A stretch of DNA of 64,000 nt, from positions 1,798,001 through 1,862,000 of the forward strand of contig NZ_CP061285.1 in assembly GCF_018687075.1 (NCBI RefSeq), written 5' to 3'. The notes under the pieces are model-generated. The model was not told where the DNA came from. It saw only the letters and a list, made by a program, of their open reading frames with translations, and ran no database searches. Of this stretch, positions 1-64,000 are shown piece by piece; the first letter of the stretch is position 1; the number at the start of each line of letters is the position of its first letter. Source of the stretch: Polynucleobacter sp. MWH-UH35A. Lineage in GTDB: Bacteria > Pseudomonadota > Gammaproteobacteria > Burkholderiales > Burkholderiaceae. A program made the position numbers and the translations under genes.

Positions 1-3000
1 CCACAATGCGGCAACCCGGAAAAATCTGTTCAAACTGATAACCAGCCAACTGGTCGTAACAAGTGCCGCAAGAAACCACCACGGTCTTAATGTCTAAGTA
101 GTTCAGTGTATTGGCAACGCGGTGAAACAAGACGCGGTTATCCGTGATCATCTTCTCTGCTTTGTCAAAATCGCCATTGCCGCGCTGTGGGTAGCCGCAG
201 CAAAGGTAGCCCGGAGGCAATACCGTTTGCACACCTACATTCCACAACATTGCCTGAGTTGCTAAGCCAACCTGAGAGAACAAACGCTCTGAACCGCAAC
301 CCGGGAAATAAAAGACCGCCTCGGTGTCGGCAGAGGTCGTTTTTGGATCACGAATAATCGGCACATAGTTTGCATCTTCAATATCCAACAAAGCACGTGC
401 GGTTTTCTTCGGTAAGTTACCAGGCATCTTCTTATTAACAAAGAAAATCACCTGCTCTTTTACGCTCGGCTTGCCAACCGTTGCGGGCGGGTGCGCTGTT
501 TGTTGTTTTGCGAACTTGCGCAAGACATCATTACCTAAACGCTGCAACTTATAACCCCAACCAATCATGGTCTTGCGCGCCAGATGAATGCTTTCTGGGC
601 TAGTGGCATTCAGGAAAAACATCGATGCTGCCGTGCCAGGATTGAAACGCTGTTGACCCATCTTGCGCAAGAGATTACGCATGTTCATAGTCACATCACC
701 AAAGTCAATCTTGACTGGGCAAGGCGTTAAACACTTGTGACATACAGTGCAGTGCGCAGCGACGTCATCAAACATTTCCCAATGACGAATTGAAACACCG
801 CGACGGGTTTGTTCTTCGTATAAAAAGGCTTCGATCAATAAAGAGGTTGCCAAGATCTTATCGCGTGGACTGTAGAGCAGATTTGCTCGTGGTACGTGCG
901 TTGAGCAAACTGGCTTACATTTTCCACAACGTAAACAATCTTTCACGCTATCAGCAATCGCACCAATATCGCTTTGCTGCATGATGATCGACTCGTGACC
1001 CATCAAGCCAAAGCTTGGTGTGTAAGCCATACCCAGGTCAGCATGCGGCATCAGCTTCCCTTTATTGAAGCGGCCCTCTGGGTCAACACGATTTTTATAA
1101 CTACGGAAGTCTTTGAGTTCGGCCTCAGTTAAATACTCTAATTTAGTGATGCCAATACCATGCTCGCCAGAAATAACACCATCTAAAGAACGAGCTAACT
1201 TCATGATGCGATCAACTGCACGATGTGCATCTTGCAACATCTCGTAATCATCAGAGTTCACAGGAATATTGGTATGTACGTTACCGTCACCAGCATGCAT
1301 ATGTAACGCTACGAATACGCGCTTACGCAAAATGTTTTTATGAATTGCTTCTAATTCAGCCAAGATAGGCTCGAATGCAAGACCGCCAAAGATGATGCGC
1401 AATTCTGAACGAACTTCTTCTTTCCAAGAAGCACGCAAACTGTAATCCTGCAAACGCGGGAAGTAAGTGTCCATCTCGGTGAGCCACTCGGCCCAACGTC
1501 CACGCACCTTAGCAATAAGCTCCAAGGTCTGCTGAACACGATCGCCCAAGATCTCTGCTGTCGGAATTTCATACTCAGCATCACTCTTGCCTAGAGGTAA
1601 TGCACTCTTTTTCAAAAAAGCTTCAAGACCATCGAGTACTTGCAACTTGTTCTTTAGAGAAAGTTCAATATTGATGCGATCAATCCCATCGGTGTACTCA
1701 CCCATGCGCGGCAATGGAATTACGACGTCTTCATTGATCTTAAAGGCATTGGTATGGCGAGCAATAGCCGCTGTGCGAGCACGATCTAACCAGAACTTCT
1801 TACGAGCATCAGCACTTACTGCAACAAACCCTTCGCCCACCCGTAGGTTCGCCATGCGCACTACTTCACTCGTAGCGGCAGCAACAGCTTCTTCATCATC
1901 ACCAGCAATATCGCCAATCAACACCATCTTTGGCAAGCTATTGCGCTTCGATTTTGTTGAATAACCTACCGCACGTAAGTAGCGATCATCTAAGTGCTCA
2001 AGACCTGCCAAAATTGGGCCGCCTTGTTTACTTAAGCCATCTAAATATGCTTTGATCTCGACAATACTTGGAATGGCTTCACGGGCTTGACCAAAAAACT
2101 CTAAGCAAACCGTACGCATGAATTTAGGCATACGATGCAACACCCAAGTTGCGCTCGTAATCAAACCATCACAACCTTCTTTTTGCACACCAGGTAAACC
2201 AGATAAAAATTTATCTGTAACGTCTTTACCCAAACCTTCTTTACGGAAACGTTTCCCTTCAACTTCTAATAATTCTGTTTTCAGAATACGTTGACCAGGC
2301 TCGCTATTACCATCTGACCAAGTCAGTTGAAAACGCACTGTCGCCACATCATGAATTTTCCCCATGTTGTGCTCAAGACGCTCCACCTCCAACCAGTTTC
2401 CTTGCGGATCAACCATACGCCAGCTAGCGAGATTGTCCAAAGCGGTTCCCCAAAGAACAGCTTTCTTACCGCCAGCGTTCATCGCAATATTGCCGCCGAT
2501 GCAACTTGCGTCGGCAGAAGTAGGATCAACGGCAAACACAAGACCAGCATGCTCTGCAGCGTCAGATACGCGACGAGTAACAACGCCGGCACCCGTGAAG
2601 ATCGTTGATACTTCGCGGTCTAGTCCAGGCAGCTTCTTAGACTTCACGCCACCAATGTCTTGTAACTTTTCCGTATTAATTACTGCAGACATGGCATAGA
2701 GTGGAATAGCGCCACCTGTATAACCAGTGCCACCTCCACGAGGAATAATGGTGAGTCCTAATTCAACGCAAGCTTTTACCAAACCAGGAATCTCAGATTC
2801 GTAGTCAGGCTTGAGGACAACGAGTGGAAACTCAACCCGCCAGTCGGTTGCATCAGTCACGTGCGCTGCACGAGACACACCATCAAAACAAATATTGTCA
2901 GAAGCGGTATGACGGCCCAACTCTTTGCGAGCGCGCTTACGAATCACTTCAACTTCTTTAAAACCATTTTCAAAATTTTCAATTGCGCGATAAGCAGCGC

Positions 3001-3364
3001 TCAATAAAATTTCTACCTGGTCAGCAGAATCACCACTGTTGCGCTTTTTGACTTCACCCAAACGATGCCAAAGCGCATCTATTAATTGTTTGCGACGATT
3101 TGGGTTATCGAGCAAGTCATCTTGCAAGAAAGGATTGCGCTGCACCACCCAGATATCGCCCAAGATTTCAAACAACATGCGGGCAGAACGCCCTGTACGG
3201 CGTACACCACGTAAATTATTGAGAACGTGCCATGACTCCTCGCCCAATAGGCGAATTACTATCTCTCGATCGGAAAAAGAGGTGTAGTTGTAGGGAATTT
3301 CGCGGAGACGGGGAGAGCCTGCCTCAGCATCCAGCAACTGGTTTAAAGCCAATGGTGCGTTCAT
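1..3364 (-). CDS. FAD-binding and Fe-S oxidoreductase with DUF3683 N-terminus (D-lactate/glycolate dehydrogenase-like), 3' end beyond window
   Basis: About 1121 codons lie in the window; the C-terminus runs off the left edge. The chosen ATG at 3364 opens [12 protein letters not shown]. The order seen is an N-terminal region matching the DUF3683 type, an FAD-binding PCMH domain with the glycine motif [11 protein letters not shown] near residue 206, then an FAD-oxidase C-terminal region. Next come two iron-sulfur motifs, [12 protein letters not shown] near residue 806 and [12 protein letters not shown] near residue 870, and a CCG-type region with PGCGSERLF and LCCGYPQ near residues 1020-1050. 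Proteins of this build are membrane-associated oxidases of 2-hydroxy acids that pass electrons to quinones. The exact substrate cannot be told from sequence. It is divergent from ilvA across 134 bases in which I see no clear promoter. Confidence 0.85.
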
Positions 3365-3498
3365 AGCGACATATTTGATAAATAAGCATTTTAATTGAGT
3401 GAACTTGATAGTGGCAGGATTCCGAGAAAGTTGCTCTCGAAATGGATAAACCCTTGCAAATCTAAGGGCTTAGGAGCCATCCGTGGTACGCTCATCAG

Positions 3499-5019
3499 AT
3501 GGCAACAAACTATTTAAAGAAAATTTTATCGGCCCGCGTCTATGACGTAGCCAGAGAAACTGAGCTTCAGCTCGCCCCAGAGCTGACAAGGCGCTTGGGC
3601 AACCAGGTCCTACTCAAAAGGGAGGATAACCAACCCGTTTTCTCCTTTAAGCTACGTGGCGCCTATAACAAAATGGCTCATTTGGCCCCAGAAGCCTTAA
3701 AACGTGGGGTTATTGCAGCCTCTGCAGGCAATCATGCTCAAGGCGTAGCCCTGTCGGCAGCCAAAATGAAGTGCAAAGCCGTCATCGTGATGCCAGTAAC
3801 CACCCCCAGCGTCAAAATTGATGCAGTCAAGGCTAGGGGTGGGTCTTGGGTCGAAGTGATTCTTCACGGCGAATCCTATAGCGATGCCTTCAAGCACTCA
3901 GAAATCGTAGGCAAAAAGCGGGGCCTCACTTTTGTCCACCCCTTTGACGACCCCGACGTCATTGCAGGACAAGGGACGATTGCTCATGAAATTTTTACCC
4001 AATACGAAAAACCCATCGATGCAGTGTTTGTCGCTATCGGGGGCGGCGGCTTAATTTCTGGAATTGGTGAATACGTCAAAGCCGTTAGCCCAAAAACAAA
4101 AGTGATCGGTGTACAAGCCTCAGATTCTGATGCGATGAATCAATCACTCAAAGCGAACAAGCTCATTGAAATGAAAGATGTTGGTTTGTTCTCTGACGGC
4201 ACTGCCGTGAAACTCGTTGGCAAAGAGACATTTCGTATTTGCAAAAAAGTAGTAGACGAAATTATCACTGTTGATACAGACGAAATCTGCGCAGCAATTA
4301 ACGATGTTTTTACTGACACTCGCAGCATTCTAGAGCCTGCTGGCGCCCTTGCTATTGCCGGCATGAAGAAGTACGTCGAGAAAAAACGCATCAAAAAGAA
4401 AACCTTAGTGGCTGTGGCTTGTGGGGCGAATATGAACTTTAGCCGCTTGCGCTTTGTCGCTGAGCGTGCAGACGTTGGCGAGTTCCGCGAAGCCGTATTT
4501 GCGGTAACCATTCCTGAAGAGCGCGGCTCCTTCAAACGCTTTTGCGAATTACTCGGTAAACGTAACGTGACTGAGTTTAACTACCGTATTGGCGATCAAA
4601 GCGAAGCACATATTTTTGTGGGCATCAGTACACAAAAAGCAGGTGACAGCGAAACTATTGCAAAGCATTTCCGTAAAGCCAAGTTTGCAACCATTGATCT
4701 GACTCACGATGAGTTAGCTAAATCCCATTTACGTCATATGGTTGGCGGACACTCTGCGCTCGCTAAAGATGAACTGCTCTACCGTTTTGAATTCCCAGAG
4801 CGTCCGGGTGCTTTGATGAAGTTCTTAACTAGCATGGCACCGAACTGGAATATCAGCCTGTTTCATTACCGCAATCATGGGGCTGACTATGGCCGCATCC
4901 TGATTGGTATTCAGGTTCCCAAGAATGAGCAAAAGAAATTCCAAAGCTTCTTGGCTGGCCTGGGCTACCCACATTGGGATGAGACCAACAACCCCGCTTA
5001 TCGCTTGTTCTTAAAATAA
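3499..5019 (+). CDS. ilvA: Threonine ammonia-lyase, biosynthetic
   Basis: This PLP enzyme deaminates threonine to 2-oxobutanoate, the first committed step of isoleucine synthesis. The PLP lysine is K51 in the segment FSFKLRGAYNKM, followed by the phosphate-site motif SAGNHAQGVA and the glycine loop AIGGGGLISG. At 506 residues it has the full biosynthetic length: a catalytic domain to about residue 320, then two ACT-like regulatory domains (about 330-410 and 425-506) that in this family bind isoleucine and valine. The shorter catabolic TdcB type lacks these domains. It stands 28 bases before the 5'-nucleotidase gene and may be cotranscribed with it. Confidence 0.95.
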   Translation: MATNYLKKILSARVYDVARETELQLAPELTRRLGNQVLLKREDNQPVFSFKLRGAYNKMAHLAPEALKRGVIAASAGNHAQGVALSAAKMKCKAVIVMPVTTPSVKIDAVKARGGSWVEVILHGESYSDAFKHSEIVGKKRGLTFVHPFDDPDVIAGQGTIAHEIFTQYEKPIDAVFVAIGGGGLISGIGEYVKAVSPKTKVIGVQASDSDAMNQSLKANKLIEMKDVGLFSDGTAVKLVGKETFRICKKVVDEIITVDTDEICAAINDVFTDTRSILEPAGALAIAGMKKYVEKKRIKKKTLVAVACGANMNFSRLRFVAERADVGEFREAVFAVTIPEERGSFKRFCELLGKRNVTEFNYRIGDQSEAHIFVGISTQKAGDSETIAKHFRKAKFATIDLTHDELAKSHLRHMVGGHSALAKDELLYRFEFPERPGALMKFLTSMAPNWNISLFHYRNHGADYGRILIGIQVPKNEQKKFQSFLAGLGYPHWDETNNPAYRLFLK

Positions 5020-5046
5020 GACGAATACCTAAGACGCAATTCATCT

Positions 5047-5955
5047 ATGTCATACACGCTCACCGGAAAACTTGTTGTCGCGATTTCCTCGCGCGCCCTG
5101 TTTGATTTCGAAGAAGAAAATCGGATCTTTGAATCAACCGATGACAGCGCTTATATGAAATTACAGCTTGAGCGCTTGAGTGAAGCGGCTCAAAAAGGCG
5201 TGGCATTTCCCTTGGTTAAAAAGTTGCTGGCCTTCAATGAAGAGGGTGAACAGCGTGTAGAGGTAGTCATTCTGTCGCGCAATGATCCAGTTAGTGGACT
5301 GCGCGTATTCCGCTCCGCTGAACACCATGGCTTACATTTAGAGCGTGGCGTATTCACAAGAGGCCGACCTCCGTATCACTACCTTCGTTCTCTACATGCC
5401 AATCTCTTTTTGTCTGCCAACGAAGATGATGTGCGCGCAACGATTGACGCAGGCTTTCCAGCAGCGCGTGTATACCCAGAGTCTAGTAAAACTGCCGAGT
5501 CTCACCCTAGTGAAATTCGCATCGCCTTTGACGGAGATGCAGTTCTGTTCTCTGATGAAGCTGAGCAAGTTTTCCAGAAAAAAGGTCTTGAAGCGTTTGT
5601 AGATCACGAGAGCAAGAAAGTCGATATCCCTTTACCTCCAGGGCCATTCAAACCCCTACTGGAGGCCTTACATAGACTACAGCGCACTAGCAGTGAAAAC
5701 GGCATGCGCATTCGTACAGCATTAGTTACGGCGCGCTCTGCACCAGCTCACGAACGCGCCATTCGCACTTTGATGGCATGGGGCATTGATGTAGATGAAG
5801 CCATGTTCTTAGGCGGCCTGTCCAAGAGTGAGTTTTTAAGAGAGTTTGAACCTGACTTCTTCTTTGATGATCAAACTGGTCACTGTCAATCTGCCGCATC
5901 TGTTGCGCCCACCGGTCATGTTGTCTCTGGTGTATCGAACAAACCTAAAAAATAA
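5047..5955 (+). CDS. Cytosolic 5'-nucleotidase, NT5C1-like
   Basis: The 302-residue protein resembles the bacterial relatives of cytosolic 5'-nucleotidase I (the PF06189 type), which hydrolyse nucleoside monophosphates to nucleosides. Family-like segments include LSRNDP near residue 76, FTRGRPPYHYL near 103, FDGDAVLFSDE at 161-171, and FFFDDQTGHC near the C-terminus, which carry the aspartates expected of a HAD-like phosphatase core. The start at 5047 opens MSYTLTGKLVVAIS, so the first strand follows at once. It lies between ilvA and queF on the same strand with short gaps (27 and 29 bases). Substrate preference cannot be read from sequence. Confidence 0.85.
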   Translation: MSYTLTGKLVVAISSRALFDFEEENRIFESTDDSAYMKLQLERLSEAAQKGVAFPLVKKLLAFNEEGEQRVEVVILSRNDPVSGLRVFRSAEHHGLHLERGVFTRGRPPYHYLRSLHANLFLSANEDDVRATIDAGFPAARVYPESSKTAESHPSEIRIAFDGDAVLFSDEAEQVFQKKGLEAFVDHESKKVDIPLPPGPFKPLLEALHRLQRTSSENGMRIRTALVTARSAPAHERAIRTLMAWGIDVDEAMFLGGLSKSEFLREFEPDFFFDDQTGHCQSAASVAPTGHVVSGVSNKPKK

Positions 5956-5984
5956 GCCAATAAGCTATTTAATTCATTATTTCA

Positions 5985-6812
5985 ATGGCAAACATTCCGC
6001 TCGGACAATCTACGCAATACCCAGATCAATACGATCCGACTTTATTGTTTCCAATCCCAAGAGTCGAGAATCGCAAGAAACTTGGTCTTCAAGAGAATCA
6101 AGCGCTACCTTTTGTAGGTGTTGATATTTGGAATGCTTTTGAACTCAGTTGGCTTAATAAAAATGGCAAACCACAGATTGCCTTAGCTGAGTTTCAGATT
6201 CCCGCCGACTCTCCAAACATGATTGAATCCAAATCATTCAAGCTCTATCTCAATAGCCTCAATAGCGCCCGTTTTGAAGACGAGAATGCAGTTAAAGAGC
6301 GGCTCATTACGGATTTATCTGCAGTTGCTGGCAGCAAGATCACCACCAGAATTAACTCAACAGAATCCGCTTCCAAAATTGGAATGCAAGAGATGGGTGG
6401 CGTTTTGATGGACCGCTTAGATATAGAAGTAGATCCAAGCCTGCCAGCAGACCCAAGCTTACTAGGCGTTAACGAATCATTTGGTCCGATTGAGCAGTGC
6501 CTGGTATCGCATCTATTGAAATCCAATTGCCCTGTAACAGGCCAGCCAGACTGGGCAAGCGTGCAAATTCGCTATCAAGGCAGACCCATTCTTGAAGAAG
6601 GTTTATTGCGTTATTTGATCGGCTTTAGAAATCTAGGTGAGTTTCATGAGCACTGTGTAGAAACCATCTTCACCGATATCAAGCGTCAGTGCAAACCAGA
6701 GAAGCTTTCTGTGTATGCGCGATACACAAGACGTGGTGGATTAGATATCAACCCATTTCGCACCGATCATAACTCTCCATGGCCTGAGAATATCAGGCAT
6801 GCAAGACAATAA
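5985..6812 (+). CDS. queF: NADPH-dependent 7-cyano-7-deazaguanine reductase
   Basis: QueF reduces preQ0 to preQ1, the step before insertion of the base into tRNA during queuosine synthesis. The protein has 275 residues, the length of the two-domain (YqcD-like, type II) QueF. The catalytic cysteine C182 and aspartate D189 are in SNCPVTGQPDWA, spaced as in the E. coli enzyme. The NADPH and substrate motif ESKSFKLYLNS is at residues 81-91, and EFHEHCVE follows. No other queuosine genes are in the window. Its stop codon abuts the stop codon of the convergent gene at 6813 without a spacer, so no separate terminator is visible. Confidence 0.95.
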   Translation: MANIPLGQSTQYPDQYDPTLLFPIPRVENRKKLGLQENQALPFVGVDIWNAFELSWLNKNGKPQIALAEFQIPADSPNMIESKSFKLYLNSLNSARFEDENAVKERLITDLSAVAGSKITTRINSTESASKIGMQEMGGVLMDRLDIEVDPSLPADPSLLGVNESFGPIEQCLVSHLLKSNCPVTGQPDWASVQIRYQGRPILEEGLLRYLIGFRNLGEFHEHCVETIFTDIKRQCKPEKLSVYARYTRRGGLDINPFRTDHNSPWPENIRHARQ

Positions 6813-8048
6813 TTACGGCGCTCGAGCCCCCTCTTTCCCAATCGGAGAGTGTCCATAAATTTGTTCCAAGTAGGACTGAACCGCAGGTGCCTGACTAAAG
6901 CAAGCTCTTACGATGACAGGGTTTGATAGCCAACTTGAATCCCCTTTTGCCTCATCCAAAAATGCCTTCATCACAATTGCTGAATCGACATAATCTAAGC
7001 CTGCGCTTTTTAACCTCTCAAATCCGGTAGAACAGGCGCGAGACAGATCCCCGCCCTCCGCTTTAGAAACTTTCTGCAACAAACTTGGAGAGGCATTATT
7101 CAACAACTGCATAAAATTTTGACTGCCTCCAGGGATGGCATGATTCAGGACAAATTGTGGGGAAAGATTTTCTCGCTCAACTAAATTATCAATATTTGAT
7201 ACGGTTGGATAAAACAAGGTTCGAAAGAATTGGAATTCTAATTTCACCGTAAATAACAACTGCTTATCGGCTTTTGAATCCTTTTGCAATTGCGCTATTT
7301 GTTTATCAGTAATGCCGCTTACATTTTGATCCGTTTTATAAACAGAAATTTCTACCGCCTCGATACCTTTACGCAACTCAGCCCAATTAAATGAAACTGG
7401 TACTTTCGCATCAACCATTCCCTGCAAAAGACTATTGGCTCTAGATTGCGTATCAGACACCGCCGATGTTCCCACAGCGGTAGTTACCCCACCAATCGCA
7501 GCAGCAGAACCGCCTGTTGCCACAATCGCTGCCGCACCTAATAGCAATTTAGCCGACCCTATAAAGTCTTTGTTGGAATCATTTGAACTTTTTACATTCA
7601 AAATGAGCGAAAGATTTCCTGGATTGAAAATCGAATAAGCGCTTAAATTAGCCAATGAAACAACTTGGGTGGGAGTGGTGCTCAGGGAAGCGCACTGGGA
7701 GCCACCATCCCGACCATCGAAAGTGGCAATCGGAATCTCCACTTTATCGAGCTTATTCTTAAAACCGTTGGTCACAACTGAAAGCACCAACTGGGTTTTG
7801 TCAGAACCCCAAAAACTTTGGCTCGACATCTGTGTACAACTATTAACGGGTATAACCTCGGATGTAATGGTGAGGTAACCATCATTTCCCCTGCCATCCC
7901 GCAACCAATCCGGCGGCTCACTCTTCTTAAATGAAGGGTTCATATCCGGGAAGAAGAAAGGCGCAGCAATAGCAATTTTTGGCACTATCGCAAATATCGA
8001 AAGAACTGCCAAAAGCAATAGTGAAGTTAATAAGCCCTTTGTACGCAT
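6813..8048 (-). CDS. Unrecognised secreted protein
   Basis: I do not recognise this 411-residue protein. It starts with a basic, hydrophobic signal peptide (MRTKGLLTSLLLLAVLSIFA, then a likely cut after AIA near residue 29), so it is probably exported. The body has two cysteines near residues 73 and 120, which could form a disulfide. A glycine/alanine-rich stretch (LLLGAAAIVATGGSAAAIGG, around residue 170-195) may be a hydrophobic hairpin or linker. Two more cysteines lie near residues 340 and 380. There is no catalytic motif I can name. It stands alone on its strand, convergent with queF. Composition looks like that of its neighbours. Confidence 0.75.
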   Translation of the reverse strand: MRTKGLLTSLLLLAVLSIFAIVPKIAIAAPFFFPDMNPSFKKSEPPDWLRDGRGNDGYLTITSEVIPVNSCTQMSSQSFWGSDKTQLVLSVVTNGFKNKLDKVEIPIATFDGRDGGSQCASLSTTPTQVVSLANLSAYSIFNPGNLSLILNVKSSNDSNKDFIGSAKLLLGAAAIVATGGSAAAIGGVTTAVGTSAVSDTQSRANSLLQGMVDAKVPVSFNWAELRKGIEAVEISVYKTDQNVSGITDKQIAQLQKDSKADKQLLFTVKLEFQFFRTLFYPTVSNIDNLVERENLSPQFVLNHAIPGGSQNFMQLLNNASPSLLQKVSKAEGGDLSRACSTGFERLKSAGLDYVDSAIVMKAFLDEAKGDSSWLSNPVIVRACFSQAPAVQSYLEQIYGHSPIGKEGARAP

Positions 8049-8101
8049 AAGCCTATTTTAAGGCGTTAAATCAACCAAATGCAGAGGCTTCACCCAAAAT
8101 A

Positions 8102-8135
8102 AAACCCCAATAACCATTTAGGCTTATTGGGGTTT
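8102..8135 (-). terminator. Rho-independent terminator of ssb
   Basis: A perfect 12-base inverted repeat, AAACCCCAATAA and TTATTGGGGTTT, encloses a 10-base loop. On the minus strand it lies 36 bases after the ssb stop and is followed by a T-rich run. It also separates ssb from the secreted-protein gene that follows on the same strand. Confidence 0.75.
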
Positions 8136-8171
8136 ATGGTCAATACTATTTACAGTATCAACAAATAACGC

Positions 8172-8627
8172 TTAAAACGGAATATCGTCATCCATTGCGC
8201 CAAGTGATGCCGCGCTTGATGCTGCTGGGGCAGACTGTTCAGCCGGTTTTGAGCGGCTATAGCTTTCACCACCATCACCACTACCACCAACTGGCTTGCC
8301 ACCAAGCATTTGCATAGTTTCTACAACGATCTCTGTGGAATACTTTTCTTGACCACTAGCATCAGTCCATTTGCGTGTACGCAAACGACCTTCAACATAA
8401 ACCTGTGAACCTTTTTTGAGGTACTGACCAGCGATTTCAGCAAGCTTGCCAAAGAATGCAACTCGATGCCATTCTGTGGTTTCTTTCATTTCGCCAGTTT
8501 GTTTGTCTTTGTAGCGATCAGATGTTGCTACTGAAATGTTTGTAACGGCGTCGCCGCTTGGCATGTAACGCGTCTCTGGATCGCGTCCTACGTTACCTAC
8601 GATGATGACCTTATTTACCGAAGCCAT
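8172..8627 (-). CDS. ssb: Single-stranded DNA-binding protein
   Basis: SSB coats single-stranded DNA during replication, repair and recombination. The 151-residue protein has an N-terminal OB fold ([20 protein letters not shown] to about residue 105) with aromatic DNA-contact residues such as W53 and F58. A flexible Gly/Ser/Ala-rich linker leads to the acidic tip MDDDIPF, the partner-binding tail of bacterial SSB. The RBS GGGAGA precedes the ATG. A half-match to a LexA box upstream was not convincing. Confidence 0.96.
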
Positions 8628-8707
8628 GTTGTCTCCCGAAGAAAAATACTGCTGTTATTACTACTAAAAAATAAACTGCTCGCTTTAATTTATAAATGAA
8701 GCTGCGG

Positions 8708-9892
8708 TTATGTCGTTGTGGCTGCATCCTTTGATTCTGTTGCTCTGGTTGGCATTTCACCCATCGACCAAGCAATTATAAGCCAGCAAACTAGGAGAGC
8801 TGCACCCATCGCAAAGACCGATAAATCACCATGGCTATCCATCAAATAACCCCCAATTACCGCCCCTGAAAACAAGCCAATGGATTGCGTAGTGTTGTAG
8901 ACGCCTAATGCAGTACCTTTAGATTCCTTGGCAAAACGCGATACCAAAGAAGGTTGTAAGGCTTCGAGTAAATTAAAGCCGACAAAATAAATCAATAGTG
9001 CCACTGCAATAGAGATAACCGAATTCGCTTGTGTAAATAGTGTTTCAGCAATCAACAATAAAACAATTGCAATCAACAATACTGTTCTTAGTTTCTGCTT
9101 CTTCTCACCATAAATAATTGCGGGCGCCATAAAGACAAATGAGAGCATGACTACCGGCAAATAAATTTCCCAATGAGAAGAGAGCGGCAATCCTGCTTGA
9201 ACCAGCAGTCTTGGAACAACCAAGAACATCGCCACTTGAGTCGCATGCAATACAAAAACGCCGAGATTTAAACGCATTAACTCCGGACGAAGGAAAACTT
9301 CTTGTAATGAGGCTTGTTGAACCTTTGCCTCAGGTTTGCTTGTCGGCAAAACGTAATACGTCACAAACATCGCAATCACACCCAATCCTGCCAGAACGAT
9401 AAAAATTCCACTCAGACTGATCGCACGATAAATTGGAGCAGCAATGACCAAAGACAAGGCAAATGAGAGCGCAATACTGCCGCCGACCAATGCCATGGCT
9501 CGAGTGCGAACCTGCTCACGGGTTAAATCTGCAACCCAGGCTGAAATTGCTGCCGATACTGCGCCAGCACCCATAATTCCGCGGCCAATGGCGATCCAGA
9601 GCAAGTCATCTTTGGCGGCGCAAATTAAGGCCCCAGCTACAAATAAGGAAAGGCCCCATAAAACTACCGGTTTACGGCCAATTTGGTCCGATAAACGGCC
9701 CAAGGGGATATAAAAACAGGCCTGAACAATATTGAAGATTCCGAGGGTCAAACCCACCCAGAGGGCATGCTCACCGCCCGGCAAGCCCCGAGCATGAACG
9801 CTGAAGATGGGCAATAGCAAGAATAGGCCCAGCATACGGAGGCCAAAGATGCCTGCTAAGGCCAGAGTGGAGCGAAGTTCAGAAGGATTCAT
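8708..9892 (-). CDS. Major facilitator superfamily transporter, probable drug-type exporter
   Basis: The 394-residue protein has about twelve hydrophobic segments and the MFS loop 2-3 motif as GRLSDQIGRKPVV near residues 62-74. A motif-C-like stretch, GRGIMGAGAVSAAISAWVAD, in the fifth segment is typical of antiporters in the drug-exporter branch. It is 80 bases upstream of ssb on the same strand and divergent from uvrA, with 37 bases between start codons. Its substrate cannot be inferred. Association with ssb and uvrA is probably only positional. Confidence 0.85.
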   Translation of the reverse strand: MNPSELRSTLALAGIFGLRMLGLFLLLPIFSVHARGLPGGEHALWVGLTLGIFNIVQACFYIPLGRLSDQIGRKPVVLWGLSLFVAGALICAAKDDLLWIAIGRGIMGAGAVSAAISAWVADLTREQVRTRAMALVGGSIALSFALSLVIAAPIYRAISLSGIFIVLAGLGVIAMFVTYYVLPTSKPEAKVQQASLQEVFLRPELMRLNLGVFVLHATQVAMFLVVPRLLVQAGLPLSSHWEIYLPVVMLSFVFMAPAIIYGEKKQKLRTVLLIAIVLLLIAETLFTQANSVISIAVALLIYFVGFNLLEALQPSLVSRFAKESKGTALGVYNTTQSIGLFSGAVIGGYLMDSHGDLSVFAMGAALLVCWLIIAWSMGEMPTRATESKDAATTT

Positions 9893-9929
9893 GGGAAAGA
9901 GCTATATTAACAAGTTACGCTAAAAAATC

Positions 9930-12827
9930 ATGAATAACGAAATCAAGATCCGCGGTGCACGCACCCACAACCTCAAAAACATCAATCTAGACATTCCTAG
10001 AGAGAAACTTGTCGTACTTACCGGTCTATCGGGTTCAGGCAAAAGCTCGTTGGCTTTTGACACCCTGTATGCAGAAGGTCAACGCCGCTATGTTGAATCT
10101 CTCTCAGCTTATGCCCGTCAGTTTTTGCAACTCATGGAAAAGCCGGATGTCGACACGATTGAAGGACTTTCACCAGCGATTTCGATTGAACAAAAGGCGA
10201 CTAGCCATAACCCGCGCTCAACCGTAGGCACCGTTACTGAAATTCATGATTACTTACGTTTGTTGTTTGCGCGCGCAGGCACGCCGCATTGCCCAGACCA
10301 CGATCTTCCATTAGAGGCACAAAGCGTCTCTCAAATGGTCGACACCGTTTTGTCGATGCCAGAAGATACAAAGTTGATGGTCTTGGCCCCCGTTGTCAGC
10401 GAGCGCAAAGGCGAATTCATTGATCTCTTCCAAGATCTGCAAGCACAGGGCTTTGTGCGCTTTCGGGTACGCTCTGGCGGTGGCGCAGCTAACGCTGCTA
10501 AGGCGGAAATCTTTGAAGTAGATCATCTACCCACCCTAAAGAAAAACGATAAGCACTCAATTGAAGTCGTAGTAGATCGCATTAAAGTGCGACCCGATAT
10601 TCAGCAACGTTTAGCAGAATCCTTTGAAACTGCATTACGTCTTGCCGATGGTAAGGCCATGATCGTGGATATGGATTCAGGCAAAGAGATGATTTTCTCG
10701 AGCAAGTTTGCTTGCCCAGTATGTTCATATTCATTACAAGAATTAGAGCCTCGCCTCTTCTCCTTTAATAATCCGATGGGTGCCTGTCCATCGTGTGACG
10801 GCCTTGGCCACCAGTCCTTCTTTGATCCAAAAAGAATTGTTGCTCATCCCGATTTATCGCTAGCATCAGGTGCTATTAAGGGCTGGGATCGTCGTAATCA
10901 GTTTTATTTCAAACTACTTCAGACACTAGCTAAGCATGGTGGCTTTGATGTAGAGAAGCCATTTGAGACTCTGAACAAGAAGCAGCAAGATCTCATTCTG
11001 CTGGGATCCGGTGATGTCACTATTCCGTTTGAGTACATCAATGAACGCGGCAAAAACAGTATTCGCGAACATGCTTTTGAAGGGATTGTTGCCAACTTTG
11101 AAAGACGCTATCGCGAAACCGATTCGATGACAGTGCGTGAAGAATTGTCACGCTATCAGAACGTACAAACTTGCCCAGAATGCAACGGTAGCCGCTTACG
11201 TAAAGAAGCTCGCTTTGTCAAAGTTGGTGAAAAGAAACAATCACGTGCTATTTATGAAATTAGCGCACTGCCACTCAAAGAAGCTAAAGAATATTTTGAA
11301 GCGCTTGAACTCAAGGGCGCTAAACGAGAAATCGCCGACAAAATTGTTAAGGAGATCAGTGCACGCCTACGCTTCTTAAATGACGTAGGCCTTGACTACC
11401 TCTCGCTGGAGCGCAGTGCCGACACCCTGTCTGGCGGTGAAGCACAGCGTATACGCCTCGCAAGCCAGATTGGCTCTGGCTTAACGGGTGTGATGTATGT
11501 TTTAGATGAACCTTCTATTGGCCTCCATCAACGTGATAACGATCGCTTGATTGGAACCCTGAAGCACTTACGCGATTTGGGCAATAGTGTTTTGGTAGTT
11601 GAGCACGATGAAGACATGATCCGCGCCTCTGACTGGGTAATCGATATTGGCCCTGGTGCGGGCGTTCATGGCGGTGAAGTGGTCGCACAAGGCACACCTA
11701 CAGAAGTTGAGGCAAACACGAACTCCTTAACTGGCGCCTATCTTGCTAGCCGAGAAGCGATTGCGGTTCCAGAAAAACGAATTCCTGTAAATGATCGCTT
11801 CCTAGAAATCATCGGTGCACGTGGTAATAATCTGCAATCTGTACACGCCAAGATTCCAGTTGGCTTGTTAACTTGCGTTACAGGTGTATCGGGTTCCGGT
11901 AAATCTACCTTGATTAACGACACTCTCCATCATGCCGTTGCACAACATCTTTACGGCTCGAATACAGAACCTGCAGCACACGATGCGATCAAGGGTTTAG
12001 AGCACTTCGATAAGGTAATTAGTGTTGATCAATCTCCGATCGGCAGAACTCCACGCTCTAATCCTGCAACCTACACAGGGCTATTTACTCCGATTAGAGA
12101 GCTCTTTGCCGGCGTTCCTGCATCACGTGAACGAGGCTATGAGGCAGGTCGCTTTTCCTTTAACGTTAAAGGCGGTCGCTGTGATTCTTGTGAAGGCGAT
12201 GGTGTTCTCAAAGTAGAAATGCATTTCTTGCCCGACGTTTATGTGCCATGCGATGTTTGTCATGGCAAGCGTTATAACCGCGAGACTTTAGATATTCGCT
12301 ACAAAGGTAAGAATATTCATGAAGTGCTGTCGATGACTATTGAACAAGCCCATGAGTTTTTTGAAGCAGTCCCTGTAGTTAAACGCAAACTCAAAACATT
12401 GCTAGATGTAGGTCTGGGTTATGTAAAGCTTGGACAAAGTGCCACCACCCTCTCTGGTGGAGAAGCACAACGCGTAAAACTCTCGCTTGAGCTCTCTAAG
12501 CGCGACACCGGCAGAACCTTGTACATCCTAGACGAACCGACTACTGGATTGCATTTCCATGACATTCAGTTATTACTATCAGTCATCCAAACACTCAAGA
12601 AGCAGGGCAACACAATTGTCATCATTGAGCACAACCTTGATGTCATTAAAACGGCTGACTGGATTATTGACTTAGGACCAAAAGGCGGAGCAGGTGGCGG
12701 ACAAATTATTGCTACTGGCACGCCAGAGGATGTTGCGAAGAATGAAGTCAGCTTTACGGGCCACTACTTAGCACCTTTGCTCACTCGCAAAACTTCTACG
12801 CCTGCAGCAAGCAAAAAGAAAAAGTAA
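9930..12827 (+). CDS. uvrA: Excinuclease ABC subunit A
   Basis: UvrA is the damage-sensing ATPase of nucleotide excision repair. The 965-residue protein has two ABC modules: Walker [10 protein letters not shown] at 32-40 and GVSGSGKST in the second half. Each has a signature ([36 protein letters not shown]) and a Walker B ending [10 protein letters not shown] or [10 protein letters not shown]. Zinc-binding cysteine pairs are seen at CPVC and CPSC in the first half and CDSC and CDVC in the second. The C-terminus ends in a lysine-rich tail (KKKK). Nothing on the same strand follows it; the next gene is convergent after 32 bases. Confidence 0.98.
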
Positions 12828-12859
12828 GCATTAAAGCTTGAGGCCTTGCAAGAATGATC

Positions 12860-14842
12860 TCAGAGCAATTTAGCTTCGGCTAAATCCGTTGCCTCTGAAT
12901 TACCTGAGATCACCAAAATATCATTAGCCTCAAGTATGAGATCTGGGGCGGGGTCTAGCTTCACATAGTCAGCGTTTCGACCTTTACGACGGACAGCCTG
13001 AACATTGACGCCCTCTTTGTCTAGGTCAAGCTCACCCAGGGTTTTACCAATCGCCTGCGAATGCGGCAACAGAGTAATGGCATGTAAGCGCCAGGATTCA
13101 TTCGAGCCAAAGTCATCGTCTGCCGATCCGCGAAAGTAACCTCGTAACAAGCTATAACGCTCTTCCCTTGCGGTTGTTATGCGCCGCACCACCTTACGCA
13201 TGGGCACCCCCATGATCAGCAGAACATGTGAGGCAATCATTAAGCTGCCTTCAATGAGTTCGGGTACGACTTCTGTAGCCCCAGCAGCCTGTAACTTGGC
13301 AATATCCGCATCATCTCTAGTACGCACTAATACAGTCATCCCTGGACGCAAGTGCTCCACTTGACGAAGAACACGCATGCTTGCGGCAGTATCAGCATAA
13401 GTAATCACCACTGCCTTTGCTCTTGAAAGGCCTGCAGCAACCAAATAATTTTCACGGCTGGCATCGCCATACACCACATTGTCGCCAGCAGCAGCCGCCT
13501 CTTTAACACGATCGGGATCTAAATCTAAAGCGATGTAAGGAATCTTTTCTTGGTCAAGCATGCGGGCTAAACTTTGGCCAGAACGACCAAAGCCGCAAAT
13601 GACTACATGGTTTTCATTACGCACACTCTTGGCGGCAACGCGAGTCAGCGCAAGTGATTGCAGCAACCACTCATTACTAGAAAAACGCATCGCAATACGG
13701 TCGCTATATTCAATTAGGAAGGGCGCGCAAAACATCGAGATCAACATGGCCGCTAGCACCGCCTGACTCAAAGTCGGATCAATTAAATCCAAACCATCAA
13801 TTTGATTGAGTAACACAAAGCCAAATTCACCTGCCTGAGCCAAGCACAAGCCAGTTCTAATAGAGATGCCAGGACTTGAACCAAACGCCCTTGACAGAAG
13901 CGCGATAAGTCCAAATTTAAAGACCAGTGGGCCAACTAATAAAGCCAAGACAAGCATCCACTGCTCACCAATTACATTGAAATCGAGCAGCATGCCAATC
14001 GTTATAAAGAAGAGACCTAGCAAGACATCGCGGAACGGTTTGACATCCTCCTCTACCTGATGTCGATACGGTGTTTCAGAAATCAACATGCCCGCTAAGA
14101 ACGCACCTAGCGCCAACGATAAGCCAAAGTGCTCAGTCAATCCCGCCATGCCCAACACGATCAACAAGAGATTCAACATGAATAACTCTTGTGAACGCAA
14201 CTTAGCAACCAACCTAAACCAATGACTCATCAAGCTTTGGCCGATAAAGAAAATCAATACCAAAGCTACTGTGATTTTGATCGAGGCTGCAGTAAGTGCA
14301 ACAAATAAGTCTGAAGGATTTTTTCCAAGCGATGGCAATAAGATCAATAAGAAGACCACGGCCAAATCTTGGAATAACAAAATACCTACTACATTGCGAC
14401 CGTGTTCAGTCTCTAATTCAGCACGATCAGAAATCAGCTTGGTCACAATTGCGGTCGATGACATTGCCAGCGCACCACCCAAAGCAATCGCAGCGTGCCA
14501 AGAGATGGGATAAATCCAATTCATTAATAAGCTAGCTGGGATCGCCAACAGCATTGTCAGAATGACTTGGCTGCCACCAAGCCCAAATACGATAGCTCGC
14601 ATTGCCCGCAATTTATGCAGGTTAAACTCCAGACCAATCGAGAACATCAAAAAAACCACCCCGAATTCAGCCAAATACTTCACCGTAGCCGAATCGTTTG
14701 CCAAACCAAAGGCATGGGGGCCAATCAGTACGCCAATGGCCAAATAGCCCAAAATAGGGGGTAAGCCAAAATAGCGGAAAATAACCACTCCGGCCACACC
14801 CGAGGCCAGGAGAATGAGGGTTAATTGAAGGACTGACGGCAT
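12860..14842 (-). CDS. CPA2-family monovalent cation:proton antiporter, KefB/KefC-like
   Basis: The 660-residue protein has an N-terminal antiporter domain of about 12 hydrophobic segments to residue ~385. An RCK/TrkA-N domain starts at HVVICGFGRSGQSLARML near residue 410, a Rossmann glycine motif. A TrkA-C domain occupies the last ~90 residues. Proteins of this build exchange K+ or Na+ for H+; KefB and KefC are gated by glutathione adducts, and glutathione synthesis genes are present in this window. I see no ancillary kefG or kefF gene, so the ion and gating are uncertain. It is divergent from kdsD with only 11 bases between the start codons. Confidence 0.88.
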   Translation of the reverse strand: MPSVLQLTLILLASGVAGVVIFRYFGLPPILGYLAIGVLIGPHAFGLANDSATVKYLAEFGVVFLMFSIGLEFNLHKLRAMRAIVFGLGGSQVILTMLLAIPASLLMNWIYPISWHAAIALGGALAMSSTAIVTKLISDRAELETEHGRNVVGILLFQDLAVVFLLILLPSLGKNPSDLFVALTAASIKITVALVLIFFIGQSLMSHWFRLVAKLRSQELFMLNLLLIVLGMAGLTEHFGLSLALGAFLAGMLISETPYRHQVEEDVKPFRDVLLGLFFITIGMLLDFNVIGEQWMLVLALLVGPLVFKFGLIALLSRAFGSSPGISIRTGLCLAQAGEFGFVLLNQIDGLDLIDPTLSQAVLAAMLISMFCAPFLIEYSDRIAMRFSSNEWLLQSLALTRVAAKSVRNENHVVICGFGRSGQSLARMLDQEKIPYIALDLDPDRVKEAAAAGDNVVYGDASRENYLVAAGLSRAKAVVITYADTAASMRVLRQVEHLRPGMTVLVRTRDDADIAKLQAAGATEVVPELIEGSLMIASHVLLIMGVPMRKVVRRITTAREERYSLLRGYFRGSADDDFGSNESWRLHAITLLPHSQAIGKTLGELDLDKEGVNVQAVRRKGRNADYVKLDPAPDLILEANDILVISGNSEATDLAEAKLL

Positions 14843-14853
14843 ATACTTACTCG

Positions 14854-15846
14854 ATGATAGCTAAGACTCGTGAACGTACCCTAAAGCTTGCGCGCGACAC
14901 CCTCACTATTGAGGCTGCTGCACTGCAAACCATGCGTGATCGCCTTGAGGGCGCCAATGCGGATGCTCTCGTCCTGGCGGTTGAGCTTTTACATGGCTGC
15001 AAGGGCAGAATCGTCGTTTCTGGAATCGGCAAATCGGGGCATATTGCCCGCAAAATTGCCGCCACCTTCGCCTCCACAGGCTCCCCCGCCTTTTTTGTAC
15101 ACCCTGCAGAAGCCAGCCATGGTGATTTAGGCATGGTTACAAGAGACGATGTTTTTGTCGCGCTCTCCAATTCTGGAGAGACCGACGAGCTTCTTACCAT
15201 CGTTCCAATTGTCAAACGCACCGGCGCAAAACTCATTGCTCTGACTGGCGCTCCAAATTCTTCTCTGGCCAAGTTGGCTGATGCTCATTTAGATACCAGC
15301 GTAGAAAAAGAAGCATGCCCTTTAAATCTTGCACCCACCACTAGCACTACTGCAGCTTTAGCAATGGGTGATGCACTAGCGGTTGCCTTACTAGATGCTC
15401 GCGGTTTTGAGGCAGAAGACTTCATTCGCTCTCACCCAGGCGGCAGACTCGGTCGCAAACAACTGATGCATGTGAGTGAAGTCATGCGCAGTCTTGCAGA
15501 TACCCCAAAGATTTCTATCGACGCCTCCCTACAAGACGCCTTGTTAGAGATGACGTCCAAGCGGATGGGCATGGTGGTTATTCTGGATGCCAATAAAAAA
15601 GTGTTTGGCATACTGACTGATGGAGACTTACGTCGCCTTCTAGAAAAAACAACTAATCTTGACGGCATCAAACTCGAGAGTGCCACTACTGCCGACCCTC
15701 GCACTATTCCAGCAGAACTACTTGCTGAAGAAGCGATTGAGATGATGGAAAAACATCGCATCAATCATCTAGTGGTGACTGATGACAAAGGACACTTGCT
15801 AGGCGCCTTAAATCTGCATGATTTATTTGCAGCAAAAGTGATTTAG
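14854..15846 (+). CDS. kdsD: Arabinose-5-phosphate isomerase (KpsF/GutQ family)
   Basis: KdsD interconverts ribulose 5-phosphate and arabinose 5-phosphate, the entry step to Kdo and LPS inner core. The 330-residue protein has an N-terminal SIS sugar-isomerase domain (SGIGKSGHIARKIAATFAS near residue 53; ASHGDLGMV near 89; LAPTTSTTAALAMGDALA) and two C-terminal CBS domains from about residue 210. That is the full KdsD length. It heads a same-strand run with kdsC, lptC, lptA and lptB, which supports LPS biosynthesis over the sugar-alcohol role of GutQ. Confidence 0.95.
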   Translation: MIAKTRERTLKLARDTLTIEAAALQTMRDRLEGANADALVLAVELLHGCKGRIVVSGIGKSGHIARKIAATFASTGSPAFFVHPAEASHGDLGMVTRDDVFVALSNSGETDELLTIVPIVKRTGAKLIALTGAPNSSLAKLADAHLDTSVEKEACPLNLAPTTSTTAALAMGDALAVALLDARGFEAEDFIRSHPGGRLGRKQLMHVSEVMRSLADTPKISIDASLQDALLEMTSKRMGMVVILDANKKVFGILTDGDLRRLLEKTTNLDGIKLESATTADPRTIPAELLAEEAIEMMEKHRINHLVVTDDKGHLLGALNLHDLFAAKVI

Positions 15847-15881
15847 TCATTTAATTTCATACGCAATCGAGCTGCCCCTAT

Positions 15882-16454
15882 ATGCCTAGCGCCTTTAATA
15901 CCCACAACACTAACCCTCTGGCGCAACACCCTCAAGCTTGGGAGCGCGCAGGTCATGTGAAGCTCCTAGTTTTGGATGTTGATGGTGTTTTAACAAACGG
16001 ACAAGTTTGGATTGGCGCTGATGGTAAAGAGTCTTTAAAAGCGTTTGATATTCAAGATGGATTGGGTATTAAATTATTGGAGCAATGTGGCATTCCCACT
16101 GCCATCATCACTGGCAGAAATTCCAAAATGGTCTTGGCACGCTGCGAAGAGCTTGGGATTAAACACGTTCACATGGGTGTTGAAAATAAAGCCATTGCAT
16201 TGGCAGAGGTCACTAAATCCTTAGGACTCACTTCAGCAGATTGCGCTGTTATGGGTGACGACTGGCCAGACATGCAAATGATGAAGAATGCGGGTTTGCG
16301 CATTTGTCCCGCACAAGGTCATGAGGCTGTTAAAGAATTTGCTCATTTAGTAACGACCCGCAATGGCGGCAATAGCGCAGTCCGCGAAGTATGTGACCTG
16401 ATTCTGAAAGCACAAAATCACTACGAAGAATTATTAAGTAAAGCTCGTAGCTAA
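15882..16454 (+). CDS. kdsC: 3-deoxy-D-manno-octulosonate 8-phosphate phosphatase
   Basis: KdsC removes phosphate from Kdo-8-P to give Kdo. The 190-residue protein is a C0-type HAD phosphatase without a large cap. The nucleophile motif is LDVDGVLTNGQVW, with aspartates D32 and D34. A second motif is AIITGRNS near residue 79, and the acidic third motif is VMGDDWPDMQMM near residue 124. It follows kdsD by 35 bases and precedes lptC by 3 bases, which fits one operon. Confidence 0.95.
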   Translation: MPSAFNTHNTNPLAQHPQAWERAGHVKLLVLDVDGVLTNGQVWIGADGKESLKAFDIQDGLGIKLLEQCGIPTAIITGRNSKMVLARCEELGIKHVHMGVENKAIALAEVTKSLGLTSADCAVMGDDWPDMQMMKNAGLRICPAQGHEAVKEFAHLVTTRNGGNSAVREVCDLILKAQNHYEELLSKARS

Positions 16455-16457
16455 GAC

Positions 16458-17099
16458 ATGCAACTAAACCCTCAACACATCAAACTCAGTATTGGTCGCG
16501 CCTTTTTGCGTCTCATGCCGTTGATTCTGATGGGGGCACTCACACTGGCAACTTTTTGGTTTGTACAAAAAAATGCGCCGCCAGAAAAATCAGCGCTTGA
16601 GCGCGTGCGACTTCATGAGCCTGACTACACGATTAAGGATGGTGCGCTTTCTGCCCTTAATGAACTGGGCAACACTAAATATCGAATCCTGGGCGTCAAA
16701 GTGACCCACTATGACGATGATGCCTCTATCGATATCCTAACGCCTCGCATGCGCTTATTCCAACCCGAGAAAGCGCCGGTAACTGTCAAGTCAGATACAG
16801 GGCATCTTGATGGCGACCTCACTATCCTAGATTTATACGATAACGCCAGCATCTTTCGACCAGCTCAAGCAGCCAGCGCATCTCAACCAGCAACCTTAAG
16901 AATGCTGGCTAGTTCTAGCTATTTCAAAGTACTCATTAATGATGACATTGTTGAAACAGACAGGCCAATTACGCTTGAACAAGGAATGTCGATCATGCAC
17001 TCTACTGAGGGTGGCGTGTTTAACAATATTGAACAAAGCATGGTGTTGAATGGTCAAGTCAAAGGACGCATTGAACGTGCGCCACGGAGCAATCCATAA
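16458..17099 (+). CDS. lptC: LPS export system protein LptC
   Basis: LptC is the inner-membrane-anchored periplasmic protein that takes LPS from LptB2FG and passes it to LptA. The 213-residue sequence has one N-terminal transmembrane segment (about residues 18-36, LMPLILMGALTLATFW) followed by a periplasmic beta-jellyroll region with low motif conservation. Assignment rests on this build, its length, and its place between kdsC and lptA. lptA begins one base after its stop. Confidence 0.9.
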   Translation: MQLNPQHIKLSIGRAFLRLMPLILMGALTLATFWFVQKNAPPEKSALERVRLHEPDYTIKDGALSALNELGNTKYRILGVKVTHYDDDASIDILTPRMRLFQPEKAPVTVKSDTGHLDGDLTILDLYDNASIFRPAQAASASQPATLRMLASSSYFKVLINDDIVETDRPITLEQGMSIMHSTEGGVFNNIEQSMVLNGQVKGRIERAPRSNP

Positions 17100-17100
17100 A

Positions 17101-17673
17101 ATGCTTCCGATGAATTACTCGCTGACTCGTGTCACTCTACTTAGCTATCTCGTACTTGGTCTCACCATCACTTCTTTTGTGCACGCTGAAAAAGCAGATC
17201 AAGATAAGCCCGTCATCTTGGAAGCAGAAAAAGTTTCTGTGAATGATGTGAAGCAAGTCTACGACCTCAATGGTCAAGTATTGCTGATTAAAGGCAGCAT
17301 CATTGTGACTGGTGAAGATGGTCACATTGCAGTTGATCCAGAGGGTTATGAGTTTGTCGATGTCAGTGGCACACCTGAATCCGTCGCGAGCTTTAGGCAA
17401 CGTCGTGAAGGCATCCCCGATGAATTCATGCAGGGACATGGGGCCCAAGTTACTTACGACGCCAAGACAGAACTCCTTACGATTACTGGAGATGCCAGCC
17501 TAAAGCGCCTGCTGAACATGCAAATGCTTGATCAATTGAAGGGCTGGAAAATTGAGTACGATGATGTAAAACAGTACTATCGGGTCGCGCCTCCCAAAGA
17601 TGCAAAGCCAGATGATCTGCCCTTAGCCAGAGCTATCCTTTCACCAAGACGAAAAGCAACATTAGAGAAATGA
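17101..17673 (+). CDS. lptA: LPS transport periplasmic protein LptA
   Basis: LptA forms the periplasmic bridge that carries LPS to the outer membrane. I chose the ATG at 17101 ([11 protein letters not shown]), one base after the lptC stop, over an in-frame start at 17050 inside lptC. The ATG at 17110 is an alternative. The 190-residue product has a signal peptide ([15 protein letters not shown] then EKADQDKP). The OstA-type region begins [20 protein letters not shown], followed by repeated strands. Its last codons overlap lptB by 4 bases (ATGA), which suggests translational coupling. Confidence 0.92.
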
Positions 17674-18437
17674 CATCGGATCTAACTCAAGCCAGCAATG
17701 TACCAACGCTCAGCGCCCATAACTTACAAAAACGTTATGGCTCAAGAACTGTGGTTCGCGATGTATCTGTACAAGTTCGATGCGGAGAAGTTGTAGGCTT
17801 GCTCGGCCCCAATGGAGCAGGCAAAACCACTTCGTTCTACATGATTGTTGGACTAGTTCCGCTAGATGGTGGAAATATTGTTTTGGATGGCACCGACATC
17901 ACACATCTGCCCATTCATGAACGCGCACGTATGGGTCTATCTTATCTACCGCAAGAGGCTTCCGTGTTTAGAAAGCTAAATGTCGCTGAAAATATCCAAG
18001 CCGTTCTAGAGCTTCAAGTTCAAGGTGGCAAACCCCTCAGCAAAGCCGAGATCGCCAGTCGTTTAGATGAGCTTTTGGGGGAGCTCCAAATTAGCCACCT
18101 ACGCAATAATCCAGCCCTTTCTCTTTCAGGTGGAGAGCGCAGGCGAGTAGAAATTGCCAGGGCTTTAGCTTCCCAGCCAAAATTTATCTTGCTAGATGAA
18201 CCTTTTGCTGGAGTTGACCCTATTGCCGTTGGGGAAATTCAAAGGATTGTGCGTTTCTTGCGCGACCGTCAAATTGGGGTCCTCATTACCGACCATAATG
18301 TCCGCGAAACCCTAGGCATCTGCGATCATGCTTACATCATCAGCGAAGGCAGCGTATTGGCCGAAGGGAAGCCAGATCAGATTATTCAGAACGATGCAGT
18401 CAGAAGAGTCTATCTGGGCGAAAACTTCCGGATGTAA
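17670..18437 (+). CDS. lptB: LPS export ABC transporter ATP-binding protein
   Basis: LptB is the cytoplasmic ATPase that drives LPS extraction from the inner membrane with LptF and LptG, which are not in this window. The 255-residue protein has Walker [12 protein letters not shown] near residue 48, signature [15 protein letters not shown] near 150, Walker [14 protein letters not shown] near 172 and the switch histidine in ITDHNVRE. In most beta- and gammaproteobacteria the next gene is rpoN. Here 193 bases without an ORF of that type lead straight to hpf. Confidence 0.97.
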
Positions 18438-18630
18438 GCCCAGCAAGGCTCTCAGCCTTTTATGTAATAAAAATTGCATTCCCCTCTTGGTTTTCAGCAA
18501 ATTCGCTGATACGCTGGAGGCTCATGGTTTATTTTCCAAAAAAAACAGTTCAAAAAATTACAGGGGCTTGCTGCGCACCCCAGGTATGACTTTGCGCACG
18601 CATCTATAGCATCTATAAAAGGAGTCGCTA

Positions 18631-18954
18631 ATGAATTTGAAAATTAATAGCCGTCATGTGGAAGTTACCCCTGCCATGCGCTCTCATCTCGAGGCAGGAT
18701 TGGCCAAAATTCGTAAGCACTTCGATCACGTCATTGATGCGTCCGCCTTCTTGGTAGTAGATAAGGCCAAAGAAAAGGATCTCCGTCAGAGTGCCGAGAT
18801 CACGATTCACCTAAAAGGCAAGGATTTGTTCGCTGAAGCGCACAACGCAGATCTCTATCACGCCATGGATGCAGTGGTTGATAAACTCGAGCGTCAAGTT
18901 GTCAAACACAAAGAAAAAATCCAGGATCATCATCACGAAAAGCATTTTGAGTGA
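18631..18954 (+). CDS. hpf: Ribosome hibernation promoting factor, short form
   Basis: The 107-residue protein is the short (single-domain) HPF/YfiA type that binds the 30S decoding centre and promotes inactive 100S ribosomes. The start MNLKINSRHVEVTPAMR matches the family N-terminus, and a strong AGGAG precedes it. The C-terminus is rich in His/Lys/Glu (KHKEKIQDHHHEKHFE). It lies between lptB and ptsN as usual, apart from the absent rpoN. Confidence 0.94.
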   Translation: MNLKINSRHVEVTPAMRSHLEAGLAKIRKHFDHVIDASAFLVVDKAKEKDLRQSAEITIHLKGKDLFAEAHNADLYHAMDAVVDKLERQVVKHKEKIQDHHHEKHFE

Positions 18955-18987
18955 GCGATCTCGTCGGGACACCTATAATCAATTCAC

Positions 18988-19449
18988 ATGAATGCCCTGA
19001 CTAATCTATTTACCCCCGACTGCATTGCATTGGATGTCCCTGCCAAAAGCAGGGCTGATGCATTTGCAGCCGCTGGAGAGTTGTTCGCCAAACAAACTGG
19101 TATTGGGGCAAGCGCTGTGGTTGAATTCCTCAATGCACGTGAGAATTTAGGCTCTACCGCACTCGGTGCCGGTGTAGCCATACCTCATGGCCGCGTCAAA
19201 GGCTTAAAAAGCCCTAGCGCTGCGTTTATGAGATTGCAAGCGCCAATTGATTTTGCTGCGCCTGACAATGACCCTGTGTCTGTTCTGATTTTTTTATTGG
19301 TGCCAGAAAAAGCAACTCAACAGCATCTAGAAATTTTGTCTTCGATTGCCCAGCTCCTATCTGATGCCGACGCTCGTCAGACTCTATCCACCGCAGCAGA
19401 CCCTGTGAAAGTTTGCGAACTGTTACAACGCTGGGGCACAGCAAAATGA
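18988..19449 (+). CDS. ptsN: PTS nitrogen-type EIIA component
   Basis: PtsN (EIIA-Ntr) is a phospho-accepting regulator fed by EI and HPr that modulates processes such as potassium handling and nitrogen or carbon balance. The 153-residue protein has the phosphorylated histidine H67 in the motif [11 protein letters not shown]. Its last bases overlap hprK (ATGA), implying coupled translation. The matching EI and HPr genes are at 50866-52892. There is no fused GAF domain, so this is not PtsP. Confidence 0.95.
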
Positions 19450-20432
19450 CACAGCCATTACTCTTAGACGGAGTAACTGCTCAGCAGATTTTTGATGACA
19501 ATGTTTCAGAATTAAAACTATCTTGGATAGGCGGCCTTGAAGGTGCCGACCGCACTTTTCCGCCTGAGGCAGTTAAAGCTGCCGCTGCCAGCTCAGACTT
19601 AGTAGGTCACTTAAACCTCATTCACCCGAGCCGAATTCAAATCTTTGGCGAACAAGAAGTTGACTACCACGCTGCTCTAGAGCCAAAACAAAGACAAGAG
19701 CAAATTGCAAGTCTAATATCGAAGACGCCACCTTGTGTCATTGTGGCCGATGGTAAAAGCGCAGATTCAGACTTGCAATTATTCTGCCAGCGCTCCTCAA
19801 CACCTTTATTCACCACGGCAATTTCTGCTGCGGAAGTCATTGACCATTTACGCACTTACCTCACCAAAATTGGTGCACCTCAAATCACAATGCATGGTGT
19901 CTTTATGGACATCTTGGGTTTAGGCGTCCTCCTCACCGGTGAATCTGGCCTTGGCAAAAGTGAATTAGGTCTCGAATTGATTTCTCGTGGGCACGGATTA
20001 GTAGCAGACGATGCCGTTGACTTTGCACGTCTCGGACCCGATTACATCGAAGGTCGCTGCCCCGTAATCTTACGCAACCTCCTTGAAGTTCGTGGCCTAG
20101 GCTTATTAGATATTCGTACGATCTTTGGTGAAACTGCAGTGCGCCGCAAATTAAAGCTGCGGCTGATTGTTCAATTGGTTCGCAGGACCGATGGTGAATT
20201 TGAGCGCCTGCCTTTGGAGGCCCAGCATGTTGATGTTTTGGGTATTCCTATTCGTACAGTCAAAATTCAGGTTGCTGCAGGCCGCAACTTGGCGGTATTA
20301 GTTGAGGCAGCTGTGCGCAATACGATTTTGCAATTGCGCGGCATCGACACCTTAAAAGAGTTTATTGAGCGTCAACGCATTCAGATGAATGCCGAAGCAG
20401 ACAATATCAAGTCACAAGGTCGCTTACTTTAA
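19446..20432 (+). CDS. hprK: HPr kinase/phosphorylase
   Basis: HprK phosphorylates and dephosphorylates HPr on serine 46. I chose the ATG at 19446 ([14 protein letters not shown]), which overlaps the ptsN stop by 4 bases, instead of an in-frame upstream start inside ptsN. The 328-residue product has the family H150 just before the Walker A GESGLGKS (165-172), and the HprK signature region around [16 protein letters not shown]. Target HPr in this window carries S46, so the pair should be functional. In proteobacteria this system is regulatory. Confidence 0.96.
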
Positions 20433-20435
20433 GCC

Positions 20436-21326
20436 ATGCAGATTAATCTGATTACCGGAATCTCAGGCTCGGGTAAATCAGTGGCCCTGAGAGCCTTCGA
20501 GGATGCAGGCTATGACTGCGTAGATAATCTTCCGGTCTCACTCCTAGAAAACCTCATCTCCACTCTTGAAAAAGAAAATTGCGCACAAGTTGCCGTTGCT
20601 ATAGACGCTCGTCGTGGGCAATCTATTGCCAACCTGCCATCAACTCTCGAGAACTTACGCAAACACCATCAAGTACGGGTAGTTTTCTTAAATGCTGATA
20701 CCAATACTCTGGTGCAACGCTTTTCGGAGACTCGACGACGCCACCCACTATCCAGCAACGCCAAGCAATCTCAATCAGCGACGCTTATTGAAGCAATTGA
20801 TAAAGAGCGTAATTTGCTGGAACCTCTCCGTGCCCAAGCCCACAGCATCGATACTAGCAACCTCCCAGCCCATGCCCTACGCTCGTGGATTCAAGACCTC
20901 CTCAAAGATAAGCCTGTAGGCCTCACCGTTGTTTTTGAATCATTCGGCTTTAAAAAAGGCGTTCCCAGTGAAGCGGACTTGGTATTTGATGTGCGCTGCC
21001 TGCCCAATCCGCACTATGACAAGGTATTAAGGCCTCTCACTGGTAACGACAAACCAGTCAAAGAATTTCTCGAAAAAATTCCTGAGGTGGTAAGCATGGA
21101 AACGGATATCACCCAATTTATTAACAAATGGTTGCCCCATTACATTGCCGATGGTCGTAGCTATTTAACAGTTGCTATTGGCTGCACTGGTGGCCAACAC
21201 CGCTCTGTTTACCTAGTCAATCGTTTGGGTGAACATTTCCGTGCCCAAAAAGACTTTATTGACTTGCAGCTTAGTTTTTTGAATCGCCATCGCGAACTAG
21301 ACTCAATCCCTGCAGCAAAATCTTAA
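20436..21326 (+). CDS. rapZ: RNase adapter / nucleotide-binding protein RapZ
   Basis: RapZ-family proteins have an N-terminal P-loop domain and a C-terminal small-molecule/RNA-binding domain; in E. coli RapZ directs RNase E to the GlmZ sRNA. The 296-residue protein has Walker A GISGSGKS at 8-15. Conserved C-terminal segments include ESFGFKKGVPSEADLVFDVR and AIGCTGGQHRSVY. The gene starts 3 bases after hprK. Its last 56 bases overlap the end of mutY on the other strand. Whether a GlmZ-like target exists here is unknown. Confidence 0.93.
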   Translation: MQINLITGISGSGKSVALRAFEDAGYDCVDNLPVSLLENLISTLEKENCAQVAVAIDARRGQSIANLPSTLENLRKHHQVRVVFLNADTNTLVQRFSETRRRHPLSSNAKQSQSATLIEAIDKERNLLEPLRAQAHSIDTSNLPAHALRSWIQDLLKDKPVGLTVVFESFGFKKGVPSEADLVFDVRCLPNPHYDKVLRPLTGNDKPVKEFLEKIPEVVSMETDITQFINKWLPHYIADGRSYLTVAIGCTGGQHRSVYLVNRLGEHFRAQKDFIDLQLSFLNRHRELDSIPAAKS

Positions 21327-22416
21327 TCGGCTGCGGCAAGCCGTAACGCCCCAACTGGCTCAAGGGCACCCACTTCAGATCTGGACTTATAAAGCTCAAC
21401 TCCCTAGATGAGCTTGTCTGCCAAATCTGCATCCATAAGCGGCGATGCGTAAAGACATGTTTAATTTCCTCAACTTGCCCAATAGATTTATTAGCTTTTA
21501 CAAGTGCTGCAGCCTTTTCGTCTGGTAAGGTTATGGAAAACAACTCTTGAAGACTTAACTCCAATTTCTGCGCAGGTGACACCCTGGGAGTCCAAGACCC
21601 TTCAGGCAAAGACCAAAGCCCACCCCAAATAGCTTTGCTAGGGCGCTTTTGCAAAAGGACAGAATTACCCGCACGCATCAATAACATAGTGCAGTCGAAT
21701 TCAGGCGATTTTGTCTTCTTGGTTTTTTGCGGCAGCAAAAGAACTTGATCGCTTAAATTTGCCTGGCAATCTTTGGCAAACGGGCACTTCTTTTCAGAGC
21801 CCAAACAAACTGGTTTGCGAGAAGTACACCAAGTAGCACCGAAGTCCATCAGCGCCTGTGTGTACACCGGCATATCGGCAGGTTTGTTCGGCAATAAATT
21901 CGTTGCCAATTGCCAAAGCTGATCATTGACAGCCTTATCTTGAATGGCGCCATCAAGCGCGAATAATCGCGCCAAGATCCGTTTGACATTGGCATCTAAT
22001 ATGGGTGCTCGCTCATGAAATGCAAAAGCAGCAATAGCACCTGCAGTTGAGCGACCTATGCCCTTCAGTTGCTCGAGCAAAACAGGGTCGCTGGGAAACT
22101 TGCCCCCAAATTCTGACATCACTTGTTTTGCGCAAGCATGTAGATTTCTGGCGCGAGAGTAATAACCCAAACCAGCCCACTCCGCCAATACCTCATCAAC
22201 GCCTGCAGCAGCTAATTTTTTTACCGTTGGAAAACGTTTCATAAAGCGCGGGTAACGCTCAAGAACCGTAGCCACCTGCGTTTGTTGCAACATGATTTCT
22301 GATACCCAAACTGCATAGGGATCGCGATTATCTTGCCACGGCAAGCCTGAGCGGCCGCTGACACCATGCCAAGCAATCAACCTTGGCGCAAAGGTTTTGC
22401 TTAGCGCTTTTGACAT
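21271..22416 (-). CDS. mutY: A/G-specific adenine glycosylase
   Basis: MutY removes adenine mispaired with 8-oxoguanine. I chose the ATG at 22416 (MSKALSKTFAPRL), giving 381 residues; a longer in-frame start lies inside mutM. Catalytic features are SEIMLQQTQV with the glutamate and the ILDANVKR aspartate. The C-terminal NUDIX-like domain recognises 8-oxoG. The iron-sulfur loop reads C-X6-C-X6-C-X5-C (CTSRKPVC, then LGSEKKC, then PFAKDC), whereas the usual middle spacing is two residues. The 5' end overlaps mutM by 16 bases and the 3' end overlaps rapZ by 56 bases. Confidence 0.94.
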   Translation of the reverse strand: MSKALSKTFAPRLIAWHGVSGRSGLPWQDNRDPYAVWVSEIMLQQTQVATVLERYPRFMKRFPTVKKLAAAGVDEVLAEWAGLGYYSRARNLHACAKQVMSEFGGKFPSDPVLLEQLKGIGRSTAGAIAAFAFHERAPILDANVKRILARLFALDGAIQDKAVNDQLWQLATNLLPNKPADMPVYTQALMDFGATWCTSRKPVCLGSEKKCPFAKDCQANLSDQVLLLPQKTKKTKSPEFDCTMLLMRAGNSVLLQKRPSKAIWGGLWSLPEGSWTPRVSPAQKLELSLQELFSITLPDEKAAALVKANKSIGQVEEIKHVFTHRRLWMQIWQTSSSRELSFISPDLKWVPLSQLGRYGLPQPIKILLQGLSLVRDGDSKN

Positions 22417-23237
22417 TGGGAACAGAAATAGGTGGATCGTTGGCCCTGCACGATCTGGCTGATGGGGGTTCCGCATACTTTGCACGGCAGCCCTTTGCGA
22501 TCATAGACTTTGGTTTGAACCATAAAGTGCCCAGGATCACCATCGCTATTCACAAAATCTTTTAATGAACTACCGCCAGCAGCAATGGCTTTTTTTAGTA
22601 TGGATCTGACGGCCACCGCAAGACGAGAGCATTGTGGCCGAGTGAGCTTACCAGCTGCCTTGGCCGGATGAATGCCTGCCTCAAACAAACTTTCTGAACA
22701 ATAAATATTGCCGACACCAACAACGGCTTGTCCCGCCAAAAGAAACTGTTTAACAGTAATACTGCGTTTACGAGAAGCTCTGTACAAAACTTCGGCGCCC
22801 AACTCACCAGAAAATTCTGGAGAAAATGGCTCTACTCCCAACTTCTGTAGCAGCGAAAATTTTTCTATTGGCCCCTTTGATTTTAGGTGCCACAGGACTG
22901 CGCCAAATTTTCGGGGGTCATGCAAGCGCAAACTCAACTTACCGAACTCCAGCGTAACACGATCATGAGTCTTCAGTGAATCGGAGCCTGGAAGTACACG
23001 TAAGGTACCAGTCATGCCTAAATGAATCAGCAAATAACCTGTGTCCATCTCTAATAAAAGATACTTCCCCCGTCTATTGATGGCATGTACTTTTTGCCCC
23101 GGCAAGATTTTAGAGAGACTTGCGGGCACAGGCCAACGCAAGCGTCCATCAATAATCTTGACGGCACTAACTTTGCGCCCCTCAAGATGGGGAGCAATTC
23201 CTAATCGGGTAACTTCTACTTCTGGGAGTTCAGGCAT
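22401..23237 (-). CDS. mutM: Formamidopyrimidine-DNA glycosylase
   Basis: MutM (Fpg) excises 8-oxoguanine and formamidopyrimidines. The 278-residue protein keeps the N-terminal catalytic proline and glutamates in MPELPEVEVTRLG (P2, E3 after Met removal numbering). It also has the helix-two-turn-helix region VGVGNIYCSESLFEAGIHP and the C-terminal zinc finger CKVCG and CSQCQ. It sits next to mutY, so both arms of the GO repair system are probably coexpressed. The start is 35 bases from the divergent TPR-LolB gene. Confidence 0.96.
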   Translation of the reverse strand: MPELPEVEVTRLGIAPHLEGRKVSAVKIIDGRLRWPVPASLSKILPGQKVHAINRRGKYLLLEMDTGYLLIHLGMTGTLRVLPGSDSLKTHDRVTLEFGKLSLRLHDPRKFGAVLWHLKSKGPIEKFSLLQKLGVEPFSPEFSGELGAEVLYRASRKRSITVKQFLLAGQAVVGVGNIYCSESLFEAGIHPAKAAGKLTRPQCSRLAVAVRSILKKAIAAGGSSLKDFVNSDGDPGHFMVQTKVYDRKGLPCKVCGTPISQIVQGQRSTYFCSQCQKR

Positions 23238-23272
23238 AAATGGATTGTAGATTCGCGGATTAGAATGTGCTT

Positions 23273-24760
23273 ATGAGTAAATTCAGACTAAAACCTTTAT
23301 TACAGGGTTTATTCCTGGCAGCTTTAGCTGGTGGAGTGTTTTCATCAGCCCATGCGCAACCGCAGCCAAACGGCTTACAAACCGGTGAAGCCGTATTTGA
23401 AGTACTAGCTTCCGAAATCGCCCTTCAGCGGGGTGAGGCCGGCTTGGCTTACAACACCTATTTAGAAATGGCGCGCCAATACAAAGATCCCAGATTGGCT
23501 CAAAGGGCGATGGAAATTGCTATTGCGGGCGGTTCTCCAGATCTAGCGATGCAAGCCGCAAAGACCTGGGATGAGCTCTCTCCAGCGGCAGATTCCAAGC
23601 CCAAAGAAGTCTTGGTGACCCTACTCATTCTAAGCAACCGTTGGACAGATGCTGTCAAGCCTGCCATCGCTTTATTACGTCAACAGACCCCGGCAAAACA
23701 AGAAAACACACTGTTGCAATTGCAAGCATTGCTTGCGAAAGCAAAAGATGAGTCTGAGGCCTTACGCGCTTTTTATGAAATCGCATCTACAGTCAAGATT
23801 CCACCGAAAGATCCTGGCCTGCTTTATACCTATGCCATGTCCGCTGAAAAGGTTGGTCGTATTGATGTTATGGAAAAAACACTGCGTGATATTTTGCGCA
23901 AGAATCCCAATGATGTGAATTCGCTTAATGCGCTGGGCTACTCCTTAGCTGATCGAAATGTCAATTTGCCTGAGGCCTATGCTCTTATTAGCAAAGCGCA
24001 CCAACTCTCACCAAAAGATAGTTTTATTTTAGATAGCTTGGGGTGGGTGAACTTTCGTCTTGGTAAAAATGCACTTGCTTTAGAACAACTACAACAAGCA
24101 TTTGCTATGAAACCAGAAGCGGATATTGCAGCCCACACTGGTGAAGTGTTATGGGTCATGAATCGCCATGCTGAAGCAGAAGAGATGTGGCGCCAAGGAC
24201 AAAAATTGGATGCCAACAATCCAACACTAAAGGAAACTCTTAAACGTTTTAAACCCGACTGGACTAGAGATGATCAAGCAGCCAAAGGCTCATGGGATGG
24301 GCGCTTTGCCGTCAAAGTCATTGGTCTAACGGAATCGCAGAACCAAGGCGGCTCTGGTGGCTTTACCTTAACCCAAGAGGCATTAAAAGATGTGCTGGAA
24401 ATTCGTAATCCCATGGGTGGGTCGATTGCAAAAATTACGATTACTCCTGGTGAAGCTACGCTCGAAAGTGATGGCAAGGTCGTTACCGAAGTGGATGCAG
24501 ATACCCTAGTACAAAACACCTTGGGCCTACCACTGCCTGCTCGAGGTTTATCGAATTGGTTAAGAGGTGAAGTGCGCCCCGGCAGTGAGGCAAGTATTGA
24601 TAGAAACTCCAAAGGGCAGGTAAGTAAAATTAGTCAAGATGGCTGGGACTTGGTATATACATGGAGTAATACCAATCGACTTGAAAAACTCATCATGACA
24701 CGCAGCTCAAACATCGGCTCGATTGATATTCGTCTAGTGTTTGATCGTCCAAATGATTAA
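23273..24760 (+). CDS. TPR-repeat protein fused to a LolB-like domain
   Basis: The ATG at 23273 (MSKFRLKPLLQ) is preferred to an in-frame GTG two codons earlier, giving 495 residues. A signal peptide ends near SSAHA|QPQPNG with no cysteine at or near the cut, so it is not a typical lipoprotein. Residues ~45-325 are TPR-like helical repeats (NSLNALGYSLADRNVN; LDSLGWVNFRLGK). From about residue 340 the sequence matches LolB: SWDGRFAVKV, LEIRNPMGGSIAKI, TPGEATLESDGK, LGLPLPARGLSNWLRGEV, and DGWDLVYTW. LolB is the outer-membrane receptor that inserts lipoproteins. In related genera the TPR gene and lolB are separate and stand before ispE, so position supports a fusion. Function of the unlipidated form is inferred. 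Confidence 0.85.
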   Translation: MSKFRLKPLLQGLFLAALAGGVFSSAHAQPQPNGLQTGEAVFEVLASEIALQRGEAGLAYNTYLEMARQYKDPRLAQRAMEIAIAGGSPDLAMQAAKTWDELSPAADSKPKEVLVTLLILSNRWTDAVKPAIALLRQQTPAKQENTLLQLQALLAKAKDESEALRAFYEIASTVKIPPKDPGLLYTYAMSAEKVGRIDVMEKTLRDILRKNPNDVNSLNALGYSLADRNVNLPEAYALISKAHQLSPKDSFILDSLGWVNFRLGKNALALEQLQQAFAMKPEADIAAHTGEVLWVMNRHAEAEEMWRQGQKLDANNPTLKETLKRFKPDWTRDDQAAKGSWDGRFAVKVIGLTESQNQGGSGGFTLTQEALKDVLEIRNPMGGSIAKITITPGEATLESDGKVVTEVDADTLVQNTLGLPLPARGLSNWLRGEVRPGSEASIDRNSKGQVSKISQDGWDLVYTWSNTNRLEKLIMTRSSNIGSIDIRLVFDRPND

Positions 24761-24774
24761 GCGAAACAGCAATT

Positions 24775-25650
24775 GTGAGCATTGATTATTTAACGCTTCG
24801 CTCTCCGGCTAAGCTCAATCTTTTTTTGCATATCGTTGGACGTAGAGCGGATGGCTATCACCTACTGCAATCTGTTTTTCAATTGATTGATTGGTGTGAC
24901 ACACTCCGCTTAAAAAGAATTCCTGAAAATGAAGTGCACCGAGTAAATCCCATTCCTGGAGTTGCGCCCGAACAAGATTTGGTGGTCCGTGCCGCACACT
25001 TACTTAAAGAATTTTGCAAGATTACTGCTGGTGTTGAAATCGATCTTCAAAAAGAAATCCCGATGGGTGCAGGTATGGGAGGCGGCTCTTCAGATGCAGC
25101 ATCCACTTTAATTGGACTGAATGCCCTCTGGAATCTCAACCTACCCAAACAAACGCTCTGCGAGCTAGGTTTACAACTAGGAGCCGATGTCCCATTTTTC
25201 ATTTTTGGCCAAAATGCCTTTGTTGAGGGAATCGGCGAAAAAATTCAAGAAATTGCCCTCGAAACCCCTGATTTTTTAGTCATATTCCCAGGCCAGAGCA
25301 TTGCCACCGCTAGTATTTTTCAAGACCCGGAATTGACCCGAGATCATGCTCAGATTACAATTGATGGCTTTCTTGCATCGCCATCGCTATATCAATCAAA
25401 TGATTGTCAGGCCGTTGCGATGCGGATTTGCCCAGAAGTGAAGCAAGCTTTGGATTGGATTACCCAGGCAGTATCGGGCTCACAGCCCCGAATGTCTGGT
25501 TCTGGAAGTAGCGTTTTTGCTGTCTTAGACCCTAAGACTGACACCGCAAAACTAGAAAATCTTCTTCAAAATCTTCCTAAAGGGTGGGTAGGTCGGGTTG
25601 TTCGGGGGCTAAATAAAAATCCCGCTTACAATTTGATTTCTTCAGATTGA
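24775..25650 (+). CDS. ispE: 4-diphosphocytidyl-2-C-methyl-D-erythritol kinase
   Basis: IspE phosphorylates CDP-ME in the MEP route to isoprenoid precursors. The 291-residue protein starts at a GTG (24775; MSIDYLTLRSPAKLNLFLHI), since no ATG suits the conserved PAKLNLFL start. The GHMP kinase ATP motif PMGAGMGGGSSDAAS is near residue 98, and the C-terminal motif MSGSGSSVFAV near 240. It is 14 bases after the TPR-LolB gene and 5 bases before tRNA-Gln, so the tRNA is probably cotranscribed or reads from a promoter inside ispE. Confidence 0.95.
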   Translation: MSIDYLTLRSPAKLNLFLHIVGRRADGYHLLQSVFQLIDWCDTLRLKRIPENEVHRVNPIPGVAPEQDLVVRAAHLLKEFCKITAGVEIDLQKEIPMGAGMGGGSSDAASTLIGLNALWNLNLPKQTLCELGLQLGADVPFFIFGQNAFVEGIGEKIQEIALETPDFLVIFPGQSIATASIFQDPELTRDHAQITIDGFLASPSLYQSNDCQAVAMRICPEVKQALDWITQAVSGSQPRMSGSGSSVFAVLDPKTDTAKLENLLQNLPKGWVGRVVRGLNKNPAYNLISSD

Positions 25651-25655
25651 CCTGT

Positions 25656-25732
25656 AGGGGAATCGCCAAGCTGGTTAAGGCACTGGATTTTGATTCCAGC
25701 ATGCGAAGGTTCGAATCCTTCTTCCCCTGCCA
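25656..25732 (+). tRNA. tRNA-Gln (anticodon TTG)
   Basis: The 77-base sequence folds as a tRNA. The acceptor AGGGGAA pairs with TTCCCCT at 722-728 of the same kilobase. The anticodon stem CTGGA/TCCAG encloses the loop TTTTGAT with anticodon TTG at 25690-25692. The T arm is AAGGTTCGAATCCTT, and CCA is encoded in the DNA at 25730-25732. It reads CAA codons. The ispE / tRNA-Gln / prs order is typical of Burkholderiales. Confidence 0.97.
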
Positions 25733-25786
25733 AAGACTGTAGAAACGATAAAGATAACCTTTTGACCCCACAAAACCCTTAAGACT

Positions 25787-26752
25787 ATGTCCCCCATAAA
25801 CGCAGATTTATTGACTCTTTTCACAGGCAACGCAAATCCCGTTTTGGCGCAGGCTGTAGCCAAAGAACTCAACCTCCCAATGGGGAAAGCCTTTGTTGGC
25901 CGATTCTCCGATGGCGAGATTCAAGTAGAAATTCAAGAAAATGTCCGCGGCAAGAATGTCGTAGTGATCCAATCAACCTGTGCGCCTACTAACGACAGCT
26001 TGATGGAGCTCATGATCATGATTGACGCCCTGAAGCGCGCATCTGCAAGCCGTATCACTGCCGTGATTCCTTACTTCGGGTATGCCCGTCAAGACCGTCG
26101 CCCACGCTCAGCGCGTGTTGCGATCTCCGCTCGCATTGTGGCCAATATGCTGCAGTCCGTCGCGGGCATCGAGCGTGTTCTGACGATGGACCTACATGCC
26201 GATCAAATTCAGGGCTTCTTTGATATTCCGGTAGACAACATCTATGCCTCCCCAGTCCTTTTGGCTGACCTGGAAGCACAAAAAACCAAAAAAGATCTCA
26301 TCATTGTTTCGCCAGACATTGGCGGCGTAGTCCGCGCCCGCGCGATGGCCAAACAATTAGGCACCGATTTGGCGATTATTGATAAACGTCGTCCTAAGGC
26401 CAATGTATCTGAAGTCATGCACCTTATTGGCGAAGTAGAAGGTCGCCATTGCGTCATCATGGATGACATCATTGATACCGGTGGAACCCTCTGTAAAGCC
26501 GCTGAAGCGCTTAAAGAGCGTGGCGCTAAGGGTGTTACCGCCTACTGTACTCACGCCGTTCTATCAGGCGGTGCTGTAGCCCGAATTGCCGCCTCCGAAT
26601 TAGATGAATTGGTTGTTACCGACACCATCCCTCTAACCCCAGAGGCGATGAAAGTATCCAAAATACGCCAATTGAGCGTTGCCCCCATCCTTGCTGAAAC
26701 CCTTTCCCGCATTAGTAAAGGTGATTCAGTCATGTCGATGTTTGCTGAATAA
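25787..26752 (+). CDS. prs: Ribose-phosphate pyrophosphokinase
   Basis: Prs makes PRPP from ribose 5-phosphate and ATP for nucleotide, histidine and tryptophan synthesis. The 321-residue protein has the ATP loop [19 protein letters not shown] near residue 95, the flexible catalytic loop [13 protein letters not shown] near 198, and the PRPP-binding motif [17 protein letters not shown] near 222. The start at 25787 opens [20 protein letters not shown], as in class I enzymes. It lies 54 bases after tRNA-Gln. Confidence 0.98.
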
Positions 26753-26826
26753 GCCAAAAATCCCTGTTTTACCCCGGTTTTTGGCAGTTTTGAGCCTTTT
26801 GTAGGCAAAAACATCCTTTCCCACGA

Positions 26827-26832
26827 TATAAT
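26827..26832 (+). promoter_or_regulatory. Candidate -10 element upstream of rplY
   Basis: A perfect TATAAT lies 57 bases before the rplY start in the 136-base gap after prs. No good -35 box is found at 16-18 bases upstream, so this is only a candidate promoter. Confidence 0.35.
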
Positions 26833-26888
26833 CGAAGGCTTTTCTGTTTGGTCGCGAACGGAAATTAACCTTAACTAGGGAATTCATC

Positions 26889-27533
26889 ATGAAAGTTGTA
26901 GCCTTTGAAAGAAGCGTACAGGGAACGGGTGCGAGCCGCCGTCTGCGCAATTCCGGAAAAACTCCGGGAATCGTTTACGGTAGTAAAGATCCAGCCTTGG
27001 TCATCGAGTTAGACCATAACGCGTTATTCCATGCTCTCCGCAAGGAAGCATTTCACTCATCTATTTTGGATTTGGAAATTGGTGGCAAGACACAAAAAGT
27101 GTTGTTGCGCGATTACCAAATGCATCCATTTAAGCCATTGGTATTGCACATTGACTTCCAACGCGTATCCGCGACTGAGAAAGTTCATATGCGCGTTCCA
27201 TTGCACTTCACAAACGCTGACACTTCAGCAGCTGTGAAATTGCAAGGCGCAGTAATCAGCCACATCATGACTGAACTCGAAGTATCTTGCTTACCAGCAG
27301 ACTTGCCAGAGTTCATCGAAGTGGACTTAGCGAAGATTGAAGTTGGTCACGGTATTCATGCTAAAGACATCGCATTGCCAAAAGGCGTTACCTTGGTATT
27401 GCATGTTGAGCAAGAGAACCCAGTGCTTGCAAACGCACGTATCCCAGCAGTTAAGGCTGCTGAGCCTACAGATGCGCCTGCTGCACCAGCTGCCGCTGCC
27501 CCTGCAGCTGAAGCACCAAAGGATAAAGCTTAA
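26889..27533 (+). CDS. rplY: 50S ribosomal protein L25 (CTC form)
   Basis: L25 binds 5S rRNA. The 214-residue protein is the longer general-stress/CTC form. The N-terminal L25 domain starts [20 protein letters not shown], and the C-terminal TL5-like beta domain runs from about residue 95. It ends in an Ala/Pro-rich tail (about residues 190-214) that is likely disordered. A terminator follows at 27560, separating it from pth. Confidence 0.96.
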
Positions 27534-27559
27534 TTTATTAGCTAAATCGCTTGTACTAG

Positions 27560-27587
27560 AAGGCCTGCGCAAGCGGGCCTTTTTTAT
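27560..27587 (+). terminator. Rho-independent terminator after rplY
   Basis: The sequence AAGGCCTGC, a GCAA-type loop region, then GCGGGCCTT forms a GC-rich stem with one mismatch and is followed by a run of six T. It begins 27 bases after the rplY stop. Confidence 0.8.
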
Positions 27588-27644
27588 TGCACCAAGCTTT
27601 CATTCTTTTTTGGCGAAATACTTTTATATCTTTAAACTCTCAAC

Positions 27645-28235
27645 ATGACTAAATTAATTGTTGGCCTAGGCAACCCCGGGGATGAACACGAAGAAGATCG
27701 ACACAATGCAGGCTTCTGGTTTGTCGACGCCCTAGCAAAACAATTAAGCGTACGTTTTGAATCAGAAAAACGCTTTCATGGAAAAGTAGCGAAAGCTAAA
27801 TGGGAAGGCGAAGATCTTTACCTTCTAAAACCAAGCACCTATATGAACCTGAGCGGTCAAGCTGTTGGTGCGCTATGTCGCTTTCACAAGATTGCACCTG
27901 CAGATATTCTGGTGGTGCAAGATGAGCTCGACCTCAAGCCCGGCACTGCTCGCTTAAAACTTGGTGGGGGTACTGGTGGCCACAATGGCCTCAAAGATAT
28001 TCAGGCACATTTAAGCACACCAGATTATTGGCGTTTGCGCCTGGGCATTGGTCACCCCAGAGACTTAGCGGGCGATGGCCGCCCAATGGATGTTGCTGAT
28101 TATGTTTTACGTAGGCCGCAACTAGCCGAACAGAAACTCATTCATGCCAGCATTGAAAATGGCTTGCAGATTTTGTCGCTCTTTTTAAAAGGGGATACCC
28201 AAACCGCCATGATGGAGCTGCACTCTAAGGGCTAA
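27645..28235 (+). CDS. pth: Peptidyl-tRNA hydrolase
   Basis: Pth recycles peptidyl-tRNA released from stalled ribosomes. The 196-residue protein starts MTKLIVGLGNPGDEHEEDRHNAGF, which holds the substrate-binding asparagine and catalytic histidine (H21). STYMNLSGQAV near residue 66 and GGGTGGHNGLKDI near 106 are further family motifs. It is convergent with the ferredoxin gene after 9 bases. Confidence 0.96.
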   Translation: MTKLIVGLGNPGDEHEEDRHNAGFWFVDALAKQLSVRFESEKRFHGKVAKAKWEGEDLYLLKPSTYMNLSGQAVGALCRFHKIAPADILVVQDELDLKPGTARLKLGGGTGGHNGLKDIQAHLSTPDYWRLRLGIGHPRDLAGDGRPMDVADYVLRRPQLAEQKLIHASIENGLQILSLFLKGDTQTAMMELHSKG

Positions 28236-28244
28236 GCTGCTCAG

Positions 28245-28514
<270 letters not shown>

Positions 28515-28534
28515 TTACTCGCCGCCCTCATTCT

Positions 28535-29032
28535 TCACTCTTTGTTATGAGCACCAGAGGCAATTTTTTTGACCAACCATTTTTCCACTGATGGGAAAAC
28601 AAACTTGCTCACATCACCGCCCATGGAGGCAATCTCACGCACAAAAGTGCCAGAAATAAATTGATATTGATCGGACGGAGTTAAAAACAAGGTTTCGACA
28701 TCCGGTAATAGATAACGATTCATACCAGCCATCTGGAACTCATACTCAAAGTCGGATACAGCGCGCAGACCCCGCACAATTACGCGCGCATTATGCTCAC
28801 GAGCAAAATCTTTCAATAAGCCTGTAAAACCAACGACTTTGACATTGGGATAGTGGCCAAGAACTTCCTTAGCGATATCAATTCGCTCTTCCAAAGTAAA
28901 GAATGGGCGTTTGCTACGGCTATCTGCAACACCCACAATCAGCTCTTTAAAAATGCTTGATGCGCGACGTACCAAATCCTCGTGACCACGAGTAAATGGA
29001 TCAAATGTTCCTGGATATACGGCAACTGTCAT
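28535..29032 (-). CDS. coaD: Phosphopantetheine adenylyltransferase
   Basis: CoaD converts 4'-phosphopantetheine and ATP to dephospho-CoA. The 165-residue protein has the nucleotidyltransferase motif [19 protein letters not shown] (T/HxGH at residues 15-18), the R-rich [21 protein letters not shown], and the C-terminal [20 protein letters not shown]. It sits between rsmD and the ferredoxin on the same strand, a common rsmD-coaD pair. Confidence 0.97.
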
Positions 29033-29068
29033 AAGGTTCCTAAGGCTTTATCGGCTACAGGCAAGAGT

Positions 29069-29716
29069 TTAGCCTCTTCCACTACGAAATAGACAAGCTT
29101 TTACCTGTCCAGCCTCTAAGTATTTTCCACAATGCCAGCCTGGTAATAGAGCCTCTACCTCCTCACGGGAGCGGCTTGAGGGAAACTCCACATAAATACC
29201 GCCACCTCCAGAGTCATCGCACACCCTAGCAGCTTCAATGACCGAGCGATCCAATAAGCTTGAATCTTGAAATGGTGGATCAACAAAAATAAGATTGCTG
29301 GAACGATCTGACTGCTGCTTCAGAAATTCAAGGCTATCTCGCTGCAAAATTTCTACAACCCCATTTGCGGGGGATGACTGCAATAAAGCAAAGTTTGCAC
29401 TTAAATTTGCACAACCTTTTTTATCCTTTTCGAGCAATATCACCAATGCAGCACCTCTTGAGGCGGCCTCAAAACCTAAAGCACCCGTACCCGCAAAAAG
29501 ATCCAAACAGCGCAAGCCCGTTAAATCTTGTCCCAACCAATTAAAGAGGGTTTCACGAATACGATCAGTTGTAGGTCGCAAACCTGGAAGATCTAGAACC
29601 GTTAACAAACGGCTTCTCCAGTTACCCCCAATAATGCGAACCCTCTTTGGCGGCTCAGTTTTGAGAGATTTAGTTGCTTTTTTGGGCTTATTTATTTTTT
29701 GCTCCCAATACAACAA
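29069..29716 (-). CDS. rsmD: 16S rRNA (guanine(966)-N(2))-methyltransferase
   Basis: RsmD methylates G966 of 16S rRNA. The 215-residue protein has the start-of-fold motif RVRIIGGNWRSR near residue 25, the SAM motif CLDLFAGTGALGFEAASRGA near 71, and the catalytic NLIFVDPPF near 134. The start at 29716 lies 29 bases inside the preceding M16 peptidase gene and gives a basic 24-residue lead; no later start gives the full fold, so I kept it. Confidence 0.93.
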   Translation of the reverse strand: MLYWEQKINKPKKATKSLKTEPPKRVRIIGGNWRSRLLTVLDLPGLRPTTDRIRETLFNWLGQDLTGLRCLDLFAGTGALGFEAASRGAALVILLEKDKKGCANLSANFALLQSSPANGVVEILQRDSLEFLKQQSDRSSNLIFVDPPFQDSSLLDRSVIEAARVCDDSGGGGIYVEFPSSRSREEVEALLPGWHCGKYLEAGQVKACLFRSGRG

Positions 29717-31025
29717 TTTTCATGCGATCCATGGCAAGGTATTTTTGAAATGCTGCTTTGACCTGTTCCAAAGTAACCGCTTCAAGTTGTTTCGTCCATA
29801 CATCCATCGTATCTAGTGGCAAGTCATTCCATGCAATTGAGGATACGTTATCCAATAACTTACGATTGTTATCAATGCGAAGCGGATAGCCATTTACTAA
29901 ATTCGCTTTAGCAGCAGTAAGTTCAGACGACGTAGGTCCATCAGCAATAAATTGCGCAATCGTTGAACTCATCACCTCTAAAGCCAGTGAAGCTTGATCA
30001 TTCTTGGTTTGCAGGCCCGCTTGAAAAATACCATTCTCTTTTCCAGGAGCAAAGTAGCTAAACACGCTATAAGCAAGGCCACGTTTCTCACGAACCTCGG
30101 ACATCAGTCGAGACACAAAACCGCCGCCACCCAAAATGTAATTGCCAACAAGTAGGGGGAAGTAGTCTGGATTATTCCGAGCAACTGCAGTCATGCCCAT
30201 GGCAATATGGGCTTGCTGAGAATCAAATGGAATCTGAATTTCTCGTTCCGCCAAAGGCTCAACAGGGGAGCGCTGTAACTCCGGTAATTTTGCTATGGGC
30301 GCACCTGCTTGCGGAATTTGTTTTAATAAGGCCTGAACAATTTCATTTGCCTGTGCACGGTCAACATCCCCAACAATACTGACGATCATGCGATCACCGC
30401 GGTAAAACTGTTTGTGAAACTCTCGCAAATCATTTGCACTCACAGAGGCAATAGATTTCACGGTCGGAGAGTTTGCCAAAGGATAGTTTCCATAGACTGC
30501 TTTTTTAAAGCGGCGCTCGAGCACAAACTCGGGTTTTGTTTCCGCCTCTAGCAAGCTCGTAATGGCTCTTTGCTTCTCACGCTCCAGAATTTTCGAGTCA
30601 TAAGTCGGGGTGCTTAACATGGCTCCGGCCAACTGTACCGCTCTATCACGCAGATCTTTTCTGCTCAGGCTTCGAATACGAAGAATAGCGCGCTCCCCAC
30701 CCACAGATAATCCAATATTGGCGCCCAAATCTGCGATTTCGTCGGCAATTTGGGCCTCTGTTAGCACGCCACTATCACCCTTCACCCCATAATTCATGAG
30801 GCCTGCTGCCATATCTGCCAAACCACTCTTGCCGACTGGATCATAACGATCGCCCGCATCAATGCTGACCTCAATATCTACCATGGGTAGCGCTTTAGTT
30901 TGAACTAAATATGCCTTGGCACCCTTATAAGAATCTAGCCTCTCAATGGGCAAGATGGCGCACACGTTACTAAGTAAACCAAAAGCTAAAACAGTAGCTG
31001 CAATACTTCTAGTAAAGAGATTCAT
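29688..31025 (-). CDS. M16-family peptidase-like protein, non-catalytic partner
   Basis: The 445-residue protein is exported (signal peptide ending near SNVCA). It has the M16 two-lobe fold with the GLADMAAGLMNYG segment where catalytic members have HXXEH. The zinc histidines and glutamate are missing. Glycine-rich GNYILGGGGFVSRLMSEVREKRGLAYSV near residue 290, the substrate-binding R/Y region, is kept. It most likely pairs with the active M16 protein encoded just upstream; their genes overlap by one base (TAATG). It is a processing or peptide-clearing protease pair of the periplasm by inference. Confidence 0.9.
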   Translation of the reverse strand: MNLFTRSIAATVLAFGLLSNVCAILPIERLDSYKGAKAYLVQTKALPMVDIEVSIDAGDRYDPVGKSGLADMAAGLMNYGVKGDSGVLTEAQIADEIADLGANIGLSVGGERAILRIRSLSRKDLRDRAVQLAGAMLSTPTYDSKILEREKQRAITSLLEAETKPEFVLERRFKKAVYGNYPLANSPTVKSIASVSANDLREFHKQFYRGDRMIVSIVGDVDRAQANEIVQALLKQIPQAGAPIAKLPELQRSPVEPLAEREIQIPFDSQQAHIAMGMTAVARNNPDYFPLLVGNYILGGGGFVSRLMSEVREKRGLAYSVFSYFAPGKENGIFQAGLQTKNDQASLALEVMSSTIAQFIADGPTSSELTAAKANLVNGYPLRIDNNRKLLDNVSSIAWNDLPLDTMDVWTKQLEAVTLEQVKAAFQKYLAMDRMKIVVLGAKNK

Positions 31026-32389
31026 TATTTGCTCACCTTACTTACAGATTGACGAGCCTGTGGTTCTAATACCGCAATTGTTAAACCCTCATTTACCAGA
31101 TATTTTTTAGCAACCGCTTGCACTTGCTCAGGCGTAATGGTTTGCATTTTTTCTAGCATGTAGTCAATATCTTTCCAGGAGAAGCCAGCCATTTCAGTAC
31201 TACCGATTTCCATTGCCTGACCAAAGATAGAATCACGCTTGTAGATTTGTTCAGACAAAATACGCACCTTAATGCGCTTCAGCTCAGACTCTAGAATTCC
31301 GTTTTGCTTCAATTCATCAAGAGCCCTCCGAATGCTGACCTGGGCTTGATCTACCGTCTTACCCTTGGCCATCGTCGCGCTGATTAAAAATAATTCTGGT
31401 CCACGTGAAATCATGTCGTAACCCACCCCAACATCATTCACCACTTTCTCCTGCTTAACGAGAGTGCGATTAAGACGGGCATTGTCATAACCATCAAGTA
31501 CTGCCGTCAGGAGTTCTAGAGCATAAGGCTCAGGGTCATCCAACTTGCCAGGCTCAAGGCGCGGAACCTTCCAAGCCATCGATAGCTGAGCACTATCTGC
31601 AGGCGCTTTCACCTGAACCTGCTTAATCCCTTTTTGAGGCGGCTCAATTTGAGGCTTCCGAACTGCTAGCTCATGAGCAACAGCTGCACCGTAATATTTT
31701 TCTACTAAGGCCAGCACTTTTTTTGCATCTACATCGCCCGTGATTACTACAGTGGCGTTATTGGGAGAGTACCAACTACGATACCAATCGCGCGCATCAG
31801 CTGCTTTCATATTCTGCAAGTCATTCATCCAACCAATAACAGGATGACGATATGGAGAACTCATATAAGCAGTTGCCATTAATGACTCATTGAGCAAACT
31901 ATTTGGGTTGTCTTCAGTGCGTAAACGACGCTCTTCCATAATGACTTGGATTTCTTTTAAGAACTCTGCATCATCAAAATTGAGATTCGACATGCGATCC
32001 GCTTCAAGCTTGATGACGTCTTCCAGTTTTGATTTTTCAACTTGCTGAAAGTATGCAGTGTAATCGCGCGAGGTAAATGCATTTTCGCGCCCACCGACAG
32101 CAGCAACCAAGCGAGAAAATTCGCCTGCTTTCACCTTGTCAGTGCCTTTGAACATCATGTGCTCAAGGACGTGAGCAACACCAGTCTTGCCGTTAACTTC
32201 GTCCATCGAACCAGCTCGATACCAGACCATATGAGCCACTGTTGGCGCACGATGATCCTCTCTCACGATGAGCTTTAAGCCATTGCTGAGCTGATATTCA
32301 TGCGTATCAGCCGATTCAGGATTTGCAGCCCAACTAAGTTGAGCAAATACAATGAATACAAAGGAAATTCGAAGTAAATTAGAAAGCAT
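31025..32389 (-). CDS. M16-family zinc peptidase, catalytic subunit
   Basis: The 454-residue protein carries the inverted zinc motif HVLEH (H73, E76, H77) followed by MMFKGT. A downstream acidic helix contains EADRMSNLNFDD, and EVQ/EIQVIMEERRLRTEDNP supplies the further zinc glutamate. A signal peptide (FVFIVFAQLSWA) directs it to the periplasm. The neighbour at 29688 is its likely inactive partner. Substrates are not indicated. It is divergent from ftsY with 63 bases between starts. Confidence 0.92.
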   Translation of the reverse strand: MLSNLLRISFVFIVFAQLSWAANPESADTHEYQLSNGLKLIVREDHRAPTVAHMVWYRAGSMDEVNGKTGVAHVLEHMMFKGTDKVKAGEFSRLVAAVGGRENAFTSRDYTAYFQQVEKSKLEDVIKLEADRMSNLNFDDAEFLKEIQVIMEERRLRTEDNPNSLLNESLMATAYMSSPYRHPVIGWMNDLQNMKAADARDWYRSWYSPNNATVVITGDVDAKKVLALVEKYYGAAVAHELAVRKPQIEPPQKGIKQVQVKAPADSAQLSMAWKVPRLEPGKLDDPEPYALELLTAVLDGYDNARLNRTLVKQEKVVNDVGVGYDMISRGPELFLISATMAKGKTVDQAQVSIRRALDELKQNGILESELKRIKVRILSEQIYKRDSIFGQAMEIGSTEMAGFSWKDIDYMLEKMQTITPEQVQAVAKKYLVNEGLTIAVLEPQARQSVSKVSK

Positions 32390-32452
32390 CTGCTAAATCA
32401 CCATATCCCAAGAATTAAATTGATAAGATGCATGTTTTAAATTGTATCGATT

Positions 32453-33343
32453 ATGTTCGGCCTACGTAAAACCCTTGGATCTCTTTTTAAATCAAGCAAG
32501 ATTGATGAATCTTGGTTTGATACTCTAGAAGAATCACTTATACAAAGTGATGTTGGCCTACCCACGACCGAACAACTCATTAGCAAGCTTCGTAAAGCAG
32601 CGAAATCCGAAAAGGCATCCAGTCCTGAAGAGTTACAAGCCTTATTGATTCAAGAGGTCAGTGCACTGTTGACTGCTATTGAACCTTCACCAAACCCGCT
32701 ATTTACAAGTGACAAGCCTAACACCCCGGAGGTATGGCTGGTTGTAGGGGTAAATGGGGCTGGTAAGACAACAACCATTGGCAAGCTTTGCAGACTCTTT
32801 CAGTCGCAAGGTAAGTCAGTTCTCCTAGCGGCAGGCGATACCTTCAGGGCAGCTGCACGCAATCAACTCCAGGAATGGGGTGGACGCAACCAAGTGGATG
32901 TCATTACCCAAGAAGGTGGTGATGCGGCTGCCGTTGCCCATGATGCAATTCATGCGGCCATCTCCCGCAAGAACGACATTCTGATTATTGACACTGCGGG
33001 TCGCCTAGCGACTCAAGATAACTTGATGGAAGAGCTTAAGAAAGTGAAGCGAGTTATCGGCAAAGCACTTCCTGGAGCACCACACCACACACTACTAGTG
33101 CTAGATGGCAATACGGGGCAGAACGGCCTAAGCCAGGTCAAAGCCTTTCATGCCGCTCTCGGCCTTACTGGAATCATCGTGACCAAGCTAGATGGCACCG
33201 CAAAGGGCGGGGTGATCTGCGCCCTAGCCCATACCCTACAAGACGGACCAAAACCCGCTGTGTTAGCCCTGGGCAAAGGGGAAGGTATTGATGATTTGGC
33301 CCCCTTTACAGCAGGGCAATATTCATCCGAATTATTCAATTAA
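32453..33343 (+). CDS. ftsY: Signal recognition particle receptor FtsY, minimal NG form
   Basis: FtsY is the membrane-associated SRP receptor GTPase for cotranslational insertion of membrane proteins. The 296-residue protein is almost only the NG domain: it starts MFGLRKTLGSLFKSSKID with no acidic A domain. The P-loop is VGVNGAGKTTTIGKL near residue 99, then AGDTFRAAARNQL, IIDTAGRLATQDNLMEEL and VTKLDGTAKGG. The conserved end reads LALGKGEGIDDLAPF; the usual core is GVGEGIDDL, so a lysine is added. A basic, amphipathic N-terminus may serve as the membrane tether. Confidence 0.95.
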   Translation: MFGLRKTLGSLFKSSKIDESWFDTLEESLIQSDVGLPTTEQLISKLRKAAKSEKASSPEELQALLIQEVSALLTAIEPSPNPLFTSDKPNTPEVWLVVGVNGAGKTTTIGKLCRLFQSQGKSVLLAAGDTFRAAARNQLQEWGGRNQVDVITQEGGDAAAVAHDAIHAAISRKNDILIIDTAGRLATQDNLMEELKKVKRVIGKALPGAPHHTLLVLDGNTGQNGLSQVKAFHAALGLTGIIVTKLDGTAKGGVICALAHTLQDGPKPAVLALGKGEGIDDLAPFTAGQYSSELFN

Positions 33344-33371
33344 ATCAATAGCTTATAGACTATTAAAACCA

Positions 33372-33398
33372 TTAGCACTCTCTTGACAAGAGTGCTAA
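33372..33398 (+). promoter_or_regulatory. CIRCE operator (HrcA site) upstream of rpoH
   Basis: The sequence TTAGCACTC, nine bases, then GAGTGCTAA is an exact match to the CIRCE consensus. The spacer TCTTGACAA contains a TTGACA -35 hexamer at 33383-33388, so HrcA bound here would block RNA polymerase. No strong -10 is seen at 17 bases; ACCTAT at 33406-33411 is a weak fit. The operator is 39 bases before the rpoH start. Confidence 0.9.
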
Positions 33399-33436
33399 AA
33401 TATACACCTATTAACACCTCATATTTATAAGAAAAA

Positions 33437-34360
33437 ATGGTTCAAAAGAAATCTGACAAACCGAATTTGCAAACGCTGCCAGTCGCGCAGACTGCGGCGG
33501 CGTCTGCATTTCCAATGCTGCCAACTCTTGGGGTTGGCACTCTCGACTCATACATCGCTTACGTAAATCGCGTGCCGATGCTCAGCGCTGCGGAAGAGTT
33601 GCATCTTGCGCAGGAATTTCGTCGCACAGAAAATGTGGATGCCGCTAAAACATTAGTGCTCTCACATTTGCGCTTAGTAGTTTCTGTAGCCCGTCAATAT
33701 CTTGGCTATGGCATTCCACATGCTGACTTAATTCAAGAAGGCAATATTGGCTTAATGAAAGCGGTCAAGCGCTACGACCCAAACAATGGTGCTCGCTTAG
33801 TGTCTTATGCGATTCACTGGATCAAAGCAGAAATTCATGAGTACATTCTCAAGAATTGGCGTTTAGTAAAAACAGCAACCACTAAAGCACAACGTAAATT
33901 ATTTTTTAACTTACGCAGCAACAAACCTACCTTAAGCGCACTCACTCCAAGCGAGGTAGATGCCTTGGCTAAAGCCTTGGATGTCAAGGGTTCTGACGTT
34001 AAAGAAATGGAAATGCGTCTTGCTGGTGGCGATGTTGCCCTTGAAGGCGATGATAGCGATGATGAATCTGCTTACGCACCTATTCAGTGGCTGGCAGATA
34101 GCTCGCAAGAGCCGACTGCACGTATTGCTAACGCCGAAGCTGATGCACTGCAAGGTCCCAAGCTAGATCAAGCGCTGATGGCTTTAGACGAGCGCAGCCG
34201 CAATATTGTCCAGTCCCGTTGGTTAGCTATGGATGCTGAAGGTAATGGCACGAAGACATTACATGATCTTGCTGATGAATACGGCATTTCAGCTGAACGC
34301 GTGCGTCAAATCGAAACTGCTGCTCTCAAAAAGATGCGCGGCTTACTCCAAGCAGCCTAA
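33437..34360 (+). CDS. rpoH: RNA polymerase sigma factor RpoH (sigma-32)
   Basis: RpoH directs transcription of heat-shock genes. The 307-residue protein has region 2 (LVVSVARQYLGYGIPHADLIQEGNIGLMKAV), the RpoH box QRKLFFNLR, and region 4.2 as LADEYGISAERVRQIETAALKKMR. Those features set it apart from RpoD and RpoS. A perfect CIRCE operator upstream suggests repression by HrcA, so heat would raise sigma-32 by relief of repression. hrcA is not in the window. A strong terminator follows. Confidence 0.96.
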   Translation: MVQKKSDKPNLQTLPVAQTAAASAFPMLPTLGVGTLDSYIAYVNRVPMLSAAEELHLAQEFRRTENVDAAKTLVLSHLRLVVSVARQYLGYGIPHADLIQEGNIGLMKAVKRYDPNNGARLVSYAIHWIKAEIHEYILKNWRLVKTATTKAQRKLFFNLRSNKPTLSALTPSEVDALAKALDVKGSDVKEMEMRLAGGDVALEGDDSDDESAYAPIQWLADSSQEPTARIANAEADALQGPKLDQALMALDERSRNIVQSRWLAMDAEGNGTKTLHDLADEYGISAERVRQIETAALKKMRGLLQAA

Positions 34361-34363
34361 ATA

Positions 34364-34391
34364 AAAAAGGGTTCGATTCAGAACCCTTTTT
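34364..34391. terminator. Bidirectional terminator between rpoH and sco
   Basis: AAAAAGGGTTC and GAACCCTTTTT form an 11-base inverted repeat around a 6-base loop. A-rich and T-rich flanks let it act for rpoH on the plus strand and for the sco gene on the minus strand. Confidence 0.85.
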
Positions 34392-34404
34392 AGTTTTTTT
34401 CTTT

Positions 34405-34989
34405 TCACTTCAGCAGCTCTTTTAAATCATGCGCCAAGGTCTCCGGACCTTGAGCGTGTTTGATGTACAAGCGTAAGCGGCCTTCGGGATCAAATGCATA
34501 ACTACCTGCTGTGTGATCCATTGTGTAAGAACCCGGCTTGCTTCCAGGCACTTTCTTGTAATAGATCTTGAAGTCCTTAGTAACTTTTTCTAAAGCGGCT
34601 TCATCTGCAGGTCGCAAGCCCAAGAAACGGGGATCAAATGCAGGAACATATTGCTTGAGGATTTCTGCGGTATCTCGCTCAGGATCGACAGTCACAAAAA
34701 GTACTTGAACCTTATCCGACTGGGGCCCCAACAGAGCCATGACTTGTTGCATCTCTGTTAAGGTCGTTGGGCAAATGTCTGGGCACTGGGTATAACCAAA
34801 AAACATCACCACCACTTTGCCCTTAAAGTCAGCCAAGGTTCTCACCTTCCCATCAGGGTCCACCAAGCTGAAATCAGTACCAAATGCTTTGCTGCCAGTG
34901 ATATCAACATTCTTAAACTCTGGCTTTGGACTGCAGGCGGTCAGAACAAAACATAGGATTGCTAAAGAGCAAATGCGCAGAAAATTCAT
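34405..34989 (-). CDS. SCO1/SenC-family copper chaperone lipoprotein
   Basis: SCO proteins deliver copper to, or reduce, the CuA site of cytochrome oxidase subunit II. The 194-residue protein has a lipoprotein signal with lipobox LTAC|S (C19). The thioredoxin-like copper motif is C69-PDI-C73 in QCPDICPTT, with the histidine of YTMDHTAGSY as third ligand. It is the last gene of the oxidase assembly cluster, 30 bases after ctaB on the same strand. Confidence 0.93.
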   Translation of the reverse strand: MNFLRICSLAILCFVLTACSPKPEFKNVDITGSKAFGTDFSLVDPDGKVRTLADFKGKVVVMFFGYTQCPDICPTTLTEMQQVMALLGPQSDKVQVLFVTVDPERDTAEILKQYVPAFDPRFLGLRPADEAALEKVTKDFKIYYKKVPGSKPGSYTMDHTAGSYAFDPEGRLRLYIKHAQGPETLAHDLKELLK

Positions 34990-35019
34990 ATGGCTTATGA
35001 GATTTAAAGGTTTAAAGGT

Positions 35020-35913
35020 TTAAAGGAAATAGTGATCTACCAAGAGCGCCGCAAACAGTAGCGATAGGTAGGTAATTGAAAAACGAAACGTTTTCTTGGC
35101 CAATGCATCGCTATACGAGATGAATAGCGCAACTACATAAACCAAGAACAACAAACCCAGAACAATAGCTGAGATTAAGTAAACCATACCACTCATGCCA
35201 TAGATATAGGGCAGCATCGTGGCCGCAATCAAGATTAGGGTGTAGAGCACGATATTCAATAGCGTGAAGCGCTCCCCATGGGTCACGGGCAACATCGGCA
35301 AGCCAGATTGCACATAATCATCCCGGCGATACAAAGCCAGCACCCAGAAGTGCGGGGGCGTCCACACAAAGATGATGAGAACCAAAAGCCAAGCTTCTGC
35401 AGAAAGTGTATTAGTCACAGCGGCCCAACCTAATGCTGGCGGCATGGCACCAGATAATCCGCCAATCACAATATTCTGAGGTGTTGCAGGCTTGAGTAAC
35501 CAGGTATAGATCACTGCGTAACCAACAAAGGTGGCAAGTGTCAGCCACATGGTTAAGGGGTTACAGAAATTCCACAAAATAATCATTCCAAGCGAGCCCA
35601 AAACGATTGAAAAAATAATAATGTGAAAAGGCGTCACTTCGCCTGTAGCAGACGGACGCCATGACGTACGCTTCATCTTGGCATCAACCGCTTGCTCTAT
35701 TAAACAGTTCACCGCAAAAGCAGCGCCCGCTAAAAGCCAGATGCCCACAATGCCCCCAAAAAGTACAGGGTAAGGAACCATCCCCGGTGTTGCTAAGAAC
35801 ATTCCTATAACCGCGCAAAAAACGGCGAGCTGAGTCACTCTCGGTTTAGTTAAAACCCAGTATTGACGCCAACGTGGCATAGCCACTGATACGTTGGTTT
35901 TAGAGTCACTCAT
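35020..35913 (-). CDS. ctaB: Protoheme IX farnesyltransferase
   Basis: CtaB (CyoE/COX10) makes heme O from heme B. I chose the ATG at 35913 ([19 protein letters not shown]), two bases after the ctaA stop; a longer in-frame start lies inside ctaA. The 297-residue protein has the UbiA-type prenyl diphosphate motif [15 protein letters not shown] and the second acidic loop around [15 protein letters not shown], in about eight membrane spans. Together with ctaA it supplies heme A for the oxidase encoded upstream. Confidence 0.95.
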
Positions 35914-35915
35914 AT

Positions 35916-37037
35916 TTATGCCATCTTCTTTTGAATGAAAGGCTTCCAAGAAGCCCAATAGCTCATTCTGACCAAACAGAATACCAAAGCAGCAGAGCCT
36001 GCGGTATGCAATAAAGCCGCGAGTAAAGGCCACTGGAATATCACGTTCGAAATGCCTGTTATCACCTGCAAGAAAAGCACGCCTAGCAATAACTTAGCTA
36101 CCCGACCAAGGCTCGATAGGACAGGGGTTGCAAGCTGTAGACCCTTCCACCCTAAAGTGCCTAGCACTACCAACACCAGTATTGCGAACAAGCGATGTGC
36201 CCAATGAATAGCTTGCAAAGCCACAGGGGAAATGAACTCACCTTGCGCATTTAAGCCAAGTTGACGCCAGAGAGTAAAGCCCTCCCCCCAATTAGTTTCA
36301 GGCCATGCACTGCCCAAGCACGTAGGGAAATCAGGGCATGCCAATACTGCGTAATTAGTACTCACCCAAGCACCCAAGAAAACCTGGATAAATAAAACCA
36401 CAAAAGCAAGCGAAAGAAGTTGAGCAGAAAGTGGACGAATACGAATGGTGCGAATTGCAGAGGACTTACTCTCCCATACTTGCTGCGCATAAGCTGTTAT
36501 GCAAGCCAATAGGACTAAAGCCAACAGCAAATGGATCGTCACAATAATTGGTTGCAGCTTTAGCGTCACTGTCCAAGCGCCAAACGCGCCCTGAACACAA
36601 ACCAATAACAGCAATCCCAAGCTACCAAGCAAAGGATTTTTTCCTAAAGATTTCAATTTAGAGCATGCAATAGCTACTTGCACCAAAATTAAGGCGCCCA
36701 CTGTCATTGCTAAGTAGCGGTGAATCATCTCAATCCAGGCTTTAATCACCGTCACAGGCCCTGTAGGTAAGGCGCTTTCGGCCTGCTGTATATCGCTCAG
36801 CGCATGAAAAGGGTTGGAAGTGCCGTAGCATCCAGGCCAATCTGGACAACCTAAGCCTGAGTCGGTCAAACGTGTAAATGCACCAAACACAATCAGATCG
36901 AATGTCATAAAGACCAATACCCAATTGAGTTTTTGGAAAAAACTATAACCTGGCTTTCTCCAAAGATAAACCAGTGGCAAGCCGGCAAAAATAATAGCAA
37001 TTGCAGCTAACTCCAGAAGCAAAATCAAACTTGGCAT
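35916..37037 (-). CDS. ctaA: Heme A synthase, COX15/CtaA family
   Basis: CtaA converts heme O to heme A. The 373-residue membrane protein has about eight spans and conserved segments for this family: [21 protein letters not shown] near residue 51, the heme histidine region [12 protein letters not shown], and in the second half [21 protein letters not shown] and HWAHRLFA. The two cysteine-containing loops match those of Cox15-type enzymes. Its start overlaps the preceding gene's stop by one base, and ctaB follows after two. Confidence 0.95.
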
Positions 37038-37693
37038 TACAAATTCTCGCCCTTGTGATTGAGCTTCAACAGTTTTTCCAAGTCTTTCTTCATGCTCGAA
37101 AATTCTTTAGGAGAATTCGTGACTGGAAAATACATCATCTTGGCAGGGCTAGGATCAATTAATTGAATCTGTTGACCAGTGCCCTCTTTATTTAGCCAAG
37201 TATCAAATTCAGCTCTGAGCTTAGGATCCGCTGGCAGTGAAACAACCCGAAGACCAGCCGCTTTTTCGTCATAAACCTTGGTAACCTCAGGGTCTACAGG
37301 CTTACCATCGGTATTGACCCAGATCAGCTGCAAGCGCCCACTCTCTCTACCCATAGCAACTCTTGTCTGCCGCATCAGGAATAGCGCCTCGATGCATTTC
37401 TCATCTTTAATTTGGCATTCACTCGATGGACGAGCAATTAAGAGGGTCCACTTACCTTGTATAGGCGCATCAAGCCATGCCGAATTAAATTCTTGTGCTG
37501 GATGTACAAGCGTCCCCAGATTGGTTTTACCGCCCGCAGGCTTAATCACATAATACGTAAAATAAGAGGCAATCACCGGGGAAGCACAGGCCAGCAATAA
37601 CAACAACATCTGTATACGGCCGCGACGAGTACGCGCATTAATCGCAGATGAATCTATCTGTGATGCCGGAATTAATAACTCTTTATCGCTCAC
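37037..37693 (-). CDS. Membrane-anchored oxidase-cluster protein, SCO-like fold without copper motif
   Basis: The 218-residue protein has one N-terminal membrane segment (about residues 27-47, MLLLLLACASPVIASYFTYY) and a periplasmic domain. The domain looks thioredoxin-like: GKWTLLIARPSSEC, then LIWVNTDGKPVDP and QIQLIDPSPAKMMYFP. The CxxxC of SCO is replaced by ECQIKDEKC, so copper binding is doubtful, although the two cysteines could pair. It is always found between SURF1 and ctaA in related clusters. Role is inferred from context only. It overlaps SURF1 by 11 bases. Confidence 0.8.
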   Translation of the reverse strand: MSDKELLIPASQIDSSAINARTRRGRIQMLLLLLACASPVIASYFTYYVIKPAGGKTNLGTLVHPAQEFNSAWLDAPIQGKWTLLIARPSSECQIKDEKCIEALFLMRQTRVAMGRESGRLQLIWVNTDGKPVDPEVTKVYDEKAAGLRVVSLPADPKLRAEFDTWLNKEGTGQQIQLIDPSPAKMMYFPVTNSPKEFSSMKKDLEKLLKLNHKGENL

Positions 37694-38486
37694 CCTTGAT
37701 CCCCTCGATACCCATTGCCAGACCCTGACGTTTATATTGCCGCAAGCCTGTCAGCAACCAAAATATAAATCCAGCAAAAGCCAAAGCAAACCACTGGAAT
37801 GCATAAGCATAATGGCGATCGACCCCGCTTGTCAGGGGTGCCCATTCACGCAATAAACCATCTTCTGCACCAGCCTCAACCTCACGCAAAACAAAAGGGA
37901 GTTGCTCCCAATCTCGCTGTTTACCTTCGGCCTCTAAATCAAAGTTTTGTTCAATCCTGGGCTTACCAGTCTGGGTTGAATTTTTGCCGCTGCCCAACTC
38001 ATACACCTTGCCGGGATGAGCAAAGACAATGCCTTCAATGCTAACGACCTTAGTTGGCGTCTGTACTGGCGGCAAGGTCTCACGATTTTCATTGTTGCGA
38101 GGAGCCCAACCGCGGTTTACCCAAAGAACCTCGCCCCTTCCTTCAAGCTTTAAAGGCATCATCAAATAGAAGCCGGACTGCGCGGTGTTACTGCCAGCGG
38201 GGGGAATAGGCCTTGGTCGGTTATCGAGCCAAATGGCTGCATCTGGAAGATATTGCCCTCGAGCCGTCATACGACGCTCCGTCGCCTCTTCCAGAGTCCA
38301 AGGACCCGCATTTGCATTCAGAATTGGCATTTGCTGCCGAGCCAATAAATTAGCCGCCAACGCAATTTTGGTCTCAGCCCTACCAAGCTGCCAAATGCCA
38401 GCGCCACAGCCAATAGCAATAACCATCAAGGCTGATACAGTAGCAACTATGCGCTTAGTAATGAGGGCGGTAAAAAGATTATTCAA
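37683..38486 (-). CDS. SURF1-family cytochrome oxidase assembly protein
   Basis: SURF1 proteins help insert heme A into oxidase subunit I. The 267-residue protein has two membrane segments, one near the N-terminus (VATVSALMVIAIGCGAGIWQLG) and one near the C-terminus (FQWFALAFAGFIFWLLTG). The first runs into the family motif GIWQLGRAETK. Further family segments are ARGQYLPDAAIWLDNR and LWVNRGWAPRN. It follows ctaE with the small DUF2909 gene inserted on the opposite strand. Confidence 0.93.
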   Translation of the reverse strand: MNNLFTALITKRIVATVSALMVIAIGCGAGIWQLGRAETKIALAANLLARQQMPILNANAGPWTLEEATERRMTARGQYLPDAAIWLDNRPRPIPPAGSNTAQSGFYLMMPLKLEGRGEVLWVNRGWAPRNNENRETLPPVQTPTKVVSIEGIVFAHPGKVYELGSGKNSTQTGKPRIEQNFDLEAEGKQRDWEQLPFVLREVEAGAEDGLLREWAPLTSGVDRHYAYAFQWFALAFAGFIFWLLTGLRQYKRQGLAMGIEGIKGER

Positions 38487-38509
38487 GATATTGAAGATAA
38501 GGATTTGAG

Positions 38510-38722
38510 ATGAAATGGCTTATTCCGATTGTCCTACTAATGATTGTTTTTAGCTTAGGATCGGCCCTGTATTACATGATGAAAGATAGAGGGAATAGCT
38601 CTCGCATGGTGCACTCGCTCATGCTGCGTATTGGCTTATCTATCGCCTTGTTTCTGGGAATTCTCCTGGCCCACTACTTTGGGCTTATTGAAGCAACGGG
38701 AATTAAAGTCGGCACTAACTAA
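38510..38722 (+). CDS. DUF2909 twin-transmembrane small protein
   Basis: This 70-residue protein consists of two membrane helices (residues ~1-22 and ~42-62) joined by a basic loop (MKDRGNSSRMVHSLMLRIG). It matches the DUF2909 family, which is encoded at this place in many betaproteobacterial oxidase clusters. It runs against the oxidase genes, with 23 bases between its start and the SURF1 start. A role in oxidase assembly is inferred only from its position. Confidence 0.85.
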   Translation: MKWLIPIVLLMIVFSLGSALYYMMKDRGNSSRMVHSLMLRIGLSIALFLGILLAHYFGLIEATGIKVGTN

Positions 38723-38749
38723 AGCAAATTTTAATCAGCGCATAAAAAC

Positions 38750-38778
38750 AAATCGGGGCTTTTAGCCCCGATTTTTTT
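38750..38778. terminator. Bidirectional terminator between DUF2909 gene and ctaE
   Basis: AAATCGGGGCT and AGCCCCGATTT form a perfect 11-base stem with a 3-base loop. T runs follow on both strands, so it can end both convergent transcripts. Confidence 0.88.
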
Positions 38779-38784
38779 GCTTAC

Positions 38785-39639
38785 TTACATCCAGTAAACA
38801 GCGATGTACAGACCCAGCCAGACCACGTCAACGAAGTGCCAGTACCAAGCAGCGCCTTCAAATGCGAAGTGATGCTTAGAGGTGAAATCACCACGAATCA
38901 TACGACGCAACACAATTGCCAACATCGTGCCACCCAAGAACACATGGAAACCATGGAAACCAGTCAACATGAAGAATGTGGAGCCATAGATGCCTGAAGT
39001 TAATTTCAGGTTCAACTCATGGTACGCATGGTAGTACTCATACACTTGGAAACCCAAGAACACTGCGCCCAAACCAACAGTTGCAGCTAAGCCAATGATG
39101 GCTTTTTTCATGTGATTTTCGACTAATGCATGGTGAGCGATAGTAATCGTTACGCCAGAGCTCAACAACAATAATGTGTTGATTGTTGGAATTGGCCATG
39201 GGCCCATGGTCGTAAATTTCTCAACCAAACCAGCTGGGCCATCATTTGGCCATACAGCCTGGAAATTTGGCCAAATCAATTTACTTTCAACATCGCCCAT
39301 CCAAGGCATTGCAATATTACGCGCATAGAACAAGGCCGCAAAGAAGGCACCAAAGAACATGATTTCAGAGAAGATAAACCAAGCCATTGACCAGCGATAA
39401 GAGATGTCCACGTTGACACCATTCTTACCGGCATTTGACTCTGCAATCGTGTCGCCAAACCAGTTATAGAGCACATAGAGAACAAACGCTACACCTGCAA
39501 GACAAAGTGGGCCGCCCCAAGAGGCATGATTTACCCAACCAGAAATACCAAAGCCAAAAGCAATCAGACCAAAGGCGGCCATGGCTGGATGTCTAGATAG
39601 TCCAGGGACGAAATAGTATGGGGTTGAATTGGATGACAT
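38785..39639 (-). CDS. ctaE: Cytochrome c oxidase subunit III
   Basis: Subunit III of the aa3-type oxidase, seven membrane spans. The ATG at 39639 (MSSNSTPYYFVPGLSRHP), with GAGAGAA upstream, is preferred over a TTG six codons earlier, giving 284 residues. Family segments include SEIMFFGAFFAALFYAR, LLLLSSGVTITIAHHAL, FLGFQVYEYYHA and GFHGFHVFLGGTML, and the end WYWHFVDVVWLGLY. It follows the DUF2970 gene by 29 bases. Confidence 0.96.
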   Translation of the reverse strand: MSSNSTPYYFVPGLSRHPAMAAFGLIAFGFGISGWVNHASWGGPLCLAGVAFVLYVLYNWFGDTIAESNAGKNGVNVDISYRWSMAWFIFSEIMFFGAFFAALFYARNIAMPWMGDVESKLIWPNFQAVWPNDGPAGLVEKFTTMGPWPIPTINTLLLLSSGVTITIAHHALVENHMKKAIIGLAATVGLGAVFLGFQVYEYYHAYHELNLKLTSGIYGSTFFMLTGFHGFHVFLGGTMLAIVLRRMIRGDFTSKHHFAFEGAAWYWHFVDVVWLGLYIAVYWM

Positions 39640-39668
39640 CTTATTCTCTCTATTCAATCAAAAAATAA

Positions 39669-39863
39669 TCAATGGGACACTACTGCCTTCACTATCAACA
39701 GGAGAACGCCCATAAAAATCAAGGCGCCGATAACTCCTGCAATGATAATGTGCACAAAACTCAATGAAGCAACATCTTCCTGCAAACCTGACTTCTTACG
39801 CACCCCCAAAAAGCCCCACATCACGGCTTTCATAGACTGCATAAAACTACTTTTCTTTTTCAT
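39669..39863 (-). CDS. DUF2970 small membrane protein
   Basis: The 64-residue protein has a basic N-terminus (MKKKSSFMQSMKAVMWGFLGVRKKSG) and a single membrane helix near the C-terminus (HIIIAGVIGALIFMGVLLLI). It fits the DUF2970 family, usually encoded between cox11 and ctaE in betaproteobacteria. Its start overlaps the cox11 stop by 4 bases. A part in oxidase assembly is likely but rests on context. Confidence 0.85.
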   Translation of the reverse strand: MKKKSSFMQSMKAVMWGFLGVRKKSGLQEDVASLSFVHIIIAGVIGALIFMGVLLLIVKAVVSH

Positions 39864-40444
39864 GAAACCACCTTTGATTTCGGGGCTGGGGGAGTGCCAC
39901 CTAAGCCCAACTCAAAGAAGGTGTATGACAAAGTAATTGTCTTTACATCATCCGGCAAACCCGCATCAATTACAAAGACTACCGGCATCTTTTTTGTTTC
40001 ATTTGCTGCTAGCGTTTGTTCCTGAAAACAAAAGCACTCTAATTTCGTAAAAAACTCTGTCGCACTTTTAGGTGCATAACTTGGTATTGCCTGCGCACGC
40101 ACCGTACGATTCTGATTGTTCGTTACTTCATAAACAATCTCGGTCATTTCACCGGGATGCACTTCTAAAAAATTCTTTACTGGCTTAAATGTAAACGGGC
40201 CACGACTGTTCGAATCAAACTCAATGGTTACTGTGCGAGCATAGTTAACTTGCGTATTGCCAACCTTATTAGGGCTAAAGGCTCTGATACCATAATCATT
40301 CTTGCTCGTTACTACATTGATTCCGGTGACCTCACACAAGGCTTTGTACATCGGAACCAGTGCGTAACCAAAGCCAAACATCATTACTGCCGCAATTAAC
40401 AGCTTTAATAAAATTTGGCGATTCAGTGATTGAGTTGAAACCAT
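39860..40444 (-). CDS. ctaG: Cytochrome c oxidase assembly protein CtaG/Cox11
   Basis: Cox11 delivers copper to the CuB site of subunit I. The 194-residue protein has one N-terminal membrane anchor (LLKLLIAAVMMFGFGYALV). The periplasmic domain carries the copper motif ECFCFQEQ near residue 138, plus YKALCEVTGIN near residue 33 and VNYARTVTIEFDSN. It lies between the small 43-residue assembly gene and the DUF2970 gene. Confidence 0.95.
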   Translation of the reverse strand: MVSTQSLNRQILLKLLIAAVMMFGFGYALVPMYKALCEVTGINVVTSKNDYGIRAFSPNKVGNTQVNYARTVTIEFDSNSRGPFTFKPVKNFLEVHPGEMTEIVYEVTNNQNRTVRAQAIPSYAPKSATEFFTKLECFCFQEQTLAANETKKMPVVFVIDAGLPDDVKTITLSYTFFELGLGGTPPAPKSKVVS

Positions 40445-40458
40445 CGTTAGCGAGAGAA

Positions 40459-40590
40459 TTAACCCAACATACTCCGTTTAATCACAATACCAATAAAAAA
40501 AGTTACTACAACACTTACAAGAATCAAGCCCATCCTGCGATTATTCGCAGCAAGGGCCTGCTTCTCTGGAGAATTAAATTCCTGCTTCAC
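40459..40590 (-). CDS. Cytochrome oxidase small assembly protein
   Basis: A 43-residue protein read from a GTG at 40590 (MKQEFNSPEKQALAANNRRM) inside the last codons of ctaD, overlapping it by 17 bases. It has a basic stretch NNRR, then one membrane helix LILVSVVVTFFIGIVIKR. The longer in-frame ATG at 40674 would read 100 bases of ctaD and is unlikely. Small proteins of this shape stand between ctaD and ctaG in many Burkholderiales. Function is inferred from place. Confidence 0.75.
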   Translation of the reverse strand: MKQEFNSPEKQALAANNRRMGLILVSVVVTFFIGIVIKRSMLG

Positions 40591-42193
40591 GCAATTGCTC
40601 TGCACTTGGCGGAGTTTCAAAAGTGTGATGTGGCGCTGGAGAAGGCACTGTCCACTCAAGACCTTTTGCTCCATCCCATGGCTTCATTGGGGCTTTTTCG
40701 CCTTTGCCGTTATAAGCCGGCAATACAACGAAGAGCAAGAAATAAACCTGCGCCAAACCGAATCCTAATGCGCCAATCGAAGCAATTGCATTGAAATCAG
40801 CAAACTGCGTTGGATAGTCAGCATAGCGACGTGGCATACCTGCCAAACCCAAGAAGTGCATTGGGAAGAAGGTGATGTTAAAGAAAATCATGGAAGCCCA
40901 GAAATGGATCTTGCCGCGAGTTTCGCTAGCCATGTAACCAGTCCACTTAGGACACCAGTAATAGAAACCAGCAAACATTGCGAACAATGAGCCTGCTACT
41001 AATACATAGTGGAAGTGGGCAACGATGTAATACGTGTCTTGAATGCCAATATCAATTGGCGCCATCGCACAGATCAAACCAGTAAAGCCGCCCATAGTGA
41101 ACACAAAGATAAAGCCGATGGCCCACAACATTGGAGTTTCAAAGGTCATTGAACCTTTCCACATGGTTGCTACCCAGTTGAAAATCTTCACGCCAGTTGG
41201 AACGGCAATCAACATGGTTGCGTACATGAAAAACAATTGACCTGTAACTGGCATACCAGTTGCAAACATGTGGTGAGCCCAAACGATGAATGACAAGATC
41301 GCAATCGATGCGGTTGCATACACCATTGAGCTGTAACCGAACAATGTTTTTCTGGAGAATGCTGGAACGATTTCACTGATGATTCCAAATGCTGGAAGAA
41401 TCATGATGTAAACCTCTGGGTGACCAAAGAACCAGAAAATATGCTGGAACATGATTGGGTCACCGCCGCCAACAGCGGAGAAGAATGAAGTACCGAAATG
41501 ACGATCAGTCAGAACCATGGTAATCGCGCCAGCCAATACAGGCATCACAGCGATCAACAAGTAAGCAGTGATCAACCAAGTCCAGCAGAACATTGGCATC
41601 TTCATCAATGTCATGCCAGGAGCGCGCATATTCAAAATGGTCACGATGATGTTGATCGATCCCATGATGGAAGAGGCACCCAACAAATGCAGGGCAAAAA
41701 TCGCCATGTCCATGCCAGGACCCATTTGCGAAGTCAATGGAGCATAGATAGTCCAGCCACCTGATGGAGCGCCGCCAGGAACTAAGAATGAGCTCAACAG
41801 CAATGTTGCTGCTACTGGCAGAATCCAGAAGCTGAAGTTATTCATACGAGCAAATGCCATATCAGATGCGCCAATTTGCAAAGGCACCATCCAGTTAGCA
41901 AAACCAACGAAGGCCGGCATGATCGCACCGAACACCATCACGAGACCGTGCATGGTTGTTAATTGGTTAAAGAACTCTGGACGCAAGAATTGCAAACCAG
42001 GCTGGAACAATTCCAAACGAATTCCCAAGGCCATCACGCCGCCAGCCAGCAAGCTAACGAATGAGAAGATCAAGTACATCGTACCGATGTCTTTGTGGTT
42101 GGTTGCAAACAGCCAACGACGCCAGCCGTGTGGCATGTGATCGTCATGCGCGTGGTCGTGTGCGTGATCGTGGGTAGTAGAGACTGTGCTCAT
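40574..42193 (-). CDS. ctaD: Cytochrome c oxidase subunit I
   Basis: Catalytic subunit with low-spin heme a and the heme a3-CuB centre where O2 is reduced. The 539-residue protein has twelve spans. Visible ligands and channel motifs are TTMHGLVMVFG (heme a histidine), FWFFGHPEVYIMILPAFG (CuB His and cross-linked Tyr), WAHHMFATGM (CuB His pair) and VAHFHYVLVAGS (heme histidines). The N-terminus is His/Asp-rich (DHAHDHAHDDH), a feature that may bind metal. It follows ctaC by 42 bases. Confidence 0.98.
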   Translation of the reverse strand: MSTVSTTHDHAHDHAHDDHMPHGWRRWLFATNHKDIGTMYLIFSFVSLLAGGVMALGIRLELFQPGLQFLRPEFFNQLTTMHGLVMVFGAIMPAFVGFANWMVPLQIGASDMAFARMNNFSFWILPVAATLLLSSFLVPGGAPSGGWTIYAPLTSQMGPGMDMAIFALHLLGASSIMGSINIIVTILNMRAPGMTLMKMPMFCWTWLITAYLLIAVMPVLAGAITMVLTDRHFGTSFFSAVGGGDPIMFQHIFWFFGHPEVYIMILPAFGIISEIVPAFSRKTLFGYSSMVYATASIAILSFIVWAHHMFATGMPVTGQLFFMYATMLIAVPTGVKIFNWVATMWKGSMTFETPMLWAIGFIFVFTMGGFTGLICAMAPIDIGIQDTYYIVAHFHYVLVAGSLFAMFAGFYYWCPKWTGYMASETRGKIHFWASMIFFNITFFPMHFLGLAGMPRRYADYPTQFADFNAIASIGALGFGLAQVYFLLFVVLPAYNGKGEKAPMKPWDGAKGLEWTVPSPAPHHTFETPPSAEQLREAGI

Positions 42194-42235
42194 AAATTAC
42201 TCCGGTTTCGTTTTATCTGTATTTGTTAATCTGAA

Positions 42236-43393
42236 TTACTTGCCGCCGCGCGCAGTAATAATCTCTTGGGTCTGAATCACTTCACCCGTCTTATTACCCC
42301 ATGCATTACGTGTATAGGTCATCACCGCAGCAATATCGCCATCAGAAATCACGCCAGCCCACTTCGGCATAGCGCCTTTACCATTAATGAGGATATTGAA
42401 CTGACCTGCTTTAGGGCCGTTAACCACTTTGCTACCGTCCAGCGCTGGGAATGCGCCCGCGCCTTTACCGTTTGGTTGATGGCAAGCTGCACAGTTCGCT
42501 GCATATACTTTGGCGCCACGCTCTTTTTGCTCATCCAAGGTGTAAACCTTTGAAGGATCGTCGCCACCAGCACCCATTTCCTTTTTCTTCTCTGCAACCC
42601 ACGCGCTGTAGTCCTCTTGAGAAACCACTCTCACAACGATGGGCATAAAGGCATGCTCTGCACCACAAAGCTCAGAGCACTGACCACGGAATGTGCCAAT
42701 CTTGTCAGCTCTAAACCAAGTGTCACGCACAAAACCTGGGATCGCATCTTGCTTCACGCCAAACGCTGGAATTGTCCATGCATGAATAACGTCATTAGCT
42801 GTAGTGATCAAACGAATTTTTTTACCAACGGGCACAACCATTTCATTGTCAACTTCCATCAAATAAGTATTTGATTTAGGCGCCAAGTTATTGATTGCTT
42901 CACGGGAAGTAGACAAAGTAGACAGGAAGCTAATACCTTCACCCTCACCTTTGATGTAGTCATAACCCCATTTCCACTGATAACCAGTGGTCTTAATAGT
43001 GATGTCTGAATTAGTAGTGTCTTTCATTGCCACAACAGTTTTTGTTGCAGGCAACGCCATACCAATCACGATGAGTAATGGAATGACTGTCCAAATAATT
43101 TCAACAGTGGTGCTCTCGTGGAATGAAGCTGATTTATGACCTAGAGATTTGCGGTGCTTCAAGATGGAATAGAACATCACACCAAAAACGCCGACAAAAA
43201 TCAACGCACAAATAACCAACATCATCCAATGCAACCAATGAATCTCTTGCATGATTTTGGTAGCAGGAGGCGCAAAATTCAGCTGATTTACAGCTGGGCC
43301 ACCAGGCATATTCTCTGCTGCATGAGCAATTGCAGTTCCAAAAGCTACTGCGAAATAGAGCGAAGCCCTAGTGACTTTTCCAAATAAATTCAT
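42236..43393 (-). CDS. ctaC: Cytochrome c oxidase subunit II with fused cytochrome c domain
   Basis: Subunit II accepts electrons at CuA. The 385-residue protein has a signal peptide, two membrane helices (residues ~50-120), and the CuA ligands in QCSELCGAEHAFMPI near residue 235. It is extended by a c-type cytochrome domain with the heme motif CAACHQPNGKG near residue 300 and a likely Met ligand in GAMPKWAG. The fused heme domain gives a caa3-like input site. It heads the oxidase operon and has a good sigma-70 promoter upstream. Confidence 0.96.
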   Translation of the reverse strand: MNLFGKVTRASLYFAVAFGTAIAHAAENMPGGPAVNQLNFAPPATKIMQEIHWLHWMMLVICALIFVGVFGVMFYSILKHRKSLGHKSASFHESTTVEIIWTVIPLLIVIGMALPATKTVVAMKDTTNSDITIKTTGYQWKWGYDYIKGEGEGISFLSTLSTSREAINNLAPKSNTYLMEVDNEMVVPVGKKIRLITTANDVIHAWTIPAFGVKQDAIPGFVRDTWFRADKIGTFRGQCSELCGAEHAFMPIVVRVVSQEDYSAWVAEKKKEMGAGGDDPSKVYTLDEQKERGAKVYAANCAACHQPNGKGAGAFPALDGSKVVNGPKAGQFNILINGKGAMPKWAGVISDGDIAAVMTYTRNAWGNKTGEVIQTQEIITARGGK

Positions 43394-43481
43394 CTTATTC
43401 TCTGTTTATTGTCGTGAGCAAAGCAGCAAAAATGCCACAAAATGCCCAAAAAACGGTCTTAAGCCAATACATACTGCCGTG

Positions 43482-43510
43482 ATTATAGGGTTAATTGAGC
43501 ACAACAACAA
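43482..43510 (-). promoter_or_regulatory. Sigma-70 promoter of the ctaC operon
   Basis: On the minus strand TTGTTG (-35), a 17-base spacer and a perfect TATAAT (-10, at 43482-43487) lie about 90 bases before the ctaC start. The spacer carries a GTTAA repeat element also found beyond the -35. The predicted transcript starts near 43475. Confidence 0.6.
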
Positions 43511-43572
43511 ACAGGGTTAACCCAGCTTGATCCAATCTTGGTCAAGGTTTAAATGATAGTAAGCACTTACAC

Positions 43573-44370
43573 TTAAGCAGAATCTGGCCTAGTCTTGCGT
43601 CCAATTTGATTTAGATCAATATAGGCAACGTTATCCTTCGCTTTTGCAAGGTGCTTTCCAAGAGCCCATGCATGCCCATAAACCACCTCCAAGGTCAGTT
43701 TTTGTGGCAAAAGCTCTAATTGAGGGGTTGCGTCAGGGCCCAAATGCAGCAAATTCAGAGCGCTGATGTCTGCGAGCAATAGTTCGGGCTTCTCATAATC
43801 TAGGGTCAAATACTCCATATCCATCACCGGGTCAGAAAAGCGCTCTGCAAGCAAAGCATCTCCCATATCGTGCATATCCCAAGGGCTTAATATATTTTTC
43901 AGTTTTAAGCTCGGAATTTCGAGTGAGCGCAGCTCTTTTCCGGTATCGGGCCCCAAATAGCTAAACGTGAGTAATCCACCTTCACGCAGTACACGCCAAC
44001 ATTCTCGAAGAAAATGTTTTGGATCTGCCAAATCCTGGATTAATAGATTACTGAACACCAAATCTACAGAATTATCTGGAATATCAAATCTTCCGGATGA
44101 AGTGAAGCTTGCTAAAGGACTCGCAGTGTTGCTAAACAGCGTGCGCCAATTGCGCAAGGCTTTAGCTCGCCACATTTGAAAACTAGAAACCCCCTCTTCA
44201 GTAATGCTTAGAGTTCGCACTTTAGGGAAGCGCTTAGCGAGCACATCTAAATGTTTGCCTGCAAAATCTGGCACGATCAAGAGATCTTTTACATCGAGCT
44301 TAACGATGTCTAATTTCTGCAGCATGCGATCTGCAATTTCGTCTTGTAACCATCTAATGGGCTGGGTCAT
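43573..44370 (-). CDS. BioC-like methyltransferase-fold protein with degenerate SAM motif
   Basis: The 265-residue protein matches the BioC/NDUFAF5 type in its middle and C-terminal parts: DNSVDLVFSNLLIQDLADP, FLRECWRVLREGGLLTFSYLGPDT, and the lid-like WDMHDMGDALLAERFSDPVMDMEY. Motif I, normally DLGCGTG, is replaced by LIVPDFAGK at residues 31-39, so the SAM-binding glycines are missing. It may bind SAM in a different way or be a non-catalytic relative. BioC methylates malonyl-ACP at the start of biotin synthesis; no other bio gene is nearby. It is divergent from comF. Confidence 0.75.
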   Translation of the reverse strand: MTQPIRWLQDEIADRMLQKLDIVKLDVKDLLIVPDFAGKHLDVLAKRFPKVRTLSITEEGVSSFQMWRAKALRNWRTLFSNTASPLASFTSSGRFDIPDNSVDLVFSNLLIQDLADPKHFLRECWRVLREGGLLTFSYLGPDTGKELRSLEIPSLKLKNILSPWDMHDMGDALLAERFSDPVMDMEYLTLDYEKPELLLADISALNLLHLGPDATPQLELLPQKLTLEVVYGHAWALGKHLAKAKDNVAYIDLNQIGRKTRPDSA

Positions 44371-44393
44371 TGGCTCAGTATACTCAGCGCCCC

Positions 44394-45155
44394 ATGCGAT
44401 TTCCAGAGAACATTTTTCAAACCATTTGCGAACAGCTTTTACCGACTGCTTGCATTACCTGTCAGACATTCCAAGGACACTCCGTTTGCGATCAATGTGT
44501 TGACTCGTTACAAAATAATGCTTTACTGAACTATGAATGCTGCTTTCAATGCGGCATAACGTTAGAGGCCTTTGAGGTGAACCAAGAAAAGTGCACCTCC
44601 TGCGAAAAGAACAAGCCACACTTTGATGAAACCTATTGCTTGGATCGCTATGATGGATCATTGCAGTCTCCACTCCATGAATTAAAGTATCAAAGGCGCA
44701 TCGCATTTGCCCATGCACTTGGCAGCATATGGAATATTATTCTCAACAAAGAGCTTATTGATATTCACGCAGATTACTTGCTACCAGTACCGCTCAGTAT
44801 TGAGAAATTAGCGCAACGCGGCTTTAATCAAAGCTGGGAAATTGCGAAGCAAATCCGCTGTGCCAAGCAGATTCAAAAATCACCTTATGCACTTCGTCGC
44901 CACCATTACTCAGGACACCAAGCAGGAAGCTCTCTGAGCAATCGTCACTTAGCAATTCAGGGAATGTTTTATGTAGAGGAACGATATATTCGTCAGTTGC
45001 AAGGCAAGACTGTCATCGTATTTGATGATGTAATGACTAGCGGTGCAACCCTGAATGAAATTGCACGCATTCTGAAGGACAATGGTGTATCTCGTGTAAT
45101 CAATTGGGTACTGCTCAGGGCTACGCGACCAATCGAAAGAGTGTCACATGTTTAA
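44394..45155 (+). CDS. ComF-family phosphoribosyltransferase-like protein
   Basis: ComF proteins are needed for DNA uptake in several naturally transformable bacteria. I chose the ATG at 44394 (MRFPENIFQTICEQL); an in-frame TTG lies 24 bases upstream. The 253-residue protein has N-terminal zinc-finger cysteine pairs (CITCQ, CDQC, CCFQCG, CTSCEK). The C-terminal type I phosphoribosyltransferase motif is VIVFDDVMTSGATLNE. It overlaps trmL by 8 bases. No other competence gene is in the window. Confidence 0.88.
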   Translation: MRFPENIFQTICEQLLPTACITCQTFQGHSVCDQCVDSLQNNALLNYECCFQCGITLEAFEVNQEKCTSCEKNKPHFDETYCLDRYDGSLQSPLHELKYQRRIAFAHALGSIWNIILNKELIDIHADYLLPVPLSIEKLAQRGFNQSWEIAKQIRCAKQIQKSPYALRRHHYSGHQAGSSLSNRHLAIQGMFYVEERYIRQLQGKTVIVFDDVMTSGATLNEIARILKDNGVSRVINWVLLRATRPIERVSHV

Positions 45156-45618
45156 TATTGTTTTATTCGAACCAGAAATCCCGCCCAATACTGGCAATAT
45201 CATTCGCTTATGCGCCAATACCGGTGCCAAGCTACACTTGATTGAGCCGCTTGGATTTCCGATGGAGGATGCCAAGTTACGCAGAGCGGGTTTGGACTAT
45301 CACGAGTTTGCAAGAGTAAAAGTCCACAAAAATTGGGCGCAGTTTTTAAAAGATGAGCAACCCAATCCCGAGAATATCTTTGCTTTAACGACCAAAGGTT
45401 CTGGAAGGTTTCATGAGGGCAAATACTCTCCGAATGATTACTTTGTATTTGGTTCTGAAACCAAAGGCATTACCAATGAAGTAAGGGAGTCTATCCCAGA
45501 AAAAAATCGCATGCGCCTTGCAATGCAAGATAGTAGCCGCAGCTTGAACTTGTCGAATACTGTCGCGATTGTTGTGTATGAAGCTTGGCGCCAAAATGGC
45601 TTAGCAGGTGGTCAGTAA
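45148..45618 (+). CDS. trmL: tRNA (cytidine(34)-2'-O)-methyltransferase TrmL
   Basis: TrmL methylates the wobble ribose of tRNA-Leu isoacceptors. The 156-residue protein is a minimal SPOUT methyltransferase: LFEPEIPPNTGNIIRLCANTG at the N-terminus, VFGSETKGITNEV near residue 109, and the knot segment SRSLNLSNTVAIVVYEAWRQ at the end. Length and motifs fit TrmL better than the larger TrmH or RlmB. It is convergent with gpsA after 23 bases. Confidence 0.94.
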   Translation: MFNIVLFEPEIPPNTGNIIRLCANTGAKLHLIEPLGFPMEDAKLRRAGLDYHEFARVKVHKNWAQFLKDEQPNPENIFALTTKGSGRFHEGKYSPNDYFVFGSETKGITNEVRESIPEKNRMRLAMQDSSRSLNLSNTVAIVVYEAWRQNGLAGGQ

Positions 45619-45641
45619 GCAACTGGCCAAAGAGTTATTCG

Positions 45642-46664
45642 CTATGATTCGATTTTTGGATCACGCCCCATCAACTTCTTAAGGGCATCTTGCGGCTTGA
45701 GTTTTCCTGAAAGCACCTCGCCCATCATCGCAGTAATCGGCATTTCCACATCTAAACGTTTTGCCAAATCACCAACTGCGGCAGCGCAAAGCACACCCTC
45801 AGCAACATGGCCAAGACTTGTCAGAATTTCTGGCAGTGGCTTGCCGTTCGCGAGCTCGAGACCAACTCGACGATTGCGAGAGAGATCACCGGTGGCAGTC
45901 AAGATTAAATCGCCAACACCAGTTAAGCCCATACACGTTTCAGATTTACCACCGGCAGCCTTCACTAGGCGCATCATTTCCGCCAAACCGCGGGTGAGAA
46001 CAGCGGCACGGGCATTCAACCCTAAATCGAGCCCATCCCCAATACCTGCAGCAATAGCGAGGACGTTCTTTATAGCGCCACCTAATTCAACGCCGATCAA
46101 GTCATCACTGGAATAAACCCGCATATTACCGTGATGGAATGCCGCCTGAACCGTTTCACAAAGCACTGGAGATTTGCTAGCAACCGTTAAGGCACAAGGC
46201 ATTCCCATACCAACCTCCCGCGCAAAGCTCGGACCAGATAAGGCGCCATACGAATGCACAATGCCATGCGCATGAATCTTGCTTTCACGCTCAACAACTT
46301 GGTGTGGCAATAAAGCGGTATCTGGCTCTAGACCCTTGCAGAGCCAAACAATGTTCAGCGGATGCTCTGCCATTCTTAATACTTGAGCAATCGTCTCTGA
46401 AAGCCCTGACATTGGCGTAGCAATAACCAATAAGTCATCACTGGAAAGTCTTTTTACCGCTTCAGAAAAGTCACTCTCAAACTTGAGACCCTCGGGTAAT
46501 TGAACGCCCGAAAGATAGGTACGGTTTTCGCCACAATCTTGAATATCATCCAATTGTTGTTTGCTACGTGACCATAAACAAACATCACCATCTTGGAGAT
46601 GGCGAGCGGCTTGTGCCGCCATCGCCGTTCCCCAAGCACCAGCACCAAGCAGCGTCACTTTCAT
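45642..46664 (-). CDS. gpsA: NAD(P)-dependent glycerol-3-phosphate dehydrogenase
   Basis: GpsA reduces dihydroxyacetone phosphate to sn-glycerol 3-phosphate for phospholipid synthesis. The 340-residue protein has the NAD(P) motif LLGAGAWGTAMAAQAARHL at the N-terminus, SGPSFAREVG, the catalytic lysine region ELGGAIKNVLAIAAGIGDGL near residue 192, and the GDLILTATG and SRNRRVG segments. It is downstream of secB on the same strand with a 25-base gap. Confidence 0.97.
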   Translation of the reverse strand: MKVTLLGAGAWGTAMAAQAARHLQDGDVCLWSRSKQQLDDIQDCGENRTYLSGVQLPEGLKFESDFSEAVKRLSSDDLLVIATPMSGLSETIAQVLRMAEHPLNIVWLCKGLEPDTALLPHQVVERESKIHAHGIVHSYGALSGPSFAREVGMGMPCALTVASKSPVLCETVQAAFHHGNMRVYSSDDLIGVELGGAIKNVLAIAAGIGDGLDLGLNARAAVLTRGLAEMMRLVKAAGGKSETCMGLTGVGDLILTATGDLSRNRRVGLELANGKPLPEILTSLGHVAEGVLCAAAVGDLAKRLDVEMPITAMMGEVLSGKLKPQDALKKLMGRDPKIES

Positions 46665-46689
46665 GATCTGTGGGCTCGCTTGTTAGATA

Positions 46690-47202
46690 TTAGTGGGGCT
46701 TGCTCTCAGCAGCTGCGCCATCTTTAGCGGCTGCTTCTTGTTGAGCCTGCATCAAACGATGCTCATACATACCGTGGAAATTAATCTCATTTAAATGAAT
46801 TGGCTGGAAGCCTGCACGACTAATAATGTCGGCAATATTAGAGCGCAGATATGGATACAAGATTGTTGGGCAAGCAATGCCAAGCATTGGATCAATTTGC
46901 TCAACAGGAATATTACTGAACTCAAAAATACCAGCTTGCTTTGCCTCGACCAAGAACAATACTTTTGCATCAACTTTAGCAGTCACAGTAGAACTTAAGG
47001 CTACCTCAAATATTCCTTCGCCCAAGGGGGCAACAGCAATATCAATTTCAACTTGTACTTGTGGCTCTGATGCCACCAATAGAATCTGTGGTGCATTCGG
47101 CTGCTCAAGCGATACATCTTTTAGATAAATACGCTGAATACGAAATCCAGGCTCTTTAGATTGTTCGGCGCTTGCTTCTGGTGCAGAAGTTTGTTCAGTC
47201 AT
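46690..47202 (-). CDS. secB: Protein-export chaperone SecB
   Basis: SecB keeps preproteins unfolded and delivers them to SecA. The 170-residue protein has the conserved core [20 protein letters not shown] near residue 20, the [13 protein letters not shown] groove strand, and the [14 protein letters not shown] segment. It follows grxC and the rhodanese in the same run, and gpsA comes after it. Confidence 0.97.
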
Positions 47203-47230
47203 TACTAACTTTCTTTGTATGTGTAATCTT

Positions 47231-47485
47231 TTAGGCTAGCAAGGGGTCAAGCTTGCCAGCACGATCCAATGCTACTAAGTCATCATATCCACCAACGTGG
47301 GTGTCGCCTATGTAAATCTGAGGAACAGTACGACGACCAGTTCGAGTCATCATGATTTCACGTTGAGATGGGTCACGATCAATCAAAATCTTTTCCAAGC
47401 TTGTCACACCTTTTTTGAGTAATAACTTTTCAGCCATGACGCAATATGGACAAACCTGAGTGCTATACATTGTGACTGGAGGCAT
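47231..47485 (-). CDS. grxC: Glutaredoxin 3
   Basis: The 84-residue dithiol glutaredoxin carries the redox motif C12-PY-C15 in [13 protein letters not shown], the TVP cis-proline region RTVPQIYIG near residue 53, and the GGYDDL glutathione-binding segment. It lies between a rhodanese gene (9 bases upstream) and secB (28 bases downstream). The glutathione synthesis genes at 53335-55603 supply its reductant. Confidence 0.96.
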
Positions 47486-47494
47486 TATTTCTCC

Positions 47495-47911
47495 TTACTT
47501 CACCAAAGGAAGGGCTGCGGCTTTCCAGGCTTGCACGCCACCATCCAAAGAACCAACTTCCGCAAAACCCAGCTTTTGAGCCTCGGCAACAAGTTTGCGT
47601 GATTGGGTTCCTGAATCGCACACCAAGACTACTGGATGCTTCTTGTCGAGTTTGAGCTTTTCAACAGCGGCGGTCAAACCAGCCGCATTTACCAATTTAG
47701 CGCCAGGTAGATGGCCTGATTTGAAAGCCTCCTCCGAACGCAAATCCAATACATGAGCTTTTCGACGATTAATCCAAATAGTTGCCTCGGTAGGCGACAA
47801 GCCTTTTCCGCCAATAAGCGTAGATAATGTAGGTAGGAAAAGCGCTGCGCCCGAAACCAACAGTAGGGCAATAAGCGCTAAATTATCAATTTGCGTGAGA
47901 AAGTTCATCAC
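47495..47911 (-). CDS. Membrane-anchored rhodanese-like protein
   Basis: The 138-residue protein has an N-terminal membrane helix (LALIALLLVSGAALFLPTLSTLIGG) and one rhodanese domain. The active-site cysteine is in VVLVCDSGTQSRK, near residue 98, and the domain begins DLRSEEAFKSGHLPGAKLVN. It could be a sulfurtransferase; the acceptor is unknown. Only 19 bases separate its start from the divergent gpmA start. Confidence 0.9.
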   Translation of the reverse strand: MMNFLTQIDNLALIALLLVSGAALFLPTLSTLIGGKGLSPTEATIWINRRKAHVLDLRSEEAFKSGHLPGAKLVNAAGLTAAVEKLKLDKKHPVVLVCDSGTQSRKLVAEAQKLGFAEVGSLDGGVQAWKAAALPLVK

Positions 47912-47930
47912 CGGATTATAGAATGGCTCT

Positions 47931-48620
47931 ATGAAACAACTTGTCCTTATTCGTCATGGCGAATCCGCCTGGAACCTTGAAAACCGCTTCACTGGCTGGG
48001 CGGACGTTGACTTAACCCCAAAAGGCGCTGAACAGGCCCTAGCAGCAGGTGAAAACCTGAAAAAAGCGGGTTATGAATTTGATGTTGCTTACACCTCAGT
48101 TTTAAGGCGTGCAATTCGCACCCTCTGGAATGTGCAAGACACCATGGATCTCATGTGGCTACCAGTAGTTCATAGCTGGCGCCTCAATGAGCGTCACTAT
48201 GGCGCTCTCACAGGATTAAATAAAGCTGAAACCGCAGAAAAATATGGGGATGAGCAAGTTCACATTTGGCGTCGCTCATACGATGTACGCCCACCTTTGC
48301 TAGAACATGCTGATGAGCGCAACCCCAAAAATGATCCGCGTTATGCAAAACTCAATGCCGCTGATATTCCGTTAGGCGAATGTCTCAAAGATAACGTTGA
48401 GCGCGTACTGCCACTGTGGAATGAGTCTATCGCTCCTGCACTAAAAGCAGGAAAACGTGTTTTATTAGTTGCTCATGGCAATAGCATTCGATCATTAATT
48501 AAATATTTGGATCAAATGTCAGATGAAGCCATCATGGAAGTGAATGTGCCAAATGGTGTGCCACTTGTTTATGAGTTGGATGACAACCTCAAACCTATTC
48601 AACACTTTTATTTAGATTAA
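47931..48620 (+). CDS. gpmA: 2,3-bisphosphoglycerate-dependent phosphoglycerate mutase
   Basis: GpmA interconverts 3- and 2-phosphoglycerate in glycolysis and gluconeogenesis. The 229-residue protein has the phospho-histidine motif [20 protein letters not shown] (H9), the catalytic histidine in [12 protein letters not shown] near residue 180, and the [14 protein letters not shown] segment. It precedes the CtpA-type protease gene by 13 bases on the same strand. Confidence 0.97.
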
Positions 48621-48633
48621 AAACAAAAGAGAT

Positions 48634-50067
48634 ATGCGCCAATTTCTAAAGAATTTCGCCCTGATAACCGTTGGTCTTATCGCCGGTGTGGCAGCGACAA
48701 TCCAGCTCTCCGCTACGGCCCAGCAAGGAGCCCAGCTACCGCTAGATGAGTTGCGTACGCTTTCTAACGTCTTCGCACAAATCAAGCGTGAATATGTTGA
48801 GCCCATTGAAGATAAGCAATTGTTAACGGACGCAGTCAAGGGAATGGTGAGTAGTCTTGACCCGCACTCCACTTTCTTGGATAAAAAAGATTTTTCAGAA
48901 ATGCAAGAGCAAACCTCTGGAAAGTTTGCTGGCCTTGGCATTGAGATTACCTCAGAAGATGGTGTTGTCAAAGTTCTCAATCCAATTGAAGATAGTCCTG
49001 CAGCACGTGCTGGCTTGCAAGCGGGGGATTTAATTACTCGTCTGGACGATAAACCTGTACGCGGTATGTCTCTCGATAAAGCAGTTCGCACAATGCGAGG
49101 CACTCCTGGAACAAAAATTACTTTGACGGTATTTCGTAAAAGTGAGGAACGCAGCTTTCCTGTCACAATCACTCGCGCAGAAATTAAAGTTCAGTCAGTT
49201 AAAACCAAAATTCTTGACAACGATATTGCTTGGGTTCGCATTACCAGCTTTCAAGAGCGTACCGTCCCTGACCTCGCTAAAAAATTAACAGATATTGCCA
49301 ACCAGGATCCAAAGCTCAAGGGCATCATTTTGGATCTGCGTAACAATGGTGGCGGCCTACTTCAAGGTGCCGTAGGTGTAGCTGCTGCCTTCTTGCCTGC
49401 GGATGCGATTATTGTCTCCACCAAGGGACAATCCCCAGACTCCACACAAGTATTTAATGCCACGCCAGCCATGTACCGCCTTAATGAGTCTGGCGATCCT
49501 TTGGCTGGTGTTCCAGCCATGTTTAAAAAGTTGCCAATGGTAGTTTTGGTGAACGCCTACTCCGCCTCTGCCTCAGAGATTGTGGCCGGCGCACTTCAGG
49601 ACTACAAACGTGCAACCATTATTGGAAAAACTACTTTTGGTAAAGGCTCTGTGCAAACTGTACGTCCACTTACCAATGATTCCGCACTGAAAATCACTAC
49701 TGCTTATTACTACACTCCAAGCGGCAAGTCGATTCAAGCTTTTGGTGTGAAACCAGATATTCCGGTAGATCAAAATAAAGATGGTGATCCAGATGATGTA
49801 TTGATCACTCGCGAGATTGACAGCGAGAAGCATCTGCGCAATAAACAATCAGCTGAAGACAAGTTAATCAAAGATCGTGAGCAGCGTCGTCTTGAGGAGC
49901 TACAACGCATTGAAGAAAAAAATGCCAAAAAGACTCCCGAAGAAAAAGAGAAAGAAAAAAATAAGAAGCCTACTGAACTCGGTAGCGCAGATGACTTTAT
50001 GCTCTCCCAGGCTGTGGCGTTCATCAATGGCCAGCCTGTAAAGCGCTCATCATCTAAGCTGGAATAA
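48634..50067 (+). CDS. Carboxy-terminal processing protease, S41 family
   Basis: The 477-residue periplasmic protease has an N-terminal signal or anchor (FALITVGLIAGVAATIQL), a PDZ domain at about residues 90-175 (SGKFAGLGIEIT; DSPAARAGLQAGD), and the S41 catalytic region. The serine lies in the segment SASASE at residues 310-315, and the general-base lysine is in TTFGKGSVQTV near residue 339. The C-terminus is a charged, lysine/glutamate-rich stretch (EEKNAKKTPEEKEKEKNKK) that is likely disordered. Substrates are probably envelope proteins. Confidence 0.94.
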   Translation: MRQFLKNFALITVGLIAGVAATIQLSATAQQGAQLPLDELRTLSNVFAQIKREYVEPIEDKQLLTDAVKGMVSSLDPHSTFLDKKDFSEMQEQTSGKFAGLGIEITSEDGVVKVLNPIEDSPAARAGLQAGDLITRLDDKPVRGMSLDKAVRTMRGTPGTKITLTVFRKSEERSFPVTITRAEIKVQSVKTKILDNDIAWVRITSFQERTVPDLAKKLTDIANQDPKLKGIILDLRNNGGGLLQGAVGVAAAFLPADAIIVSTKGQSPDSTQVFNATPAMYRLNESGDPLAGVPAMFKKLPMVVLVNAYSASASEIVAGALQDYKRATIIGKTTFGKGSVQTVRPLTNDSALKITTAYYYTPSGKSIQAFGVKPDIPVDQNKDGDPDDVLITREIDSEKHLRNKQSAEDKLIKDREQRRLEELQRIEEKNAKKTPEEKEKEKNKKPTELGSADDFMLSQAVAFINGQPVKRSSSKLE

Positions 50068-50086
50068 TGAAGCTCACGGCTTACCT

Positions 50087-50842
50087 ATGAATGATGAGCA
50101 GTTACTTCGCTACTCCAGACATTTATTACTGGAAGAAATTGATGTAGCTGGCCAAGAAAAGCTGCTCAGCGCGCATGTATTGGTAATCGGCGCTGGCGGC
50201 TTAGGAAGCGCGGCAGCGCCCTACTTGGCTGCTGCAGGAGTGGGGCACATCACGCTAATGGATCATGATTCAGTAGAGCTGACAAATCTGCAGCGCCAAA
50301 TCATGCACACCGAGAGCAGCATTGGTAAAAGTAAAGTTGCATCCGGAAAGGAATTTCTAGAACTCCTTAATTCCACGATTCAAATTGAAACTATTCAAGC
50401 TAAAGCAACCAGCGCTCTTCTTGATGAGTTATTACCAAGTGTGGATATCGTCTTAGATTGCACCGACAACTTTTCAACTAGACACCTCATCAATGCCGCC
50501 TGCTTCAAAAACAAAACTCCGCTCATTTCGGGGTCTGCTCTTAAATTTGATGGTCAAGTGAGCGTCTTTGATCCCCGCAACTCTAGTTCACCCTGTTATG
50601 CGTGCATCTTTTCTCCAGACGAAGAATTTGAAGAAGTTAGTTGCTCTAGCATGGGCATTTTCTCACCCCTGGTTGGCATAATTGGCGCCATGCAGGCAGC
50701 ACAAGCACTGCAAGTATTAATTGGTTTTGGCGAGCCTTTGGTGGGTCGTATGTTGCTTTGGAATGGTCGCACTACCCAAATCGATGAAATCCGTATTAGC
50801 CGTAATTCTGAATGCCCAGTATGTGGCGCATCACACCAATAA
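50087..50842 (+). CDS. moeB: ThiF/MoeB/HesA-family adenylyltransferase
   Basis: Such E1-like enzymes adenylate the C-terminal glycine of small sulfur carriers (MoaD or ThiS). The 251-residue protein has the ATP loop VLVIGAGGLGSAAAPYLAAAG near residue 31, DHDSVELTNLQRQ, the VLDCTDNFSTRHLIN region, and zinc cysteine pairs CYAC and CPVC. The single-domain form has no fused rhodanese. MoeB and ThiF cannot be separated with certainty here. It follows the CtpA-type gene by 19 bases. Confidence 0.85.
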   Translation: MNDEQLLRYSRHLLLEEIDVAGQEKLLSAHVLVIGAGGLGSAAAPYLAAAGVGHITLMDHDSVELTNLQRQIMHTESSIGKSKVASGKEFLELLNSTIQIETIQAKATSALLDELLPSVDIVLDCTDNFSTRHLINAACFKNKTPLISGSALKFDGQVSVFDPRNSSSPCYACIFSPDEEFEEVSCSSMGIFSPLVGIIGAMQAAQALQVLIGFGEPLVGRMLLWNGRTTQIDEIRISRNSECPVCGASHQ

Positions 50843-50865
50843 CTCAGCAAGAACCGACAAAGCCA

Positions 50866-52617
50866 TTAAGACAGCAATCGCTCCAAAGCTTTTGCTTGCT
50901 CTTCAGGCTCATATGCCCTCAAAACTCTAGGTACACGAGCTCGTAACAAACCCACATTGGCTTTAAGAATCTCGCGCTTTACCAGCAGCAATTGGCTGAA
51001 ATGCATCGAGAAGTCAGTTAAACCCAAAGCAAGCAATAATTTTGTTAAGGCGGGATCACCAGCCATCTCGCCACATACAGCTACCGGTACATTTGCACGT
51101 TTTGCCTGCTCGATGATGTTAGATAGCAAGCTTAAGATCGCTGGGTGCAAAGGATCATATAAGTGTGCCACCGCATGATCCGCCCGATCAATTGCTAGCG
51201 TGTACTGAATTAAGTCATTGGTGCCAATGGAAAGAAAATCAAATCGATTGATAAACAACGGCAGCACTAAAGCAGCCGCCGGAATTTCAATCATGGCGCC
51301 CACTTGAATATTGGGATTAAATGCTTTGCCGCGCTGATGTAATTGCTGCTTTGCCTTTTCGATCAACCTAAATGTTTCGTCAATTTCTTTAGCATGCGCC
51401 AACATCGGGATCATAATGCGTGCCTGACCATGTGCTGATGCGCGTAAGATTGCTCTGAGCTGCGTTAAAAAGATTTCAGGCTCTGTTAAAGACCAGCGGA
51501 TCGCTCGTAAGCCCAAGGGGGATGTGCCAGTTTGAGAAACATCTCCACCACCACCCAAGGCTTTATCAGCGCCGACGTCAATCGTTCTGATATTGACAGG
51601 TAAGCCATGCATTAAATCAACTACCCGACGATATTCTTGATACTGTTGCTCTTCATCCGGCAAGGCCTGTTTGCGATCCATAAATAAGAATTCGGAACGA
51701 AATAGACCAACACCCACAGCACCCAATTTCACAGCTTGAATTGCATCTTCTGGCAACTCAATATTGGCAAACAATTCAATCTCAACGCGATCCGCAGTCT
51801 CCGTTTTTGCATGCTTTAACTGTTGAAGCTTACGCGCCTCTTTTAAAACTTGGGTTTGCAGTTTGCGATATTCGGCGAGAAGCTGCTCATCAGGGGCAAC
51901 TACAACGACTCCTCGTTCTCCATCTAATACCAACCAATCACCATGCCGAATCATTTCACTGGCGTGGCGTACGCCAACTACCGCAGGTATCTCCATGCTG
52001 CGAGCCACAATGGCAGTATGCGAGGTCTTACCCCCAAGATCCGTCACAAAACCAGTAAAAGCATGCTCTTTAAAACGCAACATGTCATGTGGTGCAATAT
52101 CGTGGGCAACGATGATTGACTCCACTCCGATATCACTCGTTGGCAAAAAATCAGAGTCGTTTAAAGGATCTTTTTTCTGCGCATTTAAAGCTTTGATGAC
52201 ACGCTCAGCAACCTGCCGAATATCATTGGCGCGCTCTTTTAAATAGGCATCCTCAATGTCTACAAATTGCTCTAACAAATCATTGAGCTCTGTAGTTAAG
52301 GCCCAGGCTGCATTTAAGCGCTGCGTACGAATTAACTTCATCGGCTTTTCAGCTAGAGCAGGATCTGCCAAGATCATCCCGTGCACATCTAAGAATGCCG
52401 CCATCTCTTGTGGCGCATCTTTTGGCAGTCCTTGGCGTAATTGATCCAACTCTAAACGCACCTGATCAAATGCATCTAATAACCTTTGAGCCTCTGCTTC
52501 TTCTTTACCAGCCTCAATTAAGTAGTGACCGACCTCCAATGCAGCACGAGAAATCAGTACCGCCTTGCCAATGGCAATGCCTTTTGATACTGGGATTCCG
52601 TGCAATGCAAACGTCAT
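50866..52617 (-). CDS. ptsI: Phosphoenolpyruvate-protein phosphotransferase (EI)
   Basis: EI takes phosphate from PEP and passes it to HPr. The 583-residue protein has the N-terminal HPr-binding region, the phospho-histidine H200 in LGGKTSHTAIVAR, and the PEP-binding barrel with GVGLFRSEFLFMDR, the GTNDLIQYTLAIDRAD motif and CGEMAGDP. It follows ptsH by 5 bases. No EIIB or EIIC gene is in this cluster. Confidence 0.96.
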   Translation of the reverse strand: MTFALHGIPVSKGIAIGKAVLISRAALEVGHYLIEAGKEEAEAQRLLDAFDQVRLELDQLRQGLPKDAPQEMAAFLDVHGMILADPALAEKPMKLIRTQRLNAAWALTTELNDLLEQFVDIEDAYLKERANDIRQVAERVIKALNAQKKDPLNDSDFLPTSDIGVESIIVAHDIAPHDMLRFKEHAFTGFVTDLGGKTSHTAIVARSMEIPAVVGVRHASEMIRHGDWLVLDGERGVVVVAPDEQLLAEYRKLQTQVLKEARKLQQLKHAKTETADRVEIELFANIELPEDAIQAVKLGAVGVGLFRSEFLFMDRKQALPDEEQQYQEYRRVVDLMHGLPVNIRTIDVGADKALGGGGDVSQTGTSPLGLRAIRWSLTEPEIFLTQLRAILRASAHGQARIMIPMLAHAKEIDETFRLIEKAKQQLHQRGKAFNPNIQVGAMIEIPAAALVLPLFINRFDFLSIGTNDLIQYTLAIDRADHAVAHLYDPLHPAILSLLSNIIEQAKRANVPVAVCGEMAGDPALTKLLLALGLTDFSMHFSQLLLVKREILKANVGLLRARVPRVLRAYEPEEQAKALERLLS

Positions 52618-52622
52618 AGTAT

Positions 52623-52892
52623 TTATTCGCCTTCGCCAAAGCGATCATTAATTAATGCTGTGATGGCCTGCATGGCTTCATCTTCTTTTTCGCCTACAGT
52701 CTCAAGCGTCACGGTGCTGCCTATACCAGCAGCCAACATCATCACACCCATAATGCTCTTAGCATTAATTTGACGCCCATTTCGTGACAACAATATTTCA
52801 CAGGGAAACTGTGCAGCTAATTGCGATAGCTTCGCCGATGCGCGAGCATGCAAGCCTAATTTATTAATGATTTCAATTTCTGCTGAAGGCAT
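52623..52892 (-). CDS. ptsH: Phosphocarrier protein HPr
   Basis: The 89-residue HPr has the EI-phosphorylated histidine H15 in KLGLHARASAKL and the regulatory serine S46 in NAKSIMGVMML, the target of HprK. Both sites are intact, so the carrier can be used for transfer and for serine-based control. It sits between the EIIA-Man gene (17 bases upstream) and ptsI. Confidence 0.96.
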   Translation of the reverse strand: MPSAEIEIINKLGLHARASAKLSQLAAQFPCEILLSRNGRQINAKSIMGVMMLAAGIGSTVTLETVGEKEDEAMQAITALINDRFGEGE

Positions 52893-52909
52893 TCTGTGCG
52901 GACCCTTAT

Positions 52910-53332
52910 TTATTCTTGATTGACTTTGCTGCCCAAGCGCAAGATGCCATGCTGCCCACCAATTAGCGCTTTTTGCGCTAACTCTTCCAGCCCCTCACCG
53001 CGATGAGATATACAGCGCATCAACATCGGAAGATTGAGTCCCGCCAAAACAATGACGGGGGCATTTAATCCCGATAATGGGCCTAAGGCCTCCAACTTTG
53101 AAGCCACATTGGCAGGGGTGGCGCCCATGACATCTGTCAAAATCAGCACCCCATTACCAGTATTTACGCCATAAGCCGCCTTCATAACGCGATCAAAACT
53201 TGCTTTGGTATCTTCGTGGGGCGGGATATCCACAGCCCTCACGCGCTCGGGCAGCACGCCATATGTATGTTCAGCAAACCCCAGCATTGCGCTAGCAACC
53301 GGTGTATGGGCAACGATGACAATTCCAGCCAT
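52910..53332 (-). CDS. PTS EIIA component, mannose/fructose/sorbose type
   Basis: I chose the ATG at 53332 (MAGIVIVAHTPVASAML), two bases after the gshB stop; a longer in-frame start lies inside gshB. The 140-residue protein has the phospho-histidine H9 and the GVLILTDVMGATPANVA segment of this fold. No EIIB, EIIC or EIID partner is nearby, so it is probably a regulatory phospho-acceptor. Confidence 0.92.
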   Translation of the reverse strand: MAGIVIVAHTPVASAMLGFAEHTYGVLPERVRAVDIPPHEDTKASFDRVMKAAYGVNTGNGVLILTDVMGATPANVASKLEALGPLSGLNAPVIVLAGLNLPMLMRCISHRGEGLEELAQKALIGGQHGILRLGSKVNQE

Positions 53333-53334
53333 AT

Positions 53335-54276
53335 TTAAGCCAATGCCTTCTCTAGTGCTGCCAACCAAAATTGCGGAACATTGCAGTCCGTTTGATTGGT
53401 GATTTCAACAAAACAAGTGGGGCTAGTCACATTAATTTCTGTAAGGTGGCCACCAATTAAATCTAATCCCACCAAGAATAATCCACGCTGATGTAAGAGT
53501 GGGGCTAATTTTTCAGCAACCTTTTTTTCTGCCCCAGTTAAAGGCATCGCTACCCCTTTACCCCCAGCTGCTAAATTGCCCCGAATTTCACTTCCTTGAG
53601 GAATGCGTGCCAATGCATATGGCACCACCTCTCCACCAATTAAAAGCACGCGTTTATCGCCCTGAGCAATCTCAGGCAAGAAACGTTGGACCATTAGCGT
53701 TCTTGCACCATTCTCACCCAGCGTTTCTACGATGCTAGCAAGATTGAGGCCATCTGGTCCCACTCTAAATACACCCATACCACCCATGCCATCCAGAGGC
53801 TTAATAACAATATCGCCATGGATCTGATGGAACTGCTCTACCGCAGCCAATTCACGCGTTACCAAGGTAGGCGGAATAAGCTCTGGGAATTCGGTAATGG
53901 ACAACTTTTCTGAGTGATCTCGCACCGAGCTGGGATCGTTAAACACTTTGGCGCCCTGGCGCACTGCGGCTGATAGCAACCAGGTTGTATTAAGGTATTC
54001 AATATCGAATGGAGGGTCAGTACGCATCAAAACGGCAGAAAAAGTCTTCAGCGCTCGAGACTCCACTTCACCCAGCTCATACCAATTGGTGGAACTGGGT
54101 TTGATCAATAACGACTGGCAATCGGCTACTACATGATCATCTCGCCACAATATATTTTTACTTTGACAAAACCACAAGCGATGCCCCGCTTCTTGGGCTA
54201 CACGCATCATTGCCAACGTAGAATCTTTTTGAATCTTGAATGACTCAAGCGGGTCTGCAATAAAAAGAAAGTTCAT
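53335..54276 (-). CDS. gshB: Glutathione synthetase
   Basis: GshB adds glycine to gamma-glutamylcysteine. The 313-residue ATP-grasp enzyme starts MNFLFIADPLESFKIQKDST, has the ATP-binding segment DIVIKPLDGMGGMGVFRV near residue 157, and the metal-binding end ITEINVTSPTCFVEI. It lies 28 bases after gshA, so both steps of glutathione synthesis are in one run with the EIIA, HPr and EI genes. Confidence 0.96.
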   Translation of the reverse strand: MNFLFIADPLESFKIQKDSTLAMMRVAQEAGHRLWFCQSKNILWRDDHVVADCQSLLIKPSSTNWYELGEVESRALKTFSAVLMRTDPPFDIEYLNTTWLLSAAVRQGAKVFNDPSSVRDHSEKLSITEFPELIPPTLVTRELAAVEQFHQIHGDIVIKPLDGMGGMGVFRVGPDGLNLASIVETLGENGARTLMVQRFLPEIAQGDKRVLLIGGEVVPYALARIPQGSEIRGNLAAGGKGVAMPLTGAEKKVAEKLAPLLHQRGLFLVGLDLIGGHLTEINVTSPTCFVEITNQTDCNVPQFWLAALEKALA

Positions 54277-54304
54277 TTTTTCTATTGAGAGATTAACGTT
54301 TCAT

Positions 54305-55603
54305 TTAAGCAACTTCAGCGTTGGGATCGGTGCGCTCAAGCTCTAATGATGATGCCAGCAGAGCCAAGCGAGCAACCACACCATACAGATAGAAGCGATT
54401 AGGAGCCGCACTACCAGGCTTAGCCCCCAGGTCAGGCATAGAGTTTTGCTCAAAGGCCAGCGGTACGAAATGCATACCTGGTGCATTGAGGTTCTCGTCA
54501 GGGCCTCGATCAGTGTGCACACGGTAGAAGCCACCAATGACATAACGATCAATCATATATACCACTGGCTCTGCTACAGCCTCATTTACCTTTTCAAAGG
54601 TGTAGACGCCTTCCTGTATGAGCACATCACTCACCTCAAGACCTTCTTTGACGACACTCATCTTGTTGCGGTCTTTACGATTCAAACCTTTTAGCTGTGA
54701 AGGATCATTCACAACCATCACACCCATGCCATAGGTGCCTGCATCGGCCTTTACAACAACATATGGCTTTTCTTTAATGCCATACTCGCGATATTTTTTA
54801 GCAGTCTTCTTCAAGACTTGCTCTACTGCAGCCTGTAACTCATCTTCACCTTTGCGCTCATGAAAATTAATATTCGAGCAACTCGTGAAGTAAGGATTAA
54901 TCATCCATGGATCGATATCTACTACCTTAGCAAATTTCTTTGCAACTTCTTCATAAGCGGCAAAGTGATTTGATTTACGACGGACATGCCAGCCAGCGTG
55001 TAAGCCAGGGAGTAAGTACTGCTCATAGATATTTTCTAGAATCGGCGGGATGCCTGCAGACAAGTCGTTATTCAATAAGATCGAGCAAGGATCAAAATCT
55101 TTTAAGCCTAAACGTTGTTTCTTGAGACCTAGTCGAGAGAGTGGCTCCATCAACAAACGATTGCCATCAGGCAACTCAATCCACGTTGGCTTTTTTATCT
55201 CTTCAGAAAATGTACCTAGTCGCACATTTAAACCTGCTTGACGCAAAATGGAAGACAGGCGTGCAATGTTTTGTAAATAAAAAGTATTGCGGGTATGTTT
55301 CTCAGGAATCAATAGTAAATTTTTTGCTTCCGGACAAATTTTCTCAATTGCTGCCATAGCAGCCTGCACAGCAAGCGGCAACATCTGAGGTGAAAGGTTA
55401 TTAAACCCGCCAGGAAACAGATTGGTATCAACCGGGGCCAACTTAAAGCCAGAATTACGCAAATCGACCGAACAGTAAAAAGGTGGGGTGTGCTCTTGCC
55501 ACTCCAATCTGAACCAACGCTCAATGGTTGGGGTCGCTTCTAGAACCTTTGACTCTAATTCGAGCAAAGGACCGCTTAGGGCTGTAATGAGATGTGGAAC
55601 CAT
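54305..55603 (-). CDS. gshA: Glutamate-cysteine ligase, betaproteobacterial type
   Basis: This enzyme makes gamma-glutamylcysteine, the first step to glutathione. The 432-residue protein matches the family found in betaproteobacteria and differs from the E. coli GshA type. Visible segments are SVDLRNSGFKLAPVDTNLFPGGFNN near residue 46 (given here in part), KADAGTYGMGVMVV near residue 285, and DRYVIGGFYRVH near 362. The pairing with gshB supports the call. Confidence 0.93.
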   Translation of the reverse strand: MVPHLITALSGPLLELESKVLEATPTIERWFRLEWQEHTPPFYCSVDLRNSGFKLAPVDTNLFPGGFNNLSPQMLPLAVQAAMAAIEKICPEAKNLLLIPEKHTRNTFYLQNIARLSSILRQAGLNVRLGTFSEEIKKPTWIELPDGNRLLMEPLSRLGLKKQRLGLKDFDPCSILLNNDLSAGIPPILENIYEQYLLPGLHAGWHVRRKSNHFAAYEEVAKKFAKVVDIDPWMINPYFTSCSNINFHERKGEDELQAAVEQVLKKTAKKYREYGIKEKPYVVVKADAGTYGMGVMVVNDPSQLKGLNRKDRNKMSVVKEGLEVSDVLIQEGVYTFEKVNEAVAEPVVYMIDRYVIGGFYRVHTDRGPDENLNAPGMHFVPLAFEQNSMPDLGAKPGSAAPNRFYLYGVVARLALLASSLELERTDPNAEVA

Positions 55604-55633
55604 TCCACCATTGTAAGATTATTAAAAGAAAGA

Positions 55634-55655
55634 CGCGGGATCCTAGGATCCCGCG
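55634..55655 (-). terminator. Terminator of the porin-glnK-amtB operon
   Basis: CGCGGGATCC and GGATCCCGCG form a perfect 10-base inverted repeat with a 2-base centre. On the minus strand it lies 52 bases after the amtB stop and is followed by a T-rich run. Confidence 0.7.
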
Positions 55656-55707
55656 CTTAAAACTAGGCAGCCAACCAGAGCCGCCCAGTGAGGGGTAAAT
55701 CTACTGA

Positions 55708-57195
55708 TTAAGACTCGTATGCAGTCTCACCGTGTGAGCTGATATCCAAGCCTTCGCGCTCTTCTTCTTCCTTCACACGCAAACCAATCACGATATCGAC
55801 TAGTTTGTAGGCAATAAAGGCCACAACACCAGACCAAATCAATGTAGTTGCAACGGCTTGGAACTGAATCCAAACTTGAGAGGCAATTGAGTAGTCTGGA
55901 GTAACGGCATTTGCCACGTAATCCCATACACCTGTACCACCCAATGCTGGATCAGCAAATACACCGGTCAACAGCGCACCAGAGATACCGCCTACGCCAT
56001 GAACACCGAACACATCCAAGCTGTCATCAGCACCAAGAATTTTCTTGAGTCCAGTAACGCCCCAGTAGCAAACAATACCTGCGATCAAGCCAATAATTAG
56101 GGCGCCAACCACTCCAACAAAACCAGCTGCTGGAGTAACTGCAACCAAACCTGCCACCGCACCAGATGCTGCACCAAGGATTGATGGCTTTTTCTTGAAA
56201 ATCCATTCAACTACTGTCCAAGTCACTACAGCTGCAGCCGTTGCGAGCAATGTATTAACGAAAGCCAACGCTGCACCGCCACTTGCTTCTAGCGCTGAAC
56301 CTGCATTAAAGCCAAACCAACCTACCCACAATAGTGATGCACCAACCCATGTGAATGTAAGGTTGTGTGGCTTCATTGCTTCTTTACCGTAGCCAATACG
56401 CTTGCCAACTACATAGGAGCCTACGAGACCAGCAATAGCGGCATTGATGTGAACCACTGTACCGCCAGCAAAATCCAACGCGCCTTTTTGGAACAACCAT
56501 CCAGAAGCTGCAACAGCTTTTTCTGCGGCCGCTGCATCTGTAAACGCATCAGGACCAGGCCAGAACCAAACCATATGAGCAATTGGCAAATAGCTGAATG
56601 TGAACCAAATGATCGCAAACAACAGCACGGCAGAAAACTTCACACGCTCTGTGAATGCGCCAATGATCAACGCAACTGTGATTGCTGCAAAAGCACCCTG
56701 AAACGCTGCAAATCCAAACTCAGGAATTACTACACCCTTACTAAATGTTGCAGCAGCAGTATCCGGCGTAATGCCCGCTAAGAACAATCTATCAAACCCG
56801 CCAAAAAATGCCCCGCCCTCCGTAAATGCGATGCTATAGCCATAAATTGACCATAAAACGATTATTAGAGAGAAGATGACCAAGGTTTGTGCAAGTACAG
56901 AAAGAATATTCTTGCTGCGTACTAAACCACCATAGAACAAACCTAAGGCTGGAATAGTCATCATGATTACTAATGCAGTACAAATCAACAACCAAGCTGT
57001 ATCCGCTTTATTGCACTTTTCAGAGCAAAGAATTGGAGCAGGCTCAGCCGCAGCAGGAGTTGCTGCAGGAGCTGTGACTGCAGGCTTTTTAGCATCATCG
57101 GCAGCATGCGCTGGCGAAGTCACCATTACACCAGTAGCGCCAATAGCCAAGGCCATAGCACCACCAGCAACGAGTCGTTTCATCCAAGTTAACAT
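55708..57195 (-). CDS. amtB: Ammonium transporter
   Basis: AmtB conducts ammonium in nitrogen-limited cells and is gated by GlnK. I chose the ATG at 57195 (MLTWMKRLVAGGAMA), preceded by GAGAGG; the longer in-frame start would run into glnK. The 495-residue protein has a signal peptide cut near SPAHA|ADD, a Pro/Ala-rich lead, then about eleven spans. Visible motifs include the ALGLFYGGLVRSKN first helix, the twin-histidine region (FGVHGVGGISGALLTG near residue 395), and the substrate-site HINAAIAGLVG. The C-terminus, RVKEEEEREGLDISSHGE, is the family tail that meets GlnK. Confidence 0.96.
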   Translation of the reverse strand: MLTWMKRLVAGGAMALAIGATGVMVTSPAHAADDAKKPAVTAPAATPAAAEPAPILCSEKCNKADTAWLLICTALVIMMTIPALGLFYGGLVRSKNILSVLAQTLVIFSLIIVLWSIYGYSIAFTEGGAFFGGFDRLFLAGITPDTAAATFSKGVVIPEFGFAAFQGAFAAITVALIIGAFTERVKFSAVLLFAIIWFTFSYLPIAHMVWFWPGPDAFTDAAAAEKAVAASGWLFQKGALDFAGGTVVHINAAIAGLVGSYVVGKRIGYGKEAMKPHNLTFTWVGASLLWVGWFGFNAGSALEASGGAALAFVNTLLATAAAVVTWTVVEWIFKKKPSILGAASGAVAGLVAVTPAAGFVGVVGALIIGLIAGIVCYWGVTGLKKILGADDSLDVFGVHGVGGISGALLTGVFADPALGGTGVWDYVANAVTPDYSIASQVWIQFQAVATTLIWSGVVAFIAYKLVDIVIGLRVKEEEEREGLDISSHGETAYES

Positions 57196-57208
57196 TTTGA
57201 ACCTCTCT

Positions 57209-57559
<351 letters not shown>

Positions 57560-57571
57560 TCAGAGTGGAAA

Positions 57572-58411
57572 TTAGAAAGTTTTAGTCAAAGAAATCAGAC
57601 CAGTATTGCCACCTTGCGTTCTGCCACCTGGAACTGAATAGGCATAAACACCAGCATAAGAGCCACTACCTTGCTTAACGTTAGTGCCAACATATGCTGC
57701 TGAGGCAGATAAGCCACCGCCGAAATCTTTAGTTAAACCTAACTTCCAGTCGGCGTAGCTAAGTGATGCTTGACCTGCGCTGTAATACTGACCAGCAATC
57801 TTTTGGAAACCAGCATGTGCATTTACTGTGATGCCATAAAAACCAGTATCGTAGTTTGCAGTTAAATCGGTATAGTTGGATCCAGTACTGTTGTTAGTTC
57901 CAAAAGTATTACTCAATGAGTAGGAGAATTTGAGGAAACCTGTAACGGGTCCGAACGTAGCATTCTGAGCTACATATAGTTCAGTTGTATTAGGGTTTAC
58001 ATATCCACTAGCAGTGCTAATGCCGTTTGTTGGATAGTAGTACTGCAAGATACCGAAATCAGAAGCAAAGCCTTCAGCAATTAAATCTTTCTTAAAGCCG
58101 CCGTAAAAATCCATCTCAATTGGTGCGCTTTTAGCAATAGCACTATCTGATACCCAGCTAATCGATGAGTTCCAGTTACCAATATATAAACCGCTCTCAT
58201 GAGCGTAGTCAAAGCCACCTTGAATAGCTGGCTTGTAGTTAGATTGTGTCAAGCCACGGTAGATGTAGTTGTTTGTTACGGTAACGTTTGCTGTAACTGG
58301 GCTTACCTCTGGTGCCGCTGGCTCATCCGCAGCAAAGGCCGCTGAAGATGCAAGACCTGTTAACAAAGCTACTGCTGCTGCAGAGATTGCTGTCTTGTGA
58401 ATGGTTTTCAT
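57572..58411 (-). CDS. TorF-family outer-membrane porin
   Basis: The 279-residue protein has a signal peptide (MKTIHKTAISAAAVALLTGL, cut near AFA|ADEP) and a beta-rich, aromatic-poor barrel. It matches the family with VTVTNNYIYRGLTQSNYKPAIQGG, a motif shared by the TIGR02001-type porins. It ends in a C-terminal aromatic residue (SLTKTF), typical of outer-membrane proteins. In betaproteobacteria it often precedes glnK-amtB, so it may admit nitrogenous solutes. Two NtrC-like sites lie 113-152 bases upstream. Confidence 0.88.
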   Translation of the reverse strand: MKTIHKTAISAAAVALLTGLASSAAFAADEPAAPEVSPVTANVTVTNNYIYRGLTQSNYKPAIQGGFDYAHESGLYIGNWNSSISWVSDSAIAKSAPIEMDFYGGFKKDLIAEGFASDFGILQYYYPTNGISTASGYVNPNTTELYVAQNATFGPVTGFLKFSYSLSNTFGTNNSTGSNYTDLTANYDTGFYGITVNAHAGFQKIAGQYYSAGQASLSYADWKLGLTKDFGGGLSASAAYVGTNVKQGSGSYAGVYAYSVPGGRTQGGNTGLISLTKTF

Positions 58412-58523
58412 AAACTACTCCTTACTGGTTGTAATAAAAAATGGGTTGAATGCTTAATGCATGGGGTGATATTGAATTGCTCGGCCTCTCAGCCTTTGTC
58501 ACAAATCCCCCCAATAAGGCAAA

Positions 58524-58540
58524 TGCACTTTTTTGGTGCT
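58524..58540 (-). promoter_or_regulatory. NtrC-like binding site 1
   Basis: TGCAC, six bases, then GGTGCT matches the NtrC half-site pair TGCAC-N6-GGTGCA with one mismatch. It lies 113 bases before the porin start. Its centre is 23 bases (about two helical turns) from site 2. Confidence 0.6.
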
Positions 58541-58546
58541 TAATAT

Positions 58547-58563
58547 TGCACCTAATAGGTGAA
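58547..58563 (-). promoter_or_regulatory. NtrC-like binding site 2
   Basis: TGCAC, six bases, then GGTGAA matches the same consensus with two mismatches. It is in tandem with site 1, as in NtrC enhancers. I see no -24/-12 sigma-54 promoter between it and the porin gene. Confidence 0.5.
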
Positions 58564-58674
58564 TTTAGGGCATTTTTTGGGTTTTAACCCCTTTTTGGGC
58601 ATTTTTACCCATACAACTTAAAATACGAATGTGTATCTTTTCTGCAACTCTCAATAGAACTGCGAATCCCCATC

Positions 58675-58929
58675 ATGCAAAAACCTGGCGAAATCCTCGA
58701 GCAAATCCAACGTATCGCTAACGATATGCAGAATAAAGTTGGTGATGCAATCCGCAATTCGCCAGCTCAAGAAATTGAGAAAAATGTTCGCGCTATGATG
58801 AACCAAGGATTTCAGAAAATGGATTTGGTAACACGTGAAGAGTTTGAACTTCAAACCAAAGTACTTACGAAGACACGTGAAAAATTAGAAGCACTTGAAG
58901 CTAAAGTTGCTGCACTTGAAAAACAGTAA
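58675..58929 (+). CDS. ubiK: Ubiquinone biosynthesis accessory factor UbiK
   Basis: UbiK (YqiC/BMFP family) helps ubiquinone synthesis with UbiJ. The 84-residue protein is all helical: residues ~1-45 form an amphipathic region (MQKPGEILEQIQRIANDMQN) and residues ~52-84 a coiled coil (VTREEFELQTKVLTKTREKL). It is divergent from the porin operon across 263 bases that hold the NtrC-like sites and a short-repeat segment. Confidence 0.92.
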   Translation: MQKPGEILEQIQRIANDMQNKVGDAIRNSPAQEIEKNVRAMMNQGFQKMDLVTREEFELQTKVLTKTREKLEALEAKVAALEKQ

Positions 58930-58940
58930 TAGCTAGTTAA

Positions 58941-58958
58941 TTGCTGTTATCACAGCAA
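58941..58958. terminator. Possible terminator between ubiK and the lipoprotein gene
   Basis: TTGCTGT and ACAGCAA form a 7-base stem with a 4-base loop between convergent genes. The following T tract is broken, so the call is weak. Confidence 0.4.
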
Positions 58959-58982
58959 ATTCAATGTTTTGATTCTTTAGAT

Positions 58983-59579
58983 TTACTCTGGAGAGAAATC
59001 ACTAAAGAAGTTTTCATACTCTTCTTTAGAGAAAAAAGTTTTTGCATTTTCTTTCGCTGCATTCGTATGCAGCACTGAGATCTGATAAATCCAATGATCG
59101 CCATTTGGCGCAACTCGATTAATCCAACGAATACGCATGAGTTGCTGTGATTTGTTGTTTGATTTCAAATCAATAAAATAATCTTTGGTTGGTAAGCGTT
59201 GCTTATCTGTCGTTTTATAAAACGTATCCTCAATAGTGACATCGCCACCAGATGCTTTTGCCCTATCAATTAAATTTGCCTGGAGCTGATATAGGAGCTT
59301 ACTAAGTGATGCACTTTGATTGGCCGGCAACTGAATGGTGCTAACTGAATAAATATCGTCATCAATTTTTACCGCTTCAAGAACTTGTAAAAACTCTTGA
59401 TCAAGATAGGGGATACGTCGATCTAATTTATCCGGCTTACCGGGGAATAAAGCGGTGTATCGCTCTTGTGGAGACTGAACAGTACGCCAATCTAACTTGG
59501 GGCTGCATGCATTGAGAAAAGCTAAAGCCACCAATAAAGTAGCGGCTTTTGAAAGCCCTCTAAACAACCCCTGCTCCAT
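58983..59579 (-). CDS. Predicted lipoprotein of unknown function
   Basis: I chose the ATG at 59579 ([20 protein letters not shown]), which overlaps lipA by 20 bases; a longer in-frame start lies deep inside lipA. The 198-residue product has a signal peptide and lipobox [10 protein letters not shown] (C25). A soluble region with alternating strands includes [21 protein letters not shown] do not recognise a domain beyond this. It is convergent with ubiK and likely cotranscribed after lipB and lipA. Confidence 0.82.
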
Positions 59580-60570
59580 GTGCTTGTTGATCTGCGTGAT
59601 AGCTTGAACGCACCATAGCTCCCACAGCCGCATGGGAGAAACCGATTTCATAGGCTTTTTCCTCAAACATCTTAAAGACATCAGGATGCACATAACGAGT
59701 AACAGGCAGATGATGTCCTGAAGGTGCAAGGTACTGACCAATAGTAAGCATGTCGATATTGTGATCACGCATATCACGCATCACTTCTAAAATTTCTTCA
59801 TCAGTCTCACCAAGACCAACCATCAAACCACTTTTAGTCGGGACATGCGGAAAGCGCTCTTTAAAGTCTTTCAAAAGCTTTAGAGAATGCACGTAGTCGG
59901 CACCAGGTCTAGCCTGTTTATACAAACGAGGGACTGTCTCGAGGTTGTGGTTCATTACATCAGGCAAACCACTCGGAGCATGCTCAGCAAAAATATCCAA
60001 CGCTTTATCAAGTCGACCACGGAAGTCCGGCACCAATACCTCAATGCGTGTATTGGGCGAAAGGGCACGTGATTGAGAAATGCACTCTACATAGTGCATT
60101 GCGCCACCATCACGCAGATCATCGCGATCCACGCTAGTGATAACGACATAGTTCAATTTAAGTGCCGCAATAGTACGAGCAAGATTTGCGGGCTCTTTTA
60201 TATCTAGCGGATCTGGTCTACCGTGACCTACATCGCAAAATGGACAACGACGGGTGCACTTGTCACCCATGATCATGAATGTGGCAGTGCCCTTACCAAA
60301 ACACTCACCGATATTCGGGCAGCTTGCTTCTTCGCAAACAGTCACCAACTCGTTCTCACGCAAAATCTTTTTGATTTCAGAAAAGCGAGAATTATTCGAA
60401 GCGGCCTTAACTCGAATCCAATCCGGTTTTTTGAGAACCTCTTCCAGCGGAACAATCTTGATCGGAATGCGTGCGGTCTTCTCGCTCGATTTTTGCTTGC
60501 GAGATGCGTCGTAATTGAGATCTTGGCGCACCTCAATAGCTGGGTTGGTTTCAGGCTTATTCGTTGTCAT
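59560..60570 (-). CDS. lipA: Lipoyl synthase
   Basis: LipA inserts sulfur into octanoyl groups to make lipoyl cofactors. The 336-residue radical-SAM enzyme has the auxiliary [4Fe-4S] motif [12 protein letters not shown] near residue 79 and the radical-SAM motif [13 protein letters not shown] near 107, with [10 protein letters not shown] near the C-terminus. It overlaps lipB by 4 bases (ATGA), so LipB and LipA are probably translated together. Confidence 0.97.
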
Positions 60571-61211
60571 GATGGCATCAGTTGCTTTTGCAGGTGCTGC
60601 AAAAGCCTTTGGCTAATAGTGCCTATATTGTCCTTGATCCCAAGGGTTTTCATATCAACCGTCTTTAAACCCTCATAACCGCAAGGGTGGATACGCTTAA
60701 AAGCTTCTAAGTCAGTGGCCACATTGAGCGCTAAGCCGTGATAAGAACAGCTTTTAGAGACCTTGAGGCCCAAAGCAGCCACTTTAGCGCCAACCCACTC
60801 TGGGGGTACTCCAGCCTGTTCAGAGATATAAATTCCTGGGGCGCCCGGATGTCTTTCAGCCTCAATTGCAAAATCCGCAAGCGTATCGATCAGCGCTTGT
60901 TCGATTCGAGAAACCAATTCTTTAACAAATATTCCAAGACGCCTGAGATCAAGCAATAGGTAAACCACAATTTGACCAGGTCCGTGATACGTAATCTCAC
61001 CGCCTCGATCAACCTGAACAAGTGGAATTTGATTGCTAGGTGAATGCAGATTCCCTGCATCTCCAGCAAGACCTAAAGTAAAAACGGGGGGGTGCTCTAA
61101 AATCCAAATCTCGTCAGGCGTTTCGGCAGTTCGTTCTTTAGTAAAACGTTGCATCGCTTCATACGTCGATGCGTAATCAGCTAAACCAAGTTGTTTTACT
61201 AAAACTGACAT
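60567..61211 (-). CDS. lipB: Octanoyl-[acyl-carrier-protein]-protein N-octanoyltransferase
   Basis: LipB moves octanoate from ACP to the E2 and GcvH lysines. The 214-residue protein has the ligase-like [21 protein letters not shown] near residue 72 (shown in part), the catalytic lysine in [13 protein letters not shown], and the catalytic cysteine in [11 protein letters not shown] near residue 176. It starts 6 bases after the DUF493 gene. Confidence 0.96.
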
Positions 61212-61217
61212 GAATTA

Positions 61218-61484
61218 CTACAGCACCACGCTAACCAATGGATGAGTGGATAGTGTTCTATACAACTCATCCAACTGTTCACGACTAGTGGCCGTGATTG
61301 GTAAAGTTATCCCTAAATAATTTCCATCCTTAGAGGGGCGTTGCTCAACTTTGCTCTCATCGAATGTTGGATCAAATTGTTTTGCAATATGCACTATCGC
61401 AGGTAGATATTCTGGATTTGCTTTACCCATGACCTTAATAGGAAATAGTGATGGGTACTCAATAAGTGATTTTTCTTCGGCCAT
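61218..61484 (-). CDS. DUF493 (YbeD-like) protein
   Basis: The 88-residue protein has the DUF493 pattern: SLFPIKVMGKANPEYLPAIV, the middle variable loop with VEQRPSKDGNYLGITLPI, and a C-terminal helix ending THPLVSVVL. YbeD-like proteins stand next to lipB in many proteobacteria. The function is unknown, but the place suggests a link with lipoylation. Confidence 0.92.
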   Translation of the reverse strand: MAEEKSLIEYPSLFPIKVMGKANPEYLPAIVHIAKQFDPTFDESKVEQRPSKDGNYLGITLPITATSREQLDELYRTLSTHPLVSVVL

Positions 61485-61503
61485 AGGGTCTTTCTAGTAT
61501 TTC

Positions 61504-62217
61504 TTATTGACGATGGTCTGGCATGCCTAACCAAGCGCCAGTGATGATGTTGCGAATGCAGTGCAATCGACGATGAAAAAAATGATCGGCGCCAGGAACC
61601 ACTTGAACAGTTAATTCTTGCGGGCGCGCCCAATCTAAAACATCGATCAACGGAATAGTTTCATCCAATTCGCCATGAATCAAAATCGTATCCGTTGGAA
61701 CTTGAGCTAAGGTCCATTTGCCGGCAGCGCTACCCACCATCACAAGGCGCTCAGCCGGTCTACCGAGATCCGCAAGCCTCTGTACTAAATGACTGCCAAC
61801 AAAACTTCCAAAAGAGAATCCTGAAACTACTAAGGGCAAAGTATTTGAGCTCGCCACCCAAGATTGATTTGTGGTTGCTTCAAATTCGCTCCAGCTTGAG
61901 GGGGTTCGCATCCAGTCGGTCACATGCAGCAAATCATCCAACTCACCTACGCCGTCATCATGAACACCTTCGGTCCCACCCACGCCCCGGAAATTAGGAC
62001 GAACACTCACGTAACCTAACTGATTAAAAGCGCGCGCCATAGTTTGAGCTACCTTATTGTCCATGGTTCCACCCATCAATGGATGAGGATGCGCAACAAG
62101 AGCTAAACCACGCACTGCGAATGTAGGGTCATTTTTTAATTCGTCTGGAAGATCAATAGACATTTCCATCGACCCAACAATGCCTTGTATATGAATTACT
62201 TTTGTACGACTATTCAT
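61504..62217 (-). CDS. Alpha/beta hydrolase
   Basis: The 237-residue protein has the nucleophile elbow SGFSFGSFVG near residue 114, the acid in HGELDETIPL, and the histidine in GADHFFHRRL, a full Ser-Asp-His set. Also seen are ALVAHPHPLMGGTMDNK and RPNFRGVGGTEGVHD, typical of the bacterial family around the oxyanion hole. It is 19 bases upstream of the DUF493 gene. Substrate cannot be told from sequence. Confidence 0.88.
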   Translation of the reverse strand: MNSRTKVIHIQGIVGSMEMSIDLPDELKNDPTFAVRGLALVAHPHPLMGGTMDNKVAQTMARAFNQLGYVSVRPNFRGVGGTEGVHDDGVGELDDLLHVTDWMRTPSSWSEFEATTNQSWVASSNTLPLVVSGFSFGSFVGSHLVQRLADLGRPAERLVMVGSAAGKWTLAQVPTDTILIHGELDETIPLIDVLDWARPQELTVQVVPGADHFFHRRLHCIRNIITGAWLGMPDHRQ

Positions 62218-62252
62218 AAAAAACTTTCAAATCTCTTTCAACTTTTAAGTGA

Positions 62253-62561
62253 CTAGGTCAATTGCAAGCGCTCAACTGGGCGCCCCTCAATTAAGTGTGA
62301 TTGAATAATTTCTTCAACGTCATCCACATCCACTAAGGTGTACCAAATACCATCTGGGTAGACCACCATTACAGGTCCATCAGCACAGCGATCTAAGCAT
62401 CCTGCTTTATTTACCCGAATTTTTCCAGGGCCCGAGAGACCAAGCTCTTTCACTCTTTTTTTGGCGTAGTCAAATAAAGCAAAGGCATTGTGCTGATCGC
62501 AGCACTCCTCGCCATTGCTGCGTTGATTTAAACAAAAGAAGAGGTGGTGTGAAAAACTCAT
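62253..62561 (-). CDS. Thioredoxin-like [2Fe-2S] ferredoxin-type protein
   Basis: The 102-residue protein has the cysteine pattern of thioredoxin-like [2Fe-2S] ferredoxins: FFCLNQ near residue 10, EECCDQ near 20, and GCLDRCADGPVMVVYPDGIWY near residues 54-74 (shown in part). A C-terminal helix follows. It is probably an electron carrier; partners are unknown. It is 35 bases upstream of the alpha/beta hydrolase and 15 downstream of the VanZ-family gene. Confidence 0.88.
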   Translation of the reverse strand: MSFSHHLFFCLNQRSNGEECCDQHNAFALFDYAKKRVKELGLSGPGKIRVNKAGCLDRCADGPVMVVYPDGIWYTLVDVDDVEEIIQSHLIEGRPVERLQLT

Positions 62562-62576
62562 AAAAAATTATATTCA

Positions 62577-63671
62577 TCAATGCTTTGGTTTGGGGTCTGT
62601 GACACTGCGAATCATCCAAATAAGTGCCAGAGGTAACCATACTACTGAAACCCACTGCATTAGTTCATTAAAGTGCAACAGACGCCCTTGATACCAGTGC
62701 CGTAGTGTCATTATGAAATAGGGATTGTCCGGCAAAACATTGACTGCGATTGTGGTGCCGAGCAAACAAATCAAAGCCAACCAAAACTTCGTCATTTGCT
62801 TTAGCCTCAAGGCCCATCTTAATAGGATGCTGCCCAGTACCATACCCCAAAGAGCACCGGCAGTAAGCCAAATTAAACTGAACTCAGCGCCAAATTGAAG
62901 GGCAGTGAACAAGTTTTTAATTAACACTGTCAGACCAAGTAAGCCATTCAGAATGCGCCACTGCGGAGCTTTAGTCCGCAACCCTAGTGAAAGCAGCAAT
63001 GCAACGCCAAGCCAACATAATGTGGTGATGACTGTTTCTTGAATAACATGATTGATTACCAAAGTGCCCCAGTCTACTGAGCCAAAGATGGCGTGCCCCC
63101 AAACCCCCGTCCCCAGCCAAGAGCTTTGTGGATAAATTTGTGACCATGGAAATAAAAGAAATAAGGCGCACGCTGCCCAATTCAGACCAAACCATTGATC
63201 AAAACGCCTGCGAATTGCACTTCCAGACAGCCATTGAGGCCCAAGAGGAATGGCTAACAAGCCTCCCAATAGCCCACCCAAAATATTGGCCCACCAATCC
63301 ATCTGACTAGGTATTCGGGTGGGGAGCCAAGACTGCAAAGTCTCCACACTCAGCGCCAAGGTTGCACTTAAGACCAAGGCAATTCCAAGTGCCACATAGT
63401 TGCGCCAACGGGGATAGGCCGCAAACATCACCAAAAACCCAAATGGGATATATGCCAAGATATTGGCCAATACATCAAATAGCGTAATAAAACGGGGTAA
63501 TGGGGCATTCACCCAAGCCCATGCAGCGATGCCATTCTTAAAATCGAAGTCAAAGGGGTTCAGACTGACATATAAGATCAATAGCGCATAGCTTAGGCTC
63601 ATAGCCCTTGCCAATGGCATAGCCTGAAGAGGCCATACCAACTTTCGAGGTCGCTGATCTTTTTGATCCAT
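62577..63671 (-). CDS. VanZ-family membrane protein
   Basis: The 364-residue protein has about ten hydrophobic segments. The N-terminal half matches the VanZ-like pattern: YVSLNPFDFDF, then DVLANILAYIPFGFLVM and the ETLQSWLPTRIPSQMDWWANILGGLLGG region (given in part). VanZ relatives are linked to glycopeptide resistance in Gram-positives, but this family is widespread in Gram-negatives with no known function. It is divergent from birA with 37 bases between start codons. Confidence 0.85.
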   Translation of the reverse strand: MDQKDQRPRKLVWPLQAMPLARAMSLSYALLILYVSLNPFDFDFKNGIAAWAWVNAPLPRFITLFDVLANILAYIPFGFLVMFAAYPRWRNYVALGIALVLSATLALSVETLQSWLPTRIPSQMDWWANILGGLLGGLLAIPLGPQWLSGSAIRRRFDQWFGLNWAACALFLLFPWSQIYPQSSWLGTGVWGHAIFGSVDWGTLVINHVIQETVITTLCWLGVALLLSLGLRTKAPQWRILNGLLGLTVLIKNLFTALQFGAEFSLIWLTAGALWGMVLGSILLRWALRLKQMTKFWLALICLLGTTIAVNVLPDNPYFIMTLRHWYQGRLLHFNELMQWVSVVWLPLALIWMIRSVTDPKPKH

Positions 63672-63708
63672 CCCACAATTCTAGGTCAGACCTTTCTACA
63701 ATGGCGGA

Positions 63709-64000
63709 ATGACTGCAAATTGCATCCTTGAACGCGTTAGCGAGACCAAATCCACCAACGACGATCTATTGATACGCTGGCGTGCGGGCGAGCTTATCGA
63801 CCCTGTGGCACGAATTGCACACAAACAAACTGCTGGCAAAGGAAGGGCTGGTCGAACTTGGTTAGCGAATCCAGAGGATTCCCTTTGCTTTTCTCTAGCA
63901 TTTCCATTTAAGCGACGCCCTGCTGAACTCAGTGGATTAAGCTTGTTGGTTGGCTTAGCGGTGATTGCTGGAATTTCGCAGGCTTGCGATCTGAGTGAGG
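63709..64000 (+). CDS. birA: Biotin-[acetyl-CoA-carboxylase] ligase, 3' end beyond window
   Basis: BirA joins biotin to the carrier domain of acetyl-CoA carboxylase. Only the first 97 codons are in the window. MTANCILERVSETKSTNDDLL shows the catalytic-domain start, and HKQTAGKGRAGRTWLANPED holds the glycine/arginine biotinyl-AMP loop. No N-terminal helix-turn-helix precedes the catalytic start, so this is a class I, non-repressor ligase. An earlier ATG at 63701 stops after three codons. Confidence 0.9.
   Translation, partial: MTANCILERVSETKSTNDDLLIRWRAGELIDPVARIAHKQTAGKGRAGRTWLANPEDSLCFSLAFPFKRRPAELSGLSLLVGLAVIAGISQACDLSE

Follow-up and report, generated by a model that had tools for sequence, protein, structure and literature searches.

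The window, by which we mean the whole 64,000-nucleotide stretch of Polynucleobacter DNA that was analysed, carries a single open reading frame in which an LbcA-like TPR region is joined to a C-terminal LolB domain, together with the following features of interest:

23273..24760, + strand: fused lbcA-like/lolB gene encoding 495 aa, from the reading frame, Pfam and the match to LbcA
23273..23356, + strand: signal peptide, residues 1-28, with a probable type I site AHA/Q (read by eye) and no cysteine
23390..23662, + strand: N-terminal region, residues 40-130, resembling the N-terminal part of Pseudomonas aeruginosa LbcA
23813..24253, + strand: C-terminal TPRs, residues 181-327, from Pfam TPR models, corresponding to the last TPRs of LbcA
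24254..24292, + strand: linker of 13 residues (328-340), in the place of the LolB lipoprotein signal and tether
24293..24748, + strand: LolB domain, residues 341-492, from PF03550 and profile matches to solved LolB structures
24413..24415, + strand: Met381 of the NPMG loop, at the position of Escherichia coli Leu68 (equivalence by motif)
24775..25650, + strand: the downstream neighbour, which we take to be ispE from its position and the ispE match in relatives
48634..50067, + strand: ctpA homologue, a possible protease partner of the LbcA-like half, from an S41 match and similarity to CtpA

The fused gene runs from an ATG at 23273 to a stop codon that ends at 24760. A GTG two codons upstream (23267) stays in frame, the region 23267-23275 reading GTG-CTT-ATG, and since starts of the V-L-M type or the like are frequent across the genus loci, the true start codon of the fusion is ambiguous. 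Outside the signal peptide no membrane-spanning stretch was seen, the best 19-residue mean hydrophobicity beyond residue 40 being 0.96.

A first-pass annotation, made from the letters of the window, had proposed a LolB domain at the C-terminus of a periplasmic TPR protein, and this is borne out by the domain models: PF03550 aligns to residues 342-491 over profile positions 6-149 of 151 with 84.3 bits (cut-off 23.7), and Pfam TPR models score above their cut-offs between residues 181 and 304. The NCBIfam model TIGR00548 (lolB) gives 41.5 bits, under its 59.6-bit cut-off, so that the protein is classed here as a PF03550 LolB-domain protein and not as a TIGR00548 equivalog. A profile of the fusions also finds the solved LolB structures 8orn_B and 1iwm_A. 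The same annotation had drawn attention to the replacement of the conserved leucine of the NPLG loop by methionine; Met381 is indeed there, but it marks no lost feature, the position being filled by V in 72, M in 35, I in 14 and L in five of 126 genus loci. In 213 database fusions, of which four odd cases were assigned by eye, the counts are M 105, V 69, L 24, I 14 and F 1. Polar replacements of Leu68 are reported to impair E. coli LolB (PMC11885536; PMC10368991), which, with the V/M/I/L usage in the genus, makes Met381 a conservative change. Nor is the loop residue absolute, the L74E variant of Flavobacterium johnsoniae LolB1 being described as defective in part only (PMC11885536) and Xanthomonas LolB as having a different hook sequence (PMC11885536/PMC10368991).

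Judged by its sequence, the TPR half is a shortened relative of LbcA, the adaptor of the protease CtpA. Its best solved relative is PA4667, the LbcA of P. aeruginosa (2.3e-43), and a profile built from 19 fusions matches LbcA at 1.6e-57 in two stretches, namely profile positions 32-129 against the N-terminal part (i-Evalue 3.8e-05) and positions 148-328 against the last TPRs; with the single sequence, phmmer places residues 27-129 on 8sxe_C 9-110 with a weak i-Evalue of 0.0006. In P. aeruginosa the N-terminal adaptor of LbcA is reported to bind CtpA (PMC11021448), and its C-terminal TPR spiral is thought to hold substrates (PMC11021448; PMC8764530); by position, the N-terminal stretch of the fusion probably corresponds to this adaptor. 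An alignment with nine stand-alone relatives shows that both ends are retained in the fusion and that a large TPR stretch, which most of them possess, is missing from its middle, a loss by which CtpA binding or substrate delivery may have been forfeited and which, set against the 11 TPRs of LbcA, leads us to call this half LbcA-like and not LbcA. One of the nine relatives (L109) is itself short. The sole S41 protease match in the genome that carries the window (E up to 1e-5) is the gene at 48634-50067, in the same window and 24 kb away, whose product matches P. aeruginosa CtpA with 366 bits. Homology and gene presence thus suggest a link between the TPR half and CtpA, and we put the chance that the two bind at about even. 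In summary comparison with LbcA, the fusion shares the N- and C-terminal stretches, the adjacency to lolB and the presence of a CtpA homologue, but it has no lipid anchor (Cys-17 in P. aeruginosa LbcA), has no large middle TPR stretch and carries a LolB domain at its C-terminus.

The absence of a lipobox cysteine, noted at first for the region after the signal peptide, extends to the entire protein: there are no cysteines in its 495 residues, and lipidation at cysteine is therefore impossible. Among the 125 genus loci with a complete 5' end, 86 encode a protein free of cysteine overall and 88 one free of it in the first 60 residues; 37 have some cysteine within those 60 residues, and a strict lipobox pattern occurs in the first 45 residues of two. 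The database fusions are alike, 206 of the 213 being at least 480 residues long, and of these 170 lack cysteine and three fit the strict lipobox; a looser pattern adds seven among the 213. The few fusions with a lipobox-like cysteine may, to go by the motif, be lipidated, which argues against any blanket claim that LolB is unlipidated throughout the genus. In five cases (L276, L299, P0163, P0165 and P0174) a strict lipobox-like cysteine precedes an apparent type I site, possibly reflecting regained lipidation or dual processing.

The missing anchor had been presented as a problem for which the TPR part might be a substitute, and this we do not uphold. E. coli LolB is reported to work without its anchor (cited in PMC11885536), and unlipidated F. 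johnsoniae LolB1 to complement fully (PMC11885536); with the anchor dispensable in both organisms a special tether is not required, and the lack of cysteine is by itself no puzzle. What is unusual is that here the anchor is missing naturally, nearly genus-wide and in the sole copy of LolB. The de-lipidated proteins made in the laboratory (E. coli mLolB and F. johnsoniae LolB1 C17G) are soluble and reported to be functional, and the fusion is likewise free of lipid, whereas its lipid-free state is natural and is combined with another domain. E. coli LolB itself shares with the fusion a near-complete PF03550 domain and a hydrophobic loop residue; it is, however, a lipoprotein, whereas the fusion has no lipobox cysteine and carries LolB as the C-terminal domain of another protein. 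The fusion is not a canonical LolB lipoprotein; it is a LolB-domain protein that lacks one usual LolB feature, lipidation, and most likely acts like LolB.

The genome in question is assembled as one contig of 1.96 Mb (99.99% complete), and in it the fusion is the single PF03550 match and the only locus found, below cut-off, by TIGR00548, no second LolB being found with either model; the fusion is the cell's only recognisable LolB. The same is seen more widely, with exactly one LolB match at E 0.01 or better in each of 42 genus genomes, this one included; some genus genomes show two or three matches when E values up to 1 are allowed. The genome also encodes one LolA, one lolC/E-type gene and two YfiO-type PF13525 matches, the better of which, presumably BamD, has the lipobox LGGC. 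With LolA, a lolC/E-type gene and a lipobox-bearing YfiO/BamD homologue present, outer-membrane lipoproteins still need delivery. Elsewhere in the family, seven of 299 genomes have no LolB match at E 0.01 (G188, G191, G197, G210, G212, G217 and G246), four of them being 200-500 kb in size and the others 1.1-1.7 Mb.

The fusion is characteristic of the genus. A LolB match is present in 177 of 186 genus genomes, and in all 144 with a completeness of 90% or more and a contamination of 5% or less. One locus each was taken from 127 of the 177 positive genomes, and in 126 of them both domains lie in a single open reading frame, the exception (L112) stopping at a contig end. An assembly or frameshift artefact is ruled out by these 126 uninterrupted frames, the remaining locus being cut by its contig. 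Beyond the genus, profile scans were made of 399 genomes of the order and 370 of the class, in both of which fusions whose LolB part has diverged strongly might escape: in the order, the nine genus genomes drawn match nearly the whole fusion profile and, among the matches listed for the other 390, none reaches beyond profile position 348; in the class, the window's own genome is the only one among the matches listed to be matched in full, and no other of these passes position 348. When 5.8 billion proteins were searched with a LolB-domain query from another genus, over lengths of 0.55-1.75 times the 456-residue query, the result was seven proteins out of 796 candidates, among which one TPR-LolB fusion, of Polynucleobacter type (P0090), and no other was found. 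Three database proteins (P0218, P0219 and P0220) combine a partial LolB match with unrelated-looking sequence; to the eye they resemble products of broken or misjoined contigs more than fusions.

The arrangement in relatives indicates where the fusion came from. As had been anticipated, the TPR gene and lolB are separate in related genera and precede ispE in that order, this being so in 17 of the 20 loci compared, which represent 19 other genera of the family; the exceptions are L094, without a TPR match, L092, without an ispE match, and L110, without any match. A lipobox-type cysteine (loose pattern) lies 15-30 residues before the start of the conserved domain in all of the 14 loci in which the lolB start region was read, and seven of these 14 have a plausible lolB start with a 4-nt overlap with the TPR stop. 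Stand-alone TPR relatives show a strict lipobox in just one (L096) of the 16 with a readable start region, there ahead of a type I-like site; mostly without a lipobox, they make the TPR half no obvious donor of an anchor. In P. aeruginosa lbcA is described as sharing its operon with lolB and ipk, both of them essential (PMC6050968), so that the fusion unites two neighbours of an old operon and its LolB part keeps the place before ispE/ipk that lolB has in P. aeruginosa and the relatives examined. The genus forms one clade both in the IspE tree (support 0.98, 46 tips) and in the TPR tree (support 1.00, 47 tips), which fits a single fusion event.

A different arrangement is seen in family f17 of the same order (L137-L145), where an unfused TPR gene, compact at about 330-350 residues and internally shortened in a similar way, precedes a small open reading frame missed by PF03550, after which comes ispE. 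PF03550 is above cut-off in none of the 11 f17 genomes, and a LolB-like frame is in place in most f17 loci; of nine such small frames four have a strict lipobox, four a hydrophobic stretch plus cysteine by eye, and one is ambiguous, the product probably being a strongly diverged LolB. Whether the TPR part of the fusion might descend from this compact f17 form was asked of the trees: no split joins f17 with the genus in the IspE tree, and one does so in the TPR tree with support 0.44.

Both domains of the fusion are under purifying selection. Compared with the close relative L129, dN/dS is 0.024 for the TPR part, 0.025 for the LolB part and 0.232 for the signal peptide. Four pairs of greater distance give 0.059 and 0.091 for the LolB part where it is computable, synonymous sites being saturated elsewhere in both domains. 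In the TPR half 54 of 147 columns are conserved at 90% or above.

Taken as a whole, namely with its export, its insertase function, its role as CtpA adaptor and a single fusion origin, the explanation towards which we lean, by a little more than an even chance, is that of a soluble, functioning insertase fused to an adaptor of the LbcA type. The protein would be exported through its type I signal and remain unlipidated, and its C-terminal domain would receive lipoproteins from LolA and use the hydrophobic loop to insert them into the outer membrane, just as LolB does in other organisms when its lipid has been removed by experiment. As a shortened adaptor of the LbcA type, the N-terminal half would still bind CtpA, whose gene lies in the same window, and activate it. 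The fusion would have arisen once, in the Polynucleobacter ancestor, when adjacent TPR and lolB genes were joined, a step in which the lipoprotein signal and tether of lolB would have been dropped. Among the parts of this explanation, a soluble or loosely membrane-bound state is very likely, and an insertase activity is likely, if held a shade less firmly.

TPRs bind proteins, and a conserved TPR half could in principle stand in for the lipid, holding LolB at the outer membrane or cell wall through a lipidated or integral partner, much as P. aeruginosa LbcA tethers CtpA at the outer membrane (PMC8764530). LbcA, however, is reported to be held there by its own lipid (PMC8764530), which the TPR half of the fusion does not have, 15 of the 16 stand-alone relatives are without a strict lipobox, and the LolB anchor is in any case reported dispensable (PMC11885536), so that we regard such a replacement of the anchor as unlikely. 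Cleavage of the linker after export, leaving separate soluble LbcA-like and LolB proteins for which the fusion is only a shared precursor, would be in keeping with a linker that has the lowest mean conservation after the signal peptide (two of 13 columns at 90% or above) and that in 61 fusions is 13 residues long in 26 and 16 in 35; yet P328, W330 and W341, in or beside it, are well conserved, and we give this little credence.

It is similarly doubtful that the LolB domain has ceased to be an insertase and merely serves the CtpA adaptor, LolA covering both jobs. A bifunctional LolA is known in Caulobacter (PMC11784454), and a LolA is present in the genome studied here, but the purifying selection, the hydrophobic loop residue in the 126 loci, the near-whole LolB domain and the match in every one of the good genus genomes speak against such a loss. 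The Caulobacter system likewise departs from the E. coli Lol layout, with the difference that one LolA-like protein does both jobs there, whereas Polynucleobacter keeps LolA plus a LolB domain. That a diverged, lipidated LolB is encoded elsewhere, the fusion being an accessory copy, is conceivable insofar as Pfam misses the LolB-like frame of f17; the fusion nonetheless occupies the ancestral place before ispE, two LolB models converge on the one locus in its genome and each of the 42 genus genomes has its single match, which makes this the least probable of the alternatives, and very improbable indeed.

A broader reading may be ventured, which we hold tentatively and at less than an even chance: that one soluble periplasmic protein, with an anchor in neither half, inserts lipoproteins through its LolB domain and through its LbcA-like half switches on CtpA, which degrades cell-wall hydrolases, so that outer-membrane supply and wall cutting would be physically linked genus-wide. 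The fusion also hints that the insertion of lipoproteins may be physically connected, in a way that can be tested, with the control of cell-wall hydrolases by LbcA and CtpA, two functions whose genes are already connected by the lbcA and lolB operon of P. aeruginosa (PMC6050968). A review has called it "somewhat paradoxical" that lipoprotein trafficking needs LolB, itself a lipoprotein (PMC11784454). Laboratory work reports that the anchor can be removed; here a whole genus, in nearly all members examined, appears to live without it, and offers a natural case for testing how much the LolB anchor matters. In the titles of open-licence literature on LolB no description of a TPR-LolB fusion was found; the names that the database fusions bear (LolB, or LolB/PilF) already reflect both halves.
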